From Clostridiales bacterium (GTDB taxonomy: Bacteria; Bacillota; Clostridia; Christensenellales; Borkfalkiaceae), in assembly GCA_015055725.1 (NCBI GenBank), contig SVHO01000001.1, positions 1-64,000 on the forward strand: a DNA stretch of 64,000 nucleotides, written 5' to 3'. A model generated the notes under the pieces. That model was not told the origin of the DNA. It did no database searches and saw nothing but the letters and a program-made list of their open reading frames with translations. The translations under genes and the position numbers were made by a program. Each line of letters starts with the position of its first letter. Position 1 is the first letter of the stretch. Below, piece after piece: positions 1 to 64,000 of this stretch.

Positions 1-1
1 G

Positions 2-430
2 AAGTTCAACGAATGGGAAATGAAAGGCGTTCCTATCCGTATAGAAATCGGCCCGCGTGATATCGAAAATAATCAAGTTATGATTATGCGTCGTGATACG
101 CTTGAAAAAACTGCGGTTTCAATAGACAATTTAGAAACCGAAATCCCCGCGCTTTTAGACGTTATTCAAAAGGATATGTTGATAAAATCAAGAGAGCGTC
201 GTGACCAAAAAATCGTCACGGCAGATAGCCTTGAACAAATTCTTGCAGGCGTTGAAAACAAAAACTTCGTAAAAGCCGGTTGGTGTGGTTGCCGTGAGTG
301 TGAAGACAAGGTTAAAGAAACCGCTTCCGCCACCGCTCGCGTTATTTGTGCTGAAGACGGCGCGCCCGAAAAGTGTGCAATATGTGGAAAACCTGCTAAG
401 CACACCGTGATATTTGCTCGCGCCTACTAA
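2..430 (+). CDS. proS: Prolyl-tRNA synthetase, C-terminal fragment (5' truncated by window edge)
   Basis: This frame is open from the first bases, so the gene starts upstream of the window and only about 142 C-terminal residues are visible. ProRS charges tRNA-Pro in translation. The visible part reads as the end of the anticodon-binding domain (KGVPIRIEIGPRDIE), then the C-terminal zinc-type extension of the archaeal/eukaryote-like (type 3) ProRS, with WCGCRECE and CAICGKPA cysteine pairs and a terminal aromatic Tyr. That C-terminal Tyr is typical of this subclass. The Met at position 20 is internal, not a start. The stop codon is embedded in the 5' arm of the hairpin repeat that follows directly. 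Confidence 0.93.
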   Translation, partial: KFNEWEMKGVPIRIEIGPRDIENNQVMIMRRDTLEKTAVSIDNLETEIPALLDVIQKDMLIKSRERRDQKIVTADSLEQILAGVENKNFVKAGWCGCRECEDKVKETASATARVICAEDGAPEKCAICGKPAKHTVIFARAY

Positions 431-554
431 ATAAAGGCTTATAAACGTCGTTAGGCGTCGTTAACTGACTGCGCCGTGGATTTCGATGACCAGACGGTCT
501 ATCTCATCCCACGGTTTGTCGAGCCTAGCCTAACTCGTTTCTAATCCTTTATTT
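429..554 (+). repeat. Hairpin repeat element, copy A (family of five loci)
   Basis: About 126 bp that fold as nested stems. P1 is AAATAAAGG (429-437) with CCTTTATTT (546-554), continued by TTATAAAC with GTTTCTAA. P2 is GTTAGGC (450-456) with GCCTAAC (528-534). P3 is CCGTGG with CCACGG. P4 is GATGACC with GGTCTATC, carrying one bulged base. The same architecture with different paired sequences recurs near 3123, 14282, 42049 and 60737. It starts on the proS stop codon. Function unknown; it could be a structured RNA tail or a mobile hairpin repeat. Confidence 0.8.
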
Positions 555-828
555 ACAACGACAAACAACAAGACGGAACGTTTCTGCTTTGCGTTTTGAC
601 TTCGATAACCAGAGACGGTTAATCTCACCCAAAACGCGTCGCGAGCCTACTGCAACTCGTTTCTAATCCTTTATTTACAACGATAAACAACAAGGCGGAA
701 CGTTTCTGCTTTGCGTTTTGACTTCGATAACCAGAGACGGTTAATCTCACCCAAAACGCGTCGCGAGCCTACTGCAACTCGTTTCTAACCCTTTATTTAC
801 AACGACAAACAACAAGACGGAACGTTTC
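541..828 (+). repeat. Tandem array of a 122-bp unit derived from the hairpin repeat
   Basis: Two near-identical 122-bp units (541-662 and 663-784) plus a 44-bp partial third unit (785-828). Each holds the P3/P4 hairpin (GCGTTTTG with CAAAACGC, and GATAACC with GGTTAATC) and the 3' arms of P1 and P2. The 5' arms of P1 and P2 are replaced by a spacer beginning ACAACGA. The array therefore looks like tandem amplification of the 3' part of an element. The last unit breaks off at GTTTC. Confidence 0.85.
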
Positions 829-842
829 GTTTTAAGTGTTTA

Positions 843-871
843 ATATATTTTATCAAAAAAGAACATACTAG
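843..871 (+). promoter_or_regulatory. Candidate sigma-E-like promoter for the 909 gene
   Basis: ATATATT (843-849), a 14-base spacer, then CATACTAG (864-871). This partly fits the mother-cell sigma-E pattern (ATATT, 14 bases, CATACAnT). The match is imperfect: 6 of 8 at -10 and 5 of 7 at -35. A small CGGT/ACCG hairpin and an AGGAG site follow before the ATG at 909. The remainder of the gap from 829 shows nothing else. Confidence 0.3.
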
Positions 872-908
872 AAAATGCGGTAAAAACCGTGTTATAGGAG
901 CAATATAA

Positions 909-1778
909 ATGTTAACTTTTATTAGCCTAGGAAAGCAACTAACTTTAGAAAATTGGCAAGTTTGGTTGACTGCTATATTTACGGCTTTAATTCCAATAGT
1001 CTTTCACGTTTTAAGGGGCATAGGTCTTTATAAACTTGCAAAAGACAAAAAACTTAAAAGCGCATTTATGGCGTGGATACCTTTCGTGTGGGTTTTCGTT
1101 GCGATAAAACTCATAAGCGAAACTCGTTTTTTTGGAAAGAAAATCGGCAATTTTGCAGTTGTTATAACCGTTATATTTGCACTTGCAGAAGTGCTAACTT
1201 TAGCTTATGAATTTATGGCGTATTTCCCGTTTATCGGCAACTATTTGATGGGAAATCAAATAATCGTGGATTCAACCGTTTACGAAAATTTACCAACTAA
1301 CTACTATGAACTTTGGGCAAATTTTGGCGTTTACGGCGTGCAAGGAACTTTCGTAAATCCTTATAAAAACATTGACCTTATCGTCAAGATAATGAACGGC
1401 ATTTATTACGTTTCTGCCGTATTAGATATTTTGTCCGCAGTTATTATCGTCACGGTGTTTATCAATCTTTTCAAAAAATACTGGCCACAACACTTTGTAG
1501 TTGCGTCAATTTTATCACTTTTTGGCTTAGACGGAATATTCATTTTCCTTATCCGCAACAAAAAGCCTATAAAATATACCGATTATTTGCGTTCGCGTTA
1601 TCAACAATACGGCCCTTATGGCCCAAATCCGTATGGACCAAACCCTTACGGGCGAAATCCATATGCAAATCAAGGCAATTCTGCGCCGAGCGAACCCGAA
1701 TCACCTTTTGAACAATTTCAAGACGAAAAGGATAAAAAACCCGAAGAACCTTTTTCTGATTTTTCAGACAAAAAATAA
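909..1778 (+). CDS. Membrane protein with Pro/Gly/Tyr/Asn-rich cytoplasmic tail, unknown function
   Basis: 289 residues, not recognised. Hydrophobic segments lie at about residues 15-36, 53-68, 80-108 and 155-185, with a further one near 195-215, so this is a polytopic membrane protein. The tail from about residue 235 has short GPNPYG-like repeats (YGPYGPNPYGPNPYG) and then an acidic/lysine-rich end (EKDKKPEEPFSDFSDKK). AGGAG lies 6 bases before the ATG. A weak sigma-E-like promoter upstream would fit a sporulation role, but this is inference only. It is followed by mnmE after 12 bases. Confidence 0.75.
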   Translation: MLTFISLGKQLTLENWQVWLTAIFTALIPIVFHVLRGIGLYKLAKDKKLKSAFMAWIPFVWVFVAIKLISETRFFGKKIGNFAVVITVIFALAEVLTLAYEFMAYFPFIGNYLMGNQIIVDSTVYENLPTNYYELWANFGVYGVQGTFVNPYKNIDLIVKIMNGIYYVSAVLDILSAVIIVTVFINLFKKYWPQHFVVASILSLFGLDGIFIFLIRNKKPIKYTDYLRSRYQQYGPYGPNPYGPNPYGRNPYANQGNSAPSEPESPFEQFQDEKDKKPEEPFSDFSDKK

Positions 1779-1790
1779 TCTTTGTAAACT

Positions 1791-3128
1791 ATGATTAACG
1801 ACACTATATCGGCAATTTCAACCGCGCTTTCAGCAAGTGGTGTTGCCGTGATAAGAATAAGCGGACCTTCTGCTTTAAATATTGCTCAAAAAATGTTTAT
1901 CCCCGTTGGAAAAACGGGGGTTTCTGACTTTGAACCGAACAAAATGTACGTAGGCGAAATTGAAGCCGATGGTTTTAAAGATTACGGAATGTGCGTATAT
2001 TTTAAAGCACCCAAAAGTTTTACGGGTGAAGATTCGGTTGAATTCCATTGTCACGGTGGAATAGCCATAACTAAAGGCGTGCTCAAAAAAACCCTTTCGC
2101 TTGGTGCAAGGCTTGCAACTAACGGCGAATTCACAAAGCGCGCGTTCTTAAACGGCAAACTTTCTTTATCATCCGCCGAGGGGCTTATCGATATGATAAA
2201 TAGCGAATCGGAAAGTGGTGTTAAGGCGGGTTATTATCTTTATAGAGAAAAACTTACTGCCGAAATTAACGCGATGCAAGACGATATTACCGACGTTCTT
2301 GCTCAAATTGATGCTGATATGGATTTTCCCGAAGAAGATTTAGAGCAAACGTCAACGCTTGCAGTTGAAAACACGTTGAATTCAGTCGTTCAAAAAATAG
2401 ACGCGCTTTTAAAAACTTATCGTACGGGTAGAACGCTTAAAAACGGCGTTCGCGTTGCAATCGTTGGGAAGCCAAACACGGGCAAAAGTTCGCTCCTTAA
2501 CGCACTTTTAAATTATGATAAAGCAATCGTTTCAGACGTTGCTGGAACAACTCGCGATATAGTTGAAGGAAACCTTGATATAAACGGCGTTCGCTTTAAT
2601 TTTTCAGACACCGCAGGCATTAGAGAAAGCGGTGATAAGGTTGAAGAAATGGGCGTTTCGCTCTCTAAAAAAGTTTTAAGCGAAAGCGACGTGATTTTGT
2701 TTGTTTTAGACGGCGGGTTTATAACTCAAGAAGACGAACAAATTTATTCACTTGTAAAAGATAAAAATTTAATCGTTGCAATCAACAAAACTGATAAAAA
2801 CGATTATAAAGACGACAGGGCAGACGTTTACGTTTCTGCGCTTAAAAAGCACAATCTTTCCCAATTAAAAGAGTTGCTTTTTGAAAAAAGCGTAGGCAGT
2901 GGTTTAGACCTTAACGGCGATTTTTTGTGTGAAGAGCGTCACTTTAACGCCCTTTTACGCGCCAAGGAAAAATTGCTTTCCGCCCTTAATTCCATCGGAC
3001 TTGTCACTCTTGACCTTTTAGCCATAGACGTAAAAGACGGTTGGGATGCTCTCGGTGAGATTTCAGGGCGTACCGCAACTGAAGATATAATAAATGATAT
3101 CTTTTCTAAGTTTTGCGTAGGAAAATAA
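1791..3128 (+). CDS. mnmE: tRNA modification GTPase MnmE (TrmE)
   Basis: 445 residues, normal length. With MnmG it installs the cmnm5 group at wobble U34 of certain tRNAs, using folate and GTP. The N-terminal folate-binding domain starts TISAISTALSASGVAVIRISGP. A Ras-like G domain is inserted in a helical domain, with P-loop GKPNTGKSS from residue 226 and switch II DTAGIR. The protein ends with the family CxGK signature (C442-V-G-K), whose Cys is essential in characterised MnmE. No mnmG follows, unlike in many Bacillota. No strong SD is seen before the ATG, so it is probably translationally linked to the upstream gene. Its TAA lies inside the 5' arm of the next hairpin element. Confidence 0.97.
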   Translation: MINDTISAISTALSASGVAVIRISGPSALNIAQKMFIPVGKTGVSDFEPNKMYVGEIEADGFKDYGMCVYFKAPKSFTGEDSVEFHCHGGIAITKGVLKKTLSLGARLATNGEFTKRAFLNGKLSLSSAEGLIDMINSESESGVKAGYYLYREKLTAEINAMQDDITDVLAQIDADMDFPEEDLEQTSTLAVENTLNSVVQKIDALLKTYRTGRTLKNGVRVAIVGKPNTGKSSLLNALLNYDKAIVSDVAGTTRDIVEGNLDINGVRFNFSDTAGIRESGDKVEEMGVSLSKKVLSESDVILFVLDGGFITQEDEQIYSLVKDKNLIVAINKTDKNDYKDDRADVYVSALKKHNLSQLKELLFEKSVGSGLDLNGDFLCEERHFNALLRAKEKLLSALNSIGLVTLDLLAIDVKDGWDALGEISGRTATEDIINDIFSKFCVGK

Positions 3129-3250
3129 AGTCTTATAAACTTCGTTGCAGGTCGTTTCTGCTTTGCGTTTTGACTTCGATAACCAGAGACGGTTAATCTC
3201 ACCCAAAACGCGTCGCGAGCCTACTGCAACTCGTTTCTAATCCTTTATTT
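3123..3250 (+). repeat. Hairpin repeat element, copy D
   Basis: 128-bp element overlapping the mnmE stop codon. P1 is AAATAAAG (3123-3130) with CTTTATTT, continued by TTATAAAC with GTTTCTAA. P2 is GTTGCAG with CTGCAAC, a different but fully complementary pair compared with copy A (GTTAGGC with GCCTAAC). P3 is GCGTTTTG with CAAAACGC. P4 is GATAACC with GGTTAATC. The middle is nearly identical to the tandem units at 541-784. Confidence 0.8.
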
Positions 3251-3341
3251 AGATACAAAAAAGATAATCTAATCATTTATAAAAAAGTGGTTGGTTAATT
3301 AATTTAATTTTTAAAAATTATATCATAGGGGGAATGCGAAT

Positions 3342-4241
3342 TTGGTAAATCTTGAACTTTACAGGGTTTTTTATACGGTTGCTAAATGTGGAAGTTTAAC
3401 TAAGGCAGCCGAAGAACTTTATATTTCGCAACCTGCCGTTTCGCAAGCGATAAAGCAACTTGAAACCCAACTTGGCGGAAAACTTTTTAATCGCACGCAC
3501 AAGGGTATGGAATTATCGGATACGGGCGGAAAACAAATTTTTTCTATGGTTGAAAAGGCGCTTAAGCTATTTGATGAAGCGGAAAGCAAATATTCAGAAC
3601 TTAAAGACACGGCAACGGGAATAGTTAGAATATGCGCGTCAGACACGGTTGCAACGCACTTTTTGTTGCCATACATAAAAGAATATCACGAAAGGTATCC
3701 AGACGTTAACTTGATTTTGCAAAACGGCACGTCAAGTGAAACGATTGAGCTTTTGAAAAACAATAAAGGTGACGTAGGGTTTGTTAATTTGCCTATTGAC
3801 GATAGTGATATAAACCTTTCAAACACGGTTATGCAACTGCACGACACTTTTGTTGCAAGCGAAAAATTTAGCGAACTTTTCGACGGGGTGGTTGACTTAA
3901 AAAGATTGCAAGATTACCCGCTTCTTATGCTTGAATTATCAACGGCAACAAGGCAGGCAATCGTAAGTTTTGCGCATTCACAAGGCGTACATTTACACCC
4001 AGAAATAGAACTTGCAAGTTTAGAACTTATGACCGAACTTGCAAAAAACGGCATAGGTATTGCGTGTATCCCGCGTGAATTCGTTAAGCACGAATTAGAA
4101 GAAGGGAGTTTAAAAGAAATTAAAACTAGTCCATCTTTACCAACGCGTGCGTTAGGTCTTGCCTTGCCAAAGGACGGCAATATGATTTTCGCCGTGAAAG
4201 AATTCATAAAAATGTTAAATGAAGATAAAGGGGGAAAATAA
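3342..4241 (+). CDS. LysR-family transcriptional regulator
   Basis: 299 residues, the usual LTTR length. The N-terminal winged helix-turn-helix (LYRVFYTVAKCGSLTKAAEELYISQPAVSQAIKQLE, written here in part) covers about residues 4-60. A periplasmic-binding-like effector domain covers about 88-295. A TTG start is chosen because the nearby ATG at 3334 hits an in-frame stop at once and AGGGGGA sits at the right distance upstream. It resembles the CysL/YwfM subgroup; the effector is unknown. It is immediately followed (no gap) by uppP, so the two are co-transcribed. Whether it regulates uppP or a distant gene cannot be told. Confidence 0.9.
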   Translation: MVNLELYRVFYTVAKCGSLTKAAEELYISQPAVSQAIKQLETQLGGKLFNRTHKGMELSDTGGKQIFSMVEKALKLFDEAESKYSELKDTATGIVRICASDTVATHFLLPYIKEYHERYPDVNLILQNGTSSETIELLKNNKGDVGFVNLPIDDSDINLSNTVMQLHDTFVASEKFSELFDGVVDLKRLQDYPLLMLELSTATRQAIVSFAHSQGVHLHPEIELASLELMTELAKNGIGIACIPREFVKHELEEGSLKEIKTSPSLPTRALGLALPKDGNMIFAVKEFIKMLNEDKGGK

Positions 4242-5027
4242 ATGGAAATTTGGCAAGCGATAATTTTAGGCGCGGTTCAAGGTTTTGCAGAATTTTTGCC
4301 TGTTTCGTCAAGTGGTCATCTAATTTTAATACAAAGATGGCTTGGCGTGACCGAAGGTAGTTTATTCTTTGACGTTATGCTTCACGTGGGAACGCTTATT
4401 CCCGTAATCGTAGTGTTTTTTAAGGATATTCTTGAACTTTTCAAAAAGCCGTTTAACAAAATTTTGTTGTTGATTCTAGCAACGATACCCGCTATGTTAA
4501 CGGGCTTGTTGCTTGGTGATTTGGTTGAAGGCGCGTTTTACACAGGCAATCTTTTATCGGCAATTTTGCTTTCAGCAACCTTTTTGCTCACGGCAACCGA
4601 ATTGTTCTTTGCAGAAAGAGCGAGCAAAAAGAACAGCACTTTGCCTTTAAGTGTTAAGAGTGCAACTTTTATGGGCTTAGCGCAAGGCGTTGCAATCGTG
4701 CCTGGGCTTTCACGTAGCGGAACGGTTATTTCGGCAGGATGTTTTTGTGGACTTGAAAGAACTAAGAACGCAAGTTTTGCTTTCCTTATGAGTATACCCG
4801 TTATTGCGGGCGCAGGATTGATTGAGGGATATAAATGCGTTAAAGCGGGCATAGTAATAGAGCCGTTGCCCTTGATTTTTGGTGTGATAACGGCTATGAT
4901 AACGGGCTATATTGCAATAAAAACAATGCTTAAAGTTATCAAGAAAGCAAACTATAAGTGGTTTTCTCTATACCTTGTAATTATGGCTATTGCATCTATC
5001 GTGACGAAAGTTGCGTTCGGTGTTTAA
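4242..5027 (+). CDS. uppP: Undecaprenyl-diphosphatase UppP (BacA)
   Basis: 261 residues, integral membrane enzyme that dephosphorylates undecaprenyl diphosphate to recycle the lipid carrier for cell-wall synthesis, and can give bacitracin tolerance. The two family signatures are present: the N-terminal QGFAEFLPVSSSGHL block with Q13, E17 and H26, and the second PGLSRSGTVIS block near residue 155. Several hydrophobic helices span the rest. It starts directly at the stop of the LysR gene, with AAAGGGGG as the ribosome site. Confidence 0.97.
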   Translation: MEIWQAIILGAVQGFAEFLPVSSSGHLILIQRWLGVTEGSLFFDVMLHVGTLIPVIVVFFKDILELFKKPFNKILLLILATIPAMLTGLLLGDLVEGAFYTGNLLSAILLSATFLLTATELFFAERASKKNSTLPLSVKSATFMGLAQGVAIVPGLSRSGTVISAGCFCGLERTKNASFAFLMSIPVIAGAGLIEGYKCVKAGIVIEPLPLIFGVITAMITGYIAIKTMLKVIKKANYKWFSLYLVIMAIASIVTKVAFGV

Positions 5028-5062
5028 TAAAAATTAAAGACAAATAGACAAAGGAGAAAAAA

Positions 5063-5689
5063 ATGAAAAAGTTTTTTGGAGAATTTAAAAAGTTTATAAC
5101 CCGTGGCAACGTGGTTGATATGTCAGTCGGCGTTATCGTCGGCAGTGCGTTTACGGCAATAGTTAACGGAATGGGCAACTTTGTGTTAAAGCCTATTATC
5201 AATTGGATTTTGGCACTTATTTTTGGAAGCAATTCGCTTGACGGAATTTTAACTTATCTTAAAAAAGTTGAAATCACCGATACAGCAACCGGCATCACAA
5301 CCGTTGACCTTACAAAGTCAATCTATATTGATTGGGGTTCACTTATCAACGCGATAATAAACTTCTTAATCATTGCTTTCGTGCTCTTTACTATCGTTAA
5401 AATTATAAACGGCATGAAAGATAACAACGAAAAGTTTAAGAAAAATTTTGATAAATTGCACGTTGATAAAAACGAAAGAAAAGAACTTAAACAAGCTGGC
5501 ATAAAACTTAGCGATAGAAAAGCCGTTAAGGCATACTTTGAAGAAAAAGAAGCAAAGGCTTTAGCGCAAGCGGAAGAAGAAAAACGCATAGCGGAAGAGA
5601 AAGCAAAGGCGGACAGGCTTGCAAACCCCACCACAGAAGATTTGCTTAAAGACATAAAAGTTCTTTTGGAAAAAACCTTAGAAAAATAG
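5063..5689 (+). CDS. mscL: Large-conductance mechanosensitive channel MscL with extended C-terminus
   Basis: 208 residues; typical MscL is about 130-150. The channel opens under membrane tension to release solutes in hypo-osmotic shock. The N-terminal amphipathic helix and TM1 (KKFITRGNVVDMSVGVIVGSAF) and TM2 (about residues 90-112, INAIINFLIIAFVLFTIVKI) are clear. After the normal cytoplasmic helix the protein carries about 60 extra residues, a charged Ala/Glu/Lys-rich probable coiled coil (EEKEAKALAQAEEEKRIAEEK), and then a segment ending in LLKDIKVLLEK like the usual MscL terminus. The extra coil thus looks inserted before the conserved end. AAAGGAG precedes the ATG. Confidence 0.95.
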   Translation: MKKFFGEFKKFITRGNVVDMSVGVIVGSAFTAIVNGMGNFVLKPIINWILALIFGSNSLDGILTYLKKVEITDTATGITTVDLTKSIYIDWGSLINAIINFLIIAFVLFTIVKIINGMKDNNEKFKKNFDKLHVDKNERKELKQAGIKLSDRKAVKAYFEEKEAKALAQAEEEKRIAEEKAKADRLANPTTEDLLKDIKVLLEKTLEK

Positions 5690-5694
5690 AAACA

Positions 5695-5727
5695 AAAAAA
5701 CGACTGGTAAAAACCAGTCGTTTTTTT
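5695..5727. terminator. Bidirectional intrinsic terminator between mscL and mgtE
   Basis: Stem CGACTGGT (5701-5708) with ACCAGTCG (5713-5720), flanked by an A-run on the left and a T-run on the right, so it can end both converging transcripts. Confidence 0.92.
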
Positions 5728-5749
5728 ATACGAATTTTTATAAATATTT

Positions 5750-7108
5750 TTATCCAAGCAAAGTTATTGCGATTGAGCAGTAAATAATTAAAGATAAAAC
5801 GTCAACGATAGTCGTCATAAACGGGCTTGCAACGACGGCAGGGTCAAGCTTGCATTTTTTCGCAATAAGCGGGAGCAAGCATCCGACGAGCTTTGCCATA
5901 ACCACGGTTATAAGCAAAACTGATGAGACTACTAGCGCAACGTCAAGCGTCACGTCGTTATACAAACTGTCTATAAAATATAGTTTTAAAAAGCAAACTG
6001 CCGATACCGTTAATCCAAGCACGAAAGATGCTAAAAGTTCTTTTAAGATTACTCTAAACGCGTCTTTAAACTCAACTTCGCCAAGCGCAAGCGCACGGAT
6101 AATAGTTGCAGAAGACTGATTGCCAGCATTACCCGCAGTGCCCATAAGCATAGGAACGAAAGCGTATAAGACGGCGGATAGTTGCGCTTCGTAATTAGAT
6201 AAAACCAAACTTGTGAAAGTTGCTGAAATCATTAGTAGCAACAACCACGGCAAGCGCGCTTTCCAAATGCTAAAAACCGATTGTTTTAAATAGGGTTTTT
6301 GGTTTGGCAAGATTGCGGACATTTTTTGGATATCTTCGGTGGCTTCTTCTTGGATAACGTCAACAGCGTCGTCAACGGTGACGATACCAACTAAGCACCC
6401 TTCTTTATCGATAACGGGAAGGGCAAGGCAACCATACTTAGAAAACTTTAACGCAACTTGCTCTCTGTCTTCAAGCGTTTCGGCAAAGATAAAGTTAGAA
6501 TCCATAACGTGTGCGATAAGTTCAGTTTTTTCTGATAAAAGCATATCGCGAACGGAAACGACGCCTATAAGTTTCTTGCGACGGTCAGTCACGTAGCACG
6601 TATAAACTGTTTCTTTATTAACGCCCGTGCGCCTTATTTTATCAAACGCTTCTTCAACCGTTAAGCTTGCTGAAAGAGAAACGTATTCGGTGGTCATTAT
6701 AGACCCTGCAGAATCAACGGGGTATTCAAGAAGTTGGTTTATAAGTTTGCGGTTTTCGGGTGCGGAGTTTTTTAGAATACGCTTAACCACGTTAGCAGGC
6801 ATTTCTTCAATCACGTCAACCGTGTCGTCAAGGAACATATCGTCAACCACTTCTTTCAATTCTTTGTCCGAAAAGGCTTTAATAAGCGTTTCTTGGGTGT
6901 CTGCTTCTATTTCTACGAAAACGTCACTTGCGAGTTCTTTTGGCAAAAGCCTAAAAAAGAGAACTTGCTCTTTATCATTTAGATAGTTTTCGATAAAGGG
7001 CGCAATATCGGCGGGTTCCATATCAAGCAAAATAATTCTTAAGTCCACGAACTTTCGCGTTTCAAAGCAAAAACTTAATCTTTCGTATACTGCTTGTAAA
7101 TCTTTCAT
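5750..7108 (-). CDS. mgtE: Magnesium transporter MgtE
   Basis: 452 residues, full length. MgtE is a Mg2+ channel gated by intracellular Mg2+. Domain order matches the family: an N-terminal superhelical domain (about 1-125), a tandem CBS pair (about 130-255, with AGSIMTTEYVSL and ACLVGIVTVDDAVDV-like cores), and a C-terminal membrane domain of five helices with the pore signature PMLMGTAGNAGNQSSATIIRAL. The ATG at 7108 has a strong GGAGGG site. Expression is expected to be controlled by the M-box just upstream on the same strand. Confidence 0.97.
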   Translation of the reverse strand: MKDLQAVYERLSFCFETRKFVDLRIILLDMEPADIAPFIENYLNDKEQVLFFRLLPKELASDVFVEIEADTQETLIKAFSDKELKEVVDDMFLDDTVDVIEEMPANVVKRILKNSAPENRKLINQLLEYPVDSAGSIMTTEYVSLSASLTVEEAFDKIRRTGVNKETVYTCYVTDRRKKLIGVVSVRDMLLSEKTELIAHVMDSNFIFAETLEDREQVALKFSKYGCLALPVIDKEGCLVGIVTVDDAVDVIQEEATEDIQKMSAILPNQKPYLKQSVFSIWKARLPWLLLLMISATFTSLVLSNYEAQLSAVLYAFVPMLMGTAGNAGNQSSATIIRALALGEVEFKDAFRVILKELLASFVLGLTVSAVCFLKLYFIDSLYNDVTLDVALVVSSVLLITVVMAKLVGCLLPLIAKKCKLDPAVVASPFMTTIVDVLSLIIYCSIAITLLG

Positions 7109-7131
7109 AAAACCCTCCTTTCAGACAATAA

Positions 7132-7158
7132 AAATGCCCGCGAATAAAACGGCGGGCA
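7132..7158 (-). terminator. Expression-platform terminator of the mgtE M-box
   Basis: Read on the - strand: a stem of TGCCCGC with GCGGGCA and a short A/T loop, followed by a T-run. It lies between the M-box aptamer and the mgtE ribosome site, as in Mg2+-responsive premature termination. Confidence 0.88.
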
Positions 7159-7159
7159 A

Positions 7160-7338
7160 ATAGCACGAATACCACGAAAGCAGTCAACCATACTGGCTTT
7201 AGCACCGTAGGGCAATGAAACTGCATTAAATCACGCCTTGTTTTCGACGGGGTTTGTTAACCAACTAACAGTGTCTCCACTGAGTCGCGGCAGCAGTCCG
7301 TATCCCTATGGTAGCCTTACCTACCGGATTTATTCATT
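7160..7338 (-). ncRNA. M-box (ykoK leader) Mg2+ riboswitch
   Basis: On the - strand the leader holds the conserved M-box blocks in order: a GGTAGGTAAGGCTACC region, then ATAGGGATAC, then CTGCTGCC, and near the 3' end TTTAATGCAG and CGGTGCTAAAGCC. These are the signature strings of the M-box aptamer class, and the downstream gene is mgtE, its classic target. High Mg2+ folds the aptamer and favours the terminator. Boundaries are approximate. Confidence 0.93.
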
Positions 7339-7344
7339 TTTATC

Positions 7345-7373
7345 ATAATATCACCGTGGCAAAAAAATGTCAA
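7345..7373 (-). promoter_or_regulatory. Sigma-A promoter of the mgtE leader
   Basis: On the - strand TTGACA (7368-7373), a 17-base spacer, TATTAT (7345-7350). Predicted start near 7338, directly upstream of the M-box. Confidence 0.85.
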
Positions 7374-7402
7374 CGATATAGCGTAAAAAATTTTTCTAAG
7401 CG

Positions 7403-7861
7403 TTAATTAGGCGTGTCTTCACCGTCAATTTTAGCGTTGAATAAGATTGAACGGTTGATTTCGCGTATGCTTTTAACAAAATCGTCGTATTCTTGGGGGG
7501 ATATAACGATAACCGTGTACGTGCCTTCCTTAAAATATGCAACGAGTTTATCGCTTTTTTTGAAGTGGGTTATGCAAATTATATCATCAACGTTGATTTT
7601 AGAACAGATAAAACCAAAATAAGAATATAATTTGCCGTTTTTAATAACGTATCTCCCGTAAAGCATTAGGCTTATAACTAAAATTGTGAGCGCAAGGTTT
7701 AAAAGAACGATTAATGAGTAAGTGCCCACCTTAAATGAACCCGTTGGCAAAAACTCTATCAAGTTAAAAACGTTCCACGCAAGACCTGCTATTGAAAGTA
7801 TGGCAACTATTACTAATAGTACCCAAACTGACCGTGCATAGCGAAACCTAAAAGACTTCAT
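7403..7861 (-). CDS. Membrane protein with C-terminal bacterial PH-like domain
   Basis: 152 residues. Two transmembrane segments (about 11-33 and 47-69) are followed by a soluble region (about 70-140) of the pattern seen in small bacterial PH-like domains (bPH_4 / YokE-like): KNGKLYSYFGFICSKINVDD, then an Ile-rich strand and an ISPQEYDDFVKSI helix. The function is unknown in the family. AAAGGAG precedes the ATG and a TACAAT -10-like box lies upstream. It is separated from mgtE by the riboswitch region and probably has its own transcript. Confidence 0.7.
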   Translation of the reverse strand: MKSFRFRYARSVWVLLVIVAILSIAGLAWNVFNLIEFLPTGSFKVGTYSLIVLLNLALTILVISLMLYGRYVIKNGKLYSYFGFICSKINVDDIICITHFKKSDKLVAYFKEGTYTVIVISPQEYDDFVKSIREINRSILFNAKIDGEDTPN

Positions 7862-7956
7862 TTTTTATTTCTCCTTTACACTATTGTACTATATGTTGAA
7901 AAAAAACACAAGATGATTTATAAATTTTTTTACTCGTTATAACTTATTTACTTTGC

Positions 7957-7990
7957 TTGCCAAAACCTTTATGATATTGTATAATATCAT
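7957..7990 (+). promoter_or_regulatory. Promoter of the aconitase-family gene with an overlapping dyad operator
   Basis: TTGCCA (7957-7962), a 17-base spacer, TATAAT (7980-7985). The -10 is embedded in ATGATATTGTATAATATCAT (7971-7990), whose 8-bp arms are perfectly inverted around GTAT. A dyad over the -10 is the usual place for a repressor site. Confidence 0.7.
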
Positions 7991-8014
7991 TACTTACATT
8001 TAGGGAGAACTTTT

Positions 8015-10183
8015 ATGGTTAAACTCATTGAAAAAGGCGTTTATTTTAAAGACGGCAAACTTATAAGGGCAAAGACCCCTGACCTAACTGCAAAAAAAGG
8101 CACAATGGCTTATAAAATTTTGTCCGCACACAACCACTCTGGTGATGACAAGAAATTAAACATCAAGTTTGACGAAATAACTTCGCACGATATAACTTAC
8201 GTTGGGATTATCCAAACGGCAAAGGCAAGCGGATTAGAAAAATTCCCTATTCCGTACACTCTAACCAACTGCCATAACTCTCTTTGCGCGGTTGGTGGAA
8301 CTATAAATGAAGACGACCACGTTTTCGGCTTATCTGCAACTAAAAAGTATGGCGGTGCGTTCGTGCCACCACACCTTGCGGTTATTCACCAATATATGCG
8401 TGAAATGCGCGCTTATTGCGGTTCAATGATTTTGGGTTCTGACTCGCATACAAGATACGGCGCACTCGGCACTATGGCTGTTGGCGAAGGCGGACCTGAA
8501 CTCGTTAAGCAACTCTTGGGCAGGACTTACGATTTAGATATGCCTGAAATCGTTGCCGTTAACTTAAAAGGTAGATTAAGAAAGGGTGTTGGCCCGCACG
8601 ACGTTGCGCTTGCGCTCGTTAAAGCAACGTTTAAAAGCGGTTTCGTTAAAAACAGAGTTTTAGAATTCGTTGGAAACGGCATTAAAACCTTATCTATGGA
8701 TTTTAGAAACGGCATTGACGTTATGACGACTGAAACTACTTGCCTTTCTTCTATTTGGGTGACCGACCAAAAAACCCAAAAATATTATGAACAACACGGC
8801 AGGGTTGGTGCGTATAAAGAAATGAATCCCGAAAACGGCGCGTATTACGACCGCGGTATCGTTATCGACCTTTCTAAGATTGAGCCTATGATTGCTCTTC
8901 CTTTCCACCCGTCTAACGCGTATACTATTAAAGACTTTTTGTCACGCCCGTATGAACTTTTAAAACAAGCAGAAGAAGCTGGTGCAAAACTTTTGCCACA
9001 AGGCAAGGGCGAGTTTAAACTAACCGATAAAATTAAAGACGGCAAGGTTTACGTTGAACAAGGCGTTATCGCTGGTTGCGCTGGTGGTATGTATGAAAAT
9101 ATTGCCGAGGCATCTGAAATTTTGGGTGAGACGCCTATTAACAATAACGACTTTACGCTTGACGTTTATCCTTCAAGTCAGCCCGTTTATAAGGGGCTAG
9201 TTGACGGCGGATACGTTGGCAAACTAATGCAAAACGGCGCGGTTATTAAAACTGCGTTCTGTGGACCTTGTTTTGGTGCGGGTGACGTTCCACAAAATAA
9301 CGGACTTTCTATTCGCCACACTACTAGAAACTTTGAAAGCCGTGAAGGAAGTAAGCCTGCAAACGGGCAACTTTCTGCCGTTGCGCTTATGGATGCAAGA
9401 AGTATTGCTGCAACCGCTAAAAACGGCGGGGCGATAACTTCTGCTATGGAGTTAGAATATTCAAACAAAATCAAAAAATATCGTTTTGACACAAAGATTT
9501 ATAGGGCAAGGGTATTTAACGCAGTTGGCAACGCTAACGACAAAGAAAATTTGGTTTACGGACCGAATATTGCGGACTGGCCCAAAATGGAAGGGTTAAA
9601 AGACAATCTTTTGTTAAAAGTCGTTTCGGTGCTTAACGACCCCGTGACAACGACTGACGAACTTATTCCTTCGGGAGAAACGTCGTCATATCGCTCAAAC
9701 CCCTTAAAACTTGCTGAATTTGCACTTTCAAGAAAAGATCCTGAATACGTTGGAAGGGCAAAAGCCGTGCGCGACGGTGGTTTCCCCTTAGAACTTGGCT
9801 TTGACCAAAGCAAAACTTCTTACGGAAGCGTGGTTTGTTCTATTAAACCTGGTGACGGCTCTGCTCGTGAACAAGCGGCGTCTTGCCAAAGAGTTTTGGG
9901 CGGTGTTGCAAACGTTGCTAAAGAATATGCAACAAAGCGTTATAGAAGCAACCTTATTAACTGGGGTATGTTGCCGTTTTTAAGTGATAATAACGATTTT
10001 AACGTAGGTGATTATATTTACGTTGAAAACGTTAAAGACGGCGTGTTATCAGGCGCGAAAGAAGTTAAGGCAAAAGTTATCGGCAAAAATAGCAGAGATA
10101 TAACTCTTAAAATAGATGCGCTTACTGATGCGGAAAAACAAATTATCGTTAAAGGTTGCTTGATAAACTATTATAAAGGTTAA
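8015..10183 (+). CDS. Aconitase-family hydratase (YbhJ/AcnA-like)
   Basis: 722 residues, within the 4Fe-4S dehydratase superfamily that interconverts citrate/isocitrate or related hydroxy acids. Cluster ligands are recognisable: C355 in VIAGCAGGMYEN and C416/C419 in TAFCGPCFGAG. The substrate-contact strings LGSDSHTRYGALGTMAVGEGG and a C-terminal swivel domain (from about residue 545; RSNLINWGMLPFL) are present. Size and wording fit the YbhJ-like branch rather than canonical AcnA (about 900) or AcnB. It stands alone between a promoter/dyad and a terminator, with no citrate synthase or isocitrate dehydrogenase next to it, so the true substrate is open. Confidence 0.85.
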   Translation: MVKLIEKGVYFKDGKLIRAKTPDLTAKKGTMAYKILSAHNHSGDDKKLNIKFDEITSHDITYVGIIQTAKASGLEKFPIPYTLTNCHNSLCAVGGTINEDDHVFGLSATKKYGGAFVPPHLAVIHQYMREMRAYCGSMILGSDSHTRYGALGTMAVGEGGPELVKQLLGRTYDLDMPEIVAVNLKGRLRKGVGPHDVALALVKATFKSGFVKNRVLEFVGNGIKTLSMDFRNGIDVMTTETTCLSSIWVTDQKTQKYYEQHGRVGAYKEMNPENGAYYDRGIVIDLSKIEPMIALPFHPSNAYTIKDFLSRPYELLKQAEEAGAKLLPQGKGEFKLTDKIKDGKVYVEQGVIAGCAGGMYENIAEASEILGETPINNNDFTLDVYPSSQPVYKGLVDGGYVGKLMQNGAVIKTAFCGPCFGAGDVPQNNGLSIRHTTRNFESREGSKPANGQLSAVALMDARSIAATAKNGGAITSAMELEYSNKIKKYRFDTKIYRARVFNAVGNANDKENLVYGPNIADWPKMEGLKDNLLLKVVSVLNDPVTTTDELIPSGETSSYRSNPLKLAEFALSRKDPEYVGRAKAVRDGGFPLELGFDQSKTSYGSVVCSIKPGDGSAREQAASCQRVLGGVANVAKEYATKRYRSNLINWGMLPFLSDNNDFNVGDYIYVENVKDGVLSGAKEVKAKVIGKNSRDITLKIDALTDAEKQIIVKGCLINYYKG

Positions 10184-10199
10184 TACAAAAAATAAATGG

Positions 10200-10227
10200 A
10201 AAAGACCCAAACGGGTCTTTTTCGTCT
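10200..10227 (+). terminator. Intrinsic terminator after the aconitase-family gene
   Basis: AAAAGACCC (10200-10208) with GGGTCTTTT (10213-10221) around AAAC, then further T-rich sequence. Confidence 0.88.
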
Positions 10228-10284
10228 TTTTTATACTAATAAAGCATAAAATATTTATATTCAATAATATTTAGGAGGTGCTTT

Positions 10285-10545
10285 ATGGGTTTTATAGACG
10301 ATATTTCTAATTGTTTTTCACCAGAAGAATTGCCAAGAGAACCTTGTTTTCGCGCCGTGTTATTTGGGGACGGAGCGGGGTATTTTGAAAACGTTAGGGC
10401 AATTAAATATTACACTCCCGAAGAAATAGGTTTGTGTTTAAAAAAAGGCGGTTTAATCGTTAGGGGCGCAAATCTTTACGTTAAAAAATATTGCGCGGGA
10501 GACGTTGTTGTGTGTGGAAAAATAAGTGCGATAGAGAGAGTGTAG
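10285..10545 (+). CDS. yqfC: Sporulation protein YqfC (YabP/YqfC family)
   Basis: 86 residues, the normal size. The family shares a small beta-rich domain, also found in spore-coat protein YabP. In B. subtilis yqfC is in the sigma-E regulon beside yqfD, as here. The core RAVLFGDGAGYFENVRAIKYYTPEEIGLCLKKGGLIVRG (in part) matches the usual L-x-G-x-Y-x-N pattern. AGGAGGT sits 7 bases before the ATG. It begins the yqfC-yqfD-pgpH-ybeY-era-recO run and is followed after 2 bases by yqfD. Confidence 0.9.
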   Translation: MGFIDDISNCFSPEELPREPCFRAVLFGDGAGYFENVRAIKYYTPEEIGLCLKKGGLIVRGANLYVKKYCAGDVVVCGKISAIERV

Positions 10546-10547
10546 CC

Positions 10548-11447
10548 TTGATTAAAAGCGTTTTTATCGTCAAAGGGCGCAATCTTGACGGATTTATAAA
10601 TTTGTTAAGAAATCGCAAAATAGCCGTATACGACGTTAAAAAAGTGTCTAACGATAAATTAATACTAGCCGTAAACTTTAAGGATTATCGAAAATTTTTT
10701 GCAATCGGCAAAGAATTGTGCTATAATATAAAAAAAGTACGCGATAAAGGCAAAGGATACCCCTTTCTTGCATTATATCGCTCGCTTGGAATTTTAATCG
10801 GCGCGATTATTATTTGCTTTTGCGCTTATACTTGTAGCGATTATATTTTTGACTTTAAGTTTACAGGTAGCGGAAGCGTTTATTATAGACAAATAGGGGA
10901 ATATTTAAACGAAAAAGGGATAAAGAAACTTTCGCGGTTTTCGTCGCTTAACCTTGAAAAACTTGAAGATGAAATTTTTGCCGATAACCCCAATCTCTCG
11001 TTTGTTAGTTGCTTAAAAGTTGGCAACCGTTTGGTTATAGACAGCGCGCTTTCACAAGATAGGGTGGATAAGGTCAAAGGGGACGTTTATAAAATCCTTT
11101 CGGACGTTGACGGTGTGATTGAAAGCCTTAAAGTTTACCGAGGTACAGCCGTGGTTAGCGTTGGCGATAGCGTTCGCGCGGGGGATTTGCTCGTCGACGG
11201 GTACGTGATTATTAAAGACGTTCAAGTTAAAACCAACGTTCTTGCATGTATAAGTTTATCTTGCTTTTATGAATACGTTTACGTTAGCGAGAGAAACGAT
11301 TGCGAAGAAAAGGCGATTTTACTTGCTGAACAGCAGTTAGGCGATAAAACAATCACGCAAAATACCGTTATTAAAAATCCGATTAGCGATAACCAATTCG
11401 AATATATAGTTAAATTAACTTATAAACACGTTTTGCGCGTGGGATAA
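10548..11447 (+). CDS. yqfD: Sporulation protein YqfD
   Basis: About 299 residues from TTG 10548, chosen because the longer frame (from 10491) would overlap yqfC deeply and the MIKSVFIVKGRNLDGFINLL start matches the family. The N-terminal part (1-70) is followed by one clear transmembrane helix (about 81-101, ILIGAIIICFCAYTCSDYIF) and a large domain outside the membrane. It is a known partner of YqfC in the sigma-E regulon; its biochemical role is not defined. A weak AGAGAG ribosome site suggests coupling with yqfC. Confidence 0.88.
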   Translation: MIKSVFIVKGRNLDGFINLLRNRKIAVYDVKKVSNDKLILAVNFKDYRKFFAIGKELCYNIKKVRDKGKGYPFLALYRSLGILIGAIIICFCAYTCSDYIFDFKFTGSGSVYYRQIGEYLNEKGIKKLSRFSSLNLEKLEDEIFADNPNLSFVSCLKVGNRLVIDSALSQDRVDKVKGDVYKILSDVDGVIESLKVYRGTAVVSVGDSVRAGDLLVDGYVIIKDVQVKTNVLACISLSCFYEYVYVSERNDCEEKAILLAEQQLGDKTITQNTVIKNPISDNQFEYIVKLTYKHVLRVG

Positions 11448-11473
11448 AAGACAAAGAAAAAAGGAAAAGTCTT

Positions 11474-12922
11474 ATGAAGAAAACAAAATCACAAAAGATA
11501 GTGCCGTGGCTTAGTAAAGACGTGGTGCTAGTTGCGTTAACTTACGCCATCAACATCATTATTATAGGCGCGTTGTTTTTACTTGCCGTACATTTAACCG
11601 ACGGTATTGACGTGTATTTTAAAAACGTAAGTACGCCCATACACTTTTTCATACTGCTAATCTTAGTTGTGGCGGTTATGATTTTTTACTTCGCGTTTGA
11701 AGATAAAAACTTTTTAAGAAGCCCTGCAAATTCCGAAATGCTATTTTTGATAATAGAGCTTTCTTTGATTATTTGTTTTGCAACTGGCGAATACGTAAAT
11801 ATTTATTTGCGCCCGTTATCGCTTGCTGCTGTTTTAACCTTGTTTTTAACCAATAGGCGCACGGCTATTTTTATGAACTTTATCTTTTGCATTTTGGTGT
11901 TCTTGTTCGATGCGTTTATCGGCACTAAATTTACGATAGATAACTACCCCGCGCTTATAATGGGTTTCTCATCAGGAATAATTGCAACCGTGTGTTTAGA
12001 TAACGTTTATTCAAGGCTAAAACTTTTAATGATGAGCGTTATAATTTCCGTTCCTAACCTTATTTGTATAGCGATGGTTATAATAGAACATGGCACGGAA
12101 GACTTGGGTGGAACGATTGCTTCTTCTGCATTTTCAGGGCCACTTGCCGTTGCTTCTTTCTTGATTTTATTGCCCGTTTTCGAATCGCTGTTTAAGAAAG
12201 TTTCGTGTTTTAAGTTTAGCGAACTAACCGACCACAAATCAAAACTTATAAAGAAAATGATTCAACAAGCACCGGGAACTTTTAATCACTCGATAGTGGT
12301 TTCAAACATAGCGGAAGCGTGCGCCTCGGCTATCGGTGAAGACGCTTTGCTTGCAAGAACGTGTGCTTATTATCACGATATAGGTAAACTTCGCCGTCCT
12401 GAGTTCTTTAAGGAAAATCAAGCCGACCAGTTTAACCCGCATGACGATTTAACCCCCGAACTTTCAGCAAACATTATTAAATCTCACACGCAAGACGGTT
12501 ATAATTTAGTTATCAAAAACAGATTGCCAAAAGTTATTGCGGAAGTGTGTGTTGAGCACCACGGAACTTTGCCCATACTTTATTTTTACGGGAAAGCGCA
12601 AAAGTTTACCGATGGTGAAGTTGATATAGCGCAATATTGCTATCCAGGGCCTAAACCAAAAACGAAAATCGCCGCAATTATAATGATTGCCGACGGGTGT
12701 GAAGCAGTTGCGAGAACGCTTACCGACCGTTCGCGTGAGAACGTTAAAAAAGTGGTTAGAAAAATCGTTAACGAACGTATGGAATTAGGTCAGTTTGAAG
12801 ACTGTGAAATCACGCTTAAAGAACTTAATATTATCGTCCACACGGTAGTAAACAATTTAACGGGTATTTATCACAGCCGTGTAGAATATCCTAAAGTTAA
12901 TCTTGACGGAATAGAGTTATAA
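11474..12922 (+). CDS. pgpH: 7TM-HD phosphohydrolase PgpH/YqfF-type, shortened at the N-terminus
   Basis: 482 residues against about 700 in typical YqfF/PgpH, which hydrolyse cyclic di-AMP. The membrane core (about 15-225, seven hydrophobic helices) and the cytoplasmic HD domain are complete. HD motifs seen: NHSIVVSNIAEA, the H-D pair in YYHDIGKLRRPEFF, NIIKSHTQDG, and VEHHGT. What is missing is the large extracytoplasmic 7TMR-HDED domain that normally follows the first helix. The reading frame is clean with AAAGGAAAAG before the ATG, so this looks like a natural short form. The usual phoH gene between yqfD and yqfF is absent. Confidence 0.9.
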   Translation: MKKTKSQKIVPWLSKDVVLVALTYAINIIIIGALFLLAVHLTDGIDVYFKNVSTPIHFFILLILVVAVMIFYFAFEDKNFLRSPANSEMLFLIIELSLIICFATGEYVNIYLRPLSLAAVLTLFLTNRRTAIFMNFIFCILVFLFDAFIGTKFTIDNYPALIMGFSSGIIATVCLDNVYSRLKLLMMSVIISVPNLICIAMVIIEHGTEDLGGTIASSAFSGPLAVASFLILLPVFESLFKKVSCFKFSELTDHKSKLIKKMIQQAPGTFNHSIVVSNIAEACASAIGEDALLARTCAYYHDIGKLRRPEFFKENQADQFNPHDDLTPELSANIIKSHTQDGYNLVIKNRLPKVIAEVCVEHHGTLPILYFYGKAQKFTDGEVDIAQYCYPGPKPKTKIAAIIMIADGCEAVARTLTDRSRENVKKVVRKIVNERMELGQFEDCEITLKELNIIVHTVVNNLTGIYHSRVEYPKVNLDGIEL

Positions 12923-12937
12923 CAAAGGAATAAAAGA

Positions 12938-13408
12938 ATGGGAAAACTTAAAATCGAGTGTTTTGACAAAAAGGTTAAACTTAGAAAAATCGCCAAAGCA
13001 GTTTATAAAACGCTTGGGCAAAAAGCATATTTTAAGGCAGAATTAGTTTTTCAAGACGGTGAGGGCATAACCGCGCTTAACCGCAACACGCGTGGCGTTG
13101 ATAGTGTCACAGACGTTTTGTCTTATCCAAGTTTAGAGGGTATAAGGGGTAAAATTTTGAGCCCAGAAGATTGCCCCACGGAACTTGAAGGCAAATATAT
13201 TTTCCTTGGTTCAATCGTTCTTTGCGAAGAAAAAATTCGCTCTCAAGCGCAAGAATATGGGCATAGCGAAGAAGAAGAGAGAGAATATTTGATAACGCAC
13301 GGGTTGTTGCATTTGTTCGGCTATGACCACTTAAACGACGCAGATAAAAAAGAAATGCGTGATTTAGAAAAACAAATAAGGTTTATTCTTCGCGGAGTTA
13401 AAGAGTAG
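12938..13408 (+). CDS. ybeY: Endoribonuclease / rRNA maturation factor YbeY
   Basis: 156 residues. YbeY is a metal-dependent RNase in 16S rRNA 3' maturation and ribosome quality control. The zinc-site signature HGLLHLFGYDH (H-x3-H-x5-H) lies at about residues 114-124, and the NRNTRGVDSVTDVLSYP block precedes it. It follows pgpH after 15 bases (AAAGGA site) and precedes era by 1 base, the conserved Bacillota order except that dgkA and cdd are not inserted. Confidence 0.96.
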   Translation: MGKLKIECFDKKVKLRKIAKAVYKTLGQKAYFKAELVFQDGEGITALNRNTRGVDSVTDVLSYPSLEGIRGKILSPEDCPTELEGKYIFLGSIVLCEEKIRSQAQEYGHSEEEEREYLITHGLLHLFGYDHLNDADKKEMRDLEKQIRFILRGVKE

Positions 13409-13409
13409 T

Positions 13410-14294
13410 ATGAAGAGTGGATTTGTTGCCGTTGTTGGCAGGGCAAACGCGGGCAAAAGTACGCTTATTAACGTTATGGTTGGTGAAAAGGTTGCAATAG
13501 TTTCGCCAAAGCCACAAACCACGCGCGATAGAATTTTGGGAGTTTTAACGACGAGCGATTATCAAATTGCCTTTATTGATACGCCTGGTATTTATAAGGC
13601 GGATAATTTGCTTAACTCGGTTATGCAAAAAACCACGGCGGATAGTTGCGCCGACGTTGATTGTATTCTCTTCGTTTTAGACGCGCACGAGGGTATAAGC
13701 GAAACGGACGTTAATCTCTTAAATAAATACGTTAAGCAAAACGTTCCTGTTGTAGTTGCCCTAACAAAGATAGATATAATGCCTGAAAGTTTACTTATTT
13801 CAGAACTTAAAACACTTTCGGAACTTCAAGTTGAAATAGTTCCCGTATCGGCAAGAAAGGGCAAAAACATCAAAGAACTTATAAAAGTTTTGCTAGAAAA
13901 ATTGCCCCAAGGCGATAAAATTTTCGAACAAGATATCGTGTCCGATAGGTCGGAAAAGTTTATGCTTGCCGAGATTATGCGTGAAAAAATACTTCTTAAA
14001 TTCGATAAAGAAATTCCGCACGGCGTCGCAATTATAATAAATAAATTTGCGCTTATGGACGGCGGAAATATGTATGAAGTTAATCTCGACGTTGTTTGTG
14101 AAAAACCCAACCACAAAGCCATTTTAATCGGCAAAGGCGGAAAGGCTATTCGTGAAGTTTCCACTTTCGCCCGTCAAGATATGGAAAAGTTTTTAGGTAA
14201 AAAAGTTTTTTTAACCACATACGTAAAAATTAAAGAAGACTGGCGGAATAGTGCTCAATTAATGAAAGAATACGGCTACGAAAACGGCTTATAA
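13410..14294 (+). CDS. era: GTPase Era
   Basis: 294 residues, normal length. Era binds the 3' end of 16S rRNA and helps 30S assembly. Motifs: GRANAGKST (residues 10-18), DTPG near 57-60, TKID near 120-123, SARKGKNI, and a C-terminal KH domain with IREVSTFARQDME-like core and KVFLTTYVKIKEDWR. It starts 1 base after ybeY. Its last codons (ENGL stop) form the 5' arm of the next hairpin repeat, so gene end and element overlap. Confidence 0.97.
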   Translation: MKSGFVAVVGRANAGKSTLINVMVGEKVAIVSPKPQTTRDRILGVLTTSDYQIAFIDTPGIYKADNLLNSVMQKTTADSCADVDCILFVLDAHEGISETDVNLLNKYVKQNVPVVVALTKIDIMPESLLISELKTLSELQVEIVPVSARKGKNIKELIKVLLEKLPQGDKIFEQDIVSDRSEKFMLAEIMREKILLKFDKEIPHGVAIIINKFALMDGGNMYEVNLDVVCEKPNHKAILIGKGGKAIREVSTFARQDMEKFLGKKVFLTTYVKIKEDWRNSAQLMKEYGYENGL

Positions 14295-14401
14295 ACTGCG
14301 CAATCCTGCGTTTCTGCTTTGCGTTTTGACTTCGATAACCAGGCGGTTAATCTCACCCAAAACGCGTCGCGAGCCTTGGCTTGCTCGTTTCTAAACGGTT
14401 T
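14282..14401 (+). repeat. Hairpin repeat element, copy E (overlaps the end of era)
   Basis: About 120 bp. The outer arms are AAACGGCTTATAAAC and GTTTCTAAACGGTTT, mostly complementary. P2 is GCAATCC with GGCTTGC, with one T/C mismatch. P3 is GCGTTTTG with CAAAACGC. P4 is ATAACC with GGTTAAT around a loop two bases shorter than in copy D. The 5' arm is coding sequence of era plus its stop codon. Confidence 0.75.
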
Positions 14402-14448
14402 AAGAAAAAAGCAAGAATAAAACTATATTTTTTACGCATACTTCGTGT

Positions 14449-14583
14449 ATGAGTAAAGGAAAATCTAAAAAATTAAAACAATTGGAAGAAGATGCGATTA
14501 TTATGTCGGCGTGGAGAGTTTTTAATCAAACGGGAAACGTTGCGCATTATTTGCTATATAAAAGGTTAACTGAAAAGGATTAA
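14449..14583 (+). CDS. yqzL: YqzL-like small protein
   Basis: 44 residues. The second half, SAWRVFNQTGNVAHYLLYKRLTEKD, matches the pattern of YqzL (W-K-x-F-x-x-T-G-N-x-x-x-Y-L-L-Y/F-K), a tiny Bacillota protein of unknown function usually encoded between era and recO, exactly the position here. The first 18 residues are a Lys-rich extension. No convincing SD precedes ATG 14449; ATG 14503 is an alternative start giving a protein closer to the usual length. It ends 2 bases before recO. Confidence 0.75.
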   Translation: MSKGKSKKLKQLEEDAIIMSAWRVFNQTGNVAHYLLYKRLTEKD

Positions 14584-14585
14584 CT

Positions 14586-15305
14586 ATGGAAGAAAAAATG
14601 AGCGGAATCGTTTTAGGCGGAGTTTCCTTCGGTGAAAACGATAAAATACTTAATTTGTTCACTCTCGAAAAGGGTGTTCTTTCCGCTAAAATAAAAGGTG
14701 TTAAAAAGGCGGGGGCAAAGTTGAAATTTGCATCTCAGCCTTTTTGTTTTGCCGAATTTATCTTTACTAAGCGTGGTGAAAATCGCACGGTTATTAACGC
14801 AAGTTTAATAGATAGCTTTTATCCGCTTAGAGAAGACCTTGTGAAATATTTTTGTGCGGGGTCGGTGGTGGAATTCGTTAAACGCTTTTATCGAGAAGCC
14901 ATAGTTTCAGCAGATACTTTTTTACTAACCGTCGACGCCTTAAAAACTATTGCTTATGAAGACGGCAAGGCAAAAAGCACGCTCGTGCAGTTTTTGGTTT
15001 CTGCGTTAAAGGTTGCGGGTTTTGCATTAAATCTTTCGGGTTGCGCAAAATGTGTGGGCGATATTGAAGGAAGGGTATATTTTGACTACCGTTCGGGTGC
15101 GTTTTTGTGCGAAAGTTGTTTTGACGGCACGGGCAGAGAAATAAGTTTTTTAACTTTTTCCGCTCTTCAAAAAGCAGAAAACGGCAATTTAGAAGAAGAT
15201 GACCCTGGGACTGTTAAAGCCCTTAAATTGTTAGAGTATTACATAGAATATCGCACGGATGAAAAGTTAAATTCGTTAAAAGAAATGCTCAAAATCATAG
15301 GGTAA
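14586..15305 (+). CDS. recO: DNA repair protein RecO
   Basis: 239 residues. RecO works with RecR/RecF to load RecA on SSB-coated DNA. An N-terminal OB fold (about 1-80, GIVLGGVSFGENDKILNLFTLEKGV), a helical region and a zinc-finger-like pair (CAKCVGD, FLCESC near residues 154-183) fit the family. The position after era and yqzL is the conserved one. It is followed by a 156-base gap holding the ppdK promoter. Confidence 0.95.
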   Translation: MEEKMSGIVLGGVSFGENDKILNLFTLEKGVLSAKIKGVKKAGAKLKFASQPFCFAEFIFTKRGENRTVINASLIDSFYPLREDLVKYFCAGSVVEFVKRFYREAIVSADTFLLTVDALKTIAYEDGKAKSTLVQFLVSALKVAGFALNLSGCAKCVGDIEGRVYFDYRSGAFLCESCFDGTGREISFLTFSALQKAENGNLEEDDPGTVKALKLLEYYIEYRTDEKLNSLKEMLKIIG

Positions 15306-15363
15306 AATAAGTATATAGCAAAATCAGTATAAAAGGTATAATGCAAAAACTATAAGATATCGG

Positions 15364-15392
15364 TTGAAATATTTTTTTATTTATAGTAAAAT
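15364..15392 (+). promoter_or_regulatory. Sigma-A promoter of ppdK
   Basis: TTGAAA (15364-15369), a 17-base spacer, TAAAAT (15387-15392). This leaves an untranslated leader of about 60 bases before ATG 15462, which has a TTTGGAGG ribosome site. Confidence 0.7.
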
Positions 15393-15461
15393 AAATAAGG
15401 CTCTTTATTTAGGGCGTTTTAAAAGGAAAAAATCTAAACTTTATTTGGAGGAAAATCAATA

Positions 15462-18092
15462 ATGAAGTACGTTTACTTGTTTAGTGAAGGCAACGGCAAG
15501 ATGAGAGAGCTTCTTGGTGGTAAAGGTGCAAACCTTGCGGAAATGACTAAAATCGGTCTTCCCGTTCCCCAAGGCTTTACCATTAGCACCGAAGCTTGCA
15601 CAAGATATTATGAAGACGGAAAGCAAATCGGTGACGATATCATGGCTGAAATCATGGAGAATATCGTTAAAATGGAAGAAATTACGGGTAAAAAATTCGG
15701 CGACCTTGAAAACCCGTTATTAGTATCAGTTCGTTCAGGCGCAAGAGCATCAATGCCTGGTATGATGGATACGATACTTAACCTTGGTTTAAACGAACAA
15801 GTTGTTGAAGTTATGGCTGAAAAGTCTGGCAACGCAAGATGGGCTTACGACTGCTACAGAAGATTTATTCAAATGTATTCTGACGTAGTTATGGAAGTTG
15901 GTAAAAAATACTTTGAACAACTTATTGATAAAATGAAAGAAGAAAAGGGCGTTAAGCTTGACGTTGAACTTTCTGCTGACGACCTTAAAGAACTTGCAAA
16001 TCAATTCAAAGCTGAATACAAATCAAAACTTGGAACTGATTTCCCAACCGACCCCAAGGAACAACTTATCGGTGCGGTTAAAGCCGTTTTCCGTTCTTGG
16101 GACAACCCCCGTGCAAACGTTTATCGCCGTGATAACGATATTCCTTATAGCTGGGGTACTGCCGTTAACGTTCAAGCAATGGCTTTCGGTAATATGGGTG
16201 ACGATTGCGGTACTGGTGTTGCGTTTACGCGTGACCCTGCAACCGGTGAAAAGAAACTTATGGGTGAATTCTTAACCAACGCACAAGGTGAAGACGTTGT
16301 TGCTGGTGTTCGCACGCCAATGCCTATCGCTCAAATGGCTGAAAAATTCCCTGAAGCGTTCGCTCAATTTGAAAAGGTTTGCCAAATCCTTGAAGACCAC
16401 TATAGAGATATGCAAGATATGGAATTTACCGTTGAACACGGAAAACTCTATATGCTTCAAACGAGAAACGGTAAGCGTACTGCTGCCGCTGCTCTCAAAA
16501 TCGCTTGCGACTTAGTTGACGAAGGTATGATTGATGAAAAGCAAGCAGTTCTTATGATTGACCCAAGAAACCTTGACACTCTTTTGCACCCGCAATTCGA
16601 TGCTAAGGCATTGAAGTCTGCTGAGCCTATGGCTCGCGCGCTCGGCGCATCACCTGGTGCTGCTTGTGGTAAAATCGTTTTCACCGCTGAAGATGCAAAG
16701 ACTTGGAAAGAAAGAAACGAAAAAGTTATTCTCGTTCGTTTGGAAACTTCGCCTGAAGACATTGAAGGTATGAAAGCTTCTCAAGGTATCTTAACCGCAC
16801 GTGGTGGTATGACTTCTCACGCTGCCGTTGTTGCTCGTGGTATGGGTACTTGTTGTGTTTCTGGTTGCTCTGCAATCACCGATTTTGATGAAGACAACAA
16901 AACGTTCGTTCTTTCAGGCAAAACCTATAAGGAAGGCGACGTAATTTCTATCGACGGTTCAACCGGTAATATTTACGACGGAGAAATCCCCACCGTTGAC
17001 GCAACTATTTCAGGCGACTTCGGCAGAATTATGGCTTGGGCTGATAAATATAGAGTTCTTGGCGTTCGCACTAACGCAGACACTCCTAAGGATGCTTCAA
17101 AAGCACGTGAACTCGGCGCAGAAGGTATCGGCCTTTGCCGTACTGAACACATGTTCTTCGAAGGCAACAGAATTGATGCTTTCCGTGAAATGATTTGTTC
17201 TGACACGGTTGAAGCAAGGGAAAAAGCACTTGATAAAATTCTTCCCATGCAACAAGGCGACTTTGAAAAACTTTATGAAGCACTTGAAGGAAACCCTGTG
17301 ACAATCCGTTTCCTTGACCCACCGCTTCACGAATTCGTTCCTACTTCGGAATACGATATCGAACAACTTGCTAAAGCTCAAAATAAGACAACCGCTCAAA
17401 TCAAAGCGATTATCTCAAGCTTGCACGAAGCAAACCCAATGATGGGTCACCGTGGTTGCCGTCTTACCGTGACGTATCCTGAAATTGCAAAAATGCAAAC
17501 TAAGGCTGTTATCCGTGCGGCTATCAACGTTCAAAACAGACACCCCGATTGGAAAGTAGTTCCAGAAATTATGATTCCACTTGTTGGCGAAGTTAAAGAA
17601 CTTAAATACGTTAAAGAAATAGTCGTTGCAACTGCAAACGCTGAAATTGCAAACGCAAAATCAGACCTTAAGTATGAAGTTGGAACGATGATTGAAATTC
17701 CAAGAGCTTGCATCACCGCTGATGAAATCGCTAAAGAAGCAGAATTCTTCTGCTTTGGTACTAACGACTTAACTCAAATGACTTACGGCTTTAGCCGTGA
17801 CGACGCAGGCAAATTCCTTAACGCTTATTACGACACTAAGATTTTTGAAAACGACCCGTTCGCAAAAATCGACCAAAACGGTGTTGGTAAGTTGATGGAT
17901 ATGGCTGTTAAGTTTGGTCGTAGCGTTCGCGAAAACATGCACTGCGGTATTTGTGGTGAACACGGTGGTGACCCCTCATCAATCGAATTCTGCCACAAGA
18001 TTGGTCTTTCTTACGTTTCATGCTCACCTTTCCGCGTACCTATTGCAAGGCTCGCAGCAGCACAAGCACAACTTAAAAACCCAAGAAACTAA
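15462..18092 (+). CDS. ppdK: Pyruvate, phosphate dikinase
   Basis: 876 residues, full length. It interconverts PEP + AMP + PPi and pyruvate + ATP + Pi, serving PPi-based glycolysis or gluconeogenesis in anaerobes. The N-terminal ATP-grasp domain (about 1-340) has GGKGANLAEM; the swivelling phosphohistidine domain has H453 in GGMTSHAAVVARGMG; the C-terminal TIM barrel (from about 515) carries LCRTEHMFF and C831 in HCGICGEHGGD, matching the catalytic Cys of clostridial PPDK. Strongly biased codon usage and a consensus ribosome site suggest high expression. It is monocistronic: own promoter and terminator. Confidence 0.98.
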   Translation: MKYVYLFSEGNGKMRELLGGKGANLAEMTKIGLPVPQGFTISTEACTRYYEDGKQIGDDIMAEIMENIVKMEEITGKKFGDLENPLLVSVRSGARASMPGMMDTILNLGLNEQVVEVMAEKSGNARWAYDCYRRFIQMYSDVVMEVGKKYFEQLIDKMKEEKGVKLDVELSADDLKELANQFKAEYKSKLGTDFPTDPKEQLIGAVKAVFRSWDNPRANVYRRDNDIPYSWGTAVNVQAMAFGNMGDDCGTGVAFTRDPATGEKKLMGEFLTNAQGEDVVAGVRTPMPIAQMAEKFPEAFAQFEKVCQILEDHYRDMQDMEFTVEHGKLYMLQTRNGKRTAAAALKIACDLVDEGMIDEKQAVLMIDPRNLDTLLHPQFDAKALKSAEPMARALGASPGAACGKIVFTAEDAKTWKERNEKVILVRLETSPEDIEGMKASQGILTARGGMTSHAAVVARGMGTCCVSGCSAITDFDEDNKTFVLSGKTYKEGDVISIDGSTGNIYDGEIPTVDATISGDFGRIMAWADKYRVLGVRTNADTPKDASKARELGAEGIGLCRTEHMFFEGNRIDAFREMICSDTVEAREKALDKILPMQQGDFEKLYEALEGNPVTIRFLDPPLHEFVPTSEYDIEQLAKAQNKTTAQIKAIISSLHEANPMMGHRGCRLTVTYPEIAKMQTKAVIRAAINVQNRHPDWKVVPEIMIPLVGEVKELKYVKEIVVATANAEIANAKSDLKYEVGTMIEIPRACITADEIAKEAEFFCFGTNDLTQMTYGFSRDDAGKFLNAYYDTKIFENDPFAKIDQNGVGKLMDMAVKFGRSVRENMHCGICGEHGGDPSSIEFCHKIGLSYVSCSPFRVPIARLAAAQAQLKNPRN

Positions 18093-18103
18093 TAGAAAAG
18101 TTT

Positions 18104-18146
18104 TAATAAAAAGCCGATGGCGTTCGCCATCGGCTTTTTGTGTTGT
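18104..18146 (+). repeat. Left 43-bp direct repeat containing the ppdK terminator
   Basis: A perfect 43-bp copy of 21361-21403. It contains an intrinsic terminator: a 9-bp stem at 18113-18121 with 18126-18134 around GTTC, A-run before and T-run after. The two copies bracket the AT-rich island. The repeat ends with TGTTGT. Confidence 0.95.
18113..18139 (+). terminator. Intrinsic terminator of ppdK
   Basis: GCCGATGGC (18113-18121) with GCCATCGGC (18126-18134) and TTTTT. Confidence 0.93.
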
Positions 18147-18195
18147 TATATTTAAGACGAAAAAGCATAATAAAGTATTCTTAAAATGCTAACTA

Positions 18196-18209
18196 TCCCA
18201 AATTTAGGA
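18196..18209. promoter_or_regulatory. Candidate island operator, left copy
   Basis: TCCCAAATTTAGGA, a 13/14 match to the perfect palindrome TCCCAAATTTGGGA at 21011-21024. It lies just upstream of a TATTAT -10-like box (18222-18227) and of the ATPase gene, so binding would cover the -35 area. Confidence 0.5.
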
Positions 18210-18248
18210 CATCAAACTTTGTATTATAAAACAAAAAAGGAGAAATTT

Positions 18249-18935
18249 ATGGATAGAATTTATACGGGTTTTGAAAGTTTGGACAAACACTTAAAAATTT
18301 GTAAAGGCGATTTAGTTGTAATAGGTGGTAATCCAGCGATAGGTAAAACGTGTTTAATGTGCTCTATGATAGAAAGAACTATGGCGAAACAAAAAATTTT
18401 ATTTTTCACTATGCAAACAAATAAGCATAAGGCTATTGATAGAATTAGTGTTTTAAGTTGTGATAATAGTACATTATGGATTTATGAAAGTATTGATAAT
18501 TTTGAAAAATTATTATATAAAATTATGGAGCATAAAGATAATTTTGGAGTTGACGTGATTTATATTGATAATTTTGAAGATTTTTTAATTTATTCAAATT
18601 GTTATGAAAAAGAACTCGTGTTAAAGCTTTTAGATTTGGCAAAAAAACTTAAAATTGCAATAATTGTTAGCGACGTTACGTATTGGATTGATAGAAGGCG
18701 TTCGATATATAGGCATTTAAGGCATAAAGAATTTATAAAATATGCCGATAAAATCATAACGATAAATCGCCCTGATAGAACTGCAACAGAAAAAGAAATT
18801 AGAGACGGGTTGGTGGAAAAATATGTTGCTGAAATTAGAATTGATAAAGACTTGGATGAATATTACAGTCCTTGGATAAATTTAAAATTTGATAACAATT
18901 CTTTAACTTTTAATGAAATTCCTAAAACGCCTTGA
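18249..18935 (+). CDS. DnaB/RecA-fold ATPase-like protein (single domain)
   Basis: 228 residues from ATG 18249, which has an AAAGGAG site; the longer upstream reading has none. A RecA-like core resembles the C-terminal domain of replicative helicase DnaB: Walker A GNPAIGKT (27-34), Walker B VIYID ending at D107, a DnaB-like RRRSIYRHLRHKE segment and a final IRIDKDLDEYYSPWINLKFDNNSLTF like the DnaB end. The DnaB N-terminal domain and linker are absent. After strand 2, where DnaB has SLEM with the catalytic Glu, this protein has FTMQT, a Gln at that place. Strongly AT-rich codon use unlike neighbours. Probably a mobile-element or defence ATPase; role unknown. Confidence 0.65.
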   Translation: MDRIYTGFESLDKHLKICKGDLVVIGGNPAIGKTCLMCSMIERTMAKQKILFFTMQTNKHKAIDRISVLSCDNSTLWIYESIDNFEKLLYKIMEHKDNFGVDVIYIDNFEDFLIYSNCYEKELVLKLLDLAKKLKIAIIVSDVTYWIDRRRSIYRHLRHKEFIKYADKIITINRPDRTATEKEIRDGLVEKYVAEIRIDKDLDEYYSPWINLKFDNNSLTFNEIPKTP

Positions 18936-18968
18936 ATTATTGCGACAATTTTGGTATAATAATTATAC
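18932..18968 (+). promoter_or_regulatory. Promoter and palindromic operator of the WYL regulator gene
   Basis: TTGAAT (18932-18937), a 17-base spacer, TATAAT (18955-18960). The -10 sits in the perfect 15-bp palindrome GTATAATAATTATAC (18954-18968), a likely site for (auto)repression. Confidence 0.55.
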
Positions 18969-18983
18969 TAAAATAAAGGCGAT

Positions 18984-19973
18984 ATGGAAATGGAAAGTTT
19001 TGAACCAAAAAAGTTGGCGTTAATTAGAGTTTTGCAAATTTTAGAAAAGCATAGCGACTGTGAACATCCAATAAAGCACGATAAAATAGTTGACCTTTTA
19101 GAGAGCGAATACGGGCTTACAATTGAAAGAAAGGCAATCGGCAGAAATATATCGCTACTTAATGAAGCGGGATATGATATTGAAACTACAAAAAAAGGCT
19201 CTTATCTTGCCGAACGCACGTTTGAAGATAGCGAACTAAAACTCTTAATAGACGGTGTTTTATCAAGTAAACACATTACGCCCAAGCAATCGAAAGAGTT
19301 AATTGAAAAACTTTGTGGTCAGGCGAATAAGTATTTCAAAAAGCACGTTAAAAATATCTATTCGGTGCAAGACTGGAATAAAACTGAAAACGTTGCCGTT
19401 TTTTATAACATTGAAATTATTGACGAAGCCATTGAAACGGACAAACAAATCAAGTTTGATTATAATAAGTACGGCGCAGATAAGAAAATGCACCGAAGTG
19501 CAATTCACACGGTTAGTCCTTATCAAATGATATTGCATAATCAACGCTATTATTTAATGGGGTATAATGAAAAATGGCAACATATTCAGTATTACCGTAT
19601 GGACAGGATTACCGATATTGAACTTATAGATAAAAATCGAACGCCGTTAAAATCAATTAACGGTTTTGAAAGTGGAATTGATTATAAACGATTTTCTTCT
19701 TCAATGCCGTATATGTTTTACGATGAACCACAAGTGGTTGAATTTATTGCAGACGGTTGGGCGATTGACCAAATTATAGACTGGTTTGGTAAAGATATTA
19801 AGATAGAAGAGCGAGAAGACGGACGTTTTTTAATTAAGGTTAAAGCAAGTATAAATGCAATGGAATACTGGTCAATGCAATACATGAACGCCGTTGAAAT
19901 TTTATCACCATTAGAATTAAGAGAACGAATAAAGAAAAATGTTCAAGTCGCAAACGAGAAATATAAGGATTAA
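18984..19973 (+). CDS. WYL-domain transcriptional regulator
   Basis: 329 residues. An N-terminal winged helix-turn-helix (about 9-70, LALIRVLQILEKHSDCEHPIKHDKIVDLL in part; IERKAIGRNISLLNEAGYDIE) is followed by a WYL domain (about 140-225: IKFDYNKYG, TVSPYQMILHNQRYYLMGYNE, QYYRMDRITDIELID) and a C-terminal WCX-like extension ending KNVQVANEKYKD. WYL proteins sense nucleotides or nucleic acids and often control phage-defence loci. AAAGG precedes ATG 18984; ATG 18990 is possible. It sits between the ATPase and nuclease genes and is the natural candidate to bind one of the island palindromes. Confidence 0.88.
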   Translation: MEMESFEPKKLALIRVLQILEKHSDCEHPIKHDKIVDLLESEYGLTIERKAIGRNISLLNEAGYDIETTKKGSYLAERTFEDSELKLLIDGVLSSKHITPKQSKELIEKLCGQANKYFKKHVKNIYSVQDWNKTENVAVFYNIEIIDEAIETDKQIKFDYNKYGADKKMHRSAIHTVSPYQMILHNQRYYLMGYNEKWQHIQYYRMDRITDIELIDKNRTPLKSINGFESGIDYKRFSSSMPYMFYDEPQVVEFIADGWAIDQIIDWFGKDIKIEEREDGRFLIKVKASINAMEYWSMQYMNAVEILSPLELRERIKKNVQVANEKYKD

Positions 19974-19984
19974 GGAGAAATAAA

Positions 19985-21010
19985 ATGAGTCAATTTGTTT
20001 ATTTTCAAAAGTATCACGGGAAAGAGAATGTGCACTCTAGCAACGTCTTATATATGTTGCAGAAAGTATATTACTATAATCCTAGAAAATTTTATAAGTT
20101 TTTAGAAGAGCTTTTGGAGTCTGAAGAGCCCGATAATTGGATACTACAATTTAAGACACAAGAAAAACACGCTAAAGGTGTGACGGATTTTAGTATTATA
20201 CAAAAATCATTTAAGATAGTTGTGGAAGCTAAAGAAAAGTATAATCACTTCGATATTACACAAATTGAAAGACACTTGGAGGCACTTAAAAACGAATCTA
20301 TAGAGAACAAGATTCTTTTGACTCTTGCCCCATTTGAGAATGACCAAAATGTTTTTCTAAGCCTTAAGCAAAAGCATAAAGAAATAATATTTTTAGCGAT
20401 AACATATAAACAGCTATATGAAAAATTATTAAGTGTTATAGATGAAATGAGAGATTATGAACTAAAAGACATGGTTGAGGAATTTTATGAATATTGTAAT
20501 GCCGAAGATTTAATTGATGAAACGGACGATACAATCATGGTTCGTCTTGCTGGTTCAACAATTGACTTTAATATAAAAGAAGAGAATAGGATTTATTATG
20601 ATAAGGCGGGGGGAAAGTACTCTGGTTTTAGATATATTGGTTTATATAATAACAAAAGCGTAAAATATGTAGGAAAAGTAGTTATGATTGTTGAAGCAAG
20701 ACTCGAAAATCAAGAAATTCAATGTGAATTAAAATATTCAAAAAATGGGAAAATTGATGAAAATACATTAAAACGCATAAAGAACGCAATGGATAATCAA
20801 GCACAGCTATATGATAATACAGATATTCCACATTACTATTACCTTGTAGATAAATTTTGTCCTATTGAAAATTTTACAAAGAAAAGCAATAGAGCACTAT
20901 ATGGCAAGAAGAAGTTCTTTTTAAGAGATTTGGGCTTAAATCCAAATGCTGAAGTTGAAGAAATTGCAGAAAAAATGAAAAATAGATTTTGGGAGGACTT
21001 GCCTTTTTAA
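19985..21010 (+). CDS. PD-(D/E)XK nuclease-like protein
   Basis: 341 residues, not assignable to a named family. The N-terminal third has the motif pattern of PD-(D/E)XK enzymes: E14-N-V-H-S-S-N helix, then T-D68-F-S, 12 residues, E81-A-K83 (D...ExK). The next section (IEKxx...LTLAPF, IIFLAITYKQLYEKL) is the usual alternating strand/helix continuation. The C-terminal half (about 180-330) is beta-rich with an unknown fold and ends WEDLPF. AAGGAG precedes the ATG 11 bases after the WYL gene, so the two are co-transcribed. A restriction or anti-phage effector is plausible; no methyltransferase partner is present. Confidence 0.65.
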   Translation: MSQFVYFQKYHGKENVHSSNVLYMLQKVYYYNPRKFYKFLEELLESEEPDNWILQFKTQEKHAKGVTDFSIIQKSFKIVVEAKEKYNHFDITQIERHLEALKNESIENKILLTLAPFENDQNVFLSLKQKHKEIIFLAITYKQLYEKLLSVIDEMRDYELKDMVEEFYEYCNAEDLIDETDDTIMVRLAGSTIDFNIKEENRIYYDKAGGKYSGFRYIGLYNNKSVKYVGKVVMIVEARLENQEIQCELKYSKNGKIDENTLKRIKNAMDNQAQLYDNTDIPHYYYLVDKFCPIENFTKKSNRALYGKKKFFLRDLGLNPNAEVEEIAEKMKNRFWEDLPF

Positions 21011-21024
21011 TCCCAAATTTGGGA
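21011..21024. promoter_or_regulatory. Candidate island operator, right copy
   Basis: Perfect 14-bp palindrome TCCCAAATTTGGGA directly after the nuclease stop codon and upstream of the two small genes. It shares 13 of 14 bases with 18196-18209. Confidence 0.55.
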
Positions 21025-21070
21025 TAATAAATATGTTAAACTCTTCTTGTAAAACGCAAGGGGAGTTTTT

Positions 21071-21184
21071 ATGAAAAAAGGGAACGAGAAGAAAAAATTT
21101 TTAGATTTTTTAAGTGGTTTTGCAATTGGTTATTTTATAACTGATTTTATATTTTCATTATTTATACCAAGAAAAAAGAAATAA
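21071..21184 (+). CDS. Small single-span membrane protein in the island
   Basis: 37 residues. A Lys-rich start (MKKGNEKKK), one hydrophobic helix (about 11-31, DFLSGFAIGYFITDFIFSLFI) and a basic end (PRKKK). AAGGGGAG lies 8 bases before the ATG. Unknown function. Tiny membrane proteins next to a nuclease and regulator can be toxins or defence effectors, but nothing here proves that. Confidence 0.55.
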   Translation: MKKGNEKKKFLDFLSGFAIGYFITDFIFSLFIPRKKK

Positions 21185-21198
21185 AAGGAGAAGAGAGA

Positions 21199-21363
21199 GT
21201 GAAAACGTTTATAATTAAGTATTATTTAACGGAAAGTGCATACAGAATTGGTATACCTGCTTTTACTGAAACTTATAGGGGTGATAGAAATTCGGCAGTG
21301 AATTGGGCTCAAAACAAAGTAAGGACATCTAATTTTAAGTTTTACGATATTCAAGAAAAATAA
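21199..21363 (+). CDS. Small island protein of 54 residues, unknown
   Basis: Starts at GTG 21199 with AAAAGGAG 8 bases upstream. Sequence KTFIIKYYLTESAYRIGIPAF, then TETYRGDRNSAVNWAQNKV suggests a small alpha/beta protein similar in pattern to short phage or mobile-element hypotheticals. Its TAA stop is the first codon of the right-hand 43-bp repeat, so the gene ends exactly on the repeat boundary. Confidence 0.6.
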   Translation: MKTFIIKYYLTESAYRIGIPAFTETYRGDRNSAVNWAQNKVRTSNFKFYDIQEK

Positions 21364-21403
21364 TAAAAAGCCGATGGCGTTCGCCATCGGCTTTTTGTGT
21401 TGT
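21361..21403 (+). repeat. Right 43-bp direct repeat with terminator
   Basis: Identical over 43 bases to 18104-18146. It contains the same terminator (stem 21370-21378 with 21383-21391, then TTTTT). It closes the island and would also terminate the small-gene transcript. Confidence 0.95.
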
Positions 21404-21465
21404 GCTTCTTTTATAATAGATAAAATAGGCGTGAATTATGCGGGAGTTTTAGCATATAATTTATT

Positions 21466-22482
21466 ATGTTAAATAAAGCAATAATCGACCTTAATAAACT
21501 TATAAAAAACGCAAAGGCAGTCAAAAGTAAACTTAATAACGGCGTTAAATTTTGCGCTGTGGTTAAAGCAGATGCGTACGGGCACGGTGCATGTGAAATT
21601 TCAAACGCACTTTATCCTTACGTTGACGCTTTTGCCGTTGCGCTTGCAGAAGAAGGGGTACAGCTTCGCCGAGCGGGGATAGATAAACCTATAATTTGTT
21701 TAAATCCACCTTTTAATAAAGATGCGCGCCTTTTTGTTGAATATAATTTGACCGCAACCGTTTATACGCGCGAGCATTTAGACCTTTTAGAAGAGTGGGC
21801 AAAAAAAGTGAACGGGCGAGCATGCGTTCACGTTAAAGTTAACACGGGCATGAATAGGCAAGGAATAGACGTTGGCACGCAATTAAAAGATTTTTTGGAT
21901 TATTTGGTGCGTAAAAAGCGGGTGGTTTTAGACGGCTTATATTCACACTTGTCTTGTCCGGAGAATAAAAAAAGGTTAAAGTTTCAGGTAAATAAATTTT
22001 TAGTTGCAAAAAAACTTATTAAGGGTTATAATAATAATGCAACTTGTCACTTATCGGCAAGCGGTGGTTTTTTATCTGGCGTGCAAGAAGATATGGTGCG
22101 CATTGGAATTTTGCTTTACGGTTACAAACCTTTTAAAAGCGATAAAATTCACGTTGAGCCTATAATGAAAGTTTACGCACCCGTGCTTTGCAAAAGGCGG
22201 TTAAAAAAAGGCGAAAGCGCGCTTTACGGCGTGTGTAAAAGCAAAAAGGCGCAAACGATATCGCTAATTAGATACGGCTATGCCGACGGACTTTTTAGGG
22301 CGCGCGTTAAGGGGCAATTCAACAATCGCTGTATGGATATAACGGCGATTACTGAAAACGTTAACGGAAAATATTGCTTAGTTATTAAAGATGCGGAAAA
22401 AATCGCTAAGCGGTATAAAACGATAAATTACGAAATATTAACCAAGTGTGCCGTTCGCGCACAAAAAATTTACATAAGGTGA
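21466..22482 (+). CDS. alr: Alanine racemase
   Basis: 338 residues; the PLP enzyme makes D-Ala for peptidoglycan. PLP lysine K34 is in VVKADAYGHG. A barrel domain (about 1-215, with KVNTGMNRQG, LYSHLSCPE, HLSASGGF) is followed by the C-terminal beta domain with the ALYGVCKS catalytic-Tyr region and GYADGLFR. It is slightly shorter than average (about 370). No SD precedes the ATG. A TATAAT (21455-21460) ends 5 bases before it, so a leaderless mRNA is likely. The terminal part overlaps a spurious extension of the next gene. Confidence 0.95.
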   Translation: MLNKAIIDLNKLIKNAKAVKSKLNNGVKFCAVVKADAYGHGACEISNALYPYVDAFAVALAEEGVQLRRAGIDKPIICLNPPFNKDARLFVEYNLTATVYTREHLDLLEEWAKKVNGRACVHVKVNTGMNRQGIDVGTQLKDFLDYLVRKKRVVLDGLYSHLSCPENKKRLKFQVNKFLVAKKLIKGYNNNATCHLSASGGFLSGVQEDMVRIGILLYGYKPFKSDKIHVEPIMKVYAPVLCKRRLKKGESALYGVCKSKKAQTISLIRYGYADGLFRARVKGQFNNRCMDITAITENVNGKYCLVIKDAEKIAKRYKTINYEILTKCAVRAQKIYIR

Positions 22483-22487
22483 AAAAA

Positions 22488-23090
22488 ATGAAATACTATT
22501 TAAAACAAACGTTTATCCCCGTTATGTATTTGATTTTCATGACGATGATTGCTTTCAGTATCTTGCTGATTGGTGACGATTTAATGTGGCTAAAAATTGT
22601 TTTATTGCTACTTAATATCGCTCTTTACTGCTCGCTTGTGGGTGCGATTTCCTATAAAGAAGGAGAGTTTGCATTAACCACGCGCGTTGCTAACGACGTT
22701 GAACGCAGAAACATTATTAGAACAGGTGAAGACCTACCTTTAAAACTTCACGAAGAATATAAGGTTTGGAAAGGATTTTTCTTCGGTTTTTTGGCTTGTG
22801 TGCCTTTAATCGTTATGATGATTATCCACACCATTTTATATTTTGCAATGGGTCCGCAATATGACGTTTGTGGAAGAGTTTCAAGTTTTATTTATATGGC
22901 GTTTGCATCTTTAGCGCAGATAAGTAGTGAAGTTGAAATTCAACAATGGCACTATTACTTTACTCTTATATCAGTTCCTATCATAATGATTACAACGGGT
23001 GTTCCTTACATTTTCGGCGCGAGAAAAATTCAACGCCAACAAGATAGAATTAAGGAAAAACACCGCCAAATTTATGGAGAAGACGATTGA
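22488..23090 (+). CDS. Polytopic membrane protein, unknown
   Basis: 200 residues from ATG 22488 (AAGGTGA site 4-10 bases upstream; a start at 22446 would lie inside alr). Transmembrane segments at about 7-28, 33-54, 95-118 and 155-178, with a charged cytoplasmic stretch between the second and third and a basic tail (RKIQRQQDRIKEKHRQIYGEDD, in part). Not recognised. It lies between alr and rsmD and overlaps the rsmD start (TTGA), so it is translationally coupled. Confidence 0.75.
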   Translation: MKYYLKQTFIPVMYLIFMTMIAFSILLIGDDLMWLKIVLLLLNIALYCSLVGAISYKEGEFALTTRVANDVERRNIIRTGEDLPLKLHEEYKVWKGFFFGFLACVPLIVMMIIHTILYFAMGPQYDVCGRVSSFIYMAFASLAQISSEVEIQQWHYYFTLISVPIIMITTGVPYIFGARKIQRQQDRIKEKHRQIYGEDD

Positions 23091-23620
23091 GAATAGTTGG
23101 CGGTAAATATAGGGGAATTTCTCTGACTGCGTTTGACGGGGATAAAATTCGCCCCACGTCAGATAAGGTTAGGGAAAGTTTCTTTAATATTATTCAGTTT
23201 GAAATTTACGGCAAAAGTTTTTTAGACTTGTTTTGTGGAACGGGTGCTATGGGAATTGAAGCACTTTCACGCGGGGCAAAAAGCGTTAACTTTAACGACG
23301 CGTCTAAAGAAAGCCTTGCTATTTTAAAAAAGAACTTGTCCAAGATTAAGGTTGACGGCGATTATACTATAACTAATTATAACGCCCAAGTTTACTTAAA
23401 GGGAGCGGATAAAAAGTTTGATTTTATTTATATTGACCCGCCTTATAAAAGTGAGTTAGGGCTAACTTGTTTGCCACTTGCACTTTCCGTACTTAACGAA
23501 AACGGGAAGATTATATTGGAAGATGAAAAGCCTTTTGATAAAGAAATCGACGGGTTAACCGTTATAGATAGAAGAAAATACGGCAGAGTGCATTTAACCT
23601 TTTTTGCAAAGGAGAAATAA
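23087..23620 (+). CDS. rsmD: 16S rRNA (guanine966-N2)-methyltransferase RsmD
   Basis: 177 residues. It uses a TTG start that overlaps the previous stop (TTGA). The start MRIVGGKYRGISL and RPTSDKVRESFFNII are family hallmarks. The SAM site is FLDLFCGTGAMGIEALSRGA and the catalytic motif is DPPY in YIDPPYKSE. The pairing rsmD-coaD is widely conserved. Followed after 2 bases by coaD. Confidence 0.95.
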   Translation: MRIVGGKYRGISLTAFDGDKIRPTSDKVRESFFNIIQFEIYGKSFLDLFCGTGAMGIEALSRGAKSVNFNDASKESLAILKKNLSKIKVDGDYTITNYNAQVYLKGADKKFDFIYIDPPYKSELGLTCLPLALSVLNENGKIILEDEKPFDKEIDGLTVIDRRKYGRVHLTFFAKEK

Positions 23621-23622
23621 TT

Positions 23623-24114
23623 ATGAAAACTTGTGTTTTTGCAGGTACGTTCGACCCCTTTACTAACGGGCACGCATACGTGGTTGAAAAATGCCTTGAA
23701 ATGTTTGATAAAGTTATAATTGCGGTTGGTGTTAACATAGATAAAACCCCGCTTTTTAACGAAGAGCAACGCGTAAACGCAATTAAGAAAATATATAGTG
23801 ATGAAAGCAGGGTTGAAGTTTTAACTTACGACGGAATGCTTGCCGACTTTATGAAACAAAAAGGCGTTAAAGTGACCGTTCGCGGTATTCGTAATCAAGA
23901 CGATTATAAGTATGAAACCACTATGGCGCATTATAATCAAGATATGTATCCTGAAATTATAACCGTTTATATCCCTACGCCCGTTGAGTTGACTTACGTT
24001 AGTTCTTCTGCAATCCGCAACATACTTGAACTAAACGGGGAAATTAAAGAATACGTTCCGCACGCTATTGCCGATTATTTAAAAGAGTGCTTAAAGGAAA
24101 GCAAAGGAAAATAA
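23623..24114 (+). CDS. coaD: Phosphopantetheine adenylyltransferase
   Basis: 163 residues; the penultimate step of coenzyme A synthesis. Nucleotidyltransferase motifs GTFDPFTNGH (residues 8-17) and YVSSSAIR near 127-134 are intact, as is RGIRNQDDYKYE. AAAGGAG precedes the ATG. Its last 24 bases overlap the end of ylbJ on the opposite strand and there is no terminator hairpin between the converging genes. Confidence 0.96.
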   Translation: MKTCVFAGTFDPFTNGHAYVVEKCLEMFDKVIIAVGVNIDKTPLFNEEQRVNAIKKIYSDESRVEVLTYDGMLADFMKQKGVKVTVRGIRNQDDYKYETTMAHYNQDMYPEIITVYIPTPVELTYVSSSAIRNILELNGEIKEYVPHAIADYLKECLKESKGK

Positions 24115-25068
24115 AAGACCAAACAAAAAATTTATTACCGCACACGTTAGTTTTGCAATAATAAACGGTGCGGTTTTTATTTTTGCAGTTTTAAGGTAGG
24201 CGATAGATTGTGCAATCACCGATAGTCCCCCAAAACCACAAATTGATGCGCACACGGGTAGAGTTAAAGGGGAAATTGGGGATAACGAGATTGTTTTAAG
24301 CCCCTTGGTGCTTTCAAACAGTCCGTAAACGATGCCCTCTGCAAGCGATTTATCCTTAACGATAGACGATAGGGCGTTAGATATGGGCGTTAAAACTCCA
24401 AAAGAACAAAGAATTTCTGTGAGCAAATAAAAAATCGTTATAACACCACCCACCACCAAAACCGATATAACCGCTGAATAAACGCTGTCGTATAAAAGGT
24501 TTTGTGATTTTTGTGAGTTAACCGCGCTTTTTGTTGCAAGCGGTTTTTCTTTTCGTTTATAAAAAGAAAAAATAAATCCTATAAGTAAGGCTGAAAGAAC
24601 GTGCGTTAAAAACAAAAGCAAGCCGAATTTAGCATTTTCAAACATAACGTTTCCAACGCTTGCGATTAAAAATACAGGCGAAGAAGTTGAGCAAAAAGCA
24701 CTTGCGCGTTCTGCTTCGGTTGGGGATATTGCCCCGCTAAGTTTTAAGTCGGCAACCGTTTTAGAGCCTATTGGGTAGCCTGAAAGTATGCTTAGAAAAA
24801 AAGCGTATCCCGTGCTTCCACCCGTGTTAAAAAGTTTTTTTGTGAGCGGTGAAAGTTTGTTTGATAGCGCACCCGTTATTTGCATTGAATTCATAATCGC
24901 GGTTATAAATAGATATGGGAAAGTGGTGGGCAAAACACAAGTTGCCCAAAGAATTATACCGTCGTTTACCGCGCTTGCTAAACTTTTTCCGAACGAAAGC
25001 ATAAGGGCAAAAGTTAAAAGAAGTGAAAATGCAACAATTTCAAAAAATACGTTTAATCTTTTCGTCAT
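24091..25068 (-). CDS. ylbJ: Sporulation integral membrane protein YlbJ
   Basis: 325 residues, about 8 hydrophobic segments. The nucleoside-transporter-gate-like pattern of YlbJ is present: LPTTFPYLFITAIMNSMQ, GYPIGSKTVADL and FCSTSSPVFLIASVG. In B. subtilis ylbJ belongs to the sigma-E regulon and is needed for heat-resistant spores. No SD precedes the ATG. A good sigma-E-like promoter (25074-25102, - strand) would place the transcript start close to the ATG. Confidence 0.92.
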   Translation of the reverse strand: MTKRLNVFFEIVAFSLLLTFALMLSFGKSLASAVNDGIILWATCVLPTTFPYLFITAIMNSMQITGALSNKLSPLTKKLFNTGGSTGYAFFLSILSGYPIGSKTVADLKLSGAISPTEAERASAFCSTSSPVFLIASVGNVMFENAKFGLLLFLTHVLSALLIGFIFSFYKRKEKPLATKSAVNSQKSQNLLYDSVYSAVISVLVVGGVITIFYLLTEILCSFGVLTPISNALSSIVKDKSLAEGIVYGLFESTKGLKTISLSPISPLTLPVCASICGFGGLSVIAQSIAYLKTAKIKTAPFIIAKLTCAVINFLFGLLFSFAFL

Positions 25069-25073
25069 AATAT

Positions 25074-25102
25074 ATTGTATTAAGACTTGAAAAAAAATAT
25101 GG
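25074..25102 (-). promoter_or_regulatory. Sigma-E-like promoter of ylbJ
   Basis: Read on the - strand: CCATATT (25096-25102), exactly 14 bases, AATACAAT (25074-25081), 7 of 8 to the sigma-E -10 CATACAnT and 6 of 7 at -35. The ATG follows 5 bases after the -10. It overlaps the divergent rarA promoter. Confidence 0.6.
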
Positions 25103-25115
25103 GATATGTTAAAAT
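25087..25115 (+). promoter_or_regulatory. Sigma-A promoter of rarA, predicting a leaderless mRNA
   Basis: TTGAAA (25087-25092), a 17-base spacer, TAAAAT (25110-25115). The ATG at 25122 is 7 bases past the -10, i.e. at the predicted +1, and there is no SD. Confidence 0.65.
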
Positions 25116-25121
25116 ATTTTT

Positions 25122-26429
25122 ATGGATTTATTTGATTTGGCAAACAGAAAAAGCGTTAGCGCACCGCTCGCCGAAAGAATGCGCGCAAAAACTCTATCAG
25201 ATTTTATCGGGCAAGAGCATATCGTTTCGGAAACGGGGCTTTTGCGCCGTGCCATAAAAACGGATAGGCTTGGCAGTTGCATTTTTTGGGGTCCACCGGG
25301 GTGTGGAAAAACTACGCTTGCAAACGTTATAGCAAACGGCACGGACGGGAATTTCGTCAAACTTAACGCCGTTAATAGCGGTGTTGCAGACGTTAAAAGG
25401 GTTATCGAAGAAGCGCAAACGAACGCTAAACTTTACGGCAAGAAAACTTATCTATTGCTTGATGAGTGCCATCGCTTTAACAAAACGCAAAGCGATAGTT
25501 TGCTCCCTGCCATAGAGCGTGGCGATATAATTTTTATCGGTTCTACGACCGAAAACCCCTTTGCTTCAATGACGCCTGCTATCGTTTCAAGGTGTAGGGT
25601 GTTTGAACTTAAACGCCTTTCACAAGAAAATATTGAAAAGGCTCTTGTTAAAGCAGTTTTAGATAAAGAAAACGGTTTAGGAAATTACGATTTAACGCTA
25701 ACCGAAGATGCGCTTAAACATATAGCGCGCGCTTCGGCAGGGGATTTAAGGGTTGCTTATAACGCGCTTGAACTTGCAACGCTAACTACTTCGCCTGACG
25801 AAAACGGCAAAATTACGATTACGCTTAAAGATGCAGAAGAGTCTATTCAACAAAAGGCGCTATCATTTGACGAAAATTTATATTACGATATTTTGTCGGC
25901 ATTTTGCAAAAGTTTGCGTGGAAGTGATGCAAACGCCGCGCTATACTATATGCAACGGCTCATTAAGGGTGGGTGTGACCCCTTGCTTTTAGCGAGAAGG
26001 CTAGTCGTTCATTCTGCGGAGGACGTTGGCATGGCAGACCCTAACGCGTTAGTTGTTGCAACGAGCGCGCTTACCGCTTATCAAAATTTAGGCTTACCAG
26101 AAGGGTTGATTCCACTTTCCCAAGCGGTCATTTACGTTTGTGAGGCGGAAAAATCCAATTCGGTTGTAGAGGCAATGTATTCGGCGGAAGAAGACGCCGT
26201 TTCTGTTAAAGACGACAACGTGCCTGCACACTTAAAAAATTACGAGTTTGCAAGTAAAAAAGATAAACTCAATAAGGCAAATTATAAGTACCCGCACGAT
26301 TACGGTGGATACGTTGAGCAACAATATTTGCCCGACAGCATTAAAGACAAAATTTATTATAAACCAAAAGACAACGGATATGAAAAAACCGTTAAAGAAA
26401 TTAGAAAGAAAAAAGGCAAAAAAGCATAA
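25122..26429 (+). CDS. rarA: Replication-associated recombination protein RarA (MgsA)
   Basis: 435 residues, AAA+ ATPase of the clamp-loader clade acting at stalled replication forks. Walker A is GPPGCGKTTLA (about 47-57), Walker B is LLLDECHRF, sensor 1 is IFIGSTTENPF. The C-terminal tetramerisation region with LLARRLVVHSAEDVGMADP and YKYPHDYGGYVEQQYLPD is present. The start fits the RPxxLxxFIGQEH-type N-terminus (ERMRAKTLSDFIGQEHIV). Followed after 19 bases by tex. Confidence 0.96.
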   Translation: MDLFDLANRKSVSAPLAERMRAKTLSDFIGQEHIVSETGLLRRAIKTDRLGSCIFWGPPGCGKTTLANVIANGTDGNFVKLNAVNSGVADVKRVIEEAQTNAKLYGKKTYLLLDECHRFNKTQSDSLLPAIERGDIIFIGSTTENPFASMTPAIVSRCRVFELKRLSQENIEKALVKAVLDKENGLGNYDLTLTEDALKHIARASAGDLRVAYNALELATLTTSPDENGKITITLKDAEESIQQKALSFDENLYYDILSAFCKSLRGSDANAALYYMQRLIKGGCDPLLLARRLVVHSAEDVGMADPNALVVATSALTAYQNLGLPEGLIPLSQAVIYVCEAEKSNSVVEAMYSAEEDAVSVKDDNVPAHLKNYEFASKKDKLNKANYKYPHDYGGYVEQQYLPDSIKDKIYYKPKDNGYEKTVKEIRKKKGKKA

Positions 26430-26448
26430 ATAAAAAAAGGACTAAATT

Positions 26449-28737
26449 ATGGACTACGCATTAAAATTATCAAAAGAATTTAACTTACGCGCCGATTATT
26501 CGGCAAACATCATAACGCTTATTGACGAAGACAACACTATTCCGTTTATTGCAAGATATCGTAAAGAAATGACGGGTTCTTGTGACGACCAAGTGTTAAG
26601 AGAATTTGCCGATAGGCTTAAATATTTAAGAAACCTTGATAAAAGAAAAGAAGAAATTGCAAATTCTATTACCGAACAAGGCAAGATGACAGATGAAATT
26701 ATGATTGCCCTTGCAGGTGCGGAAACTATGACCGAAGCGGAAGATATTTATAGACCGTTTAAACAAAAGAGAAAAACGCGCGCTTCGGTTGCTATTGAAA
26801 AAGGACTTTTGCCCCTTGCTGAATTTATTTTGTCGCAAGAAAAAGACGGTGCGGTTTTAGAGCAAGCGAAAAATTATATTAACCAAGAAAAAGGCGTTGA
26901 AGATACCGTGCAAGCGATTGCGGGGGCAAAGGATATTATTGCCGAAAAAGTTAGTGACGACGCTGAACTTAGAAAAACGTTGCGTAAAAAAGTTATGGAA
27001 GTTGGCGAACTCACTTGCAAACTTTTAGAAAATGAAAATTCAAAAACTTACGATATGTACGCCGAATATTCTGAAAAAATAAGCAAAATTCCGTCGCATA
27101 GAATTCTTGCGGTTAACCGTGGTGAAAAGGAAGAGTGCTTAAAAGTAAGCGTTGCCGTTGACACCCAAGCGTTTATTGAAGCAATTCAAACCGTTTACGT
27201 TAAAGGGGAAGGGGAAAAGCAAGATTTGGTTAAAGATGCGTGTGCAGACGCTTATTCAAGGCTTATATTCCCGTCGATTGAGCGTGAAGTTAGAAGCGAG
27301 CTAACCGAAAAAGCAAGCGAACAAGCAATCAAAATGTTTGAAGTAAACTTGCGCCCCTTGCTTTTACAACCACCGCTTAAAGGAAAAATCATTTTAGGGC
27401 TTGACCCTGCTTATAGAACGGGTTGCAAAATTGCGGTTGTGGATAGCGAGGGCAACGTTTTGGATACGGCTGTCGTTTACCCAACGCCACCGCAAAACAA
27501 AATTGAAGAAGCAAAAGCAGTGCTTTTAAAACTTATTGATAAACATGGCGTGTCGGTTATTTCTATCGGCAACGGCACGGCAAGTAAAGAGAGTGAAATT
27601 TTCGTTGCAAATATGATAAAGGAAAGCGGTAAAGAACTCTCCTACGCCGTGGTTAACGAAGCGGGCGCGTCCGTTTATAGTGCAAGTAAATTAGGGGCGG
27701 AAGAATTCCCCGATTACGAGCCTGCCCAAAGAAGCGCAGTTTCTATCGCAAGGCGTTTGCAAGACCCCCTTGCCGAACTTATCAAGATTGACGTTAAGTC
27801 TATCGGCGTTGGGCAATATCAACACGACATGCCTGAAAAACGCCTTGAAGAAGTGCTTGGCGGTGTGGTTGAAGACTGCGTTAACAGCGTTGGCGTTGAC
27901 CTTAACACCGCGTCTGCAAGTTTGCTTTCTTACGTTGCAGGGCTAAATAAGGGTATTGCAAAAGAAATTGTTGAATATAGAAAAAACAAACCGTTTATGA
28001 AAAGGGAAGACCTTTTGAAAGTTAAAAAACTTGGCGAAAAGGCATTCCTTCAATGCGCAGGGTTTTTAAGAATAGTTGGCGGAAATATTTTAGATAATAC
28101 GGGTGTTCACCCAGAGTCTTATCCCGCGGTTGAAAAACTTTTATCGGCAACGGGCTACACGCTTTTAGACGTTGCGAACGGAAAGATTTCAGATATTAAA
28201 CAAAGAATTGAACAAAAGGGTTGGGACGTTTGTGCACACGAGTGTGGCGTTGGTGTTCCCACCGTTCAAGATATCGTAAATGAGTTGTTAAAACCCGGTC
28301 GCGATATTCGTGACACGTTGCCAAAACCCATTTTAAGAAGCGACCTTATGGACCTTGCAGACCTTAAAGAAGGCATGGAAATCAACGGAACTGTTAGAAA
28401 CGTTATAGACTTTGGTGTTTTCGTTGATATCGGTGTTCATCAAGACGGTTTGGTTCATATTTCTCAAATATCTGATAATTATATCAAGCACCCGTCTGAC
28501 GTGTTAAAAGTTGGCGATTTGGTTAAAGTTAAAGTTTTGGGTGTCGACACGGTTAAGAAAAAAATTTCACTCACGATGAAAACGGCGGAATTACCGCACG
28601 GAATTGCCGTTGGCAATCAAAAAACGGATAGAGAAAGAAAGCAAGGCAGAATTAACGCAGAAAAGAAAAAGAGCGAGAGCAAAAATATGTCTAATGAAGA
28701 TATGGTTGCACTCTTAATGAAAAAATTCGGTAGATAA
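26449..28737 (+). CDS. tex: Tex-family S1 RNA-binding protein (YhgF)
   Basis: 762 residues, slightly over the usual size. Tex is a nucleic-acid-binding factor linked to transcription and tolerance of stress. Order of domains: N-terminal helical Tex_N (about 1-190, PFIARYRKEMTGSCDDQVLREF), a YqgF-like RNase-H fold (about 310-440, GKIILGLDPAYRTGCKIAVVD), a helix-hairpin-helix block (about 480-545, LNTASASLLSYVAGLNKGIAKEIVEYR in part) and a C-terminal S1 domain (about 640-710, NGTVRNVIDFGVFVDIGVHQDGL). All parts appear intact. Confidence 0.95.
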   Translation: MDYALKLSKEFNLRADYSANIITLIDEDNTIPFIARYRKEMTGSCDDQVLREFADRLKYLRNLDKRKEEIANSITEQGKMTDEIMIALAGAETMTEAEDIYRPFKQKRKTRASVAIEKGLLPLAEFILSQEKDGAVLEQAKNYINQEKGVEDTVQAIAGAKDIIAEKVSDDAELRKTLRKKVMEVGELTCKLLENENSKTYDMYAEYSEKISKIPSHRILAVNRGEKEECLKVSVAVDTQAFIEAIQTVYVKGEGEKQDLVKDACADAYSRLIFPSIEREVRSELTEKASEQAIKMFEVNLRPLLLQPPLKGKIILGLDPAYRTGCKIAVVDSEGNVLDTAVVYPTPPQNKIEEAKAVLLKLIDKHGVSVISIGNGTASKESEIFVANMIKESGKELSYAVVNEAGASVYSASKLGAEEFPDYEPAQRSAVSIARRLQDPLAELIKIDVKSIGVGQYQHDMPEKRLEEVLGGVVEDCVNSVGVDLNTASASLLSYVAGLNKGIAKEIVEYRKNKPFMKREDLLKVKKLGEKAFLQCAGFLRIVGGNILDNTGVHPESYPAVEKLLSATGYTLLDVANGKISDIKQRIEQKGWDVCAHECGVGVPTVQDIVNELLKPGRDIRDTLPKPILRSDLMDLADLKEGMEINGTVRNVIDFGVFVDIGVHQDGLVHISQISDNYIKHPSDVLKVGDLVKVKVLGVDTVKKKISLTMKTAELPHGIAVGNQKTDRERKQGRINAEKKKSESKNMSNEDMVALLMKKFGR

Positions 28738-28741
28738 AAAA

Positions 28742-28772
28742 ATGCCGACGCTATTTTTAGCGTCGGCATAAT
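28742..28772. terminator. Bidirectional terminator between tex and the glycerophosphodiesterase gene
   Basis: 12-bp stem at 28742-28753 with 28758-28769, TTTT loop, A-rich left flank and T-rich right flank. Confidence 0.9.
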
Positions 28773-28776
28773 TATT

Positions 28777-29493
28777 TTACGGAATAAATTTTTCAAAAAT
28801 TATGTTTTTTGCATAAGGTTTAATTTCTTTTGCCGTTTGTTTATCGGTGACTGTCCACGTTATAACGGGCGTGTTTTTAACCAAACTTTTTTTGAGTGGT
28901 AAATCGTTATACGAATAACTTATAAAATCAGGTTTAATAACTCTGTTAAGAAGCATATTTTTAACGACTATCCTTTTTATGAAAGGCAAATTTTTTGAAT
29001 AAGTTTTAGAGCCGAGTATTCCCCTAATAAATTGTGGTGCAAGTTTTTTGATTTCTTTTATGATGAGTGGATTAAACGATTGAACGGCAAATTCGCCCTT
29101 ATAATTTTTTAGCATGTCAACCGCTTTTTTAACGTAAGATTTATCGGGCTGGTCCTTAAACTCTATTAAAAGCGGGGTTTTCCCGTCAACCAAACTTAAA
29201 ACGCTTTGAAAAGTTGGGATAGTTTCTTCACAGCCGATAAGTTTTAGTTTTTTTAGTTCTAAAGTAGTTTTGTCGTAAATATTTCCGTCCGCCCCCGTCA
29301 TTCTATTGAGTGTTTGGTCGTGAAAAGAATAAATTTCACCATCACTACTCGTGCGAAGGTCAATTTCTATGGGGAAGCCGTTATCTATGGCGTTTTTATA
29401 CGCCGAGATTGAATTTTCAACCACGTTTTCGCCCCAAAGACCTCGGTGGGCAATAGGTTTTGTTAAAAGCCAACAATCTTCTTTAATTCTCAT
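28777..29493 (-). CDS. Glycerophosphodiester phosphodiesterase (GlpQ/UgpQ type)
   Basis: 238 residues, no signal peptide, so cytoplasmic UgpQ type. It cleaves glycerophosphodiesters to sn-glycerol-3-phosphate and alcohol. GDPD signatures: IAHRGLWGENVVENSISAY with the catalytic His, IEIDLRTSSDGEIYSFHDQTLNRMTG with the metal-binding E/D and second His, then LIEFKD. It stands alone facing tex, divergent from lepA. Confidence 0.9.
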   Translation of the reverse strand: MRIKEDCWLLTKPIAHRGLWGENVVENSISAYKNAIDNGFPIEIDLRTSSDGEIYSFHDQTLNRMTGADGNIYDKTTLELKKLKLIGCEETIPTFQSVLSLVDGKTPLLIEFKDQPDKSYVKKAVDMLKNYKGEFAVQSFNPLIIKEIKKLAPQFIRGILGSKTYSKNLPFIKRIVVKNMLLNRVIKPDFISYSYNDLPLKKSLVKNTPVITWTVTDKQTAKEIKPYAKNIIFEKFIP

Positions 29494-29582
29494 TTTATCA
29501 CCGTTTTTAATTTACTTGCAAAATTTTATATTATATTATATACTATTTATTGTATTTTTCATTATAAACAAAAAGGAACACT

Positions 29583-31394
29583 ATGTCAATAAACAAAGAA
29601 AACATCAGAAATTTTTGTATAGTTGCGCATATCGACCACGGTAAAAGCACGCTTGCCGATAGGCTTATGGAAAAAACGGGGCAAGTTAGCGAGCGCGATA
29701 TGGAAGAACAGTTGCTTGACTCAATGGACTTAGAGCGTGAAAGGGGCATAACTATAAAACTAACCCCCGTTAGAATGTTTTATAAAGCGAAAGATGGCAA
29801 AGAATACGTTTTTAACCTTATAGACACCCCCGGCCACGTTGACTTTACTTATGAAGTTTCACGTTCACTCAAAGCGTGTGAAGGTGCAATTTTAATCGTT
29901 GACGCAACGCAAGGCGTTCAAGCACAAACGCTTGCCAACGCTTATCTTGCCATTGACAACGACTTAGAAATTATGCCCGTCATAAACAAGGTGGACCTTG
30001 CATCCGCGCGCCCAGACGAAGCGGGCAGAGAACTTGAAGATATTTTAGGGATAGACGCTTCTGACGCGCCAAGAATTTCAGCAAAAACAGGCTATAATAT
30101 TGAGGAAGTTTTAGAACAAGTCGTCACCAAAATTCCTGCGCCAAAGGGAGATGACAACGCCCCGCTCAAAGCGCTTCTCTTTGATAGTTATTACGATAAT
30201 TTCAAGGGCGTTATTTGTTTCGTGCGCATTATGGACGGACAAGTTAAGGTTGGAACGAAAATAAAAACGTTTATGTCGGATAAGCAGTTTGACGTGACTG
30301 AAGTTGGGGTGTTTTCTCCAAAGATGCAAGCAAAAGACAGTTTGTCTGCGGGCGAAGTTGGTTATATTGCGGCAAGCATTAAAAGCATTGAAGACACTGC
30401 CGTTGGCGACACTATAACTCAAGTTGACAACCCTGCAAAACAACCGCTTGCAGGCTATAAAAAAGCGTTGCCAATGGTCTTTTCGGGCGTGTTCCCGCTT
30501 GACGGCTCTAAGTTTAACGACTTAAAAGACGCGCTTTTAAAACTTAAACTTAACGATGCCGCGCTCTCTATTGAAACGGATAATTCTGCTGCGCTCGGCT
30601 TTGGGTTCCGTTGCGGATTTTTAGGGCTTTTGCATATGGACGTTATCCAAGAAAGAATTGAACGTGAGTTTGACCTTGAAATTATAACTACCGCTCCTTC
30701 GGTTTCTTATAAAGTTTATAAAACGGACGGCACGCAATTAGTCATTGAAAACCCCACTCACTTGCCACCCGTGACTGAAATTGATTATATGGAAGAACCG
30801 ATAATTAACGCAAGCATTTTCACTCCGCCTGAATACGTTGGTCCTATTATGGAACTTTGCCAATATAAGCGCGGTGTGTATAAAGATATGGTGTATCTTG
30901 ATAAAACGAGAGTTGAACTTAAATACACTTTACCACTAAATGAAATTATTTACGACTTTTTCGATAGTTTAAAATCGCGCACCAAAGGATACGCATCTTT
31001 TGACTACGAGATAAGTGGCTATCAAAGAAGTGACCTTGTTAAACTTGATATGCTACTTAACGGCGATATTTGTGACGCGCTTTCTATAATCGTTCACAAA
31101 GATAAAGCGTACGAACGCGGAAGACAAATTGCAGAAAAACTTAAAGACGTTATTCCACGCCAAATGTTTGAAATACCTATTCAGGCGGCGGTTGGCGGAA
31201 AGATTATCGCGCGTGAAACGGTTAAGGCGTTTAGAAAAGACGTGCTTGCTAAATGCTACGGCGGTGACGTGACCAGAAAGAAAAAACTTTTAGAAAAACA
31301 AAAAGAAGGCAAGAAGAAGATGCGCTCTATCGGCACGGTTGAAATTCCGTCCGAAGCGTTTATATCTATTCTTAAAACGGATAACGATAGGTAA
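29583..31394 (+). CDS. lepA: Elongation factor 4 (LepA)
   Basis: 603 residues, typical. A ribosome-bound GTPase that back-translocates or aids initiation/assembly. G motifs: AHIDHGKST (G1), ERGITIK (switch I), DTPGHVDF (G3), NKVD (G4). LepA hallmarks in the C-terminal domain: [13 protein letters not shown] and [24 protein letters not shown]-like KKMRSIG. AAAGGAAC precedes the ATG. hemW follows after 4 bases, a widely conserved pair. Confidence 0.98.
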
Positions 31395-31398
31395 AATT

Positions 31399-32511
31399 AT
31401 GGCAGGAATTTACGTTCACGTTCCATTTTGCAAACAAAAATGCACGTATTGTGACTTTGCGTCTTTCCCAAGGGAAATAAGTAAGGCGGAAAGTTATTTT
31501 GCGTGTCTTTACCGTGAAATCGAAGGGCGCAGTAAACAATACCCCGATAAAATTATTGATACCATTTATATAGGCGGAGGAACGCCGTCCGTGGTTGACG
31601 CAAAGTTTATTGCGGGCGCGATAAGGCAAATTAAGAAGTGCTTTACGGTTAAAAAAGATGCTGAAATAACCATTGAACTTAATCCTGGCACGGTAGACGA
31701 GCAAAAAATTAAACAATATAAACAAGTTGGCGTAAATAGATTTTCGGTTGGGCTACAAACGGGGTATGACGACCAACTTAAAAGGCTTAACCGCATACAC
31801 ACGGCAAAAGACTTTTTAACTTGTTGCAATCTTTTAAAAGGTGAGAACGTTAGTGCGGATATTTTGATTGGTATTCACGGCCAAACCTTAGAGCAAGTTC
31901 AAAAAAGCATTGACTTAGCGATTGCAGGTGGCGTTAGCCATATATCCGTTTACGCCTTAACCCCAGAAGTCGGCACGCCTATTTATACAGATTATCTTAA
32001 CGGTGAGTTGCCAAGTGACGACGAAATTGCCGACCTTTACGACGGGGTTAGAGAATACTTAAAGCAAAAAGGTTTTTTCCGTTATGAAGTTTCTAACTTT
32101 GCTAAAACGGGGTTTGAATCTAAGCACAATTTAAATTATTGGAGACGCGGTGAATATATCGGCGTTGGCGTTTCTGCAAGTTCGTTTGCAGATGATAGAC
32201 GGTTTACCAACACGTTTAATATAGACGAATATATGAACGCCGTGATTTTCAACAAGTCACCCGAAATTTCAAGTGACGTAATTGAAAAAGAAGACGCCAA
32301 GTTTGAAAAAATTATGCTTGCTCTTCGCACGGCGGAAGGGTTAAACGTTAAAGAATTTAACAAATTGTTTGACGCCGATTTTGACAGCGAATATAAATCC
32401 GTTTTGGATAAAAAAATGCGTTTTATGGATAGAAACGGTGACGTTTTAAAAATTAAAGACGACTATCTATACGTGCAAAACGACATAATTCTTGCTTTTA
32501 TGAAAGGATAA
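31399..32511 (+). CDS. hemW: Radical SAM protein HemW (oxygen-independent coproporphyrinogen oxidase-like)
   Basis: 370 residues from ATG 31399; a longer reading would overlap lepA and has no family match. The radical SAM cluster motif is C11-x3-C15-x2-C18 in FCKQKCTYCDF. GGGTPS and NPGT motifs and the HemW_C region at the end are present. HemW is regarded as a heme chaperone rather than CPDH; the second conserved Cys of true HemN is not expected here. No heme genes lie near. Confidence 0.93.
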   Translation: MAGIYVHVPFCKQKCTYCDFASFPREISKAESYFACLYREIEGRSKQYPDKIIDTIYIGGGTPSVVDAKFIAGAIRQIKKCFTVKKDAEITIELNPGTVDEQKIKQYKQVGVNRFSVGLQTGYDDQLKRLNRIHTAKDFLTCCNLLKGENVSADILIGIHGQTLEQVQKSIDLAIAGGVSHISVYALTPEVGTPIYTDYLNGELPSDDEIADLYDGVREYLKQKGFFRYEVSNFAKTGFESKHNLNYWRRGEYIGVGVSASSFADDRRFTNTFNIDEYMNAVIFNKSPEISSDVIEKEDAKFEKIMLALRTAEGLNVKEFNKLFDADFDSEYKSVLDKKMRFMDRNGDVLKIKDDYLYVQNDIILAFMKG

Positions 32512-32527
32512 CAATTAAAAAAAGCAT

Positions 32528-32560
32528 AAAACGGCGGAAGAAACTGCCGTTTTTTATTTC
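32528..32560 (+). terminator. Intrinsic terminator after hemW
   Basis: AAAACGGC (32528-32535) with GCCGTTTT (32546-32553) followed by a T-rich run. Confidence 0.85.
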
Positions 32561-32671
32561 TTTTTTTAAGTTAAAGTAAAAAGCGTTTCTACAAAAAACC
32601 AAAATAAACACTAAAATCTTATCAAAAAATATATTTTTGCCGTGCTATTATTTTTTTGCACGGGGGAGATT

Positions 32672-33499
32672 ATGACCGTCTATATCGAGTTGGTGTTAAT
32701 AGACAATTTCGTGATAGATTATTTGCTTTTAAAAGCCACTTTCGTGCTTATGGGTGTAAAAACCACACGAAAGAGGCTTTTTCTTTGCGCCTTTTTGGGA
32801 AGTGTTATAGCGCTTGCTTTTCCGCTTATAAAAATTAAAACTTTGTCGACCGCAGTTAAAATTTTAACGGGTTTTTTGCTAACCATTTTATCTGCAGATT
32901 ACCGAGATAAAAGAGAATATTTTATAAGCACGGCAATTTTTTTCTTGTTAACCTTTTTAACGGGAGGGGCTATAATTGGCGTTTATTCTATTTTAGGTTT
33001 AGATTATTCGGCGGAATTTTCAATAGCCGTTATGATTTTGCCCGTATACGTTATCATTAAAGTGATTAGTGAAGTTATAAAATTTATTTATAGGCGAAAA
33101 AACACGCTTTCGTGGACGTATAAAATAGAACTTGGCTTTGGTGAAAATTCGCTTTTAGGCGTTGGATTTTTGGATACGGGAAACGCGCTTTACGACGGGA
33201 ATAACCCCGTGATAATTACGACAAAGCGTTTTGCTTTAAAATTTATTGACCAAAATTTTTACAAATTAAAATTTAAGAAAATTATGGTGAGAACGGTTTT
33301 AGGTGAAAGTCAAAAAAACGCTGTAATAATTGAGCGGTTAGTGATATATAACGAAGGCAAGCGGAATATATTTAATAACGTGACCGTTTGTATTTCTGAC
33401 AACGAAATCGGTGGCGGATACGACGTTATTTTACACCCTGCATTTATGGAGGAAAGGTATGATGAAAAACGTGATATTAAAACTGAAAAAGTTTCTTAA
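32672..33499 (+). CDS. spoIIGA: Sigma-E processing protease SpoIIGA
   Basis: 275 residues from ATG 32672, chosen for the GGGGGAG site and the family-like start [20 protein letters not shown]. Five N-terminal membrane helices (about 1-145) anchor a cytoplasmic aspartic-protease-like domain with D168-T-G in [12 protein letters not shown]. SpoIIGA cleaves pro-sigma-E in the mother cell after a signal from the forespore. The 3' end overlaps sigE by about 40 bases, the conserved spoIIGA-sigE operon. Confidence 0.93.
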
Positions 33500-34169
33500 A
33501 AGATTTTCGTTTAATGAAAACATATTGCGATTTATCGGCGGTGGGGAAGTTTTGCCCCAGCCTTATTCTGCCGAAGAAGAGGCGCAAATGGTTGCTAAAC
33601 TTAGCGATGGCGATAAAGAGATAAGGGACAAACTAGTTGAACACAATTTAAGGTTAGTCGTCTACATTGCGCGAAGATTTGAAAATACGGGTGTAGACCT
33701 TGACGATTTGGTTTCGGTTGGAACGATAGGGTTAATTAAGGCGGTCAATTCTTTTAACGCCGACAAAAACATAAAACTTGCAACTTACGCGTCAAGGTGC
33801 ATTGAAAACGAAATTCTTATGCACCTGCGCCGAACTGTAAAATTAAAGAGTGAAGTTTCTTTTGACGAACCGCTTAACACCGATTGGGAAGGCAACGAAC
33901 TTATGCTTTCGGACGTGGTTGGAACGGATGGTGACGTCGTTTACAAAAAGATTGAAAACGGCGTAGAAACAGAACTTTTAGGCGTTGCGCTCACTAAACT
34001 TAACGATAGAGAAAGAGAAATAATGTGTTTAAGATACGGGCTTAGTGGTAAAGAAGAAAAAACCCAACGAGAAGTTGCGGATATGCTTGGGATTTCACAA
34101 AGTTATATTTCTCGCTTAGAAAAACGCATTATAGTTAGGCTAAAAAAAGAATTTTCTAAAATGGTATAA
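33459..34169 (+). CDS. sigE: Sporulation sigma factor sigma-E (pro-form)
   Basis: About 236 residues from ATG 33459 (or 33462), placed after GGAGGAAAGG. The N-terminal pro-sequence [16 protein letters not shown] and following [10 protein letters not shown] match pro-sigma-E, which is removed by SpoIIGA. Region 2 ([32 protein letters not shown]) and region 4 ([33 protein letters not shown]) are intact. It drives early mother-cell genes; ylbJ in this window has a matching promoter. Confidence 0.96.
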
Positions 34170-34229
34170 AAAATAATGTAAAGCGCATACTTGTTAAACC
34201 CCCTTTTAATTGAGTACATAGGAGGGATA

Positions 34230-35003
34230 ATGAGTAATAAAGTTATAATTTGCGGTATAAACACTGCAACGCTTCCGAATTTATCGGAAGAGCAAACGAG
34301 TGCGCTTTTATTAAAAATTAAGGCAGGGGACGAGCAAGCCCGTGAAGAGTTTATCGTGGGCAATATGCGTTTGGTGCTTGCAGTCATTAGAAGATTTAAC
34401 GTTAAAAACACTAATCCTGACGACGTTTTTCAAGCAGGGTGCATAGGGCTTATTAAAGCCATTGATAACTTTGATTTAAGTTTCGGCGTCAAATTTTCAA
34501 CTTACGCCGTGCCAATGATTATCGGGGAAGTTAAACGTCTTTTGCGTGACGGAAACTCTATGCGCATATCAAGAAGTATTAGAGATACTGCATACCAAGT
34601 GCTTAAAACGCGTGGCGAACTTGAAAGAGAAGAGCAAGACGTTTCCTTAGAAAAAGTTGCGCAAAAAATGAACGTTGCGCTTTCCGAAGTGGTTTACGCA
34701 TTAGACGCTATATCAGACACCGTTTCACTTTTCGACCCCGTTTATAACAAATCGGGTGACACTTTGCTTTTAATGGACCAAATAGGCGACGAAAAAAATA
34801 CTGACGAAACGTGGACTGAAAACGTTGCTCTTCAAACGGCGCTTGGTACGCTTGACAATAGAGAAAAAAAGATAATATATTTAAGGTATTATGAAGGTAA
34901 AACGCAGACGGAGATAAGCAAAGAGATAGGGATATCACAAGCGCAAGTTTCGCGTTTAGAAAAAACTGCTTTATCAATGATAAAAAATAGAATAAGAGCG
35001 TAA
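34230..35003 (+). CDS. sigG: Sporulation sigma factor sigma-G
   Basis: 257 residues from ATG 34230 (AGGAGG site). The start MSNKVIICGINTATLPNLS matches the conserved sigma-G N-terminus (NKVEICGVDTSKLPVL in B. subtilis). Region 2 (MRLVLAVIRRFNVKNTNPDDVFQAG), a region 3 and region 4 (LDNREKKIIYLRYYEGKTQTEISKEIGISQAQVSRLEK, in part) are present. It controls late forespore genes. It follows sigE after 60 bases, the standard order. Confidence 0.97.
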   Translation: MSNKVIICGINTATLPNLSEEQTSALLLKIKAGDEQAREEFIVGNMRLVLAVIRRFNVKNTNPDDVFQAGCIGLIKAIDNFDLSFGVKFSTYAVPMIIGEVKRLLRDGNSMRISRSIRDTAYQVLKTRGELEREEQDVSLEKVAQKMNVALSEVVYALDAISDTVSLFDPVYNKSGDTLLLMDQIGDEKNTDETWTENVALQTALGTLDNREKKIIYLRYYEGKTQTEISKEIGISQAQVSRLEKTALSMIKNRIRA

Positions 35004-35015
35004 AGAGAGAAACAA

Positions 35016-35050
35016 AAAAATCACCGAAATAACGGTGATTTTTGTCTTTT
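35016..35050 (+). terminator. Intrinsic terminator after sigG
   Basis: AAAAATCACCG (35016-35026) with CGGTGATTTTT (35033-35043), then TTTTTT. Confidence 0.92.
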
Positions 35051-35088
35051 TTGCATTTTAGGACAAGTGTGCGTCATATTTTAATAAT

Positions 35089-35490
35089 ATGGAATTAACG
35101 TATAGCGAACTTAAAAAAAGAGACGTGGTAAATATTGCAGACGGCAGGTGTTTTGGGCGCGTAATAGACTTAAAGATAAAATTTCCACAAGGGGTGCTTA
35201 CTGGAATTTTCGTGCCCGGTTCAAAAAGGCGGGGTTTTTTCGCAAAGTTTGATAAAACTAAAATTTTTATTGAAGAAAACAAAATTATAAAAATCGGTGG
35301 AGACGTTATTTTGGTAGAGGTTAGATGCGCCGACCCTTACGGCAAGCCACCGCCTGAAAAACCGCACAAACCCCCAAAGCCTTTGCCCCCGCATAATCCT
35401 TGTGAAAGTCCGTGTTCTAACGGCAACGGGTTATCGCGTGAACAATTTGGAGAGATGTTTTCAGATAGGCTCTCTGACGAAGACTATTGA
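35089..35490 (+). CDS. YlmC/YmxH-family PRC-barrel protein
   Basis: 133 residues. The first 80 residues match the YlmC/YmxH PRC-barrel family (ELKKRDVVNIADGRCFGRVIDLKI; G-x-F-VPG; IGGDVILVE), small proteins linked to sporulation and commonly found next to sigE-sigG in Clostridia. An unusual Pro/His/Lys-rich tail (PPPEKPHKPPKPLPPHNP) follows, then an acidic end. No SD is visible. GCATT (35053), 17 bases, CATATTTTA resembles a sigma-F/G promoter and would give an almost leaderless mRNA; this is tentative. Confidence 0.85.
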   Translation: MELTYSELKKRDVVNIADGRCFGRVIDLKIKFPQGVLTGIFVPGSKRRGFFAKFDKTKIFIEENKIIKIGGDVILVEVRCADPYGKPPPEKPHKPPKPLPPHNPCESPCSNGNGLSREQFGEMFSDRLSDEDY

Positions 35491-35555
35491 TTTTTTGCAA
35501 AAAATATCGCAAAAGAAAAAATCCAATTTTTAACAAATTATTTTTTAAAACCCCC

Positions 35556-35584
35556 TTGAAATGTGGAAGATTATGGTTTATAAT
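35556..35584 (+). promoter_or_regulatory. Sigma-A promoter of the EF-G-like gene
   Basis: TTGAAA (35556-35561), a 17-base spacer, TATAAT (35579-35584). A small AACGG/CCGTT hairpin lies in the short leader before the AGGGGGA ribosome site. Confidence 0.75.
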
Positions 35585-35642
35585 ATTATCGACCGTTTAA
35601 GAACGGAATTTTACCGTTAGAAAATTTAGGGGGATTATAATT

Positions 35643-37703
35643 ATGGGTAAAATAATTGCAGAAAATATAAGGAACGTTGCTATTATAGGGCATAGCGGTG
35701 CGGGTAAAACTTCTCTTGCCGAAGCCATTTTGTTTAACGGCAAAAGTATAGATAGGCTTGGCAAAACGACAGAAAAAAACACCGTTATGGATTTTGACGA
35801 GCAGGAAACTTCAAGGGGGATTTCAATCTCTCTTGCGTGCGCGTTTACCGAGTGGGCGGATACTAAAATCAATATAATAGACGTTCCGGGATTTTATGAT
35901 TTTGAGGGCGAATTTGAAAGCGCAATGCGTGCGGTTGGTTCTGCCGTGCTAGTTGCAGACGCTAACGGACAAGTTGCCGTCGGGGCTGAAAAAGCCATTG
36001 ATTATTGCTTGCGCCGTCATATTCCGCTTATGATATTCGTTAACGGCATTGATAAAGATAACGCTAATTACGTTGCAACCGTTGAAGCCTTCCGCACGAA
36101 ATACGGCAAAAAGATTTCACCAACGCACTTGCCTATTATGCGTGACGGAAAGATGAAAGGCTACGTTTCGGTTATTTCGGGTAAAGCATTTGAATTCACG
36201 CAAGGTGGCAGAAACGCAATCGCAACGCCTGACTCAATGGTTGGGGACGTTCAATCGTTAAAAGACGCGCTTATTGAAGCGGCTGCTGAAACGAGCGAAG
36301 AATTGCTTGATAAATATCTTGCCGAAGGAACGCTTACTAACGACGAAATAGTTGCAGGTATTAAAAACGGTTTAAGCGCAGGTGAAACCGTGCCTATTAT
36401 GGGCGGTTCGGCAACGCAAAACATGGGCGTTATTAACTTGATGTATGAAATAGTTGACCTTTTGCCGTCACCTATAGAAAGAAGACCCGTTCTTGCAACC
36501 GACGCTAATGGCGAAGTTCTATCCATCGTGTGTGACGTAGATAAACCCGTTTCGGCACAAGTTTTCAAAACTGTTGCAGACCCGTTCGTTGGTAAACTCA
36601 ATATGGTTAGGGTGTTCACGGGCACGTTAAAGACTGGTATGACCGTTTATAACGCAACCACGGGTGAAAAAGAGCGCATCAACACGCTTTACGTTATGAA
36701 AGGCAAAAAACAAGAAGCGGTTAGCGAACTCGTTGCGGGCGATATAGGCGCGGTTAACAAACTAAACAACACCAACACGGGCGACACGCTTTCAGACGAA
36801 AGTTATAAGATTAAGTTCTATCCTATTCCTTTCCCAGAACCCGTTTTAACCATGAAAATATCAGCTAAAAAATCGGGTGAAGAAGATAAGGTTTTCCAAG
36901 GTATAAACCGTTTAGCAGAAGAAGATTTAACCTTTAAGGTTGAAAAAGATAAAGAAACGGGTGAAATGGTTATCCGTGGTTTAGGCGAAACTCAACTTGA
37001 CGTTTTGTGCAAAAAATTAAAAGCAAAATTTGGTTGTGAAGCATTATTAGAAGAACCAAAAGTTGCGTTTAAAGAAACTATAACGGGCGTTGCAGAAGCC
37101 GAAGGGAAACACAAAAAGCAAACGGGTGGCGCAGGACAGTTCGGCGTGGTTAACATTAAGTTTGAAGCAGGCGCAAGCGACGGCGTGTTTGAATTCGTTG
37201 ACCAAACGGTTGGCGGTGCCGTGCCCAAGCAATTTATTCCTGCGGTAGAAAAAGGGCTTAGAGAAGCAATCCAAAAAGGCGTGCTTGCAGGTTATCCTAT
37301 GGTTAATCTTAAATGCACGTTGTTCGACGGCAAATATCACCCCGTTGACAGTAAAGAAGTTGCTTTCGTTTCTGCTGCAAAACTTGCTTACGACGAAGGA
37401 GTTAAAAAAGCAAGACCTGTTATTTTAGAGCCTATTTATTCTTATAAAATAATCGTTCCAGATAATTATACAGGCGATATTTTAGGGGATATGAATAAAC
37501 GCCGTGGCAGAATTATCGGTATGGAAACGGTTGACGGGTTGCAAGAAATAACTGCACAAGCTCCGCTTGTTGAAATGCTTAAATATGCAACCGATTTGCG
37601 CAGTATGACGCAAGGTCGCGGTAAGTTCCGTTTCGAATTTGCAAGTTATGAAGAAGTGCCGTTTTCTGCACAAGAAAAAATAATAGCAGATTCAAAAAAA
37701 TAA
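35643..37703 (+). CDS. EF-G-like translational GTPase paralogue with altered G motifs
   Basis: 686 residues with all five EF-G domains recognisable, but it is not canonical FusA. G1 is GHSGAGKT (16-23) instead of AHIDAGKT. G3 is DVPGFYDF (80-87) instead of DTPGHVDF, so the catalytic His is a Phe. G4 is NGID (134-137) instead of NKxD. Clostridia often carry an EF-G-like paralogue with GHGGSGKT and DTPGYFDF; the loss of Lys in G4 here is a further departure. Domain IV (TGGAGQFGVVNIKFE) and V (RRGRIIGMETVDGLQEITAQAPL) are kept. Its role is unknown: ribosome rescue, recycling or stress translation are possible. Own promoter; fruK-like gene follows after 34 bases. Confidence 0.88.
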   Translation: MGKIIAENIRNVAIIGHSGAGKTSLAEAILFNGKSIDRLGKTTEKNTVMDFDEQETSRGISISLACAFTEWADTKINIIDVPGFYDFEGEFESAMRAVGSAVLVADANGQVAVGAEKAIDYCLRRHIPLMIFVNGIDKDNANYVATVEAFRTKYGKKISPTHLPIMRDGKMKGYVSVISGKAFEFTQGGRNAIATPDSMVGDVQSLKDALIEAAAETSEELLDKYLAEGTLTNDEIVAGIKNGLSAGETVPIMGGSATQNMGVINLMYEIVDLLPSPIERRPVLATDANGEVLSIVCDVDKPVSAQVFKTVADPFVGKLNMVRVFTGTLKTGMTVYNATTGEKERINTLYVMKGKKQEAVSELVAGDIGAVNKLNNTNTGDTLSDESYKIKFYPIPFPEPVLTMKISAKKSGEEDKVFQGINRLAEEDLTFKVEKDKETGEMVIRGLGETQLDVLCKKLKAKFGCEALLEEPKVAFKETITGVAEAEGKHKKQTGGAGQFGVVNIKFEAGASDGVFEFVDQTVGGAVPKQFIPAVEKGLREAIQKGVLAGYPMVNLKCTLFDGKYHPVDSKEVAFVSAAKLAYDEGVKKARPVILEPIYSYKIIVPDNYTGDILGDMNKRRGRIIGMETVDGLQEITAQAPLVEMLKYATDLRSMTQGRGKFRFEFASYEEVPFSAQEKIIADSKK

Positions 37704-37737
37704 GCGCGTTGATTTAAGCGCATTGGAGATGGTTTAA

Positions 37738-38664
37738 ATGGTATTAACTATATGCCCGAACCCGAGCATTGACTGCACGATTGAACTTGACAGTTTAAAC
37801 GTAGGTATGCTTAATAAAATTGACAGCAAGGTGGAAACTTATTCGGGCAAAGCGTTAAACGTTGCTATAGGTATAGCAAGGCTTGGCGAACAAAGTTTTG
37901 CAACGGGGTTTATGTTTGAAAACCACGCTAAAATGTTTGAACACGTTTTAGATAGAGAAGGCGTTAAACATAATTTCGTGTGCAACAAGGGTAATGCAAG
38001 GGTAAACTATAAAATTATTGATAAACGCTCAATGCTTACCGAAATAAACGATAGGGGCGAAACGGTTATAGAAGAAAAGCAAGACGAATTAGTTGAACTC
38101 GTTAAAAACCTTTCACCCAATTATCAAATTGCAGTTATGAGCGGGAGTTTGCCAAAAGGCGTAAACCCTGATTATTATGCAAAAGTGCTTTCCGTTATCC
38201 CAAAAGACGTTAAAGTTATAGTCGACACCGAGAAAATGAATATGTTATCGGCAATCGGCAGTCGTGAAATTTTTATGGCAAAGCCAAATCTTCGTGAACT
38301 TGAAAACTTTACGGGGCAAACGATAGTCGACCTTAAAGATATGGTAAAGGCGTCTTATAAATACATAGATATGGGCGTTAAAAACGTTTTGGTATCTTTG
38401 GGGGCAGACGGTGCGATTTTAACAGACGGGACAGAAAGTTATTTTTGCAAAAGCGCGTCAGTTGCAGTTAATTCTACCGTTGGTGCAGGCGATTCAATGG
38501 TTGCGGCAACTTGCGTTGGGTTATTGCAAGGCGTTCCTATGCACGAACTTTTAAGAATGTCCGTTGCGGCGGGAACAGCGTCCGTCACGACGAGTGGAAC
38601 AAATCTATTTTATCGCGACAAATATAAAGAAATTTACACGAAAATTTATTCTCAAAAAATGTAG
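37738..38664 (+). CDS. PfkB-family sugar-phosphate kinase (1-phosphofructokinase-like)
   Basis: 308 residues. The start MVLTICPNPSIDCTIEL and the catalytic signature VNSTVGAGDSMVAATCVGLLQG (Asp of GAGDS as base) place it in the FruK/LacC branch, which phosphorylates fructose-1-phosphate or tagatose-6-phosphate. No PTS or transcriptional regulator is adjacent, so the substrate is uncertain. GGAGAT precedes the ATG. Followed by a terminator. Confidence 0.85.
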   Translation: MVLTICPNPSIDCTIELDSLNVGMLNKIDSKVETYSGKALNVAIGIARLGEQSFATGFMFENHAKMFEHVLDREGVKHNFVCNKGNARVNYKIIDKRSMLTEINDRGETVIEEKQDELVELVKNLSPNYQIAVMSGSLPKGVNPDYYAKVLSVIPKDVKVIVDTEKMNMLSAIGSREIFMAKPNLRELENFTGQTIVDLKDMVKASYKYIDMGVKNVLVSLGADGAILTDGTESYFCKSASVAVNSTVGAGDSMVAATCVGLLQGVPMHELLRMSVAAGTASVTTSGTNLFYRDKYKEIYTKIYSQKM

Positions 38665-38694
38665 AATAAAAACTAAAATTAAAAGAAAAAGCAT

Positions 38695-38727
38695 AAACAG
38701 TTTGCGGAAAACGCAAACTGTTTTTGT
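38695..38727 (+). terminator. Intrinsic terminator after the PfkB-type kinase gene
   Basis: 12-bp stem 38695-38706 with 38712-38723, GAAAA loop, then TTTTT. The next start codon lies only 3-5 bases beyond the T-run. Confidence 0.9.
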
Positions 38728-38728
38728 T

Positions 38729-39583
38729 ATGAAAAAAAATCAAATTATAAGTCCATTTAAAATTTTATCTGAAAAAAGGCTTTCTACCGTTGCGGGGGCG
38801 TGGGTTTTTTACTTTTTGCTTTCAGTTATTCCACTCGTGTTTTTGGTGGTGACGGCTTTCGGCGTGTTCGGAGTAAAGATTACAACAGACTTAGTTTCAA
38901 GATTGCCCGAAGAATTTAGAACTGCGGGCGAAGCAATTGTTTTAACGGCGACCACGGCGTCAAACGGCGCAACCGTTTTGTTTATAGTGACGGCGGTTTA
39001 TTCTTGCATAAGACTTTTAAGCCAGATGTCTAAAGATGGAGATTGCATTTACGGGGTAAAGTCAAAAACCAAACGCGGAATAATGCGAAAGTTTTGGGCA
39101 ATTATCGCTCTTGCAACTCTTTTTGCGGTATTTGCCGGAGCGTCCGTTTTAGTTGCGTTTGGTAATAAACTTTTTAATTTTACTTTTGCCGTTCACGGCG
39201 TTAAAAAACTTTTAACCACCTTGGGCGTATTCTTTTTGGCAATACTTTTATGCTTTATCATAATTTTATTGCTTAACCGTTTTATAAGTCCCGTAAAATT
39301 AAAGATTAAGCAAGTTGCGTTTGGAAGTTTTATATCTTTAGTTATCATTGTTTTAGGGACTATGGGATTTGCTTTGTATATAAGGTTTTTTAATTCGTAT
39401 AACGCGTTCTACGGAAGTTTAGCAGGGATTATTGTGTTTTTGCTTTGGGCGTATATATTGATGGTTAGTCTTGTCACGGGGGTTATTATAAACCAACACC
39501 TATATGCGAAAGATGCCAAAAAACTTGACAAAAAGGTGCGTGAGAGTATAATAAAAAGAAAAGTTAACACCGCAAGGGGATAA
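38729..39583 (+). CDS. YihY/BrkB-family membrane protein
   Basis: 284 residues from ATG 38729 (longer readings run back into the kinase gene). Six hydrophobic helices and the YihY pattern (TVAGAWVFYFLLSVIPLVFLVVT, then YNAFYGSLAGIIVFLLWAYILMVSLVTGVIINQHL in part). Function is not known; it was once mislabelled RNase BN. No SD is present and the ATG sits just after a strong terminator hairpin, so the start or the role of that hairpin needs checking. It abuts the ABC exporter genes by 2 bases. Confidence 0.85.
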   Translation: MKKNQIISPFKILSEKRLSTVAGAWVFYFLLSVIPLVFLVVTAFGVFGVKITTDLVSRLPEEFRTAGEAIVLTATTASNGATVLFIVTAVYSCIRLLSQMSKDGDCIYGVKSKTKRGIMRKFWAIIALATLFAVFAGASVLVAFGNKLFNFTFAVHGVKKLLTTLGVFFLAILLCFIIILLLNRFISPVKLKIKQVAFGSFISLVIIVLGTMGFALYIRFFNSYNAFYGSLAGIIVFLLWAYILMVSLVTGVIINQHLYAKDAKKLDKKVRESIIKRKVNTARG

Positions 39584-39585
39584 TT

Positions 39586-40293
39586 ATGCTTAAAATAAAC
39601 AATTTAACTAAATATTACGGCAAAACTTTTAAGGCGGTTGACGACCTTTCTCTGCACGTTAAGGCGGGTGAAATTTACGGATTTATCGGGCATAACGGCG
39701 CGGGAAAATCAACCACCATTAAGTCAATAGTTGGCGCAATTGATTTTGAGCAAGGGGATATTTTAATAAATTCTTTATCTGTAAAAGATAACCCCGTGGA
39801 ATGCAAAAAAGTTATGGCTTACATACCAGATAATCCCGACGTTTACGATTATTTAACGGGTATTCAATACATAAATTTCGTGTGCGATATTTTTAGGGTT
39901 GGCGAAGAGAGAAACCAAAGAATTAAAGAATACGCAACCCTTTTTCAAATAGAAAAAAATTTAGGTGATTTAATATCTTCATACTCACACGGTATGAAAC
40001 AAAAACTCGTTATAATTTCCGCCCTCGTTCACAATCCCAAATTACTTGTTTTAGACGAACCGTTCGTGGGGCTTGACCCAATTGCGTCGCATAGGCTAAA
40101 AGAACTTATGCGCAAATTGTGTGATGATGGTGGGGCAATTTTCTTTTCAACCCACGTTTTAGAAGTTGCCGAAAAACTTTGTGATAGGGTTGGAATTATC
40201 AAGGGTGGCAAACTCGTTAAAGAAGGAACAATGGAGCAAATTGCAGGCGACAAGTCGTTAGAAAGTCTTTTCTTGGAGATTGCCGATGAGTAA
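39586..40293 (+). CDS. ABC transporter ATP-binding protein
   Basis: 235 residues. Walker A GHNGAGKST (about 36-44), signature SSYSHGMKQKL, Walker B LLVLDEPFVGLDP and switch His in STHVLEVAEKLCD. It is in the ABC-2 exporter (drug/antibiotic/Na+) class and pairs with the permease that overlaps its 3' end. Substrate unknown. Confidence 0.92.
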   Translation: MLKINNLTKYYGKTFKAVDDLSLHVKAGEIYGFIGHNGAGKSTTIKSIVGAIDFEQGDILINSLSVKDNPVECKKVMAYIPDNPDVYDYLTGIQYINFVCDIFRVGEERNQRIKEYATLFQIEKNLGDLISSYSHGMKQKLVIISALVHNPKLLVLDEPFVGLDPIASHRLKELMRKLCDDGGAIFFSTHVLEVAEKLCDRVGIIKGGKLVKEGTMEQIAGDKSLESLFLEIADE

Positions 40294-41833
40294 TTTTTTT
40301 AGCCTTGTAAAAGTTCAATTTTTATCGTATTTTGGAATAAACAAAGTGTTGCATTCGGGCAAAAAGTCAAAAACTATCCGAACGTTTGGCGCTTTACTTT
40401 TCGCGTTGATTTTTACATCTGCCTTCGGTTTTATTGGCTACGTTTATTCTGAAATGTTTGCAACGTCTTTAAGTTTAACGGGCGAAATTTATAAACTCAT
40501 TCCGCTTATGGTGGGAATGAGTTCGCTTGTGGCGTTTGCATTTTCTTTTTACGCGTCAAGTAGTGCTATTTACGGGTTTAAAGACTATGAAATGATTTCG
40601 GCAATGCCCGTTAAAACGCACACCGTGGTGCTTTCAAAAGTTTTCTTTTCATACGTCGCAGACTTGCTTTTTACTCTTTTAATAATTATTCCGTCATTAT
40701 TCGTCTATAAAAATTATGGCGGTGTAATAGACGGCTATTTTATCATAAGCACGCTTATAATTTCTATTGTTTCGCCTTTTTTTCCATTTGCGCTTTCAAC
40801 CGTAATCGGTGCGCTCGTCACCTTTATTTCTTCAAGGTTTAAAAGAAAAAATCTTGCTCAAATAATTTTACTAGTCTTAATAATGGTTGGTTTTTTTGCG
40901 CTTAGCATGCTTGAAGACGCAGGGCTAATGAATAAGGCCATAGAAAAAATCTATTTTATTTTTCCGCTTTGCTTAAAAGCCTTTTCGTCTATTACTGATT
41001 TAGTGTGGTTTAGTTTAGCGTGTATATCTTCTGCAACCGTAGTAACTGTTTTAACTTGCTTAACGTATCGCAAAATGAACACTTTGCTTTCAGCAAGGAA
41101 AAAGAGCGCAAACTTTAAGTTAAAACAATTAAAAATAAACTCTCCAACACGCGTTTTACTCGTTAGAGAATTAAAGCGTTTAACAAGTGCCCCCACTTAC
41201 TTATTAAACACCGTTATGGGCGCATTTTTTACCATTGTTGCAGGGGTTAGTTTTATTTTTGTGCCATCTCTTTCGCTCTTGTCAGACCTTTTTATAAGGC
41301 TTGTTCCCGCAATTTTTGGTTTTATGTTTATGTTGGCGCCAACAACTTCGTGCTCACTTTCTATTGAGGGCGAAACTTTTTGGATAATTAAAACAATGCC
41401 TGTTTCAATAAAAAAACTCATAAACGTTAAACTTTCTGTAAACTTAATTTTAGGGGTAATTCCTGCGTTTATATCTTCAATTCTTTTTGCGGTGGCGTTT
41501 AACGGCGTTTCCATTTGGTGTTCTATTTTGGTTGTTTTGTGCGCACTTTCAATTTCACTTCTCGGTGGAAATTTAGGAATGATTTTTAATATTCTGCTAC
41601 CTATGATGAAATGGGATAATATAAATAAACCAGTAAAACAAGGTGGCGCATTACTTTTAACTATGCTTTGCGCATTTGTTTTTGCAGGGCTTTTCGGTGT
41701 GGGGGCAATATATCTAAAAATAGCAACTTTTTGGATATTGTTTATAGCTTTTTCTTTCACGATTGTTTTAAATGTTGTAGTTTACCTTTTACTTATGACA
41801 AAAGGCGAAAAATTAATCAATCAAAAAACTTAA
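40286..41833 (+). CDS. ABC-2-type exporter permease
   Basis: 515 residues from ATG 40286, chosen for the GGAG site at the right distance; a TTG two codons earlier is too close. About 12 hydrophobic helices in two halves. The N-terminal KVQFLSYFGINKVLHSGKKSKTIRTF and repeated helix clusters fit the large putative ABC exporter permeases of Bacillota. It overlaps the ATPase gene by 8 bases. No terminator is obvious before the next promoter. Confidence 0.8.
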   Translation: MSNFFSLVKVQFLSYFGINKVLHSGKKSKTIRTFGALLFALIFTSAFGFIGYVYSEMFATSLSLTGEIYKLIPLMVGMSSLVAFAFSFYASSSAIYGFKDYEMISAMPVKTHTVVLSKVFFSYVADLLFTLLIIIPSLFVYKNYGGVIDGYFIISTLIISIVSPFFPFALSTVIGALVTFISSRFKRKNLAQIILLVLIMVGFFALSMLEDAGLMNKAIEKIYFIFPLCLKAFSSITDLVWFSLACISSATVVTVLTCLTYRKMNTLLSARKKSANFKLKQLKINSPTRVLLVRELKRLTSAPTYLLNTVMGAFFTIVAGVSFIFVPSLSLLSDLFIRLVPAIFGFMFMLAPTTSCSLSIEGETFWIIKTMPVSIKKLINVKLSVNLILGVIPAFISSILFAVAFNGVSIWCSILVVLCALSISLLGGNLGMIFNILLPMMKWDNINKPVKQGGALLLTMLCAFVFAGLFGVGAIYLKIATFWILFIAFSFTIVLNVVVYLLLMTKGEKLINQKT

Positions 41834-41861
41834 AAAAAATAGTTGTATTTTATTAAAATAC

Positions 41862-41890
41862 TTGACACTTAAAAAACGCGGGTGTATAAT
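41862..41890 (+). promoter_or_regulatory. Consensus sigma-A promoter of the aromatic operon leader
   Basis: TTGACA (41862-41867), a 17-base spacer, TATAAT (41885-41890): a full match to consensus. Predicted start near 41897. Confidence 0.92.
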
Positions 41891-41915
41891 AAAAACAATT
41901 TTGGAGCAAAAATTT

Positions 41916-41975
41916 ATGAAATTCGTTAATTACTTTTATTTTTACTTTAATAACAGGTTTTCAATATCTCGTTAG
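41916..41975 (+). CDS. Phe/Tyr-rich leader peptide of the aromatic operon
   Basis: 19 codons, MKFVNYFYFYFNNRFSISR, with GGAG 9 bases before the ATG. It has 5 Phe and 3 Tyr, with an uninterrupted Y-F-Y-F-Y-F run at residues 6-11. The operon downstream makes Phe and Tyr, so ribosome stalling at these codons when charged tRNA is short is the obvious sensor. Too short for routine gene calling. Confidence 0.88.
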   Translation: MKFVNYFYFYFNNRFSISR

Positions 41976-42052
41976 TAATTACTATACGGATTGTTTTTGC
42001 TTGATAAAAACGAAACCAAGGCTTTGTAGTGATTACAAAGCCTTTCTTTTTT
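41927..42052 (+). promoter_or_regulatory. Transcription attenuator (alternative hairpins) of the aromatic operon
   Basis: Region 1 TAATTAC (41927-41933) can pair with GTAATTA (41975-41981). Region 2 GTAATTACTA (41975-41984) can pair with region 3 TAGTGATTAC (42027-42036), 10 bp with one G-U. Region 3 alternatively forms the terminator AAGGCTTTGTA (42018-42028) with TACAAAGCCTT (42034-42044). A ribosome stalled in the Tyr/Phe run leaves region 2 free (antitermination). A ribosome reaching the stop codon at 41973-41975 covers region 2 (termination). Confidence 0.82.
42018..42052 (+). terminator. Attenuator terminator
   Basis: 11-bp stem 42018-42028 with 42034-42044, GTGAT loop, then a T-run interrupted by one C. 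Confidence 0.93.
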
Positions 42053-42172
42053 AAGGCTTATAAACTTCGTTAGGCGTCGTTAACTGACTGTACCGTGGAC
42101 TTCGATGACCAGACGGTCTATCTCACCCCACGGTTTGTCGAGCCTAGCCTAACTCGTTTCTAAACCTTAAAA
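42049..42172 (+). repeat. Hairpin repeat element, copy F (in the aromatic operon leader)
   Basis: 124 bp close to copy A inside, but with a different outer stem: TTTTAAGG (42049-42056) with CCTTAAAA (42165-42172). P2 is GTTAGGC with GCCTAAC, P3 is ACCGTGG with CCACGGT, P4 is GATGACC with GGTCTATC. The 5' outer arm is the T-run of the attenuator terminator itself. Confidence 0.8.
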
Positions 42173-42242
42173 CAAAGGGTAAAGTTTAATTTCACCCTTT
42201 TGCTTGGTCGAGCCTTGGATTGCTCGTTTCTAAACCTTAAAA
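42173..42242 (+). repeat. Partial hairpin repeat (3' half)
   Basis: About 70 bp holding the conserved 3' half (TCGAGCC, ATTGCTCGTTTCTAAACC, TTAAAA) after a divergent AAAGGGT/ACCCTTT hairpin. The 5' P1/P2 arms are missing. The remaining bases to aroF (42243-42287) show only an A/T-rich stretch and the ribosome site. Confidence 0.65.
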
Positions 42243-42287
42243 AAATAAAACAAAATTTTTATATAAACGCTTTATCGGAGATGCGAA

Positions 42288-43313
42288 ATGATTATCGTAG
42301 TAAAGAATAATTATGAAGACAGTCAATTTAACAATTTAGTAGATTGGATTAAAGAACTTGGGCTTGATATTCACGTTAGCCGTGGTTCTCATTCTACCGT
42401 TTTGGGTTTGGTGGGGGATACTAGCAAAGTTGATATCGACCTTATTTCTTCGCTTGATATGGTTGAACAAGTTCAGCGCGTTCAAGAGCCTTATAAAAAC
42501 GCCAACAGGAAATTCCACCCCGAAGACACCGTTATAGAAGTTGGTGGTCATAAAATCGGCGGTGATAATTTTAACGTTATTGCAGGGCCGTGCTCGGTTG
42601 AATCAGAAGAGCAAATAATTGCCGTTGCAAAAGCAGTTAAGGCGTCGGGCGCAACTTTACTTAGAGGGGGAGCGTTCAAACCGAGAACTTCGCCTTATGC
42701 TTTCCAAGGGCTTAAAGACACGGGTATAGGATTATTATTAAAGGCAAAAGAAGAAACGGGCTTGCCAATCGTCACCGAACTTTTAAGCGTTAACCATCTT
42801 GATTTGTTTAAGGACGTTGATATAATTCAAATTGGCGCACGCAATATGCAAAATTTTGAACTATTAAAAGAAGTTGGCAAAACGGGTAAACCTATTTTAT
42901 TAAAGCGTGGACTTGCAAACACCTTACAAGAACTTCTTATGAGTGCCGAATACATTATGGCAGAAGGCGATTGCCAAGTTATACTTTGTGAAAGGGGAAT
43001 AAGAACGTTTGAAACGATGACGAGAAACACGCTTGACTTGTCCGCCGTTCCCGTTCTAAAAGAGAAAACGCACTTGCCCGTTATAATTGACCCAAGTCAC
43101 GCAACGGGTATTGCAAGGCTTGTTGAACCTATGTCGCTTGCATCTATCGGCGCTGGTGCTGACGGGCTTATCATTGAAGTTCATAACGACCCCAAACGCG
43201 CGCTTTGTGACGGCGCTCAGTCGCTTAACCCCGAACAATTTGATAACCTTATGGGTAAAATTAACAATATGCTACCTATCGTGGGCAAGCATTACGACGG
43301 AAAAAACAATTAA
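42288..43313 (+). CDS. aroF: 3-deoxy-D-arabino-heptulosonate 7-phosphate synthase, type I-beta with N-terminal regulatory domain
   Basis: 341 residues. First step of the shikimate pathway: PEP + erythrose-4-phosphate to DAHP. The N-terminal ferredoxin-like domain (about 1-70) resembles the Tyr/Phe-sensing domain of Thermotoga-type DAHP synthases. The TIM barrel has AGPCSVES, LRGGAFKPRTSPYAFQG, LLKRGLANT and IDPSHATG motifs. GGAG precedes the ATG. First structural gene of the eight-gene operon, so the pathway's entry enzyme is under both attenuation and probably feedback. Confidence 0.96.
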   Translation: MIIVVKNNYEDSQFNNLVDWIKELGLDIHVSRGSHSTVLGLVGDTSKVDIDLISSLDMVEQVQRVQEPYKNANRKFHPEDTVIEVGGHKIGGDNFNVIAGPCSVESEEQIIAVAKAVKASGATLLRGGAFKPRTSPYAFQGLKDTGIGLLLKAKEETGLPIVTELLSVNHLDLFKDVDIIQIGARNMQNFELLKEVGKTGKPILLKRGLANTLQELLMSAEYIMAEGDCQVILCERGIRTFETMTRNTLDLSAVPVLKEKTHLPVIIDPSHATGIARLVEPMSLASIGAGADGLIIEVHNDPKRALCDGAQSLNPEQFDNLMGKINNMLPIVGKHYDGKNN

Positions 43314-43328
43314 AGAAGAGAATTAAAA

Positions 43329-44192
43329 ATGAAAATCGGTATAATCGGTTTAGGTTTGATAGGTGGTTCACTCGGTAGAACTATCGTAAAGAGAACAGAC
43401 GACCAAGTTTACGCGATTGATATAAATAAAAAGGCTATGCTTGACGGCAAATTGCTTTGTGCGTATCATCACGAGTTAAATAAAGATAACGTTTGTGAAA
43501 TGGACGTTTTGGTTTTTTCTTTATATCCCAACGCTTTAGAAGGTGCGTTGGAAGAATATTGCCCATTGCTTAAAGACGGGTGTTTGGTTATGGACTGTTG
43601 CGGAAATAAACGCAGGGTCGTTAAACAAATGAAAGAATTATCCAAAAAATATCCAAGGCTCGATTTTATAAGCGCGCATCCGATGGCAGGGCGTGAATTT
43701 TCGGGCGTAAATCATTCAACGGCAACACTTTTCGACAGGGCGTCTATGATTTTAGTACCCGTTAAAGCAGATTTAAAAAAGATTGCGTTCTTAAAGGCTT
43801 ATTCACTCTCTATTGGGTTTGGGCAAGTGGTTATAACTACGGCTGAAAAACATGATGAAATTATTGCTTTTACTTCTCAACTTGCGCACTTGGTTTCAAG
43901 TTCTTATATTAAAAGTCAAACGGCGTTGCAGTTTATGGGGTTTTCGGCAGGCAGTTTCAGAGATATGACTAGAGTTGCAAGGCTATCCCCTGAGATGTGG
44001 GCACAACTTACCGTTGATAACGCCGATTTTCTAGTTAATGAAATTGATAGCATTATAAATAGTTTAGTTGAATACAAAAACGCGTTAAAGAACGCGGATA
44101 TAAATCAGATGAAAAGTCTTCTTGCCGATGGCAACGAACGCAAACTTTTATCTGAAAAGATGAGAAGGGGAAAACTTGGCGATGACAAATAA
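43329..44192 (+). CDS. tyrA: Prephenate dehydrogenase
   Basis: 287 residues, single TyrA domain without chorismate mutase or ACT domain. It oxidises prephenate to 4-hydroxyphenylpyruvate for Tyr. Rossmann motif GLGLIGGSLGRT (residues 6-17). The substrate-site region has SAHPMAGREFSGVNHS. The second helical domain follows. Its 3' end overlaps aroB. Confidence 0.93.
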   Translation: MKIGIIGLGLIGGSLGRTIVKRTDDQVYAIDINKKAMLDGKLLCAYHHELNKDNVCEMDVLVFSLYPNALEGALEEYCPLLKDGCLVMDCCGNKRRVVKQMKELSKKYPRLDFISAHPMAGREFSGVNHSTATLFDRASMILVPVKADLKKIAFLKAYSLSIGFGQVVITTAEKHDEIIAFTSQLAHLVSSSYIKSQTALQFMGFSAGSFRDMTRVARLSPEMWAQLTVDNADFLVNEIDSIINSLVEYKNALKNADINQMKSLLADGNERKLLSEKMRRGKLGDDK

Positions 44193-45225
44193 CGTTAAAA
44201 CTATTAAGGTTAAAGCGTCGGGCGAATATGAAGTTATTATAGGAAGTGGAATTATTATTAAGGCAGGGCAACTCATAAAAGAAGTTTTGCCCGCTTGCAA
44301 AATTGCGCTTATCACCGACGACACGGTTGACGCGCTTTATTCAGCCACCGTTGAAAAATCTTTGTCCGAAAACGGTTTTTCGGTTGTAAAATACGTGTTC
44401 CCGCACGGTGAACAAAGCAAAAACGTTAACACTTACGCTTCAATTTTAAACTTTCTTGCAAAAAACCAACTCACCAGAACGGACGCAATAGTTGCGCTTG
44501 GTGGCGGTGTGGTTGGAGATATGGCGGGGTTTGCATCGGCAACCTATCTTCGCGGAATAAAATACGTGCAAATACCCACCACGTTATTAGCGCAAATAGA
44601 TTCTTCGGTTGGTGGCAAAACGGCGATAGACCTTGAAGAAGGCAAAAATTTAGTCGGTGCGTTTTGCCAACCCGCTCTAGTAATTTGCGATACTGATGCG
44701 CTTAAAACACTCTACAAAGATATTTTTTACGACGGAATGGGGGAAAGCGCAAAATACGCCCTTTTAGACCAAAATATTTTTGATTTGTTATCGGGAGAAT
44801 ATTGCTTAAACGACTTAGTTTACCTTTGCGTTGATTATAAGCGCAAGGTTGTTGAAAAAGACGAATTTGAAAGTGGCGAAAGAAGGCTTTTAAATCTTGG
44901 GCATACCCCTGCTCACGGCATTGAAAGGCTTTCAAATTACACTATTCCGCACGGAAAAGCAGTTGCGATGGGTCTTGATATAATAGTTAAAAGTTCTTTA
45001 AAACACGGTTTTATTAAAAAAGAAGAGTACGATAAAATTTATCTAGTGATTAGAAAGTGCGTGCCGGAAAATATTTGCCCTTATACTATCGAACAAATTT
45101 GCGAAGCGTCTAAAACGGATAAAAAGCGTAGTGGAAACAGCATAACGCTTATCACCGTGCACGGCGTGGGAAAATGTTTGCCAACTAAGATAAGCGTTTC
45201 TGATATGGCGGAGTATTTAAGATGA
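44182..45225 (+). CDS. aroB: 3-dehydroquinate synthase
   Basis: 347 residues from ATG 44182; a TTG at 44176 two codons earlier is nearer the AAGGGGA site and remains possible. NAD+/metal enzyme converting DAHP to 3-dehydroquinate. Motifs GGGVVGDMAGFASATYLRG, TTLLAQIDSSVGGKTA, KNLVGAF and the metal-binding HTPAHGIE and HGKAVAMG are present. It overlaps tyrA and, through ATGA, aroA, indicating tight coupling. Confidence 0.95.
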   Translation: MTNNVKTIKVKASGEYEVIIGSGIIIKAGQLIKEVLPACKIALITDDTVDALYSATVEKSLSENGFSVVKYVFPHGEQSKNVNTYASILNFLAKNQLTRTDAIVALGGGVVGDMAGFASATYLRGIKYVQIPTTLLAQIDSSVGGKTAIDLEEGKNLVGAFCQPALVICDTDALKTLYKDIFYDGMGESAKYALLDQNIFDLLSGEYCLNDLVYLCVDYKRKVVEKDEFESGERRLLNLGHTPAHGIERLSNYTIPHGKAVAMGLDIIVKSSLKHGFIKKEEYDKIYLVIRKCVPENICPYTIEQICEASKTDKKRSGNSITLITVHGVGKCLPTKISVSDMAEYLR

Positions 45226-46415
45226 AAATAAAATTAGATAACGCGTATTTATCGGGGGAAATAAAGGCAATACCTTCTAAATCTTACGCGCATAGAATTG
45301 CCATTTGCAATTTTTTAGCAGGAAAAAATCCTACGGCAGAATGCGGAGATTTTTCTTCTAACGATATTGCCGTCACAGAAAAATGCTTAAAAGATTTAAT
45401 GGACGGAAAAAAAGACCTTGATTGTGGTGAATCGGGGTCAACGCTTAGGTTTATGATTCCGCTTTGCGCCTCGCTCGGTGGCAATTATTCACTTTTTGGG
45501 CACGGCAAACTTATGCAAAGGCCAAACGACCAATTATTTTCGGTTATAAGTGAAAATGGCGTTAACGTTGAACAAACTGATAAAATTTATTTAAGTGGAA
45601 AACTTTCAGCAGGGAAATACGCTATTCGCGGAGACGTTAGTTCGCAATACGTTTCAGGGCTTTTAATGGCGTTGCCAACACTTAATGGAGATAGCGAAAT
45701 AGTTTTAACCACGCCCTTGGTTTCTGCGCCATACGTAGAAATCACGCTTGAAGTGTTAAGGTCTTTCGGCGTGATAATTGAAAAGACTAAAGACGGATAT
45801 TTTATTGAAGGTAATCAAAAATATAGTGGACGAGTTATGCCTGAAGGCGACTGGTCAAACCAAGCCTTTTTCTTGTGCGCAGGCGCAATAAACGGCAACG
45901 TGACGGTGACGGGATTAAATGAAAATAGCGTCCAAGGGGATAAATATATTTTAGATATTTTGTCGCTCGCAGGGGCAAACGTTGAAGTGACGAAAGGCGC
46001 GGTAAAGGTTAAAAAGAGTTCGCTTAAACCGTTTACGTTCGACGCTCAAGACTGCCCAGACTTAGTGCCTATATCGGCGGTGCTTGCGTGTTATGCGGAC
46101 GGGAAATCGGTTATTAAAAATATTCAAAGATTAAAGATAAAAGAAAGTGATAGAGTTGAAAGCACAATCGCTATGCTTTCCGCATTTGGCGTTAAAGCAA
46201 CTTGTGACGGGGAAAATTTAACCGTTTACGGTGGAAATATTAAAGGGGGCGAAGTTGATTCGTTTAACGACCATCGAATAGTGATGTCTACGGCGGTGCT
46301 TGCACTAGGGGCAAACGGCAGTTCATTTATAAACGGGGCGCAAGCAGTCAACAAATCTTACCCAACTTTTTTTATAGATTATAACGGAATAGGGGGCAAG
46401 GCAAGTGAAGTTTAA
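45222..46415 (+). CDS. aroA: 3-phosphoshikimate 1-carboxyvinyltransferase (EPSP synthase)
   Basis: 397 residues, a little short (typical 420-430). Condenses shikimate-3-phosphate with PEP. Motifs: PSKSYAHR, CGESGSTLRFMIPL, GDVSSQYVSGLL, the DCPDLVPISAVLACYADG block and IKESDRVE. The ATG overlaps the aroB stop. Ends within the start of aroC. Confidence 0.95.
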   Translation: MKIKLDNAYLSGEIKAIPSKSYAHRIAICNFLAGKNPTAECGDFSSNDIAVTEKCLKDLMDGKKDLDCGESGSTLRFMIPLCASLGGNYSLFGHGKLMQRPNDQLFSVISENGVNVEQTDKIYLSGKLSAGKYAIRGDVSSQYVSGLLMALPTLNGDSEIVLTTPLVSAPYVEITLEVLRSFGVIIEKTKDGYFIEGNQKYSGRVMPEGDWSNQAFFLCAGAINGNVTVTGLNENSVQGDKYILDILSLAGANVEVTKGAVKVKKSSLKPFTFDAQDCPDLVPISAVLACYADGKSVIKNIQRLKIKESDRVESTIAMLSAFGVKATCDGENLTVYGGNIKGGEVDSFNDHRIVMSTAVLALGANGSSFINGAQAVNKSYPTFFIDYNGIGGKASEV

Positions 46416-47475
46416 CGATAAGCAACAATCTATATTTAATGGAAAAAAGTTGTGCGTTGAAATATTCGGTGCGTCACACGCACCCGAAATAGGCGTTTTA
46501 TTTACGGGGCTTGACGGCTTTAAACCTGATATGGACGAACTTCAACGCTTTATGGATAGACGTAGGGCAAAAAAGACGGCTTATTCAACCAAGCGCTTAG
46601 AAGGGGATAAGGTTATAATTGAAAAAGGCGTTAAAGACGGGATTATCGACGGACAGTTTAAGGCGGTTATAAAAAACACGGCACAGCGCAGTTCTGATTA
46701 CGATAACACGGTTAAAACTCCGCGTCCAGCCCACGCAGATTTCGTTGCGTGGAGTAAATATGGCGACGGGTTTGATTATCGCGGGGGTGGAAAATTTTCA
46801 GGCAGGCTAACCGCACCTATGTGCATAGTCGGCGGTATTTGCAAACAAGCCCTTAAAGAAAAGGGTATAACCGTTGACGCTTATATAACGCAAATAGGAA
46901 AGGTTAAGGGCGCAAGTTATAAAGACGGTGTTGAAAGAGAAATTTTTAACCAAGAATTTCCGCTTTTAGATGATAGCGTTAAAGACGAGATGATGGCTGA
47001 AATTGAAAGTGCAAGGCTTAATCAAGATTCGGTTGGTGGAATAATCGAGTGCGTGATTAGGGGCGTTCCCGTGGGTGCAGGCGAATATATGTTTGACAGT
47101 TTAGAGAGCGTTATATCTCACCTTGCGTTTGCAGTTCCCGCAGTTAAGGGCATTGAGTTTGGCTTTGGGTTTGATTTAGCAAGTATGCGCGGAAGCGTTG
47201 CTAACGACGCCTTTTATTACGACGGTGATAAGGTTAAAACGAAAACCAACCATAACGGTGGAATAAACGGCGGAATGGCAAACGGCATGCCAATAACTTT
47301 TAGAGTAGTTATTAAACCCACGCCGAGTATAGGGATTGAGCAAGACACGGTTGATATGGTTGCGAAAAAGAACGTTAAACTTAAAATTGAAGGTAGGCAC
47401 GACGCGTGCATCACGCCAAGGGCCGTTCCCGTTATAGAAGCAATCGCTTCAATGGCGATTTACGATAGTTTATAA
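46405..47475 (+). CDS. aroC: Chorismate synthase
   Basis: 356 residues from GTG 46405 (start overlaps the end of aroA). FMN-dependent elimination giving chorismate. Signatures: EIFGASHAPEIGVLFTG, RPAHADFVAWSKYGDGFDYRGGGKFSGRLTAP (in part), KTKTNHNGGINGGMANGMP and GRHDACITPRAVPVIEA. All family blocks are intact. Confidence 0.96.
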   Translation: MKFNDKQQSIFNGKKLCVEIFGASHAPEIGVLFTGLDGFKPDMDELQRFMDRRRAKKTAYSTKRLEGDKVIIEKGVKDGIIDGQFKAVIKNTAQRSSDYDNTVKTPRPAHADFVAWSKYGDGFDYRGGGKFSGRLTAPMCIVGGICKQALKEKGITVDAYITQIGKVKGASYKDGVEREIFNQEFPLLDDSVKDEMMAEIESARLNQDSVGGIIECVIRGVPVGAGEYMFDSLESVISHLAFAVPAVKGIEFGFGFDLASMRGSVANDAFYYDGDKVKTKTNHNGGINGGMANGMPITFRVVIKPTPSIGIEQDTVDMVAKKNVKLKIEGRHDACITPRAVPVIEAIASMAIYDSL

Positions 47476-47488
47476 GGAGAGCAGAAAA

Positions 47489-48634
47489 ATGGATTTAAGC
47501 CAAATAAGAGAACAAATAGACGTTATTGATGATAAAATTGCAAGTTTATACGGCGAGCGTATGAAACTTGTGAATATGGTTAGCGAGGCAAAAAAACAAA
47601 CGGGCAAAGCGGTAAACGACCCCGAAAGAGAAAAGAAAATTCTTCTGCGCGTCACTGAAAAAGTTGACGAAAGCGAACAGGTTTACTTAAAGCGCGTGTT
47701 TGAAACTATTTTTGAAACGAGCAAAGCGTATCAAACGATGCACGCCGAATATCACTCTTTAATAGGTGAAAAAATTAAACTTGCGCTTGAAAAGGGAGAA
47801 CTAAAATTCCCCGTTAAAGCAAAGGTTGCTTGTCAAGGCGTTGCAGGTGCTTATTCAGGAATTGCAACCGATAAACTTTTTGAACTTGCCGATATCACTT
47901 ATTTTAAGAATTTTGACGGCGTGTTCCAAGCAGTTGAAAAAGGCTTTTGTAAATACGGCGTGTTGCCCATAGAAAACAGTTCTGCGGGCTCGGTTAATCA
48001 AGTTTACGACCTTATGAAAGAGCATAAATTCTATATCGTTAGAAGTGTTCGCTTGTCTATATCTCATAACCTTATTGCAAATAAAGACGTAAAGAAAGAA
48101 GATATAAAAGAAATTTATTCACACGAACAAGCGCTTTCACAATGCAAAAAATACTTAGAGCAATTTAAGAACGCGCAAATTATCGCATGCCCAAACACCG
48201 CAGTTGCATCAAAGATGGTTGCGGAAAGCGGTAGAAAAGACGTGGCTGCAATCTCTTCAAGAGAGTGTGCCGACCTTTACGGCTTAAAACTCTTGGAAAC
48301 TAACGTTCAAGATAGCGATAACAATTACACGCGCTTTATCCTTATTACAAAAGAAATGGAATTTTATTCTGACGCTAATAAAATTAGCATTATGACTACT
48401 CTTCCGCAAAACGCACCAGGCAGTTTGAATAAATTGCTTGCAAAATTTTCTAATTTAGGGATAAATTTAACCAAACTTGAATCTCGCCCTATAGTTGGCT
48501 CAAGTTTTGAGTTTATGTTTTATTTTGACTTTAACTGCGACATAAAAGAAAAGGGTGTTCAAAACCTTCTTTGTGAACTCGATAATTCAACCGAACAATT
48601 CACCTTCCTTGGCGCATACGGAGAAATCGTTTAA
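47489..48634 (+). CDS. pheA: Bifunctional chorismate mutase / prephenate dehydratase (P-protein)
   Basis: 381 residues. The AroQ-type chorismate mutase domain (about 1-90, LSQIREQIDVIDDKIASLYGERMKLV) is followed by prephenate dehydratase (about 110-285, VACQGVAGAYSGIATDKLF; ENSSAGSVNQVYDLM) and an ACT regulatory domain (about 300-378, TLPQNAPGSLNKLLAKF; ESRPIVGSSFEFMFYFDF). The ACT domain normally binds Phe for feedback inhibition. Together with tyrA it covers both branches from chorismate; the final aminotransferase is not in the operon. Confidence 0.96.
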   Translation: MDLSQIREQIDVIDDKIASLYGERMKLVNMVSEAKKQTGKAVNDPEREKKILLRVTEKVDESEQVYLKRVFETIFETSKAYQTMHAEYHSLIGEKIKLALEKGELKFPVKAKVACQGVAGAYSGIATDKLFELADITYFKNFDGVFQAVEKGFCKYGVLPIENSSAGSVNQVYDLMKEHKFYIVRSVRLSISHNLIANKDVKKEDIKEIYSHEQALSQCKKYLEQFKNAQIIACPNTAVASKMVAESGRKDVAAISSRECADLYGLKLLETNVQDSDNNYTRFILITKEMEFYSDANKISIMTTLPQNAPGSLNKLLAKFSNLGINLTKLESRPIVGSSFEFMFYFDFNCDIKEKGVQNLLCELDNSTEQFTFLGAYGEIV

Positions 48635-48637
48635 TTT

Positions 48638-49879
48638 ATGGCACAAAAATTCGGGCTTATAGGCAAAACCTTAAAGCACAGTTATTCTAAAAAAATACAC
48701 GCTCTTTTAGGCGATTATCCTTACGAAATGCACGAAATTGCGCCTGAACAAGTGGGTGACTTCGTGCTAAATTGCAGGCTTAACGCTTTTAACGTGACTA
48801 TTCCTTATAAAAAGGACGTTATCCCGTATCTTGATGAAATTGACGAGCGCGCACTTTTAATCGGTGCGGTTAACACCGTTGTTAAGCGCGACGGGAAGAT
48901 TAAGGGATATAACACCGATTTTGACGGTATGGTCTATATGCTTTCGCGCGCAGGGATAACGCTTAAAGATAAAAACGTTTTGATTTTGGGAAGCGGTGGA
49001 ACGAGCAACACGGCGCAGGCTGTCAGCAAAAGTTTAGGCGCTAAAAACGTTAGCGTTTTATCGCGCACGGGTCAAATCAATTATGAAAACTATAAGGAAA
49101 AAGTTCCCGAAACGCAAGTGGTTATAAACACCACCCCCGTGGGTATGTTTCCAGAAAACTATACGTGTAAAATTGATTTAGATGCTTTTCCGATGCTTTC
49201 GGGCGTTGCCGATGCAGTTTATAACCCTGCGCTAACTTTACTTTTATACCAAGCAAAAAAACGCAATCTTCCATACACCAACGGGTTGCCTATGTTAGTT
49301 GCGCAAGCAAAATACGCGCTTGAACTCTTTATAGACAAAAAAGTTTCAGATAGCGTTATAGAACCTATTATTAGTGAACTTGAACGGGAAAAGACGAATA
49401 TAGTTTTAGTCGGCATGCCAGGGAGTGGGAAAACATCAGTTGGGCAAAAACTTGCAAGTGAACTCTCTATGCAGTTTATCGATACTGACGAACTTATCGT
49501 CAAGCGCGAAAATAGAGATATTCCGCAAATATTTAAAGACAGTGGCGAAGAATATTTTAGAAAGGTTGAAAGCGAAGTTTTGCGTGAAGTGGGCACGCTT
49601 TCTGGCAAAATAATTTCAACGGGCGGTGGCGTTATCAAAAATGCAGAAAATTATTTTCCGCTTAAACAAAATTCCGTTATGTTTTGGATAAATAGAGACG
49701 TTGAAAAGCTGGTGACTGATGGCAGACCACTTTCAAAAGATTTAGAAACTGTTAAAAAATTATATTTAGAAAGAAAAGATGCTTACACCGCTTTTGCGGA
49801 CGTGAAAGTGGATAACAACGGGGATATAAACGACACGGTTAAAGGAGTTATAAGTGCTTATGAAAATTTTAGTCATTAA
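48638..49879 (+). CDS. aroE-aroK: Fused shikimate dehydrogenase - shikimate kinase
   Basis: 413 residues, two enzymes in one chain. Residues 1-248 are AroE: GLIGKTLKHSYSKKIH, NVTIPYKKDV, NTDFDGMVYML and the NADP loop LGSGGTSNTAQAV. Residues about 252-413 are shikimate kinase: Walker A GMPGSGKTS (from G259), DTDELI, the shikimate-binding region with FRKVESEVLRE and STGGGV. The frame is continuous with only a short linker (ELEREK). The two reactions are consecutive-in-pathway (dehydroshikimate to shikimate to shikimate-3-P), so channelling is plausible. Confidence 0.95.
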   Translation: MAQKFGLIGKTLKHSYSKKIHALLGDYPYEMHEIAPEQVGDFVLNCRLNAFNVTIPYKKDVIPYLDEIDERALLIGAVNTVVKRDGKIKGYNTDFDGMVYMLSRAGITLKDKNVLILGSGGTSNTAQAVSKSLGAKNVSVLSRTGQINYENYKEKVPETQVVINTTPVGMFPENYTCKIDLDAFPMLSGVADAVYNPALTLLLYQAKKRNLPYTNGLPMLVAQAKYALELFIDKKVSDSVIEPIISELEREKTNIVLVGMPGSGKTSVGQKLASELSMQFIDTDELIVKRENRDIPQIFKDSGEEYFRKVESEVLREVGTLSGKIISTGGGVIKNAENYFPLKQNSVMFWINRDVEKLVTDGRPLSKDLETVKKLYLERKDAYTAFADVKVDNNGDINDTVKGVISAYENFSH

Positions 49880-50288
49880 CGGACCTAACTTAAATATGTT
49901 GGGCATACGCGAAAAAGAATTATACGGCGAAAACACTTACGCTCATCTTATAAAAATGATTAAAAAACACGCAAAAGAAAAGGGCGTTAAAGTTTGTTGC
50001 TATCAATCTAATTACGAAGGGGATATAGTGACCAAAATTCAAAAAGCGTATAAAAAATTTAACGGCATCGTTATTAACCCCGGTGCATATACTCACACGA
50101 GCGTTGCCATTTTAGACGCGTTAAAATCAGTCAATATCCCAACCGTTGAAGTTCACGTCACCAACGTTAACGAGCGCGAAGATTTTAGAAAAATTTCGTT
50201 CGTTAAAAAATTTGCCTTTAAAACTATTGCAGGCAAAGGCTTTGACGGATATTTAGAAGCCCTTGACGACGTAATAAACTTAAAATAA
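49860..50288 (+). CDS. aroQ: 3-dehydroquinate dehydratase, type II
   Basis: 142 residues from ATG 49860. GTG 49854 is closer to AGGAG and also possible. Type II signature MKILVINGPNLNMLGIREKELYG with the catalytic Tyr, INPGAYTHTSVAI, and EVHVTNVNEREDFR. It overlaps the fusion gene and closes the operon, completing all steps from DAHP to prephenate products. Confidence 0.95.
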   Translation: MKILVINGPNLNMLGIREKELYGENTYAHLIKMIKKHAKEKGVKVCCYQSNYEGDIVTKIQKAYKKFNGIVINPGAYTHTSVAILDALKSVNIPTVEVHVTNVNEREDFRKISFVKKFAFKTIAGKGFDGYLEALDDVINLK

Positions 50289-50290
50289 AG

Positions 50291-50325
50291 AAAATTCCTG
50301 CCGAAAAGCAGGAATTTTAATTTTT
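50291..50325 (+). terminator. Terminator of the aromatic operon
   Basis: AAAATTCCTGC (50291-50301) with GCAGGAATTTT (50308-50318), then AATTTTT. Confidence 0.9.
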
Positions 50326-50357
50326 ATAAAATTCTTAAATAACAGCCTAAAAAATAG

Positions 50358-50386
50358 TTGACTTTATCACTTTACCGTGCTAAAAT
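50358..50386 (+). promoter_or_regulatory. Promoter and operator of the histidine operon
   Basis: TTGACT (50358-50363), a 17-base spacer, TAAAAT (50381-50386). TTTACCGTGCTAAA (50371-50384), a partial dyad with TTTA/TAAA ends, lies over the -10. TrpR/YerC-like regulators are known to act on histidine genes in some Bacillota, and such a gene is the first in this operon. Confidence 0.65.
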
Positions 50387-50417
50387 GTTAAAGCATTAAA
50401 GAATACGGAGAAATAAA

Positions 50418-50696
50418 ATGGAAAAATTTCACGTGTCCGCATACGACCAATTGTTTGATGCGGTGTTAAAATTAAACAGCATAGAAGACTGTCGCAAATT
50501 TTTTGAAGACGTTTGCACCATTAAAGAGTTGCAAGACCTTTCGCAACGCTTAGAAGTTGCAAAGCTTTTAAAACAGGGCAAAAATTATCAAGAAGTTTCT
50601 AAAGCCACGGGCGCAAGCACGGCAACTATTAGCCGTGTGAACAAATGCCTTAATTATGGAAGTGGCGGATACAACTTAGTTGTGGGCGAAAAGTAA
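50418..50696 (+). CDS. TrpR-superfamily regulator (YerC/YecD type), probable histidine-operon repressor
   Basis: 92 residues, standard for YerC/YecD. The TrpR-like helix-turn-helix is clear: IKELQDLSQRLEVAKLLKQGKNYQEVSKATGASTATISRVNKCL in part. It starts the histidine operon 11 bases before hisZ, and a dyad lies over the operon promoter. Autoregulated histidine-responsive repression is inferred from location; ligand not shown. GGAG precedes the ATG. Confidence 0.88.
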   Translation: MEKFHVSAYDQLFDAVLKLNSIEDCRKFFEDVCTIKELQDLSQRLEVAKLLKQGKNYQEVSKATGASTATISRVNKCLNYGSGGYNLVVGEK

Positions 50697-50707
50697 AGGA
50701 GAACGTT

Positions 50708-51808
50708 ATGCAAGATTTTGAACGCGTTTTTAGTGGAATAGAGCGCACCGTTTACGCCTTGCGCGCGCTTTACGGAAATTACGGATTTAAAAAATACCGT
50801 ATGAGCAAATTTGAAGAATACGATTTATACGTTAGAAATAAAGACTTTTTGGTTTCTGATAACGTTATAACCTTTACCGATACGGACGGCAAACTTTTAG
50901 CACTTAAACCAGACGTCACTTTGTCTATTATAAAAAATTCTGACGGCGCTGACGGTGACGTGCAAAAAGTTTATTATAACGAAAACGTTTATAGGGTTTC
51001 TAAAGGCACTAATTCTTTTAAAGAATTTATGCAAGTGGGGTTAGAGTGTTTTGGTGATATTGACGACTTTGAGATTGCAGAAGTGGTTATGCTCGCTAAT
51101 AAAAGCCTTGCAACCATTTCAAGTGATTACGTTTTAGATATTTCACACTTAGGGCTCGTTAAAGGCGTTTTAGATGCGTGTGGTTTATCTGACCAAGCGA
51201 AGAAAAAAGTTTTGGCGTTTTTAGGCGAAAAGAACGCGCAGGGAATTTTAAGCGTTTGCGCAAGCGAAAACTTATCTCAAAACTTTATAGATATTCTTAA
51301 AAGTTTAGTTAACGTTTACGGTTCGCCCGAAAAGGTGTTGCCATTACTTAAAACGTTTAATTTAACCGCCCAAACCGACCAAGCGATAAAACAACTTGAA
51401 AAAATAATTAACTCTCTTAAAACGCTAAACCTTGCAAACAACGTTAGAATTGATTTTTCAGTTGTAAACGATATGAATTATTATAACGGTATAGTTTTCA
51501 AAGGGTTTGTTAGTGGAATACCCGTGGGCGTTTTATCTGGCGGGCAATATGATAACCTTATGGAAAAAATGGGCAAAAAATCGCGCGCAATCGGGTTTGC
51601 CGTTTATCTTGACGAACTTGAAAGGCTTTACGGTGCAAACGGGTTTGACGTTGACGTTGCTATTTGCTACGCTGATAACGACGTTGACCAAGTTAATCTT
51701 GCCGTTGAAACGTGCATAGCGCAAGGCAAAAGCGTTATCGCACTTAAAAAAATTCCCCAAACTTTGAAGTTTAAGGAAATGATAGATTTAACAAAGGGGG
51801 ATAAATAA
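50708..51808 (+). CDS. hisZ: ATP phosphoribosyltransferase regulatory subunit HisZ
   Basis: 366 residues, a catalytically inactive paralogue of histidyl-tRNA synthetase needed with the short form of HisG. HisRS-like blocks: YGFKKYRMSKFEEYD, LKPDVTLSI, KEFMQVGLECFGD, SVVNDMNYYNGIVFKGFV and GVLSGGQYDNLM. No anticodon-binding domain as expected for HisZ. hisG begins at the very next base. Confidence 0.92.
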   Translation: MQDFERVFSGIERTVYALRALYGNYGFKKYRMSKFEEYDLYVRNKDFLVSDNVITFTDTDGKLLALKPDVTLSIIKNSDGADGDVQKVYYNENVYRVSKGTNSFKEFMQVGLECFGDIDDFEIAEVVMLANKSLATISSDYVLDISHLGLVKGVLDACGLSDQAKKKVLAFLGEKNAQGILSVCASENLSQNFIDILKSLVNVYGSPEKVLPLLKTFNLTAQTDQAIKQLEKIINSLKTLNLANNVRIDFSVVNDMNYYNGIVFKGFVSGIPVGVLSGGQYDNLMEKMGKKSRAIGFAVYLDELERLYGANGFDVDVAICYADNDVDQVNLAVETCIAQGKSVIALKKIPQTLKFKEMIDLTKGDK

Positions 51809-52444
51809 ATGAAAACTATGCTTAACGTTGCTTTGCCTAAGGGCAGGCTTGGAGAAAAAGTTTACGCTATGTTTGAAAAGGCAGGCTTTCCATGCCCGTC
51901 TATTAAAGAAAACAATCGAAAACTTATTTTTGAAAACGAACAAGTTGGGGTTAGATATTTTTGGGTTAAACCGTCAGACGTTGCTATTTACGTTGAACGC
52001 GGTTCTGCAGACATTGGCGTCGCTGGTAAAGATATCCTTTTAGAATATCGCCCTGACGTTTATGAATTAACCGACTTAAAAATGGGCAAGTGCAGTATGG
52101 CGGTTGCATCTAAAGCGGATTTTAACGACGATAGAAGTAAAACGCTTGTCGTTGCAACTAAGTTTACTAATATCGCAAAAGCATATTATGCAAGTCAAGG
52201 CAGAGATATAGATATTATTCATCTCAACGGCTCAATAGAAATCGCGCCTATTTTGGGGCTTTCAGACGTTATCGTGGATATTGTTGAAACGGGCACGACG
52301 CTTAAAGAAAACAACTTAGTAGTGGTGGATAAATTTTTGCCCATATCGGCAAGGCTTATCGCGAACAAGGCAAACTTTAAGTTTAAAAACGAATTGATTG
52401 AAAAAATTATGCGCTCACTTGAAAAGCAAACGGAGGAAGTATGA
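51809..52444 (+). CDS. hisG: ATP phosphoribosyltransferase, short form
   Basis: 211 residues, the HisG_S form lacking the C-terminal regulatory domain, consistent with hisZ next door. First step of His synthesis. Motifs ALPKGRLGEKV, RGSADIGVAGKDIL and DVIVDIVETGTTLKENNL (PRPP-binding) are intact. ATGA overlap with hisD. Confidence 0.97.
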   Translation: MKTMLNVALPKGRLGEKVYAMFEKAGFPCPSIKENNRKLIFENEQVGVRYFWVKPSDVAIYVERGSADIGVAGKDILLEYRPDVYELTDLKMGKCSMAVASKADFNDDRSKTLVVATKFTNIAKAYYASQGRDIDIIHLNGSIEIAPILGLSDVIVDIVETGTTLKENNLVVVDKFLPISARLIANKANFKFKNELIEKIMRSLEKQTEEV

Positions 52445-53718
52445 TTAAAATTTTGAGTGCTAACACGGATAAAAACGCTATTTTTAAGCGCACCGAACCC
52501 AAAATCGACGTGACTGCAATAGTTAAAGAGATTTTAGAAAACGTCAAAGAAAAAGGAGATATCGCTCTTTACGAATATACCCAAAAGTTTGACGGCGCTA
52601 AACTTGAAAGTTTGTTAGTTAGCCAAGAAGAAATTGACGAGGCAATAAAGTCGGTTGACCCCGAATTTATAAGAGTATTGAAAAAGGCAAGTGAGAACAT
52701 AAAACTTTTCCACTCTGCGCAAAAAAGAGAAGGGTTTGAAGTTAAAAATCTTGACGGCGCAATCGTGGGTCAAAAAATAATCCCGATTGAAAAAGCCGGT
52801 CTTTACGTTCCAGGGGGCACGGCGTCTTACCCGTCAACCGTGCTTATGGACGCAATACCTGCAAAAATAGCGGGGTGCGAACAAGTGGTGATGGTGACGC
52901 CACCCGATAAAAACGGAAAAATCAATCCCGTAATTTTAGCCTCGGCATCAGTTGCAGGCGTTGATAAAATTTATAAAGTGGGTGGGGCGCAAGCAATTGG
53001 CGCGCTCGCCTTTGGAACGCAAACTATTCCAAAAGTTGATAAAATAGTCGGGCCGGGCAACGCTTTCGTTGCAGAAGCAAAAAAGCAAGTGTTTGGGCAA
53101 GTTTCAATCGATATGATTGCAGGGCCGAGCGAAATTTTGATAGTTGCCGATAAAGATAACGACCCCAAGTATATCGCGTCAGACCTTTTAAGCCAAGCCG
53201 AACACGATAAAATGGCAAGCGCGGTTTTAATAACTGATAGCATAGACTTTGCTAAAAGAGTTAGTGATGAAATTGAAAACCAAATTCCACTTCTTTTGCG
53301 CGCTGAAATTGCAAGGGCGTCCATTGACGATAACGGCAAAATTATAGTTGCCGAAAACTTAGATAACGCCATTGAACTTGCAAATCTTTTAGCGCCAGAA
53401 CACTTAGAACTTTGCCTTGAAAATCCTTTTATTTACTTAGATAAAATCAAACACGCAGGTTCGGTGTTTTTAGGGAAAAATTGCCCAGAAGCAATGGGCG
53501 ATTATATTGCGGGCGCAAACCACACGCTACCGACGAGTGGAACGGCAAGATTTTCATCAGCACTTTCGGTTGATGATTTTATTAAAAAAACGCAATATAT
53601 TTATTACTCTCGCGACGCGCTTGAAAAATCGGCTAAAGACGTTGAATATTTTGCATTAAAAGAAGGGCTTACCGCACACGCAAAAAGCGCGGTTATTAGG
53701 GTGACTGAAAATGAGTGA
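52441..53718 (+). CDS. hisD: Histidinol dehydrogenase
   Basis: 425 residues. Zn/NAD enzyme for the last two oxidations to histidine. Signature blocks: YVPGGTASYPSTVLM, GGAQAIGALAFGT, KIVGPGNAFVAEAKK, GPSEILIVAD, LLSQAEHD and ANHTLPTSGTARFSS. Complete. Overlaps hisG and hisC by a few bases. Confidence 0.97.
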   Translation: MIKILSANTDKNAIFKRTEPKIDVTAIVKEILENVKEKGDIALYEYTQKFDGAKLESLLVSQEEIDEAIKSVDPEFIRVLKKASENIKLFHSAQKREGFEVKNLDGAIVGQKIIPIEKAGLYVPGGTASYPSTVLMDAIPAKIAGCEQVVMVTPPDKNGKINPVILASASVAGVDKIYKVGGAQAIGALAFGTQTIPKVDKIVGPGNAFVAEAKKQVFGQVSIDMIAGPSEILIVADKDNDPKYIASDLLSQAEHDKMASAVLITDSIDFAKRVSDEIENQIPLLLRAEIARASIDDNGKIIVAENLDNAIELANLLAPEHLELCLENPFIYLDKIKHAGSVFLGKNCPEAMGDYIAGANHTLPTSGTARFSSALSVDDFIKKTQYIYYSRDALEKSAKDVEYFALKEGLTAHAKSAVIRVTENE

Positions 53719-54772
53719 ATTTTTTAGCAGTAAATACAAAAATTTAACGCCTTACGTTCCGGGGGAGCAACCGAAAGAGCGCAAATATATAAAACTTAAC
53801 ACTAACGAATCCCCTTTTGCCCCTTCAAAAAACGCTATCAAACTTGCAAACGAACAGGCGGAAAAACTTTTTCTTTATCCCGACCCAGACTGCAAGGAAT
53901 TAACGAGTGCAGTAGCACAAGAATTAGGGGTATCGTCTGAAAACGTTATTCTAACCAACGGCTCTGACGAAGTGCTTAACTTTGCGTTTATGGCGTATTG
54001 TGATAAAGATAACCCCGCCGTATTTCCAGATATATCTTACGGGTTTTATAAGGTTTTTGCAGAGATAAACTGCGTTCCGTATAAGGAAATTCCGCTTAAA
54101 AGTGATTTTACAATTGACGTTGACGAGTATATCAATTCAAACGGCACGGTGTTTATTGCAAACCCAAACGCGCCCACGGGCATAGCCCTTTCACTTTCTG
54201 AAATTGAAAGGCTAGTTTCGTCAAACGAAAAAAGGATAGTCGTTATTGACGAAGCTTACGTTGATTTTGGTGGGCAAAGCGCGGTTAATTTAACAAAAAA
54301 GTATAAAAATTTAATCGTCACACAAACCTTTTCTAAGTCACGCCAAATGGCAGGCGCAAGGTTAGGTTTTGGCGTTGCGGATAAAGAAATTATCGCAGAT
54401 TTAATGACTATAAAATATTCAACAAACCCCTATAACGTTAACCGTATGACTGCTGGCGCAGGGCTTGGCGCGATAAAGGATAAAGAATATTTTATCGAAA
54501 ACTGCAAGAAGATAATCGAAAACAGAAATTATACCCAAAACGCGTTAAAAGATTTAGGGTTTACGCTAACCAATTCAAGCGCAAACTTCGTTTTTGCTAA
54601 GAGTGATAAAATTTCAGGAAAAGATTTATATCTAAAACTAAAAGAACGCGGAGTGCTTGTTAGACACTTTGACAAAGATAGAATAAAAGAGTATAATCGA
54701 ATAACGATAGGCGATTATCAGCAAATGCAAATATTTATTCAAACGGTAAAATCCATTTTGGAGGAGATATAA
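53711..54772 (+). CDS. hisC: Histidinol-phosphate aminotransferase
   Basis: 353 residues, PLP fold-type I. KLNTNESPFAPS, NGSDEVLNFAF, NPNAPTG, IDEAYVDF, and the PLP lysine in TQTFSKSRQMAGARLGFG. It may also serve Phe/Tyr transamination, since the aromatic operon has no aminotransferase. Start overlaps hisD by 8 bases. Confidence 0.95.
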   Translation: MSEFFSSKYKNLTPYVPGEQPKERKYIKLNTNESPFAPSKNAIKLANEQAEKLFLYPDPDCKELTSAVAQELGVSSENVILTNGSDEVLNFAFMAYCDKDNPAVFPDISYGFYKVFAEINCVPYKEIPLKSDFTIDVDEYINSNGTVFIANPNAPTGIALSLSEIERLVSSNEKRIVVIDEAYVDFGGQSAVNLTKKYKNLIVTQTFSKSRQMAGARLGFGVADKEIIADLMTIKYSTNPYNVNRMTAGAGLGAIKDKEYFIENCKKIIENRNYTQNALKDLGFTLTNSSANFVFAKSDKISGKDLYLKLKERGVLVRHFDKDRIKEYNRITIGDYQQMQIFIQTVKSILEEI

Positions 54773-55359
54773 TGAGAAATTCTCTTATTAAAAGAAAAAC
54801 TGCGGAAACGGATATTAAACTTTCACTTGCCCTTGATGGGAAAGGAAGTTCAACCGTGCAAACGGGCTGTGGCTTTTTAGACCACATGTTAACCCTTTTT
54901 GCTAAGCACGGTAGATTTGATTTACAAGTTGAGTGCAAAGGCGATACTTTCGTTGACTATCACCACACGGTTGAAGACGTTGGGATATGTTTAGGGCAGG
55001 CATTTTTAAACGCGCTTGGCGATAAAAAAGGTATCGTTAGATACGGCAACTTTATTTTGCCTATGGACGAAGCGCTTATTTTAACTGCAGTTGACCTTTC
55101 TGGCAGAAGTTTCTTGGTTAAAGAACTTGATATAAAGGCAAATAAAGTTGGCGATTTTGACACCGAGCTCGTCGAAGAATTTTTGCTTGCGTTTACGCGT
55201 TCTGCAAATTGCACGTTGCACGTTCGTCAACTTTCAGGTTCTAACGCGCACCACATAATTGAAGGGGTGTTTAAATCGCTTGCACGTTCGCTTAAAAGCG
55301 CGGTTGCAATAGACCAAAGCGCAAAAGATGAAATTCCTTCAACAAAGGGAGTTCTTTAA
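54772..55359 (+). CDS. hisB: Imidazoleglycerol-phosphate dehydratase
   Basis: 195 residues, the single-domain form (no fused histidinol phosphatase). Mn-dependent. Metal-binding motifs GFLDHMLTLFAKHG, DYHHTVEDVG and GSNAHHIIEGVFKSLAR are intact. TAATG overlaps with hisC and hisH. Confidence 0.97.
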   Translation: MRNSLIKRKTAETDIKLSLALDGKGSSTVQTGCGFLDHMLTLFAKHGRFDLQVECKGDTFVDYHHTVEDVGICLGQAFLNALGDKKGIVRYGNFILPMDEALILTAVDLSGRSFLVKELDIKANKVGDFDTELVEEFLLAFTRSANCTLHVRQLSGSNAHHIIEGVFKSLARSLKSAVAIDQSAKDEIPSTKGVL

Positions 55360-55967
55360 TGATTGCTATCGTTGATTACGGCGTAGGCAACTTGTTTTCG
55401 CTTGTTAGTTCGTTTAAGGCTATCGGTGTAAATGCAATAGCAACGAGTGATAAAGAAGTTATAGAAAAGGCGGAAAAAATAATCCTTCCAGGCGTTGGTG
55501 CGTTTGGTGACGCGTCAGAAAAACTTTTTTCTTCAGGGCTTGCGCAAGTGGTTATAGACCAAGCCAAAAAAGGCAAACCGCTTTTGGGCATATGCCTTGG
55601 AATGCAACTATTGTTTGATAAAAGCCTTGAACACGGCGAATATAAAGGACTTTCACTTATTAGTGGTGAAATCCGTCCTATTAAAGAAGTTATTCCTGCT
55701 AATTATAAAATTCCGCATATCGGTTGGAACGCCTTAAACTTTAAGGGCGAAAAGAACGAAATTTTTAAGTATTTAAATGAAGGTGATTTCGTCTATTTCG
55801 TTCACTCTTATTACGGCGCTAATTGTGACTGTGTGACGGCTACTGCCGATTACGGTGCGCCGTTAACCGCTTCGGTTGCTAAAAATAACGTTTACGGCTG
55901 TCAATTTCACCCTGAAAAGAGCGGTGACGTGGGGCTAAAAATCCTTAAAGCATTCTGTGAAATTTAG
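55359..55967 (+). CDS. hisH: Imidazole glycerol phosphate synthase, glutaminase subunit
   Basis: 202 residues, class I glutamine amidotransferase partner of HisF. Nucleophile Cys in LLGICLGMQLLF (near residue 79), and the His-Pro-Glu dyad in CQFHPEKSG. Start overlaps the hisB stop (TAATG). Confidence 0.97.
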   Translation: MIAIVDYGVGNLFSLVSSFKAIGVNAIATSDKEVIEKAEKIILPGVGAFGDASEKLFSSGLAQVVIDQAKKGKPLLGICLGMQLLFDKSLEHGEYKGLSLISGEIRPIKEVIPANYKIPHIGWNALNFKGEKNEIFKYLNEGDFVYFVHSYYGANCDCVTATADYGAPLTASVAKNNVYGCQFHPEKSGDVGLKILKAFCEI

Positions 55968-55975
55968 GAGAGAAA

Positions 55976-56611
55976 ATGACTATATATTTAATCCGTCACG
56001 GCGAGTCCAAAGCAAACGAATTAAATTTGTTTTTAGGGCACGGTGATTTAGACTTGACGGATAGGGGATACGCCCAAGCAAGAAAAACTGCCCAATATTT
56101 AAGAACGTTAAAGGTTGACGCAATTTATTCAAGTGATTTATTGCGCGCTTACCACACGGCAAAAGAGAGTTCAAAATTATTGAACTTACCCGTTATTAAA
56201 GACGCGCGTTTGCGCGAAATTGATTGCGGTGAGTGGGATTTTATGCCCTTTGACGAGTTGAAAGTAAAGTTTAAAGACACCTTTGACGTTTGGTTAACGG
56301 ACGTTGGCAACGCTAAGTGTGACGGCGGTGAAAGCGTTAAGCAAGTTCAAGAAAGAATGGTAAATGCGCTAACTGATATTGCAAACAAAAACCAAGAAAA
56401 AACCGTGCTCGTTTTTTCACACGCTACGGCAATCCGTTGTTTCGCTGGGTTTTGCACGGGCAAAGGAGCGCACGGGGTTAAAGATATTCCGTGGGCAAAC
56501 AACGCGTCCGTGACTAAAATAGAATATTTAGACGGCAAGTTTAATTTGATTGAATACGGCAAAGACGATTTTATGGGAGATATCGGAACGGGTCTTCCAA
56601 ACAACGTATAA
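55976..56611 (+). CDS. Histidine-phosphatase-superfamily enzyme inside the his operon
   Basis: 211 residues of the phosphoglycerate-mutase-like fold. Phospho-His motif LIRHGESKAN (R7-H8-G9-E10), catalytic Glu region LREIDCGEWDFMPFDEL, and second His in VFSHATAIRC. Its place between hisH and hisA suggests a role in the pathway, possibly histidinol-phosphate dephosphorylation, but a PHP-type candidate lies downstream too. A general sugar-phosphate phosphatase is also possible. GGAG precedes the ATG. Confidence 0.85.
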   Translation: MTIYLIRHGESKANELNLFLGHGDLDLTDRGYAQARKTAQYLRTLKVDAIYSSDLLRAYHTAKESSKLLNLPVIKDARLREIDCGEWDFMPFDELKVKFKDTFDVWLTDVGNAKCDGGESVKQVQERMVNALTDIANKNQEKTVLVFSHATAIRCFAGFCTGKGAHGVKDIPWANNASVTKIEYLDGKFNLIEYGKDDFMGDIGTGLPNNV

Positions 56612-56624
56612 TAAAGGACTAAAA

Positions 56625-57338
56625 ATGAAAATTTTTCCAGCAATAGATTTATTTGGCGGTAAGGCGGTTAGGCTATATAAAGGTGATTATCAAAATATGA
56701 CCGTGTATAGTGACGACCCCGTGTCCGTTGCGCTCGATTTTAAGAGTAAAGGTGCAAAATATATGCACTTAGTAGACCTTGAAGGAGCAAAGACGGGGCA
56801 AACGCCAAACTTAGAGACAATTAAAAAGATAGTTAGCGCAACCGATTCGTTCGTTGAAGTGGGCGGTGGCGTGCGCAGTATGGAAGTTATCGAAAGATAT
56901 ATAAATGCGGGCGTAAGCCGTGTTATTTTAGGCACGGTCGCCGTGACTGAACCGGATTTTTTAATTGAAGCAGTTAAAAAATATGGTGATAAAATTGCCG
57001 TTGGAGTGGATATTAAAGACGGTTTTGTAGCCATAAAGGGTTGGACTGAAAAGTCCCAAGAAGACGGGTTTGAATTTTGCAAAAAAATGCAAGATATAGG
57101 AGTTAAAACTATTATTTGCACGGATATTAGTAAAGACGGTGCTATGCAAGGCGCAAACCACGCCCTTTATAAACGATTGAAAGAGCAACTCAATATAGAC
57201 GTAGTTGCGTCGGGTGGCGTTTCGGCAATTGAAGACGTTATAAAATTACGCGAAATTGATATTTACGGCGCAATTATCGGCAAGGCGTATTATACGGGCG
57301 CAATAGACTTAAAACAAGCGTTAAAGGTGGCAAAATGA
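56625..57338 (+). CDS. hisA: ProFAR isomerase
   Basis: 237 residues from ATG 56625 (AAAGGA site; a longer frame back to 56550 overlaps the phosphatase gene). Half-barrel repeats with the two catalytic Asp: FPAIDLFGGKAVRLYKGD and IICTDISKDGAMQG. Phosphate-binding GGGVRS and VASGGVS. Overlaps hisF by 4 bases. Confidence 0.96.
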   Translation: MKIFPAIDLFGGKAVRLYKGDYQNMTVYSDDPVSVALDFKSKGAKYMHLVDLEGAKTGQTPNLETIKKIVSATDSFVEVGGGVRSMEVIERYINAGVSRVILGTVAVTEPDFLIEAVKKYGDKIAVGVDIKDGFVAIKGWTEKSQEDGFEFCKKMQDIGVKTIICTDISKDGAMQGANHALYKRLKEQLNIDVVASGGVSAIEDVIKLREIDIYGAIIGKAYYTGAIDLKQALKVAK

Positions 57339-58093
57339 TAACTAAAAGAATAATTCCCTGTTTAGACGTTAAGGACGGCAGGGTAGTTAAAGGGGTTAAC
57401 TTCCAAGGGTTAGCGGACGTTTCTTCGTCCGTTGAACTTGGCAAGTATTATAGCAGTTGTGGCGCTGACGAGTTAGTTTTTTACGATATAACCGCGTCAA
57501 GCGAAGGCAGAAAACTTTTTACTGATATCTTAAAAGAAGTTGCAAGCACTATCTTTATTCCTTTAACCGTCGGCGGTGGAATAAACACGCTTGACGATTT
57601 TGATAGGGTTCTTAAATGCGGTGCGGATAAAGTTAGCGTTAATTCGGGCGCAATAAAAAATCCAGACCTTATTGGTCAAGCGTCAAAGAGATACGGCAAT
57701 CAATGCGTAGTCTTGTCGGTTGATGCAAAGAGAGTTGACGGCACTTTTAAGGTGTTTGCTAAAGGTGGACGGGAAAACACGGGGTTAGACGCTATTGATT
57801 GGATAAAACGCGGTGTTGATAACGGCGCGGGCGAAATAGTGCTTAATTCTATTGATACAGACGGCGTTAAAGGCGGTTTTGACTTAGAAATGTTAGACGC
57901 TGTTTGTTCGGTCGTTTCAGTTCCTGTAATTGCGTCTGGTGGCGCGGGCAACCAAGAACACTTCGTTGAATTGTTTAAGAAATTGCCCAAGGTGGACGCA
58001 GGGCTTGCGGCATCTATTTTCCATTTTGGTGAAGTTAAAATTAAAGATTTAAAACAAACGTTAAAGAATAACGGAATACCCGTTAGAATTTAG
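57335..58093 (+). CDS. hisF: Imidazole glycerol phosphate synthase, cyclase subunit
   Basis: 252 residues. RIIPCLDVKDGRVVKGVNF with catalytic Asp11 equivalent, TVGGGI, and NSIDTDGVKGGFD with the second Asp; IASGGAG phosphate loop. Uses ammonia from HisH to form IGP and AICAR. Confidence 0.97.
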   Translation: MITKRIIPCLDVKDGRVVKGVNFQGLADVSSSVELGKYYSSCGADELVFYDITASSEGRKLFTDILKEVASTIFIPLTVGGGINTLDDFDRVLKCGADKVSVNSGAIKNPDLIGQASKRYGNQCVVLSVDAKRVDGTFKVFAKGGRENTGLDAIDWIKRGVDNGAGEIVLNSIDTDGVKGGFDLEMLDAVCSVVSVPVIASGGAGNQEHFVELFKKLPKVDAGLAASIFHFGEVKIKDLKQTLKNNGIPVRI

Positions 58094-58102
58094 GAGATAA
58101 TT

Positions 58103-58753
58103 ATGTTAGACGTAAGTAAATTAAAATTTGATGAAAAAGGGCTTATTCCAGCAATCGTAGTTGACAGCGTGACTAAAAAGGTGTTGACGCTCGCTTATAT
58201 GAACAAGGAAAGCCTTGAAATAACTTTGGAAAAGAAACTCACTTGTTTTTATTCAAGGTCAAGAAATGGACTTTGGCTAAAAGGTGAAACGAGTGGTAAT
58301 TATCAACACGTGGTTTCTATAACTGCTGATTGTGATTACGACGCTTTAGTGGTTGAAGTGGAAAAAGACGGACCTGCTTGCCATTTAGGAGAAGAAAGTT
58401 GCTTCCACAATAGGCTTTTTACTAATGAAGAATTGAAAGAGTTCTCTTTGGACGGGCTTATGCAGTTGTTAAAGGGTAGAAAAGAAAGTTTGCCCGAAGG
58501 TTCGTATACAACCTATCTTTTCCAAAAGGGAATTGATAAAATTTTGAAAAAAGTCGGTGAAGAATGCACCGAAGTTATAATCGCTTCAAAAGCGCAAGAC
58601 AAAAAAGAAACTATTTACGAGATTGCAGACCTTTGTTATCACGTTATGGTGCTTATGGTGGAGCAAGGAATTTCACTCGATGAAATTCACGCCGAGCTTG
58701 CTTCCCGCCACGTTATAGACCACAAAGTTAAGCAGGAGAAAATGACTAAATGA
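58103..58753 (+). CDS. hisIE: Bifunctional phosphoribosyl-AMP cyclohydrolase / phosphoribosyl-ATP pyrophosphatase
   Basis: 216 residues. HisI part (about 1-115): [49 protein letters not shown] and CHLGEESCF (Zn ligands). HisE part (about 120-216): [34 protein letters not shown] in part. ATGA overlap with the following PHP gene. Confidence 0.97.
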
Positions 58754-59517
58754 TTGAATTTGGCAATCTAACTAAATGTGACCTTCATACTCACACTTGT
58801 TTTTGCGATGGCAAAGATACGCCTGAAGAGATGGTTTTATCAGCAATAGAAAAAGGGCTTGAAACGATTGGAATTGCAACACACTCTTATACTGAAAACG
58901 GAAGTTCATATTGCATAAAGAAAGAAAGGGTAAAAGAATTTCAATTGCACGTCAATGCGCTAAAAATTAAATATGCGGATAAAATTCGTGTTCTTTGTGG
59001 GGTTGAGCAAGAGTATTTTTCTAATTGTTCACTTGACGGGTACGACTATTCTATAGGTTCAGCGCATTATTTTTACGTAAATGGAAAATATTACCACATT
59101 GATATGAGTAAAGATTATTTAATAGATTGCGTCAACAAAGAGTTTGGCGGTGATATTTATTCTGCGTGTGAAGATTATTATGAAAAAGTTGGAAACGTTA
59201 TAGAAAAGACGGGTGCGGATATAATAGGGCACTTTGACCTTATAAACAAGTTTAACGAAAACAACGCGCTTTTTGACGTTAATCACCCAAGATACGTTAA
59301 CGCTTATAAAAAGGCGCTTTATAAACTTCTTAAAACGGGTAAGCCTATTGAACTCAACACGGGTGCAATTTCAAGGGGATATAGAACTGAACCCTATCCG
59401 CATACGGATATTATCAAAATAATAAAAGAAAACGGTGGAAAGTTGATTTTATCAAGCGATAGCCACAACGCAAATAATATCGCTTTTCAGTTTGACGTTT
59501 GGCAAAAACTTTTATAG
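58750..59517 (+). CDS. hisK: PHP-family histidinol-phosphatase
   Basis: 255 residues. PHP metal motifs: [48 protein letters not shown] and [15 protein letters not shown]. HisK-type enzymes dephosphorylate histidinol phosphate, the one step otherwise missing here. Overlaps hisIE by ATGA, so it is part of the operon. Confidence 0.92.
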
Positions 59518-59524
59518 GTGGAAA

Positions 59525-60169
59525 ATGGCAAATTGGCTTAGCAGCGTTTTTTATCAGTTTGATTTAAGCGCGTTTACTTTTGCGCACGGCTTAGCCAAAA
59601 GCGGTGGAAGTTTTCTAACCCCCGTCATGAACGTTTTGGCGTTTTTAGGAAAAGGTGGTTGGGCTTTCATAGTTTTGGGTGTGATTTTCTTATTGTTTAA
59701 GAAAACGCGCAGGGCGGGAGTATGCGTTTTGTTTGCGCTTTTAATAGGTGCAATTTTAACTAACGTTATACTTAAAAACGCGATAGCGCGCCCGCGCCCC
59801 TTTGTCGATAGTCAAAAATATAACGAGTGGTGGCAATTCGTTGGAAGTCCGTTTGAAAAAGAATGGTCTTTCCCATCGGGGCACGTGACGGCTACTATGG
59901 CTTCAATGACGGCTTTGTTTTTAACGTTAAACAAAAAATGGAGTTGGGTTTTCTTTATTTTTGCACTATTGATGGGATTTGATAGAATTTACTTAATGGT
60001 GCATTACGCGTCTGACGTGCTTGCCGGTTTTATAGTTGGTGGGTTGAGTGCGATAATGGCGTATTATTTAAAAAGGCTTTTATTTAACTCGTTAGAAAAA
60101 AATAAAGAAAAAAAGTTTTGCTCTATGCTTTTAGAGTTTGACTTGATTAAGATTATAAAGAAGAAATAA
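59525..60169 (+). CDS. PAP2-family membrane phosphatase
   Basis: 214 residues from ATG 59525 (AGGTGG site). Five to six helices with the PAP2 triad: KNAIARPRPF, SFPSGHVTATMA and HYASDVLAG. Substrates could be undecaprenyl diphosphate, phosphatidate or PGP. It follows hisK by 7 bases and probably rides on the operon transcript without a histidine role. Confidence 0.92.
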   Translation: MANWLSSVFYQFDLSAFTFAHGLAKSGGSFLTPVMNVLAFLGKGGWAFIVLGVIFLLFKKTRRAGVCVLFALLIGAILTNVILKNAIARPRPFVDSQKYNEWWQFVGSPFEKEWSFPSGHVTATMASMTALFLTLNKKWSWVFFIFALLMGFDRIYLMVHYASDVLAGFIVGGLSAIMAYYLKRLLFNSLEKNKEKKFCSMLLEFDLIKIIKKK

Positions 60170-60174
60170 ACTCC

Positions 60175-60207
60175 CCCCTTTCATTTTTAGGAAGGGGAAT
60201 TTTTTTT
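60175..60207 (+). terminator. Terminator of the histidine operon
   Basis: 8-bp stem 60175-60182 with 60190-60197, TTTTTA-type loop, then a T-run. Confidence 0.82.
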
Positions 60208-60283
60208 GCAAAAAATTATAAAATATCGCATAATTCGGCAAAATTTCGCATAATGATAACTATTCTATTTGGGGGTTAGAGTT

Positions 60284-60529
60284 TTGCGTGACGATATTTT
60301 AGAAAGGATAGTAAAGGAAGCAGAATATATAATTTTAACAGGCGCAACCGTTAGAAAAACGGCAAAAGTTTTTCATTTTTCTAAATCAACCGTTCATAAA
60401 GACGTTGCAGAACGGCTTAAAATTATAGATAAAGAGACGTATAAAAAAGTTAAAAAGGTGCTAGAAAAAAACCTTTCGGAACGGCATTTGCGCGGTGGAG
60501 AAGCAACGCGTAAAAAATATTTAAGATAA
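60284..60529 (+). CDS. spoIIID: Sporulation transcriptional regulator SpoIIID
   Basis: 81 residues. TTG 60284 is chosen as start because GGGGG lies 8 bases upstream and MRDDILERIVKEAEYIILTG then fits the family. The helix-turn-helix ATVRKTAKVFHFSKSTVHKDVAERL and the very conserved SERHLRGGEATRKKYL tail identify SpoIIID, which tunes sigma-E genes and activates sigma-K functions in the mother cell. Two CATAAT boxes upstream may belong to a sigma-E promoter, weak evidence. Confidence 0.95.
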   Translation: MRDDILERIVKEAEYIILTGATVRKTAKVFHFSKSTVHKDVAERLKIIDKETYKKVKKVLEKNLSERHLRGGEATRKKYLR

Positions 60530-60566
60530 AAAGTGACGGTTATATAAAATTAGCCGTCACTTTCAC
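60529..60566 (+). terminator. Probable terminator after spoIIID
   Basis: AAAGTGACGG with CCGTCACTTT (about 60529-60563); the T-run after it is short, so termination strength is uncertain. Confidence 0.6.
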
Positions 60567-60578
60567 CCTGTTAAACGA

Positions 60579-60607
60579 TTGACAAAATTCAAAGTATATT
60601 GTAAAAT
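60579..60607 (+). promoter_or_regulatory. Sigma-A promoter of the unidentified leader
   Basis: TTGACA (60579-60584), a 17-base spacer, TAAAAT (60602-60607). Predicted start near 60614. Confidence 0.85.
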
Positions 60608-60613
60608 AAAATT

Positions 60614-60740
60614 GTAAATACCTAAACTAAAAGGTTCGCCTGATGGCAAAGGGATTGTTTTTTCGGATTAAGCAAGGCAAAAGCCTTGATAAATCACGTT
60701 CCGCCCTTACCTTATAGTTTGGTAAGGGCGTTTATTTTTT
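60614..60740 (+). ncRNA. Structured leader or small RNA of unknown class ending in a terminator
   Basis: About 127 nt from promoter to terminator. It contains GCCTGATGGC-type small pairing near 60638, a perfect CAAGGC/GCCTTG hairpin (60673-60688, AAAA loop) and the terminator stem below. A possible 24-codon frame (ATG 60643 to TAG 60715) ends inside the terminator loop. An ABC binding-protein/permease operon follows, so this may be a riboswitch or attenuator. It matches none of the riboswitch consensus strings I know (TPP, FMN, SAM, M-box, preQ1, fluoride). Confidence 0.6.
60702..60740 (+). terminator. Terminator of the 60.6-kb leader
   Basis: CGCCCTTACC (60702-60711) with GGTAAGGGCG (60721-60730), then a T-run. 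Confidence 0.93.
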
Positions 60741-60863
60741 TAAGGCTTATAAACTACGCAATACTGCGTTTCTGCTTAGCCTTTTGGCCTAAATAACCAA
60801 AAAGGTTAATTTAGTCAAAAAACCTTCGCGAGCCTTGTCTTGCTTGTTTCTAATCCTTAAAAA
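60737..60863 (+). repeat. Hairpin repeat element, copy G
   Basis: 127 bp. Outer stem TTTTTAAGG (60737-60745) with CCTTAAAAA, again starting in the T-run of a terminator. P2 is GCAATAC with GTCTTGC (one mismatch at the same place as copy E). The inner hairpin is much altered but still paired: CTAAATAACC with GGTTAATTTAG. It lies between the leader terminator and the ABC operon. Confidence 0.78.
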
Positions 60864-60911
60864 TTCGTCCAATAAAAAAATAGGTAACGTGTTTACCGCA
60901 TAGGAGTTAAT

Positions 60912-61913
60912 ATGAAAAAATTTATAACTTTTGTTTTATGTTTACTTTTATCGTTTTCGTGCTTTTCTTTTTCCGCGTGTAGTGACGACGGGAATAAAGG
61001 TTTAACCTTTTACGCGCCAGACGGCGCGCCTGCTCTTGCAATAGCAAAATTGATTAACGATAATGAAGATTTTGGTATTGGCAAAGAAATAGACTATAAA
61101 GTGGTTGCGTCAAGTGATATCGGAACGACAATGGCTACGGGAAAAGGGGACTTTATCGTTATGCCAGTCAATTTGGCATCAAAACTTTATAAGGCAAACG
61201 CTAAGTCGCCTTACGTTATGACCGCGGTTATTACGCACGGCAATTTATATTTAATGAGTAGCGACGGAACGAACTCTCTTGAAGGGTTGAAAGGTAAAGT
61301 AGTTGGCGTGATAGGGCAAGGGTTAGTTCCCGATTTAACGCTTAAAGCAATTTTTGCTGATAATAATCTTATATCGGACGTGGTTGTCGGCGACACTCCA
61401 ACTGCAAATAAAATCACATTGCGTTATTTTGAGAAAGCACCCGAAATGATACCTATACTTAAGCAAGGGGGAATAAGCGTTGGTTTACTGCCCGAACCCG
61501 CTGCCACTAATTTAATAAGGGTTGCTGATAATAGAACGTGGACGAGAGTGGACGTTCAGCAACTTTACGATAACGTTAATTGCGCTTATCCGCAAGCAGT
61601 TTTAATGGTTAAAAAGAGCGTGTACGACAAGTATAAAAATAATATCGACCAAATGCAAAACGTTTTTGAACAAAACGTTGCTTGGGTAAAAAATAATACA
61701 GAAAGCGCGGTTAATGCGGTAAATTCAAAACTTAAAGAAGGCTTAACGCCAAGTTTGGTTGCGAACGTTATAACCCCAACCGTAGTTGATAATTGCAAAA
61801 TTTATTATCAAAGTTCTCTTCAAGCTAAAGCAAGCGTTAAAAGTTATATAGATAAAATAATTGCGGTGATGGCACAATCTGCCGTAGCTGTAAACGACGA
61901 TTTTTTCGCATAG
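60912..61913 (+). CDS. ABC transporter substrate-binding lipoprotein (SsuA/NMT1-like)
   Basis: 333 residues. Lipoprotein signal: MKKFITFVLCLLLSFSCFSF, with lipobox SFSAC ending at Cys 22. The mature part has the two-lobe periplasmic-binding fold of the nitrate/sulfonate/thiamine-precursor class (FYAPDGAPALAIAKL; GKGDFIVMPVNLASKLY; LKGKVVGVIGQG; VGLLPEPAATNLI). Substrate unknown. AGGAG precedes the ATG. The permease follows after 5 bases, but no ATPase gene is seen. Confidence 0.88.
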   Translation: MKKFITFVLCLLLSFSCFSFSACSDDGNKGLTFYAPDGAPALAIAKLINDNEDFGIGKEIDYKVVASSDIGTTMATGKGDFIVMPVNLASKLYKANAKSPYVMTAVITHGNLYLMSSDGTNSLEGLKGKVVGVIGQGLVPDLTLKAIFADNNLISDVVVGDTPTANKITLRYFEKAPEMIPILKQGGISVGLLPEPAATNLIRVADNRTWTRVDVQQLYDNVNCAYPQAVLMVKKSVYDKYKNNIDQMQNVFEQNVAWVKNNTESAVNAVNSKLKEGLTPSLVANVITPTVVDNCKIYYQSSLQAKASVKSYIDKIIAVMAQSAVAVNDDFFA

Positions 61914-61918
61914 AATAA

Positions 61919-62677
61919 ATGAAAAATAAAATAGGTAAGGTTTTAAACTTAATATTGCCCGTGATTGTTATAGTTTCAATTTTTATCGTTTGGGCAAGCG
62001 CGTCAAATAATATTGACAATCAATATATTCTTCCGTCTGTAAAAGCAACGGCAGAAGAATTTTTCGCGCTGTTTAAAAGTGGGGAATTTTGCCTTTCTTT
62101 TCTTAAAACTTTAGGGCGCGCGTTGACTGCTTTTGTGTTATCTTTCGTTATTTCTTTCGCACTTTCAATTTTATCGGCAAAGATAAAACACGTGCATTCT
62201 GCAATTTTGCCCGTTATAAGTGTTATGCGTGCATTACCAACTATTGCCGTAGTTTTGTTGTTGCTTCTTTGGACTAATTCGTTCGTTGCGCCCGTTATCG
62301 TCACTCTACTCGTTGTTTTGCCAACGTGTTATACAAACCTTGAAAACGCATTTTGGTCGCTTGATAAAACGATTGCCGAAGCAGGAAGAGTTGACGGCGC
62401 AAACGAAATGCAAGTTTTTTTGAAGGTTGAATTGCCTATGATAGCAAATAATCTTTTAAGCACGATTGGTAGTGGGATATCGCTTAGTTTTAAGTTGATG
62501 GTTGCAGCGGAAGTGTTATCACAAACTGCAACTTCAATCGGCTATATGCTAAACACTTCAAAAGTATACTTTGAAACGGCAAAGATGATGGCTTTGGTTT
62601 TGTCTGCGGTTATCTTTGGCGTATTGATAGAGTGGCTTTTTAACAAGTTAGCAAAAAAGGCTAGCAGTTGGAAATAA
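61919..62677 (+). CDS. ABC transporter permease (SsuC-like)
   Basis: 252 residues. Six helices and the EAA loop AEAGRVDGANEMQVFLKVELP that contacts the ATPase. In the BPD_transp_1 family. No SD of strength is visible, so coupling with the binding-protein gene is likely. The terminator right after it ends the operon, so the ATPase must be encoded elsewhere or shared. Confidence 0.9.
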   Translation: MKNKIGKVLNLILPVIVIVSIFIVWASASNNIDNQYILPSVKATAEEFFALFKSGEFCLSFLKTLGRALTAFVLSFVISFALSILSAKIKHVHSAILPVISVMRALPTIAVVLLLLLWTNSFVAPVIVTLLVVLPTCYTNLENAFWSLDKTIAEAGRVDGANEMQVFLKVELPMIANNLLSTIGSGISLSFKLMVAAEVLSQTATSIGYMLNTSKVYFETAKMMALVLSAVIFGVLIEWLFNKLAKKASSWK

Positions 62678-62686
62678 AGGCATAAA

Positions 62687-62716
62687 AAACCGCAAGCGTT
62701 TTGCTTGCGGTTTAAT
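62687..62716. terminator. Bidirectional terminator between the permease gene and apbE
   Basis: AAACCGCAAGC (62687-62697) with GCTTGCGGTTT (62703-62713). Confidence 0.88.
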
Positions 62717-63787
62717 TTATATTTTGACAACTGAATAATCGGCGTCACGCAGGGTAAAGTCAATATCCTGCGTTTTATTCGTTATTAAAAGTTTATCGTT
62801 TCCGTTATCAAAAACCAGGTAAACTGAGCAGTTAGGATAAGTTTGTATAATTGCGTTTATTTTTTCTATAAGTGGTGAGTTAGGCTCGTTTTTTTGGTGG
62901 GGAAGTAAGCACAACGCGGTGGTTAGAGCGTCGCTTATTGCACCGTCAACACCTATTATAGTTGCACTTGCAACGCCCGTGTTTGTGGGCGTACCCGTAA
63001 AAGGATTTATTAAGTGACAATATCTTTTTCCGTCAATACCAACGTGATATTTTTCGTAATCACCGCTCGTTGAAAGGTCAACGAAGTTATAGTTAGAACA
63101 ATTCACCGTGAATAAAACTTCGGTGGTTGCTCTTGGGTGGCGAACGCCTAAACTTTTGCTGTTTAAGAGAGATAGACTGCTTCCGCCAACGCTTATATAA
63201 CCTTTTTTATAGCCGTTCTCTCTTAAAATGTTTTTCGCAAGCGTTGATGCGTATCCTTTAACGATACCGCCTAAATCTAATTGAACGTTTTCAGTTTTTG
63301 TCACGGTTTTTTGTTGTTCGTTAAGCACTATTGAGTTAAAATTAACGTTTGGCAACAACGTGGAAATTTGCTCGCTAGAGGGTGGATTAAATTGCGGGGT
63401 GAACTGATACGGGCTAAACCCCCATAATTTAACCAAAGGATAAACGGTGGGGTCAAAAAACCCGTCCGTCAAAGCGTGCGCCGTTTTGGCAAGAAGCATA
63501 ACGTTAAGCGCGTGGTCTGAAAGCGCAAGGGTTGAGCCAACGCTTGCAGAGTTAAAGGACTTTGAAAAAGAAGAGTTTGAATCCAAAGCGAACTCTTTTT
63601 CAAGGTCTGAAAACAAGGTGCGAATTTGGTTTTCAACCGCACGGCTTAAGGGCTTTTCTTGCCCGGCTATTATAACTTCCGTGTTAAAAGCCCAAAAAGA
63701 AAGGGGCTGTGCTTTTTCCGTGCAACCAAAAAAGCAAACGCAAAATAAAAAAGCTAAAAGCAAACAAAATTTTTTAATCAATCTCAT
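62717..63787 (-). CDS. apbE: FAD:protein FMN transferase ApbE, lipoprotein
   Basis: 356 residues. It covalently attaches FMN to Thr/Ser of extracytoplasmic or membrane proteins (Rnf, Nqr, other flavoproteins). Signal MRLIKKFCLLLAFLFCVCFFGC with a lipobox Cys near 22. Family blocks: LDLGGIVKGYASTLAKNIL, GGSSLSL, HLINPFTGTP and DGAISDALTTALCLLP. The terminator faces the permease gene; its flavinylated target is not in this window. Confidence 0.92.
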   Translation of the reverse strand: MRLIKKFCLLLAFLFCVCFFGCTEKAQPLSFWAFNTEVIIAGQEKPLSRAVENQIRTLFSDLEKEFALDSNSSFSKSFNSASVGSTLALSDHALNVMLLAKTAHALTDGFFDPTVYPLVKLWGFSPYQFTPQFNPPSSEQISTLLPNVNFNSIVLNEQQKTVTKTENVQLDLGGIVKGYASTLAKNILRENGYKKGYISVGGSSLSLLNSKSLGVRHPRATTEVLFTVNCSNYNFVDLSTSGDYEKYHVGIDGKRYCHLINPFTGTPTNTGVASATIIGVDGAISDALTTALCLLPHQKNEPNSPLIEKINAIIQTYPNCSVYLVFDNGNDKLLITNKTQDIDFTLRDADYSVVKI

Positions 63788-63861
63788 ATTAATCTAAATA
63801 ATTTTGATAGTTATATTTTAAATATATTATACATAAAAATCTTTTAAAAATCAAATTTATA

Positions 63862-63890
63862 TTGACAAAGTGCGGTGGCTTTGGTAAAAT
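63862..63890 (+). promoter_or_regulatory. Sigma-A promoter of the right-edge gene
   Basis: TTGACA (63862-63867), a 17-base spacer, TAAAAT (63885-63890). Confidence 0.8.
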
Positions 63891-63923
63891 AATAAGCGAA
63901 TTTTGTTTGATAGGGAGATAGCC

Positions 63924-64000
63924 GTGCCAAAGTATAAAATAGCAGACGTGGTGTTTGAAGTTAAGCCCATTTATCGCTATACAGTTAATCTTTGTAAAGC
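63924..64000 (+). CDS. Start of a gene truncated by the window edge
   Basis: GTG 63924 with GGGAG 6 bases upstream and a good promoter. The visible residues are PKYKIADVVFEVKPIYRYT and a few more. Too little to name; the pattern is not one I recognise with confidence. Confidence 0.6.
   Translation, partial: MPKYKIADVVFEVKPIYRYTVNLCK

Follow-up and report, generated by a model that had tools for sequence, protein, structure and literature searches.

What controls the ABC importer operon that begins at position 60912 of the window (the whole 64,000-nucleotide stretch of DNA analysed here), and which need of the cell does the importer serve? The initial annotation had described a near-consensus promoter, a perfect 6-bp hairpin and a strong terminator ahead of the ABC genes, and had proposed an undescribed riboswitch or a translation-coupled attenuator. 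All of those elements were recovered, and the locus was assigned the following features:

60579..60607, + strand, sigma-70-type promoter, TTGACA-17-TAAAAT (11 of 12 positions in a consensus scan)
60620..60654, + strand, candidate sensor core hairpin of ~34 nt (kept across order and class; covariation; model R2)
60649..60653, + strand, AAGGG in the 3' strand of the core, putative antiterminator partner of CCCUU at 60704-60708 (complementarity, duplex tests)
60673..60688, + strand, linker hairpin CAAGGC-AAAA-GCCUUG, 6 bp (helix 3, covarying in the leader alignment)
60702..60741, + strand, intrinsic terminator with stem 60702-60711/60721-60730 and U tract 60731-60741 (helix 4, covarying)
60912..61913, + strand, NMT1/SsuA-like substrate-binding lipoprotein (SsuA-family match below the cut-off; NMT1 in 23 of 55 homologues; fold matches)
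61919..62677, + strand, ABC permease, BPD_transp_1 (nearest named family SaoP, below the cut-off)

The position of the promoter places the probable transcription start near 60613, and homologous leaders, too, have promoter-like sequences ahead of them. The stem of the terminator, GCCCUUACC/GGUAAGGGC at 60703-60729, can be extended by the pair C60702-G60730 and is followed by the U tract. The leader folds more stably than its shuffled versions (z = -3.5), and a blastn comparison of 60570-60742 with 100 relatives showed that in many of them the orthologous gene is preceded by the leader, at identities of no more than 83% and with a conservation peak at ~60600-60655. The initial annotation had named conservation confined to the terminator, or a match to a known class, as grounds for abandoning its proposal; both were looked for, and conservation reaches far beyond the terminator. 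An alignment of 28 leaders, analysed with RNAalifold and by pair counting, yielded the core hairpin, the linker hairpin and the terminator, and the resulting leader model (R1) had matches in 38 of the 396 genomes of the order. Across genus and order the leader is always upstream of the same NMT1/SsuA-type binding-protein operon. Additional weak R1 matches in the window's own genome and in genome G141 were rejected, being terminators only.

Two other elements of the window are recorded here. A dispersed repeat of this genome fills 60737-60865, between the terminator and the binding-protein gene; further copies are found at 579-671, 701-793, 3128-3245 and 14286-14394 and on other contigs, in places in tandem with a spacing of ~122-125 bases, and a similar sequence follows the leader in genome G035. 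An M-box (magnesium) riboswitch is located at 7177-7335 on the - strand (93.6 bits).

The core is composed of three short helices, P1 (60621-60623/60650-60652), P2 (60627-60629/60644-60646) and P3 (60632-60634/60639-60641), separated by the internal loops AAA/CAA and AA/GA and capped by a UUCG loop. Its consensus consists of two facing copies of CURA-stem-AAAG (CURA-P2-AAAG...CURA-P2'-AAAG), which makes it pseudo-two-fold symmetric. Among 72 distinct cores 98.3% of cells were paired and 94 cells were double-changed, with a covariation score of 0.373 versus 0.112 for shuffled alignments. For 19 distant cores, in which P1 covaried as well, the score was 0.550 versus 0.142, although that alignment was fitted to the model and so leans towards structure. 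For the core taken by itself, the thermodynamic fold was dropped because it is not the conserved one; covariation favours the nested hairpin 60621-60652. The leader is therefore a real, conserved and covarying RNA structure, and it has the aptamer-like form in a 5' leader that is looked for in a riboswitch.

The suggestion in the initial annotation that AAGGG could pair with the CCCUU of the terminator arm was borne out, and the pairing is widely conserved. Over eight columns, 79.6% of cells were paired between the 3' strand of the core and the 5' arm of the terminator, with a peak at the natural register; in 45 of 89 leaders the core 3' strand was the stretch that paired best, and the share of other stretches pairing equally well had a median of 0. 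Natural partners also surpassed permuted ones (none of 2000 permutations reached the natural pairing), but this excess vanished when the comparison was made among nearest leaders only, and for that reason we describe the antiterminator as conserved complementarity and not as independent covariation. As such, the leader possesses the overlapping expression platform expected of a riboswitch, in that the terminator covaries and the competing complementarity is kept, with co-evolution beyond relatedness not demonstrated for the latter. In operons in which TM1266 is the first gene, the 3' arm of the terminator resembles a Shine-Dalgarno sequence shortly before the ATG. Between terminator and TM1266 in loci L067, L070, L073 and similar ones, the order is the 3' arm AAGGGAGG, the U tract and then the ATG, an arrangement through which this hairpin could both end transcription and mask the Shine-Dalgarno sequence. 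The core itself is, in some genomes, at the ribosome-binding site of HydG, with its AAAGG at the Shine-Dalgarno position, which likely represents a translational version of the switch.

A protein-blind pattern in which P2 was left free was scanned over contigs of ~85,000 species, giving 107 stretches, of which 80 were listed. Among the matches listed, 69 of 80 lay immediately ahead of, and on one strand with, a TM1266-like gene, the gene for this binding protein or both, and both free P2 pairs were standard in 53 of the 70 distinct cores. The ~11 listed matches without a linked gene were set aside: eight were unlinked, mostly in unrelated taxa, and judged to be chance, and the rest were too near a contig end to be assigned. 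The core is carried by, among others, Candidatus Gallimonas, Candidatus Coproplasma and Pumilibacter muris, a cultured isolate that also has the importer. The usual order in relatives is RNA, terminator, TM1266 (assigned by TIGR03959 at 106.9 bits, cut-off 60.8), binding protein, permease and ATPase. In the window's genome the TM1266 gene is kept, but elsewhere, and the permease has no ATPase beside it, several candidate ATPases being encoded elsewhere.

The ABC genes themselves are where the initial annotation had placed them. The NCBIfam cut-offs for a SaoP/SaoA/SaoB transporter were not reached (SaoP 86.7 versus 295, SaoB 21.4 versus 140 and SaoA 126 versus 360 bits). The AlphaFold model of the binding protein is confident (pLDDT 94.3) and nearest to 3hn0 and then to TauA, a thiamin binder, PqqT and SsuA; this predicted fold fits an NMT1/SsuA-type importer and is too generic to name a substrate, and it was accordingly dropped as a guide to the ligand.

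Of the binding protein's 102 orthologues that are distinct and complete, 18 are circularly permuted, with the C-terminal part preceding the N-terminal part. Two or more cut points occur, each form with a signal sequence of its own in front: near residue 160 (L042:1962-2978, L035, L044, L047, L055, L058, L061 and L104), near 205-214 (L081, L101, L121, L131, L163, L166, L169 and L074) and near 192 (L123 and L164). One permuted form has a confident predicted fold (pLDDT 87).

The core is not restricted to importer operons. When the core model (R2) was run over 391 genomes of the class, 13 matches were obtained outside the family, of which 11 were at TM1266, HydE, HydG, AspA or HydA-TM1266 loci (~4 chance hits expected). 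These sites are upstream of aspartate ammonia-lyase (with HydF next), of TM1266-HydG, of TM1266-HydE and of HydE, and between HydE and HydG; at a further type of site, a TM1266 and binding-protein gene pair lies directly after HydA. The other two matches, at threonine synthase (L232) and inside an ORF (L235), were judged to be chance. Aspartate ammonia-lyase has itself been tied to H-cluster assembly (PMC11736057). TM1266 is encoded in all 17 class-level genomes with the motif versus 240 of 391 overall, and an unfiltered search of 30 TM1266 loci located more cores just upstream of TM1266, several scoring significantly. The RNA is thus linked to the H-cluster genes as a regulon, in counts that ignore kinship, and shows the consistent placement before genes of one pathway or transport need that is characteristic of riboswitches.

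In many other Clostridia a second conserved element follows the core, CCUGACGCC...GGCGGAAGG or UUCUGAAUGCACGAGGGUUAGUCCCAAGUGGUAAGG, bracketed by CUGA and AAGG and upstream of TM1266 (L246, L248, L269, L260, L243 and L259, L271, L245, L253, L265). It had no Rfam match in the loci scanned and, judged by its sequence, is possibly part of a tandem or larger sensor.

Within a set of 74 genomes of the order and class, a [FeFe]-hydrogenase domain (HydA) was encoded in every one (example locus G000:C14:30351-31175), including all 46 with both motif and importer, and the HydA of the window's genome has all three H-cluster motifs, TSCCPAW, MPCSAKKDE and EVMSCPGGCVNGGG. HydF was over the cut-off in 10 of the 74 genomes and in none of the 46. 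HydG was absent from all 23 importer genomes of one search, and was found in none of the 38 motif genomes of the order versus 51 of the 358 others. It is missing from most genomes of the order (345 of 396) although nearly all of those tested have [FeFe]-hydrogenase, and among those tested HydF is mostly missing too. The HydG profile also detects HydE where HydE is present, and because it found none in nearly all of these genomes, HydE is probably absent as well. Among 50 genomes searched for both proteins, most of the genomes compared here being MAGs, one had HydG and the binding protein, seven HydG alone, 34 the binding protein alone and eight neither, so that the two are nearly mutually exclusive (Fisher p = 0.0004, relatedness of the genomes ignored).

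We consider that the best explanation, to which we give somewhat better than even chances as a whole, is that of a transcription attenuator, with an undescribed hairpin of ~34 nt as its sensor, that belongs to a regulon of the [FeFe]-hydrogenase H-cluster. In the folded state, which the effector would stabilise, the hairpin would hold AAAGGG in P1, the terminator would form and expression would be off; when unfolded, AAAGGG would be free to pair with the CCCUU arm as an antiterminator and expression would be on, the behaviour that feedback on uptake and synthesis calls for. The effector would most likely be a small molecule of H-cluster biosynthesis, making the element a riboswitch, and we prefer this to the TM1266 protein. 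In Clostridia containing HydEFG the element fronts the maturation genes, and in the window's lineage, with a hydrogenase and neither HydG nor HydF, it precedes an ABC importer probably serving that very need. The conserved structure, the operon specificity, the association with H-cluster genes and the lack of maturases are shown by the comparisons above, whereas the direction of switching, the identity of the effector and the transported compound are inferred.

Several other explanations were weighed against this one. To our knowledge no RNA-binding activity has been described for the TM1266 family, a putative regulator of hydrogenase that is ACT/NikR-C-like and lacks a DNA-binding domain. A protein-dependent attenuator, in which TM1266 binds the pseudo-symmetric hairpin and, on sensing an H-cluster signal, stabilises or melts it, would nevertheless account for most operons having TM1266 as their leading gene behind the motif, for its presence in every class-level motif genome, as a cognate protein should be (the window's genome keeping its copy at a distance), and for the repetition of CURA...AAAG on both strands, as expected for a dimeric binder. 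Since TM1266 occurs much more widely than the motif can be detected, we regard this, the main rival, as a possibility to be taken seriously but a doubtful one. Tyrosine, cysteine and SAM feed H-cluster assembly. Ammonium does so too, according to PMC11736057, and these inputs would fit an importer of an ordinary nutrient that shares the RNA through a general signal such as iron, redox state, ammonium, tyrosine or cysteine. That the importer anticorrelates with HydG, and that only hydrogenase-linked operons and importer operons have the RNA, makes such a general signal unlikely in our estimation.

The likeness of the NMT1-fold binding protein to thiamin, sulfonate and PQQ binders could instead mean that the leader has diverged from a known riboswitch class (TPP, HMP-PP, xanthine NMT1 or preQ1) and senses an ordinary nutrient. 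This appears very improbable, given that no Rfam class matched the window or 40 homologous loci and that the context is one of H-cluster maturation; the thiamine precursors, sulfonates and purines put forward as ligands in the initial annotation are likewise not preferred, since in other Clostridia this RNA is placed ahead of [FeFe]-hydrogenase maturation genes. The 24-codon ATG frame from which translation coupling had been proposed does exist, starting at 60643 and running into the terminator loop. However, the ATG is present in only 1 of 30 homologous leaders, which leaves a translation-coupled attenuator unsupported; ORFs of at least 15 codons occur in 3 of the 30 and the conservation is structural, and we accord this explanation hardly any weight.

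Returning to the H-cluster attenuator, the importer may, in lineages that lost HydEFG, supply an H-cluster precursor, a substrate made attractive by the opposed occurrence of binding protein and HydG. Apo-hydrogenase is activated in E. coli lacking HydEFG when synthetic [2Fe]adt is supplied externally (PMC6984386), and precursor salvage is therefore chemically feasible. We tentatively put forward, as a conjecture that we hold to be less likely than not, that many gut Clostridia with [FeFe]-hydrogenase but without HydEFG import the [2Fe] moiety or an advanced organometallic precursor from their surroundings, and that an RNA responding to H-cluster supply, either a riboswitch or dependent on TM1266, governs the importer here and the maturases in self-sufficient relatives. 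The link with hydrogenase genes makes an anonymous importer a candidate for H-cluster precursor uptake and offers a testable answer to how hydrogenase bacteria without HydEFG could make active enzyme; such sharing of a cofactor, if true, would have consequences for hydrogen production by gut bacteria.

With regard to known systems, the core had no match in Rfam 15 in the whole window, the leader or the 40 homologous loci, even at permissive thresholds, in agreement with the view of the initial annotation that no known riboswitch class was involved. The best leader score in the window was PyrG_leader at 25.8 bits (gathering threshold 65), and near-matches at the terminator were terminator-like only. 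A search of openly accessible journal literature found no RNA tied to hyd genes, and neither there nor in Rfam was an RNA class controlling [FeFe]-hydrogenase maturation found. The leader, conserved, covarying and outside Rfam, thus continues to be a candidate for a new class of riboswitch or attenuator upstream of an ABC operon. Among characterized leaders, LicT/SacY RAT, PyrR and HutP depend on proteins for antitermination, and share with it a hairpin that is imperfect, keeps its internal loops and forms in mutual exclusion with a terminator; our leader differs from them in having no Rfam match and another sequence and gene context, and TM1266 is its candidate binder. Like the xanthine riboswitch (NMT1 motif, PMC7373994), which is named for the same broad NMT1-type transporter family, it is a small structured leader RNA, but one without an Rfam match and with a context of its own in the H-cluster maturation genes. 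Aspartate ammonia-lyase beside hydF is also a feature of the hyd operon with aspA, whose description mentions neither RNA control nor an importer in its accessible part (PMC11736057); here the gene is under the same RNA. The HMP-PP (thiS) riboswitch similarly joins a compact candidate aptamer to an intrinsic terminator in Firmicutes (PMC6478431), but whereas that aptamer sits inside the terminator hairpin, here a separate 5' hairpin would compete with the 5' arm of the terminator.
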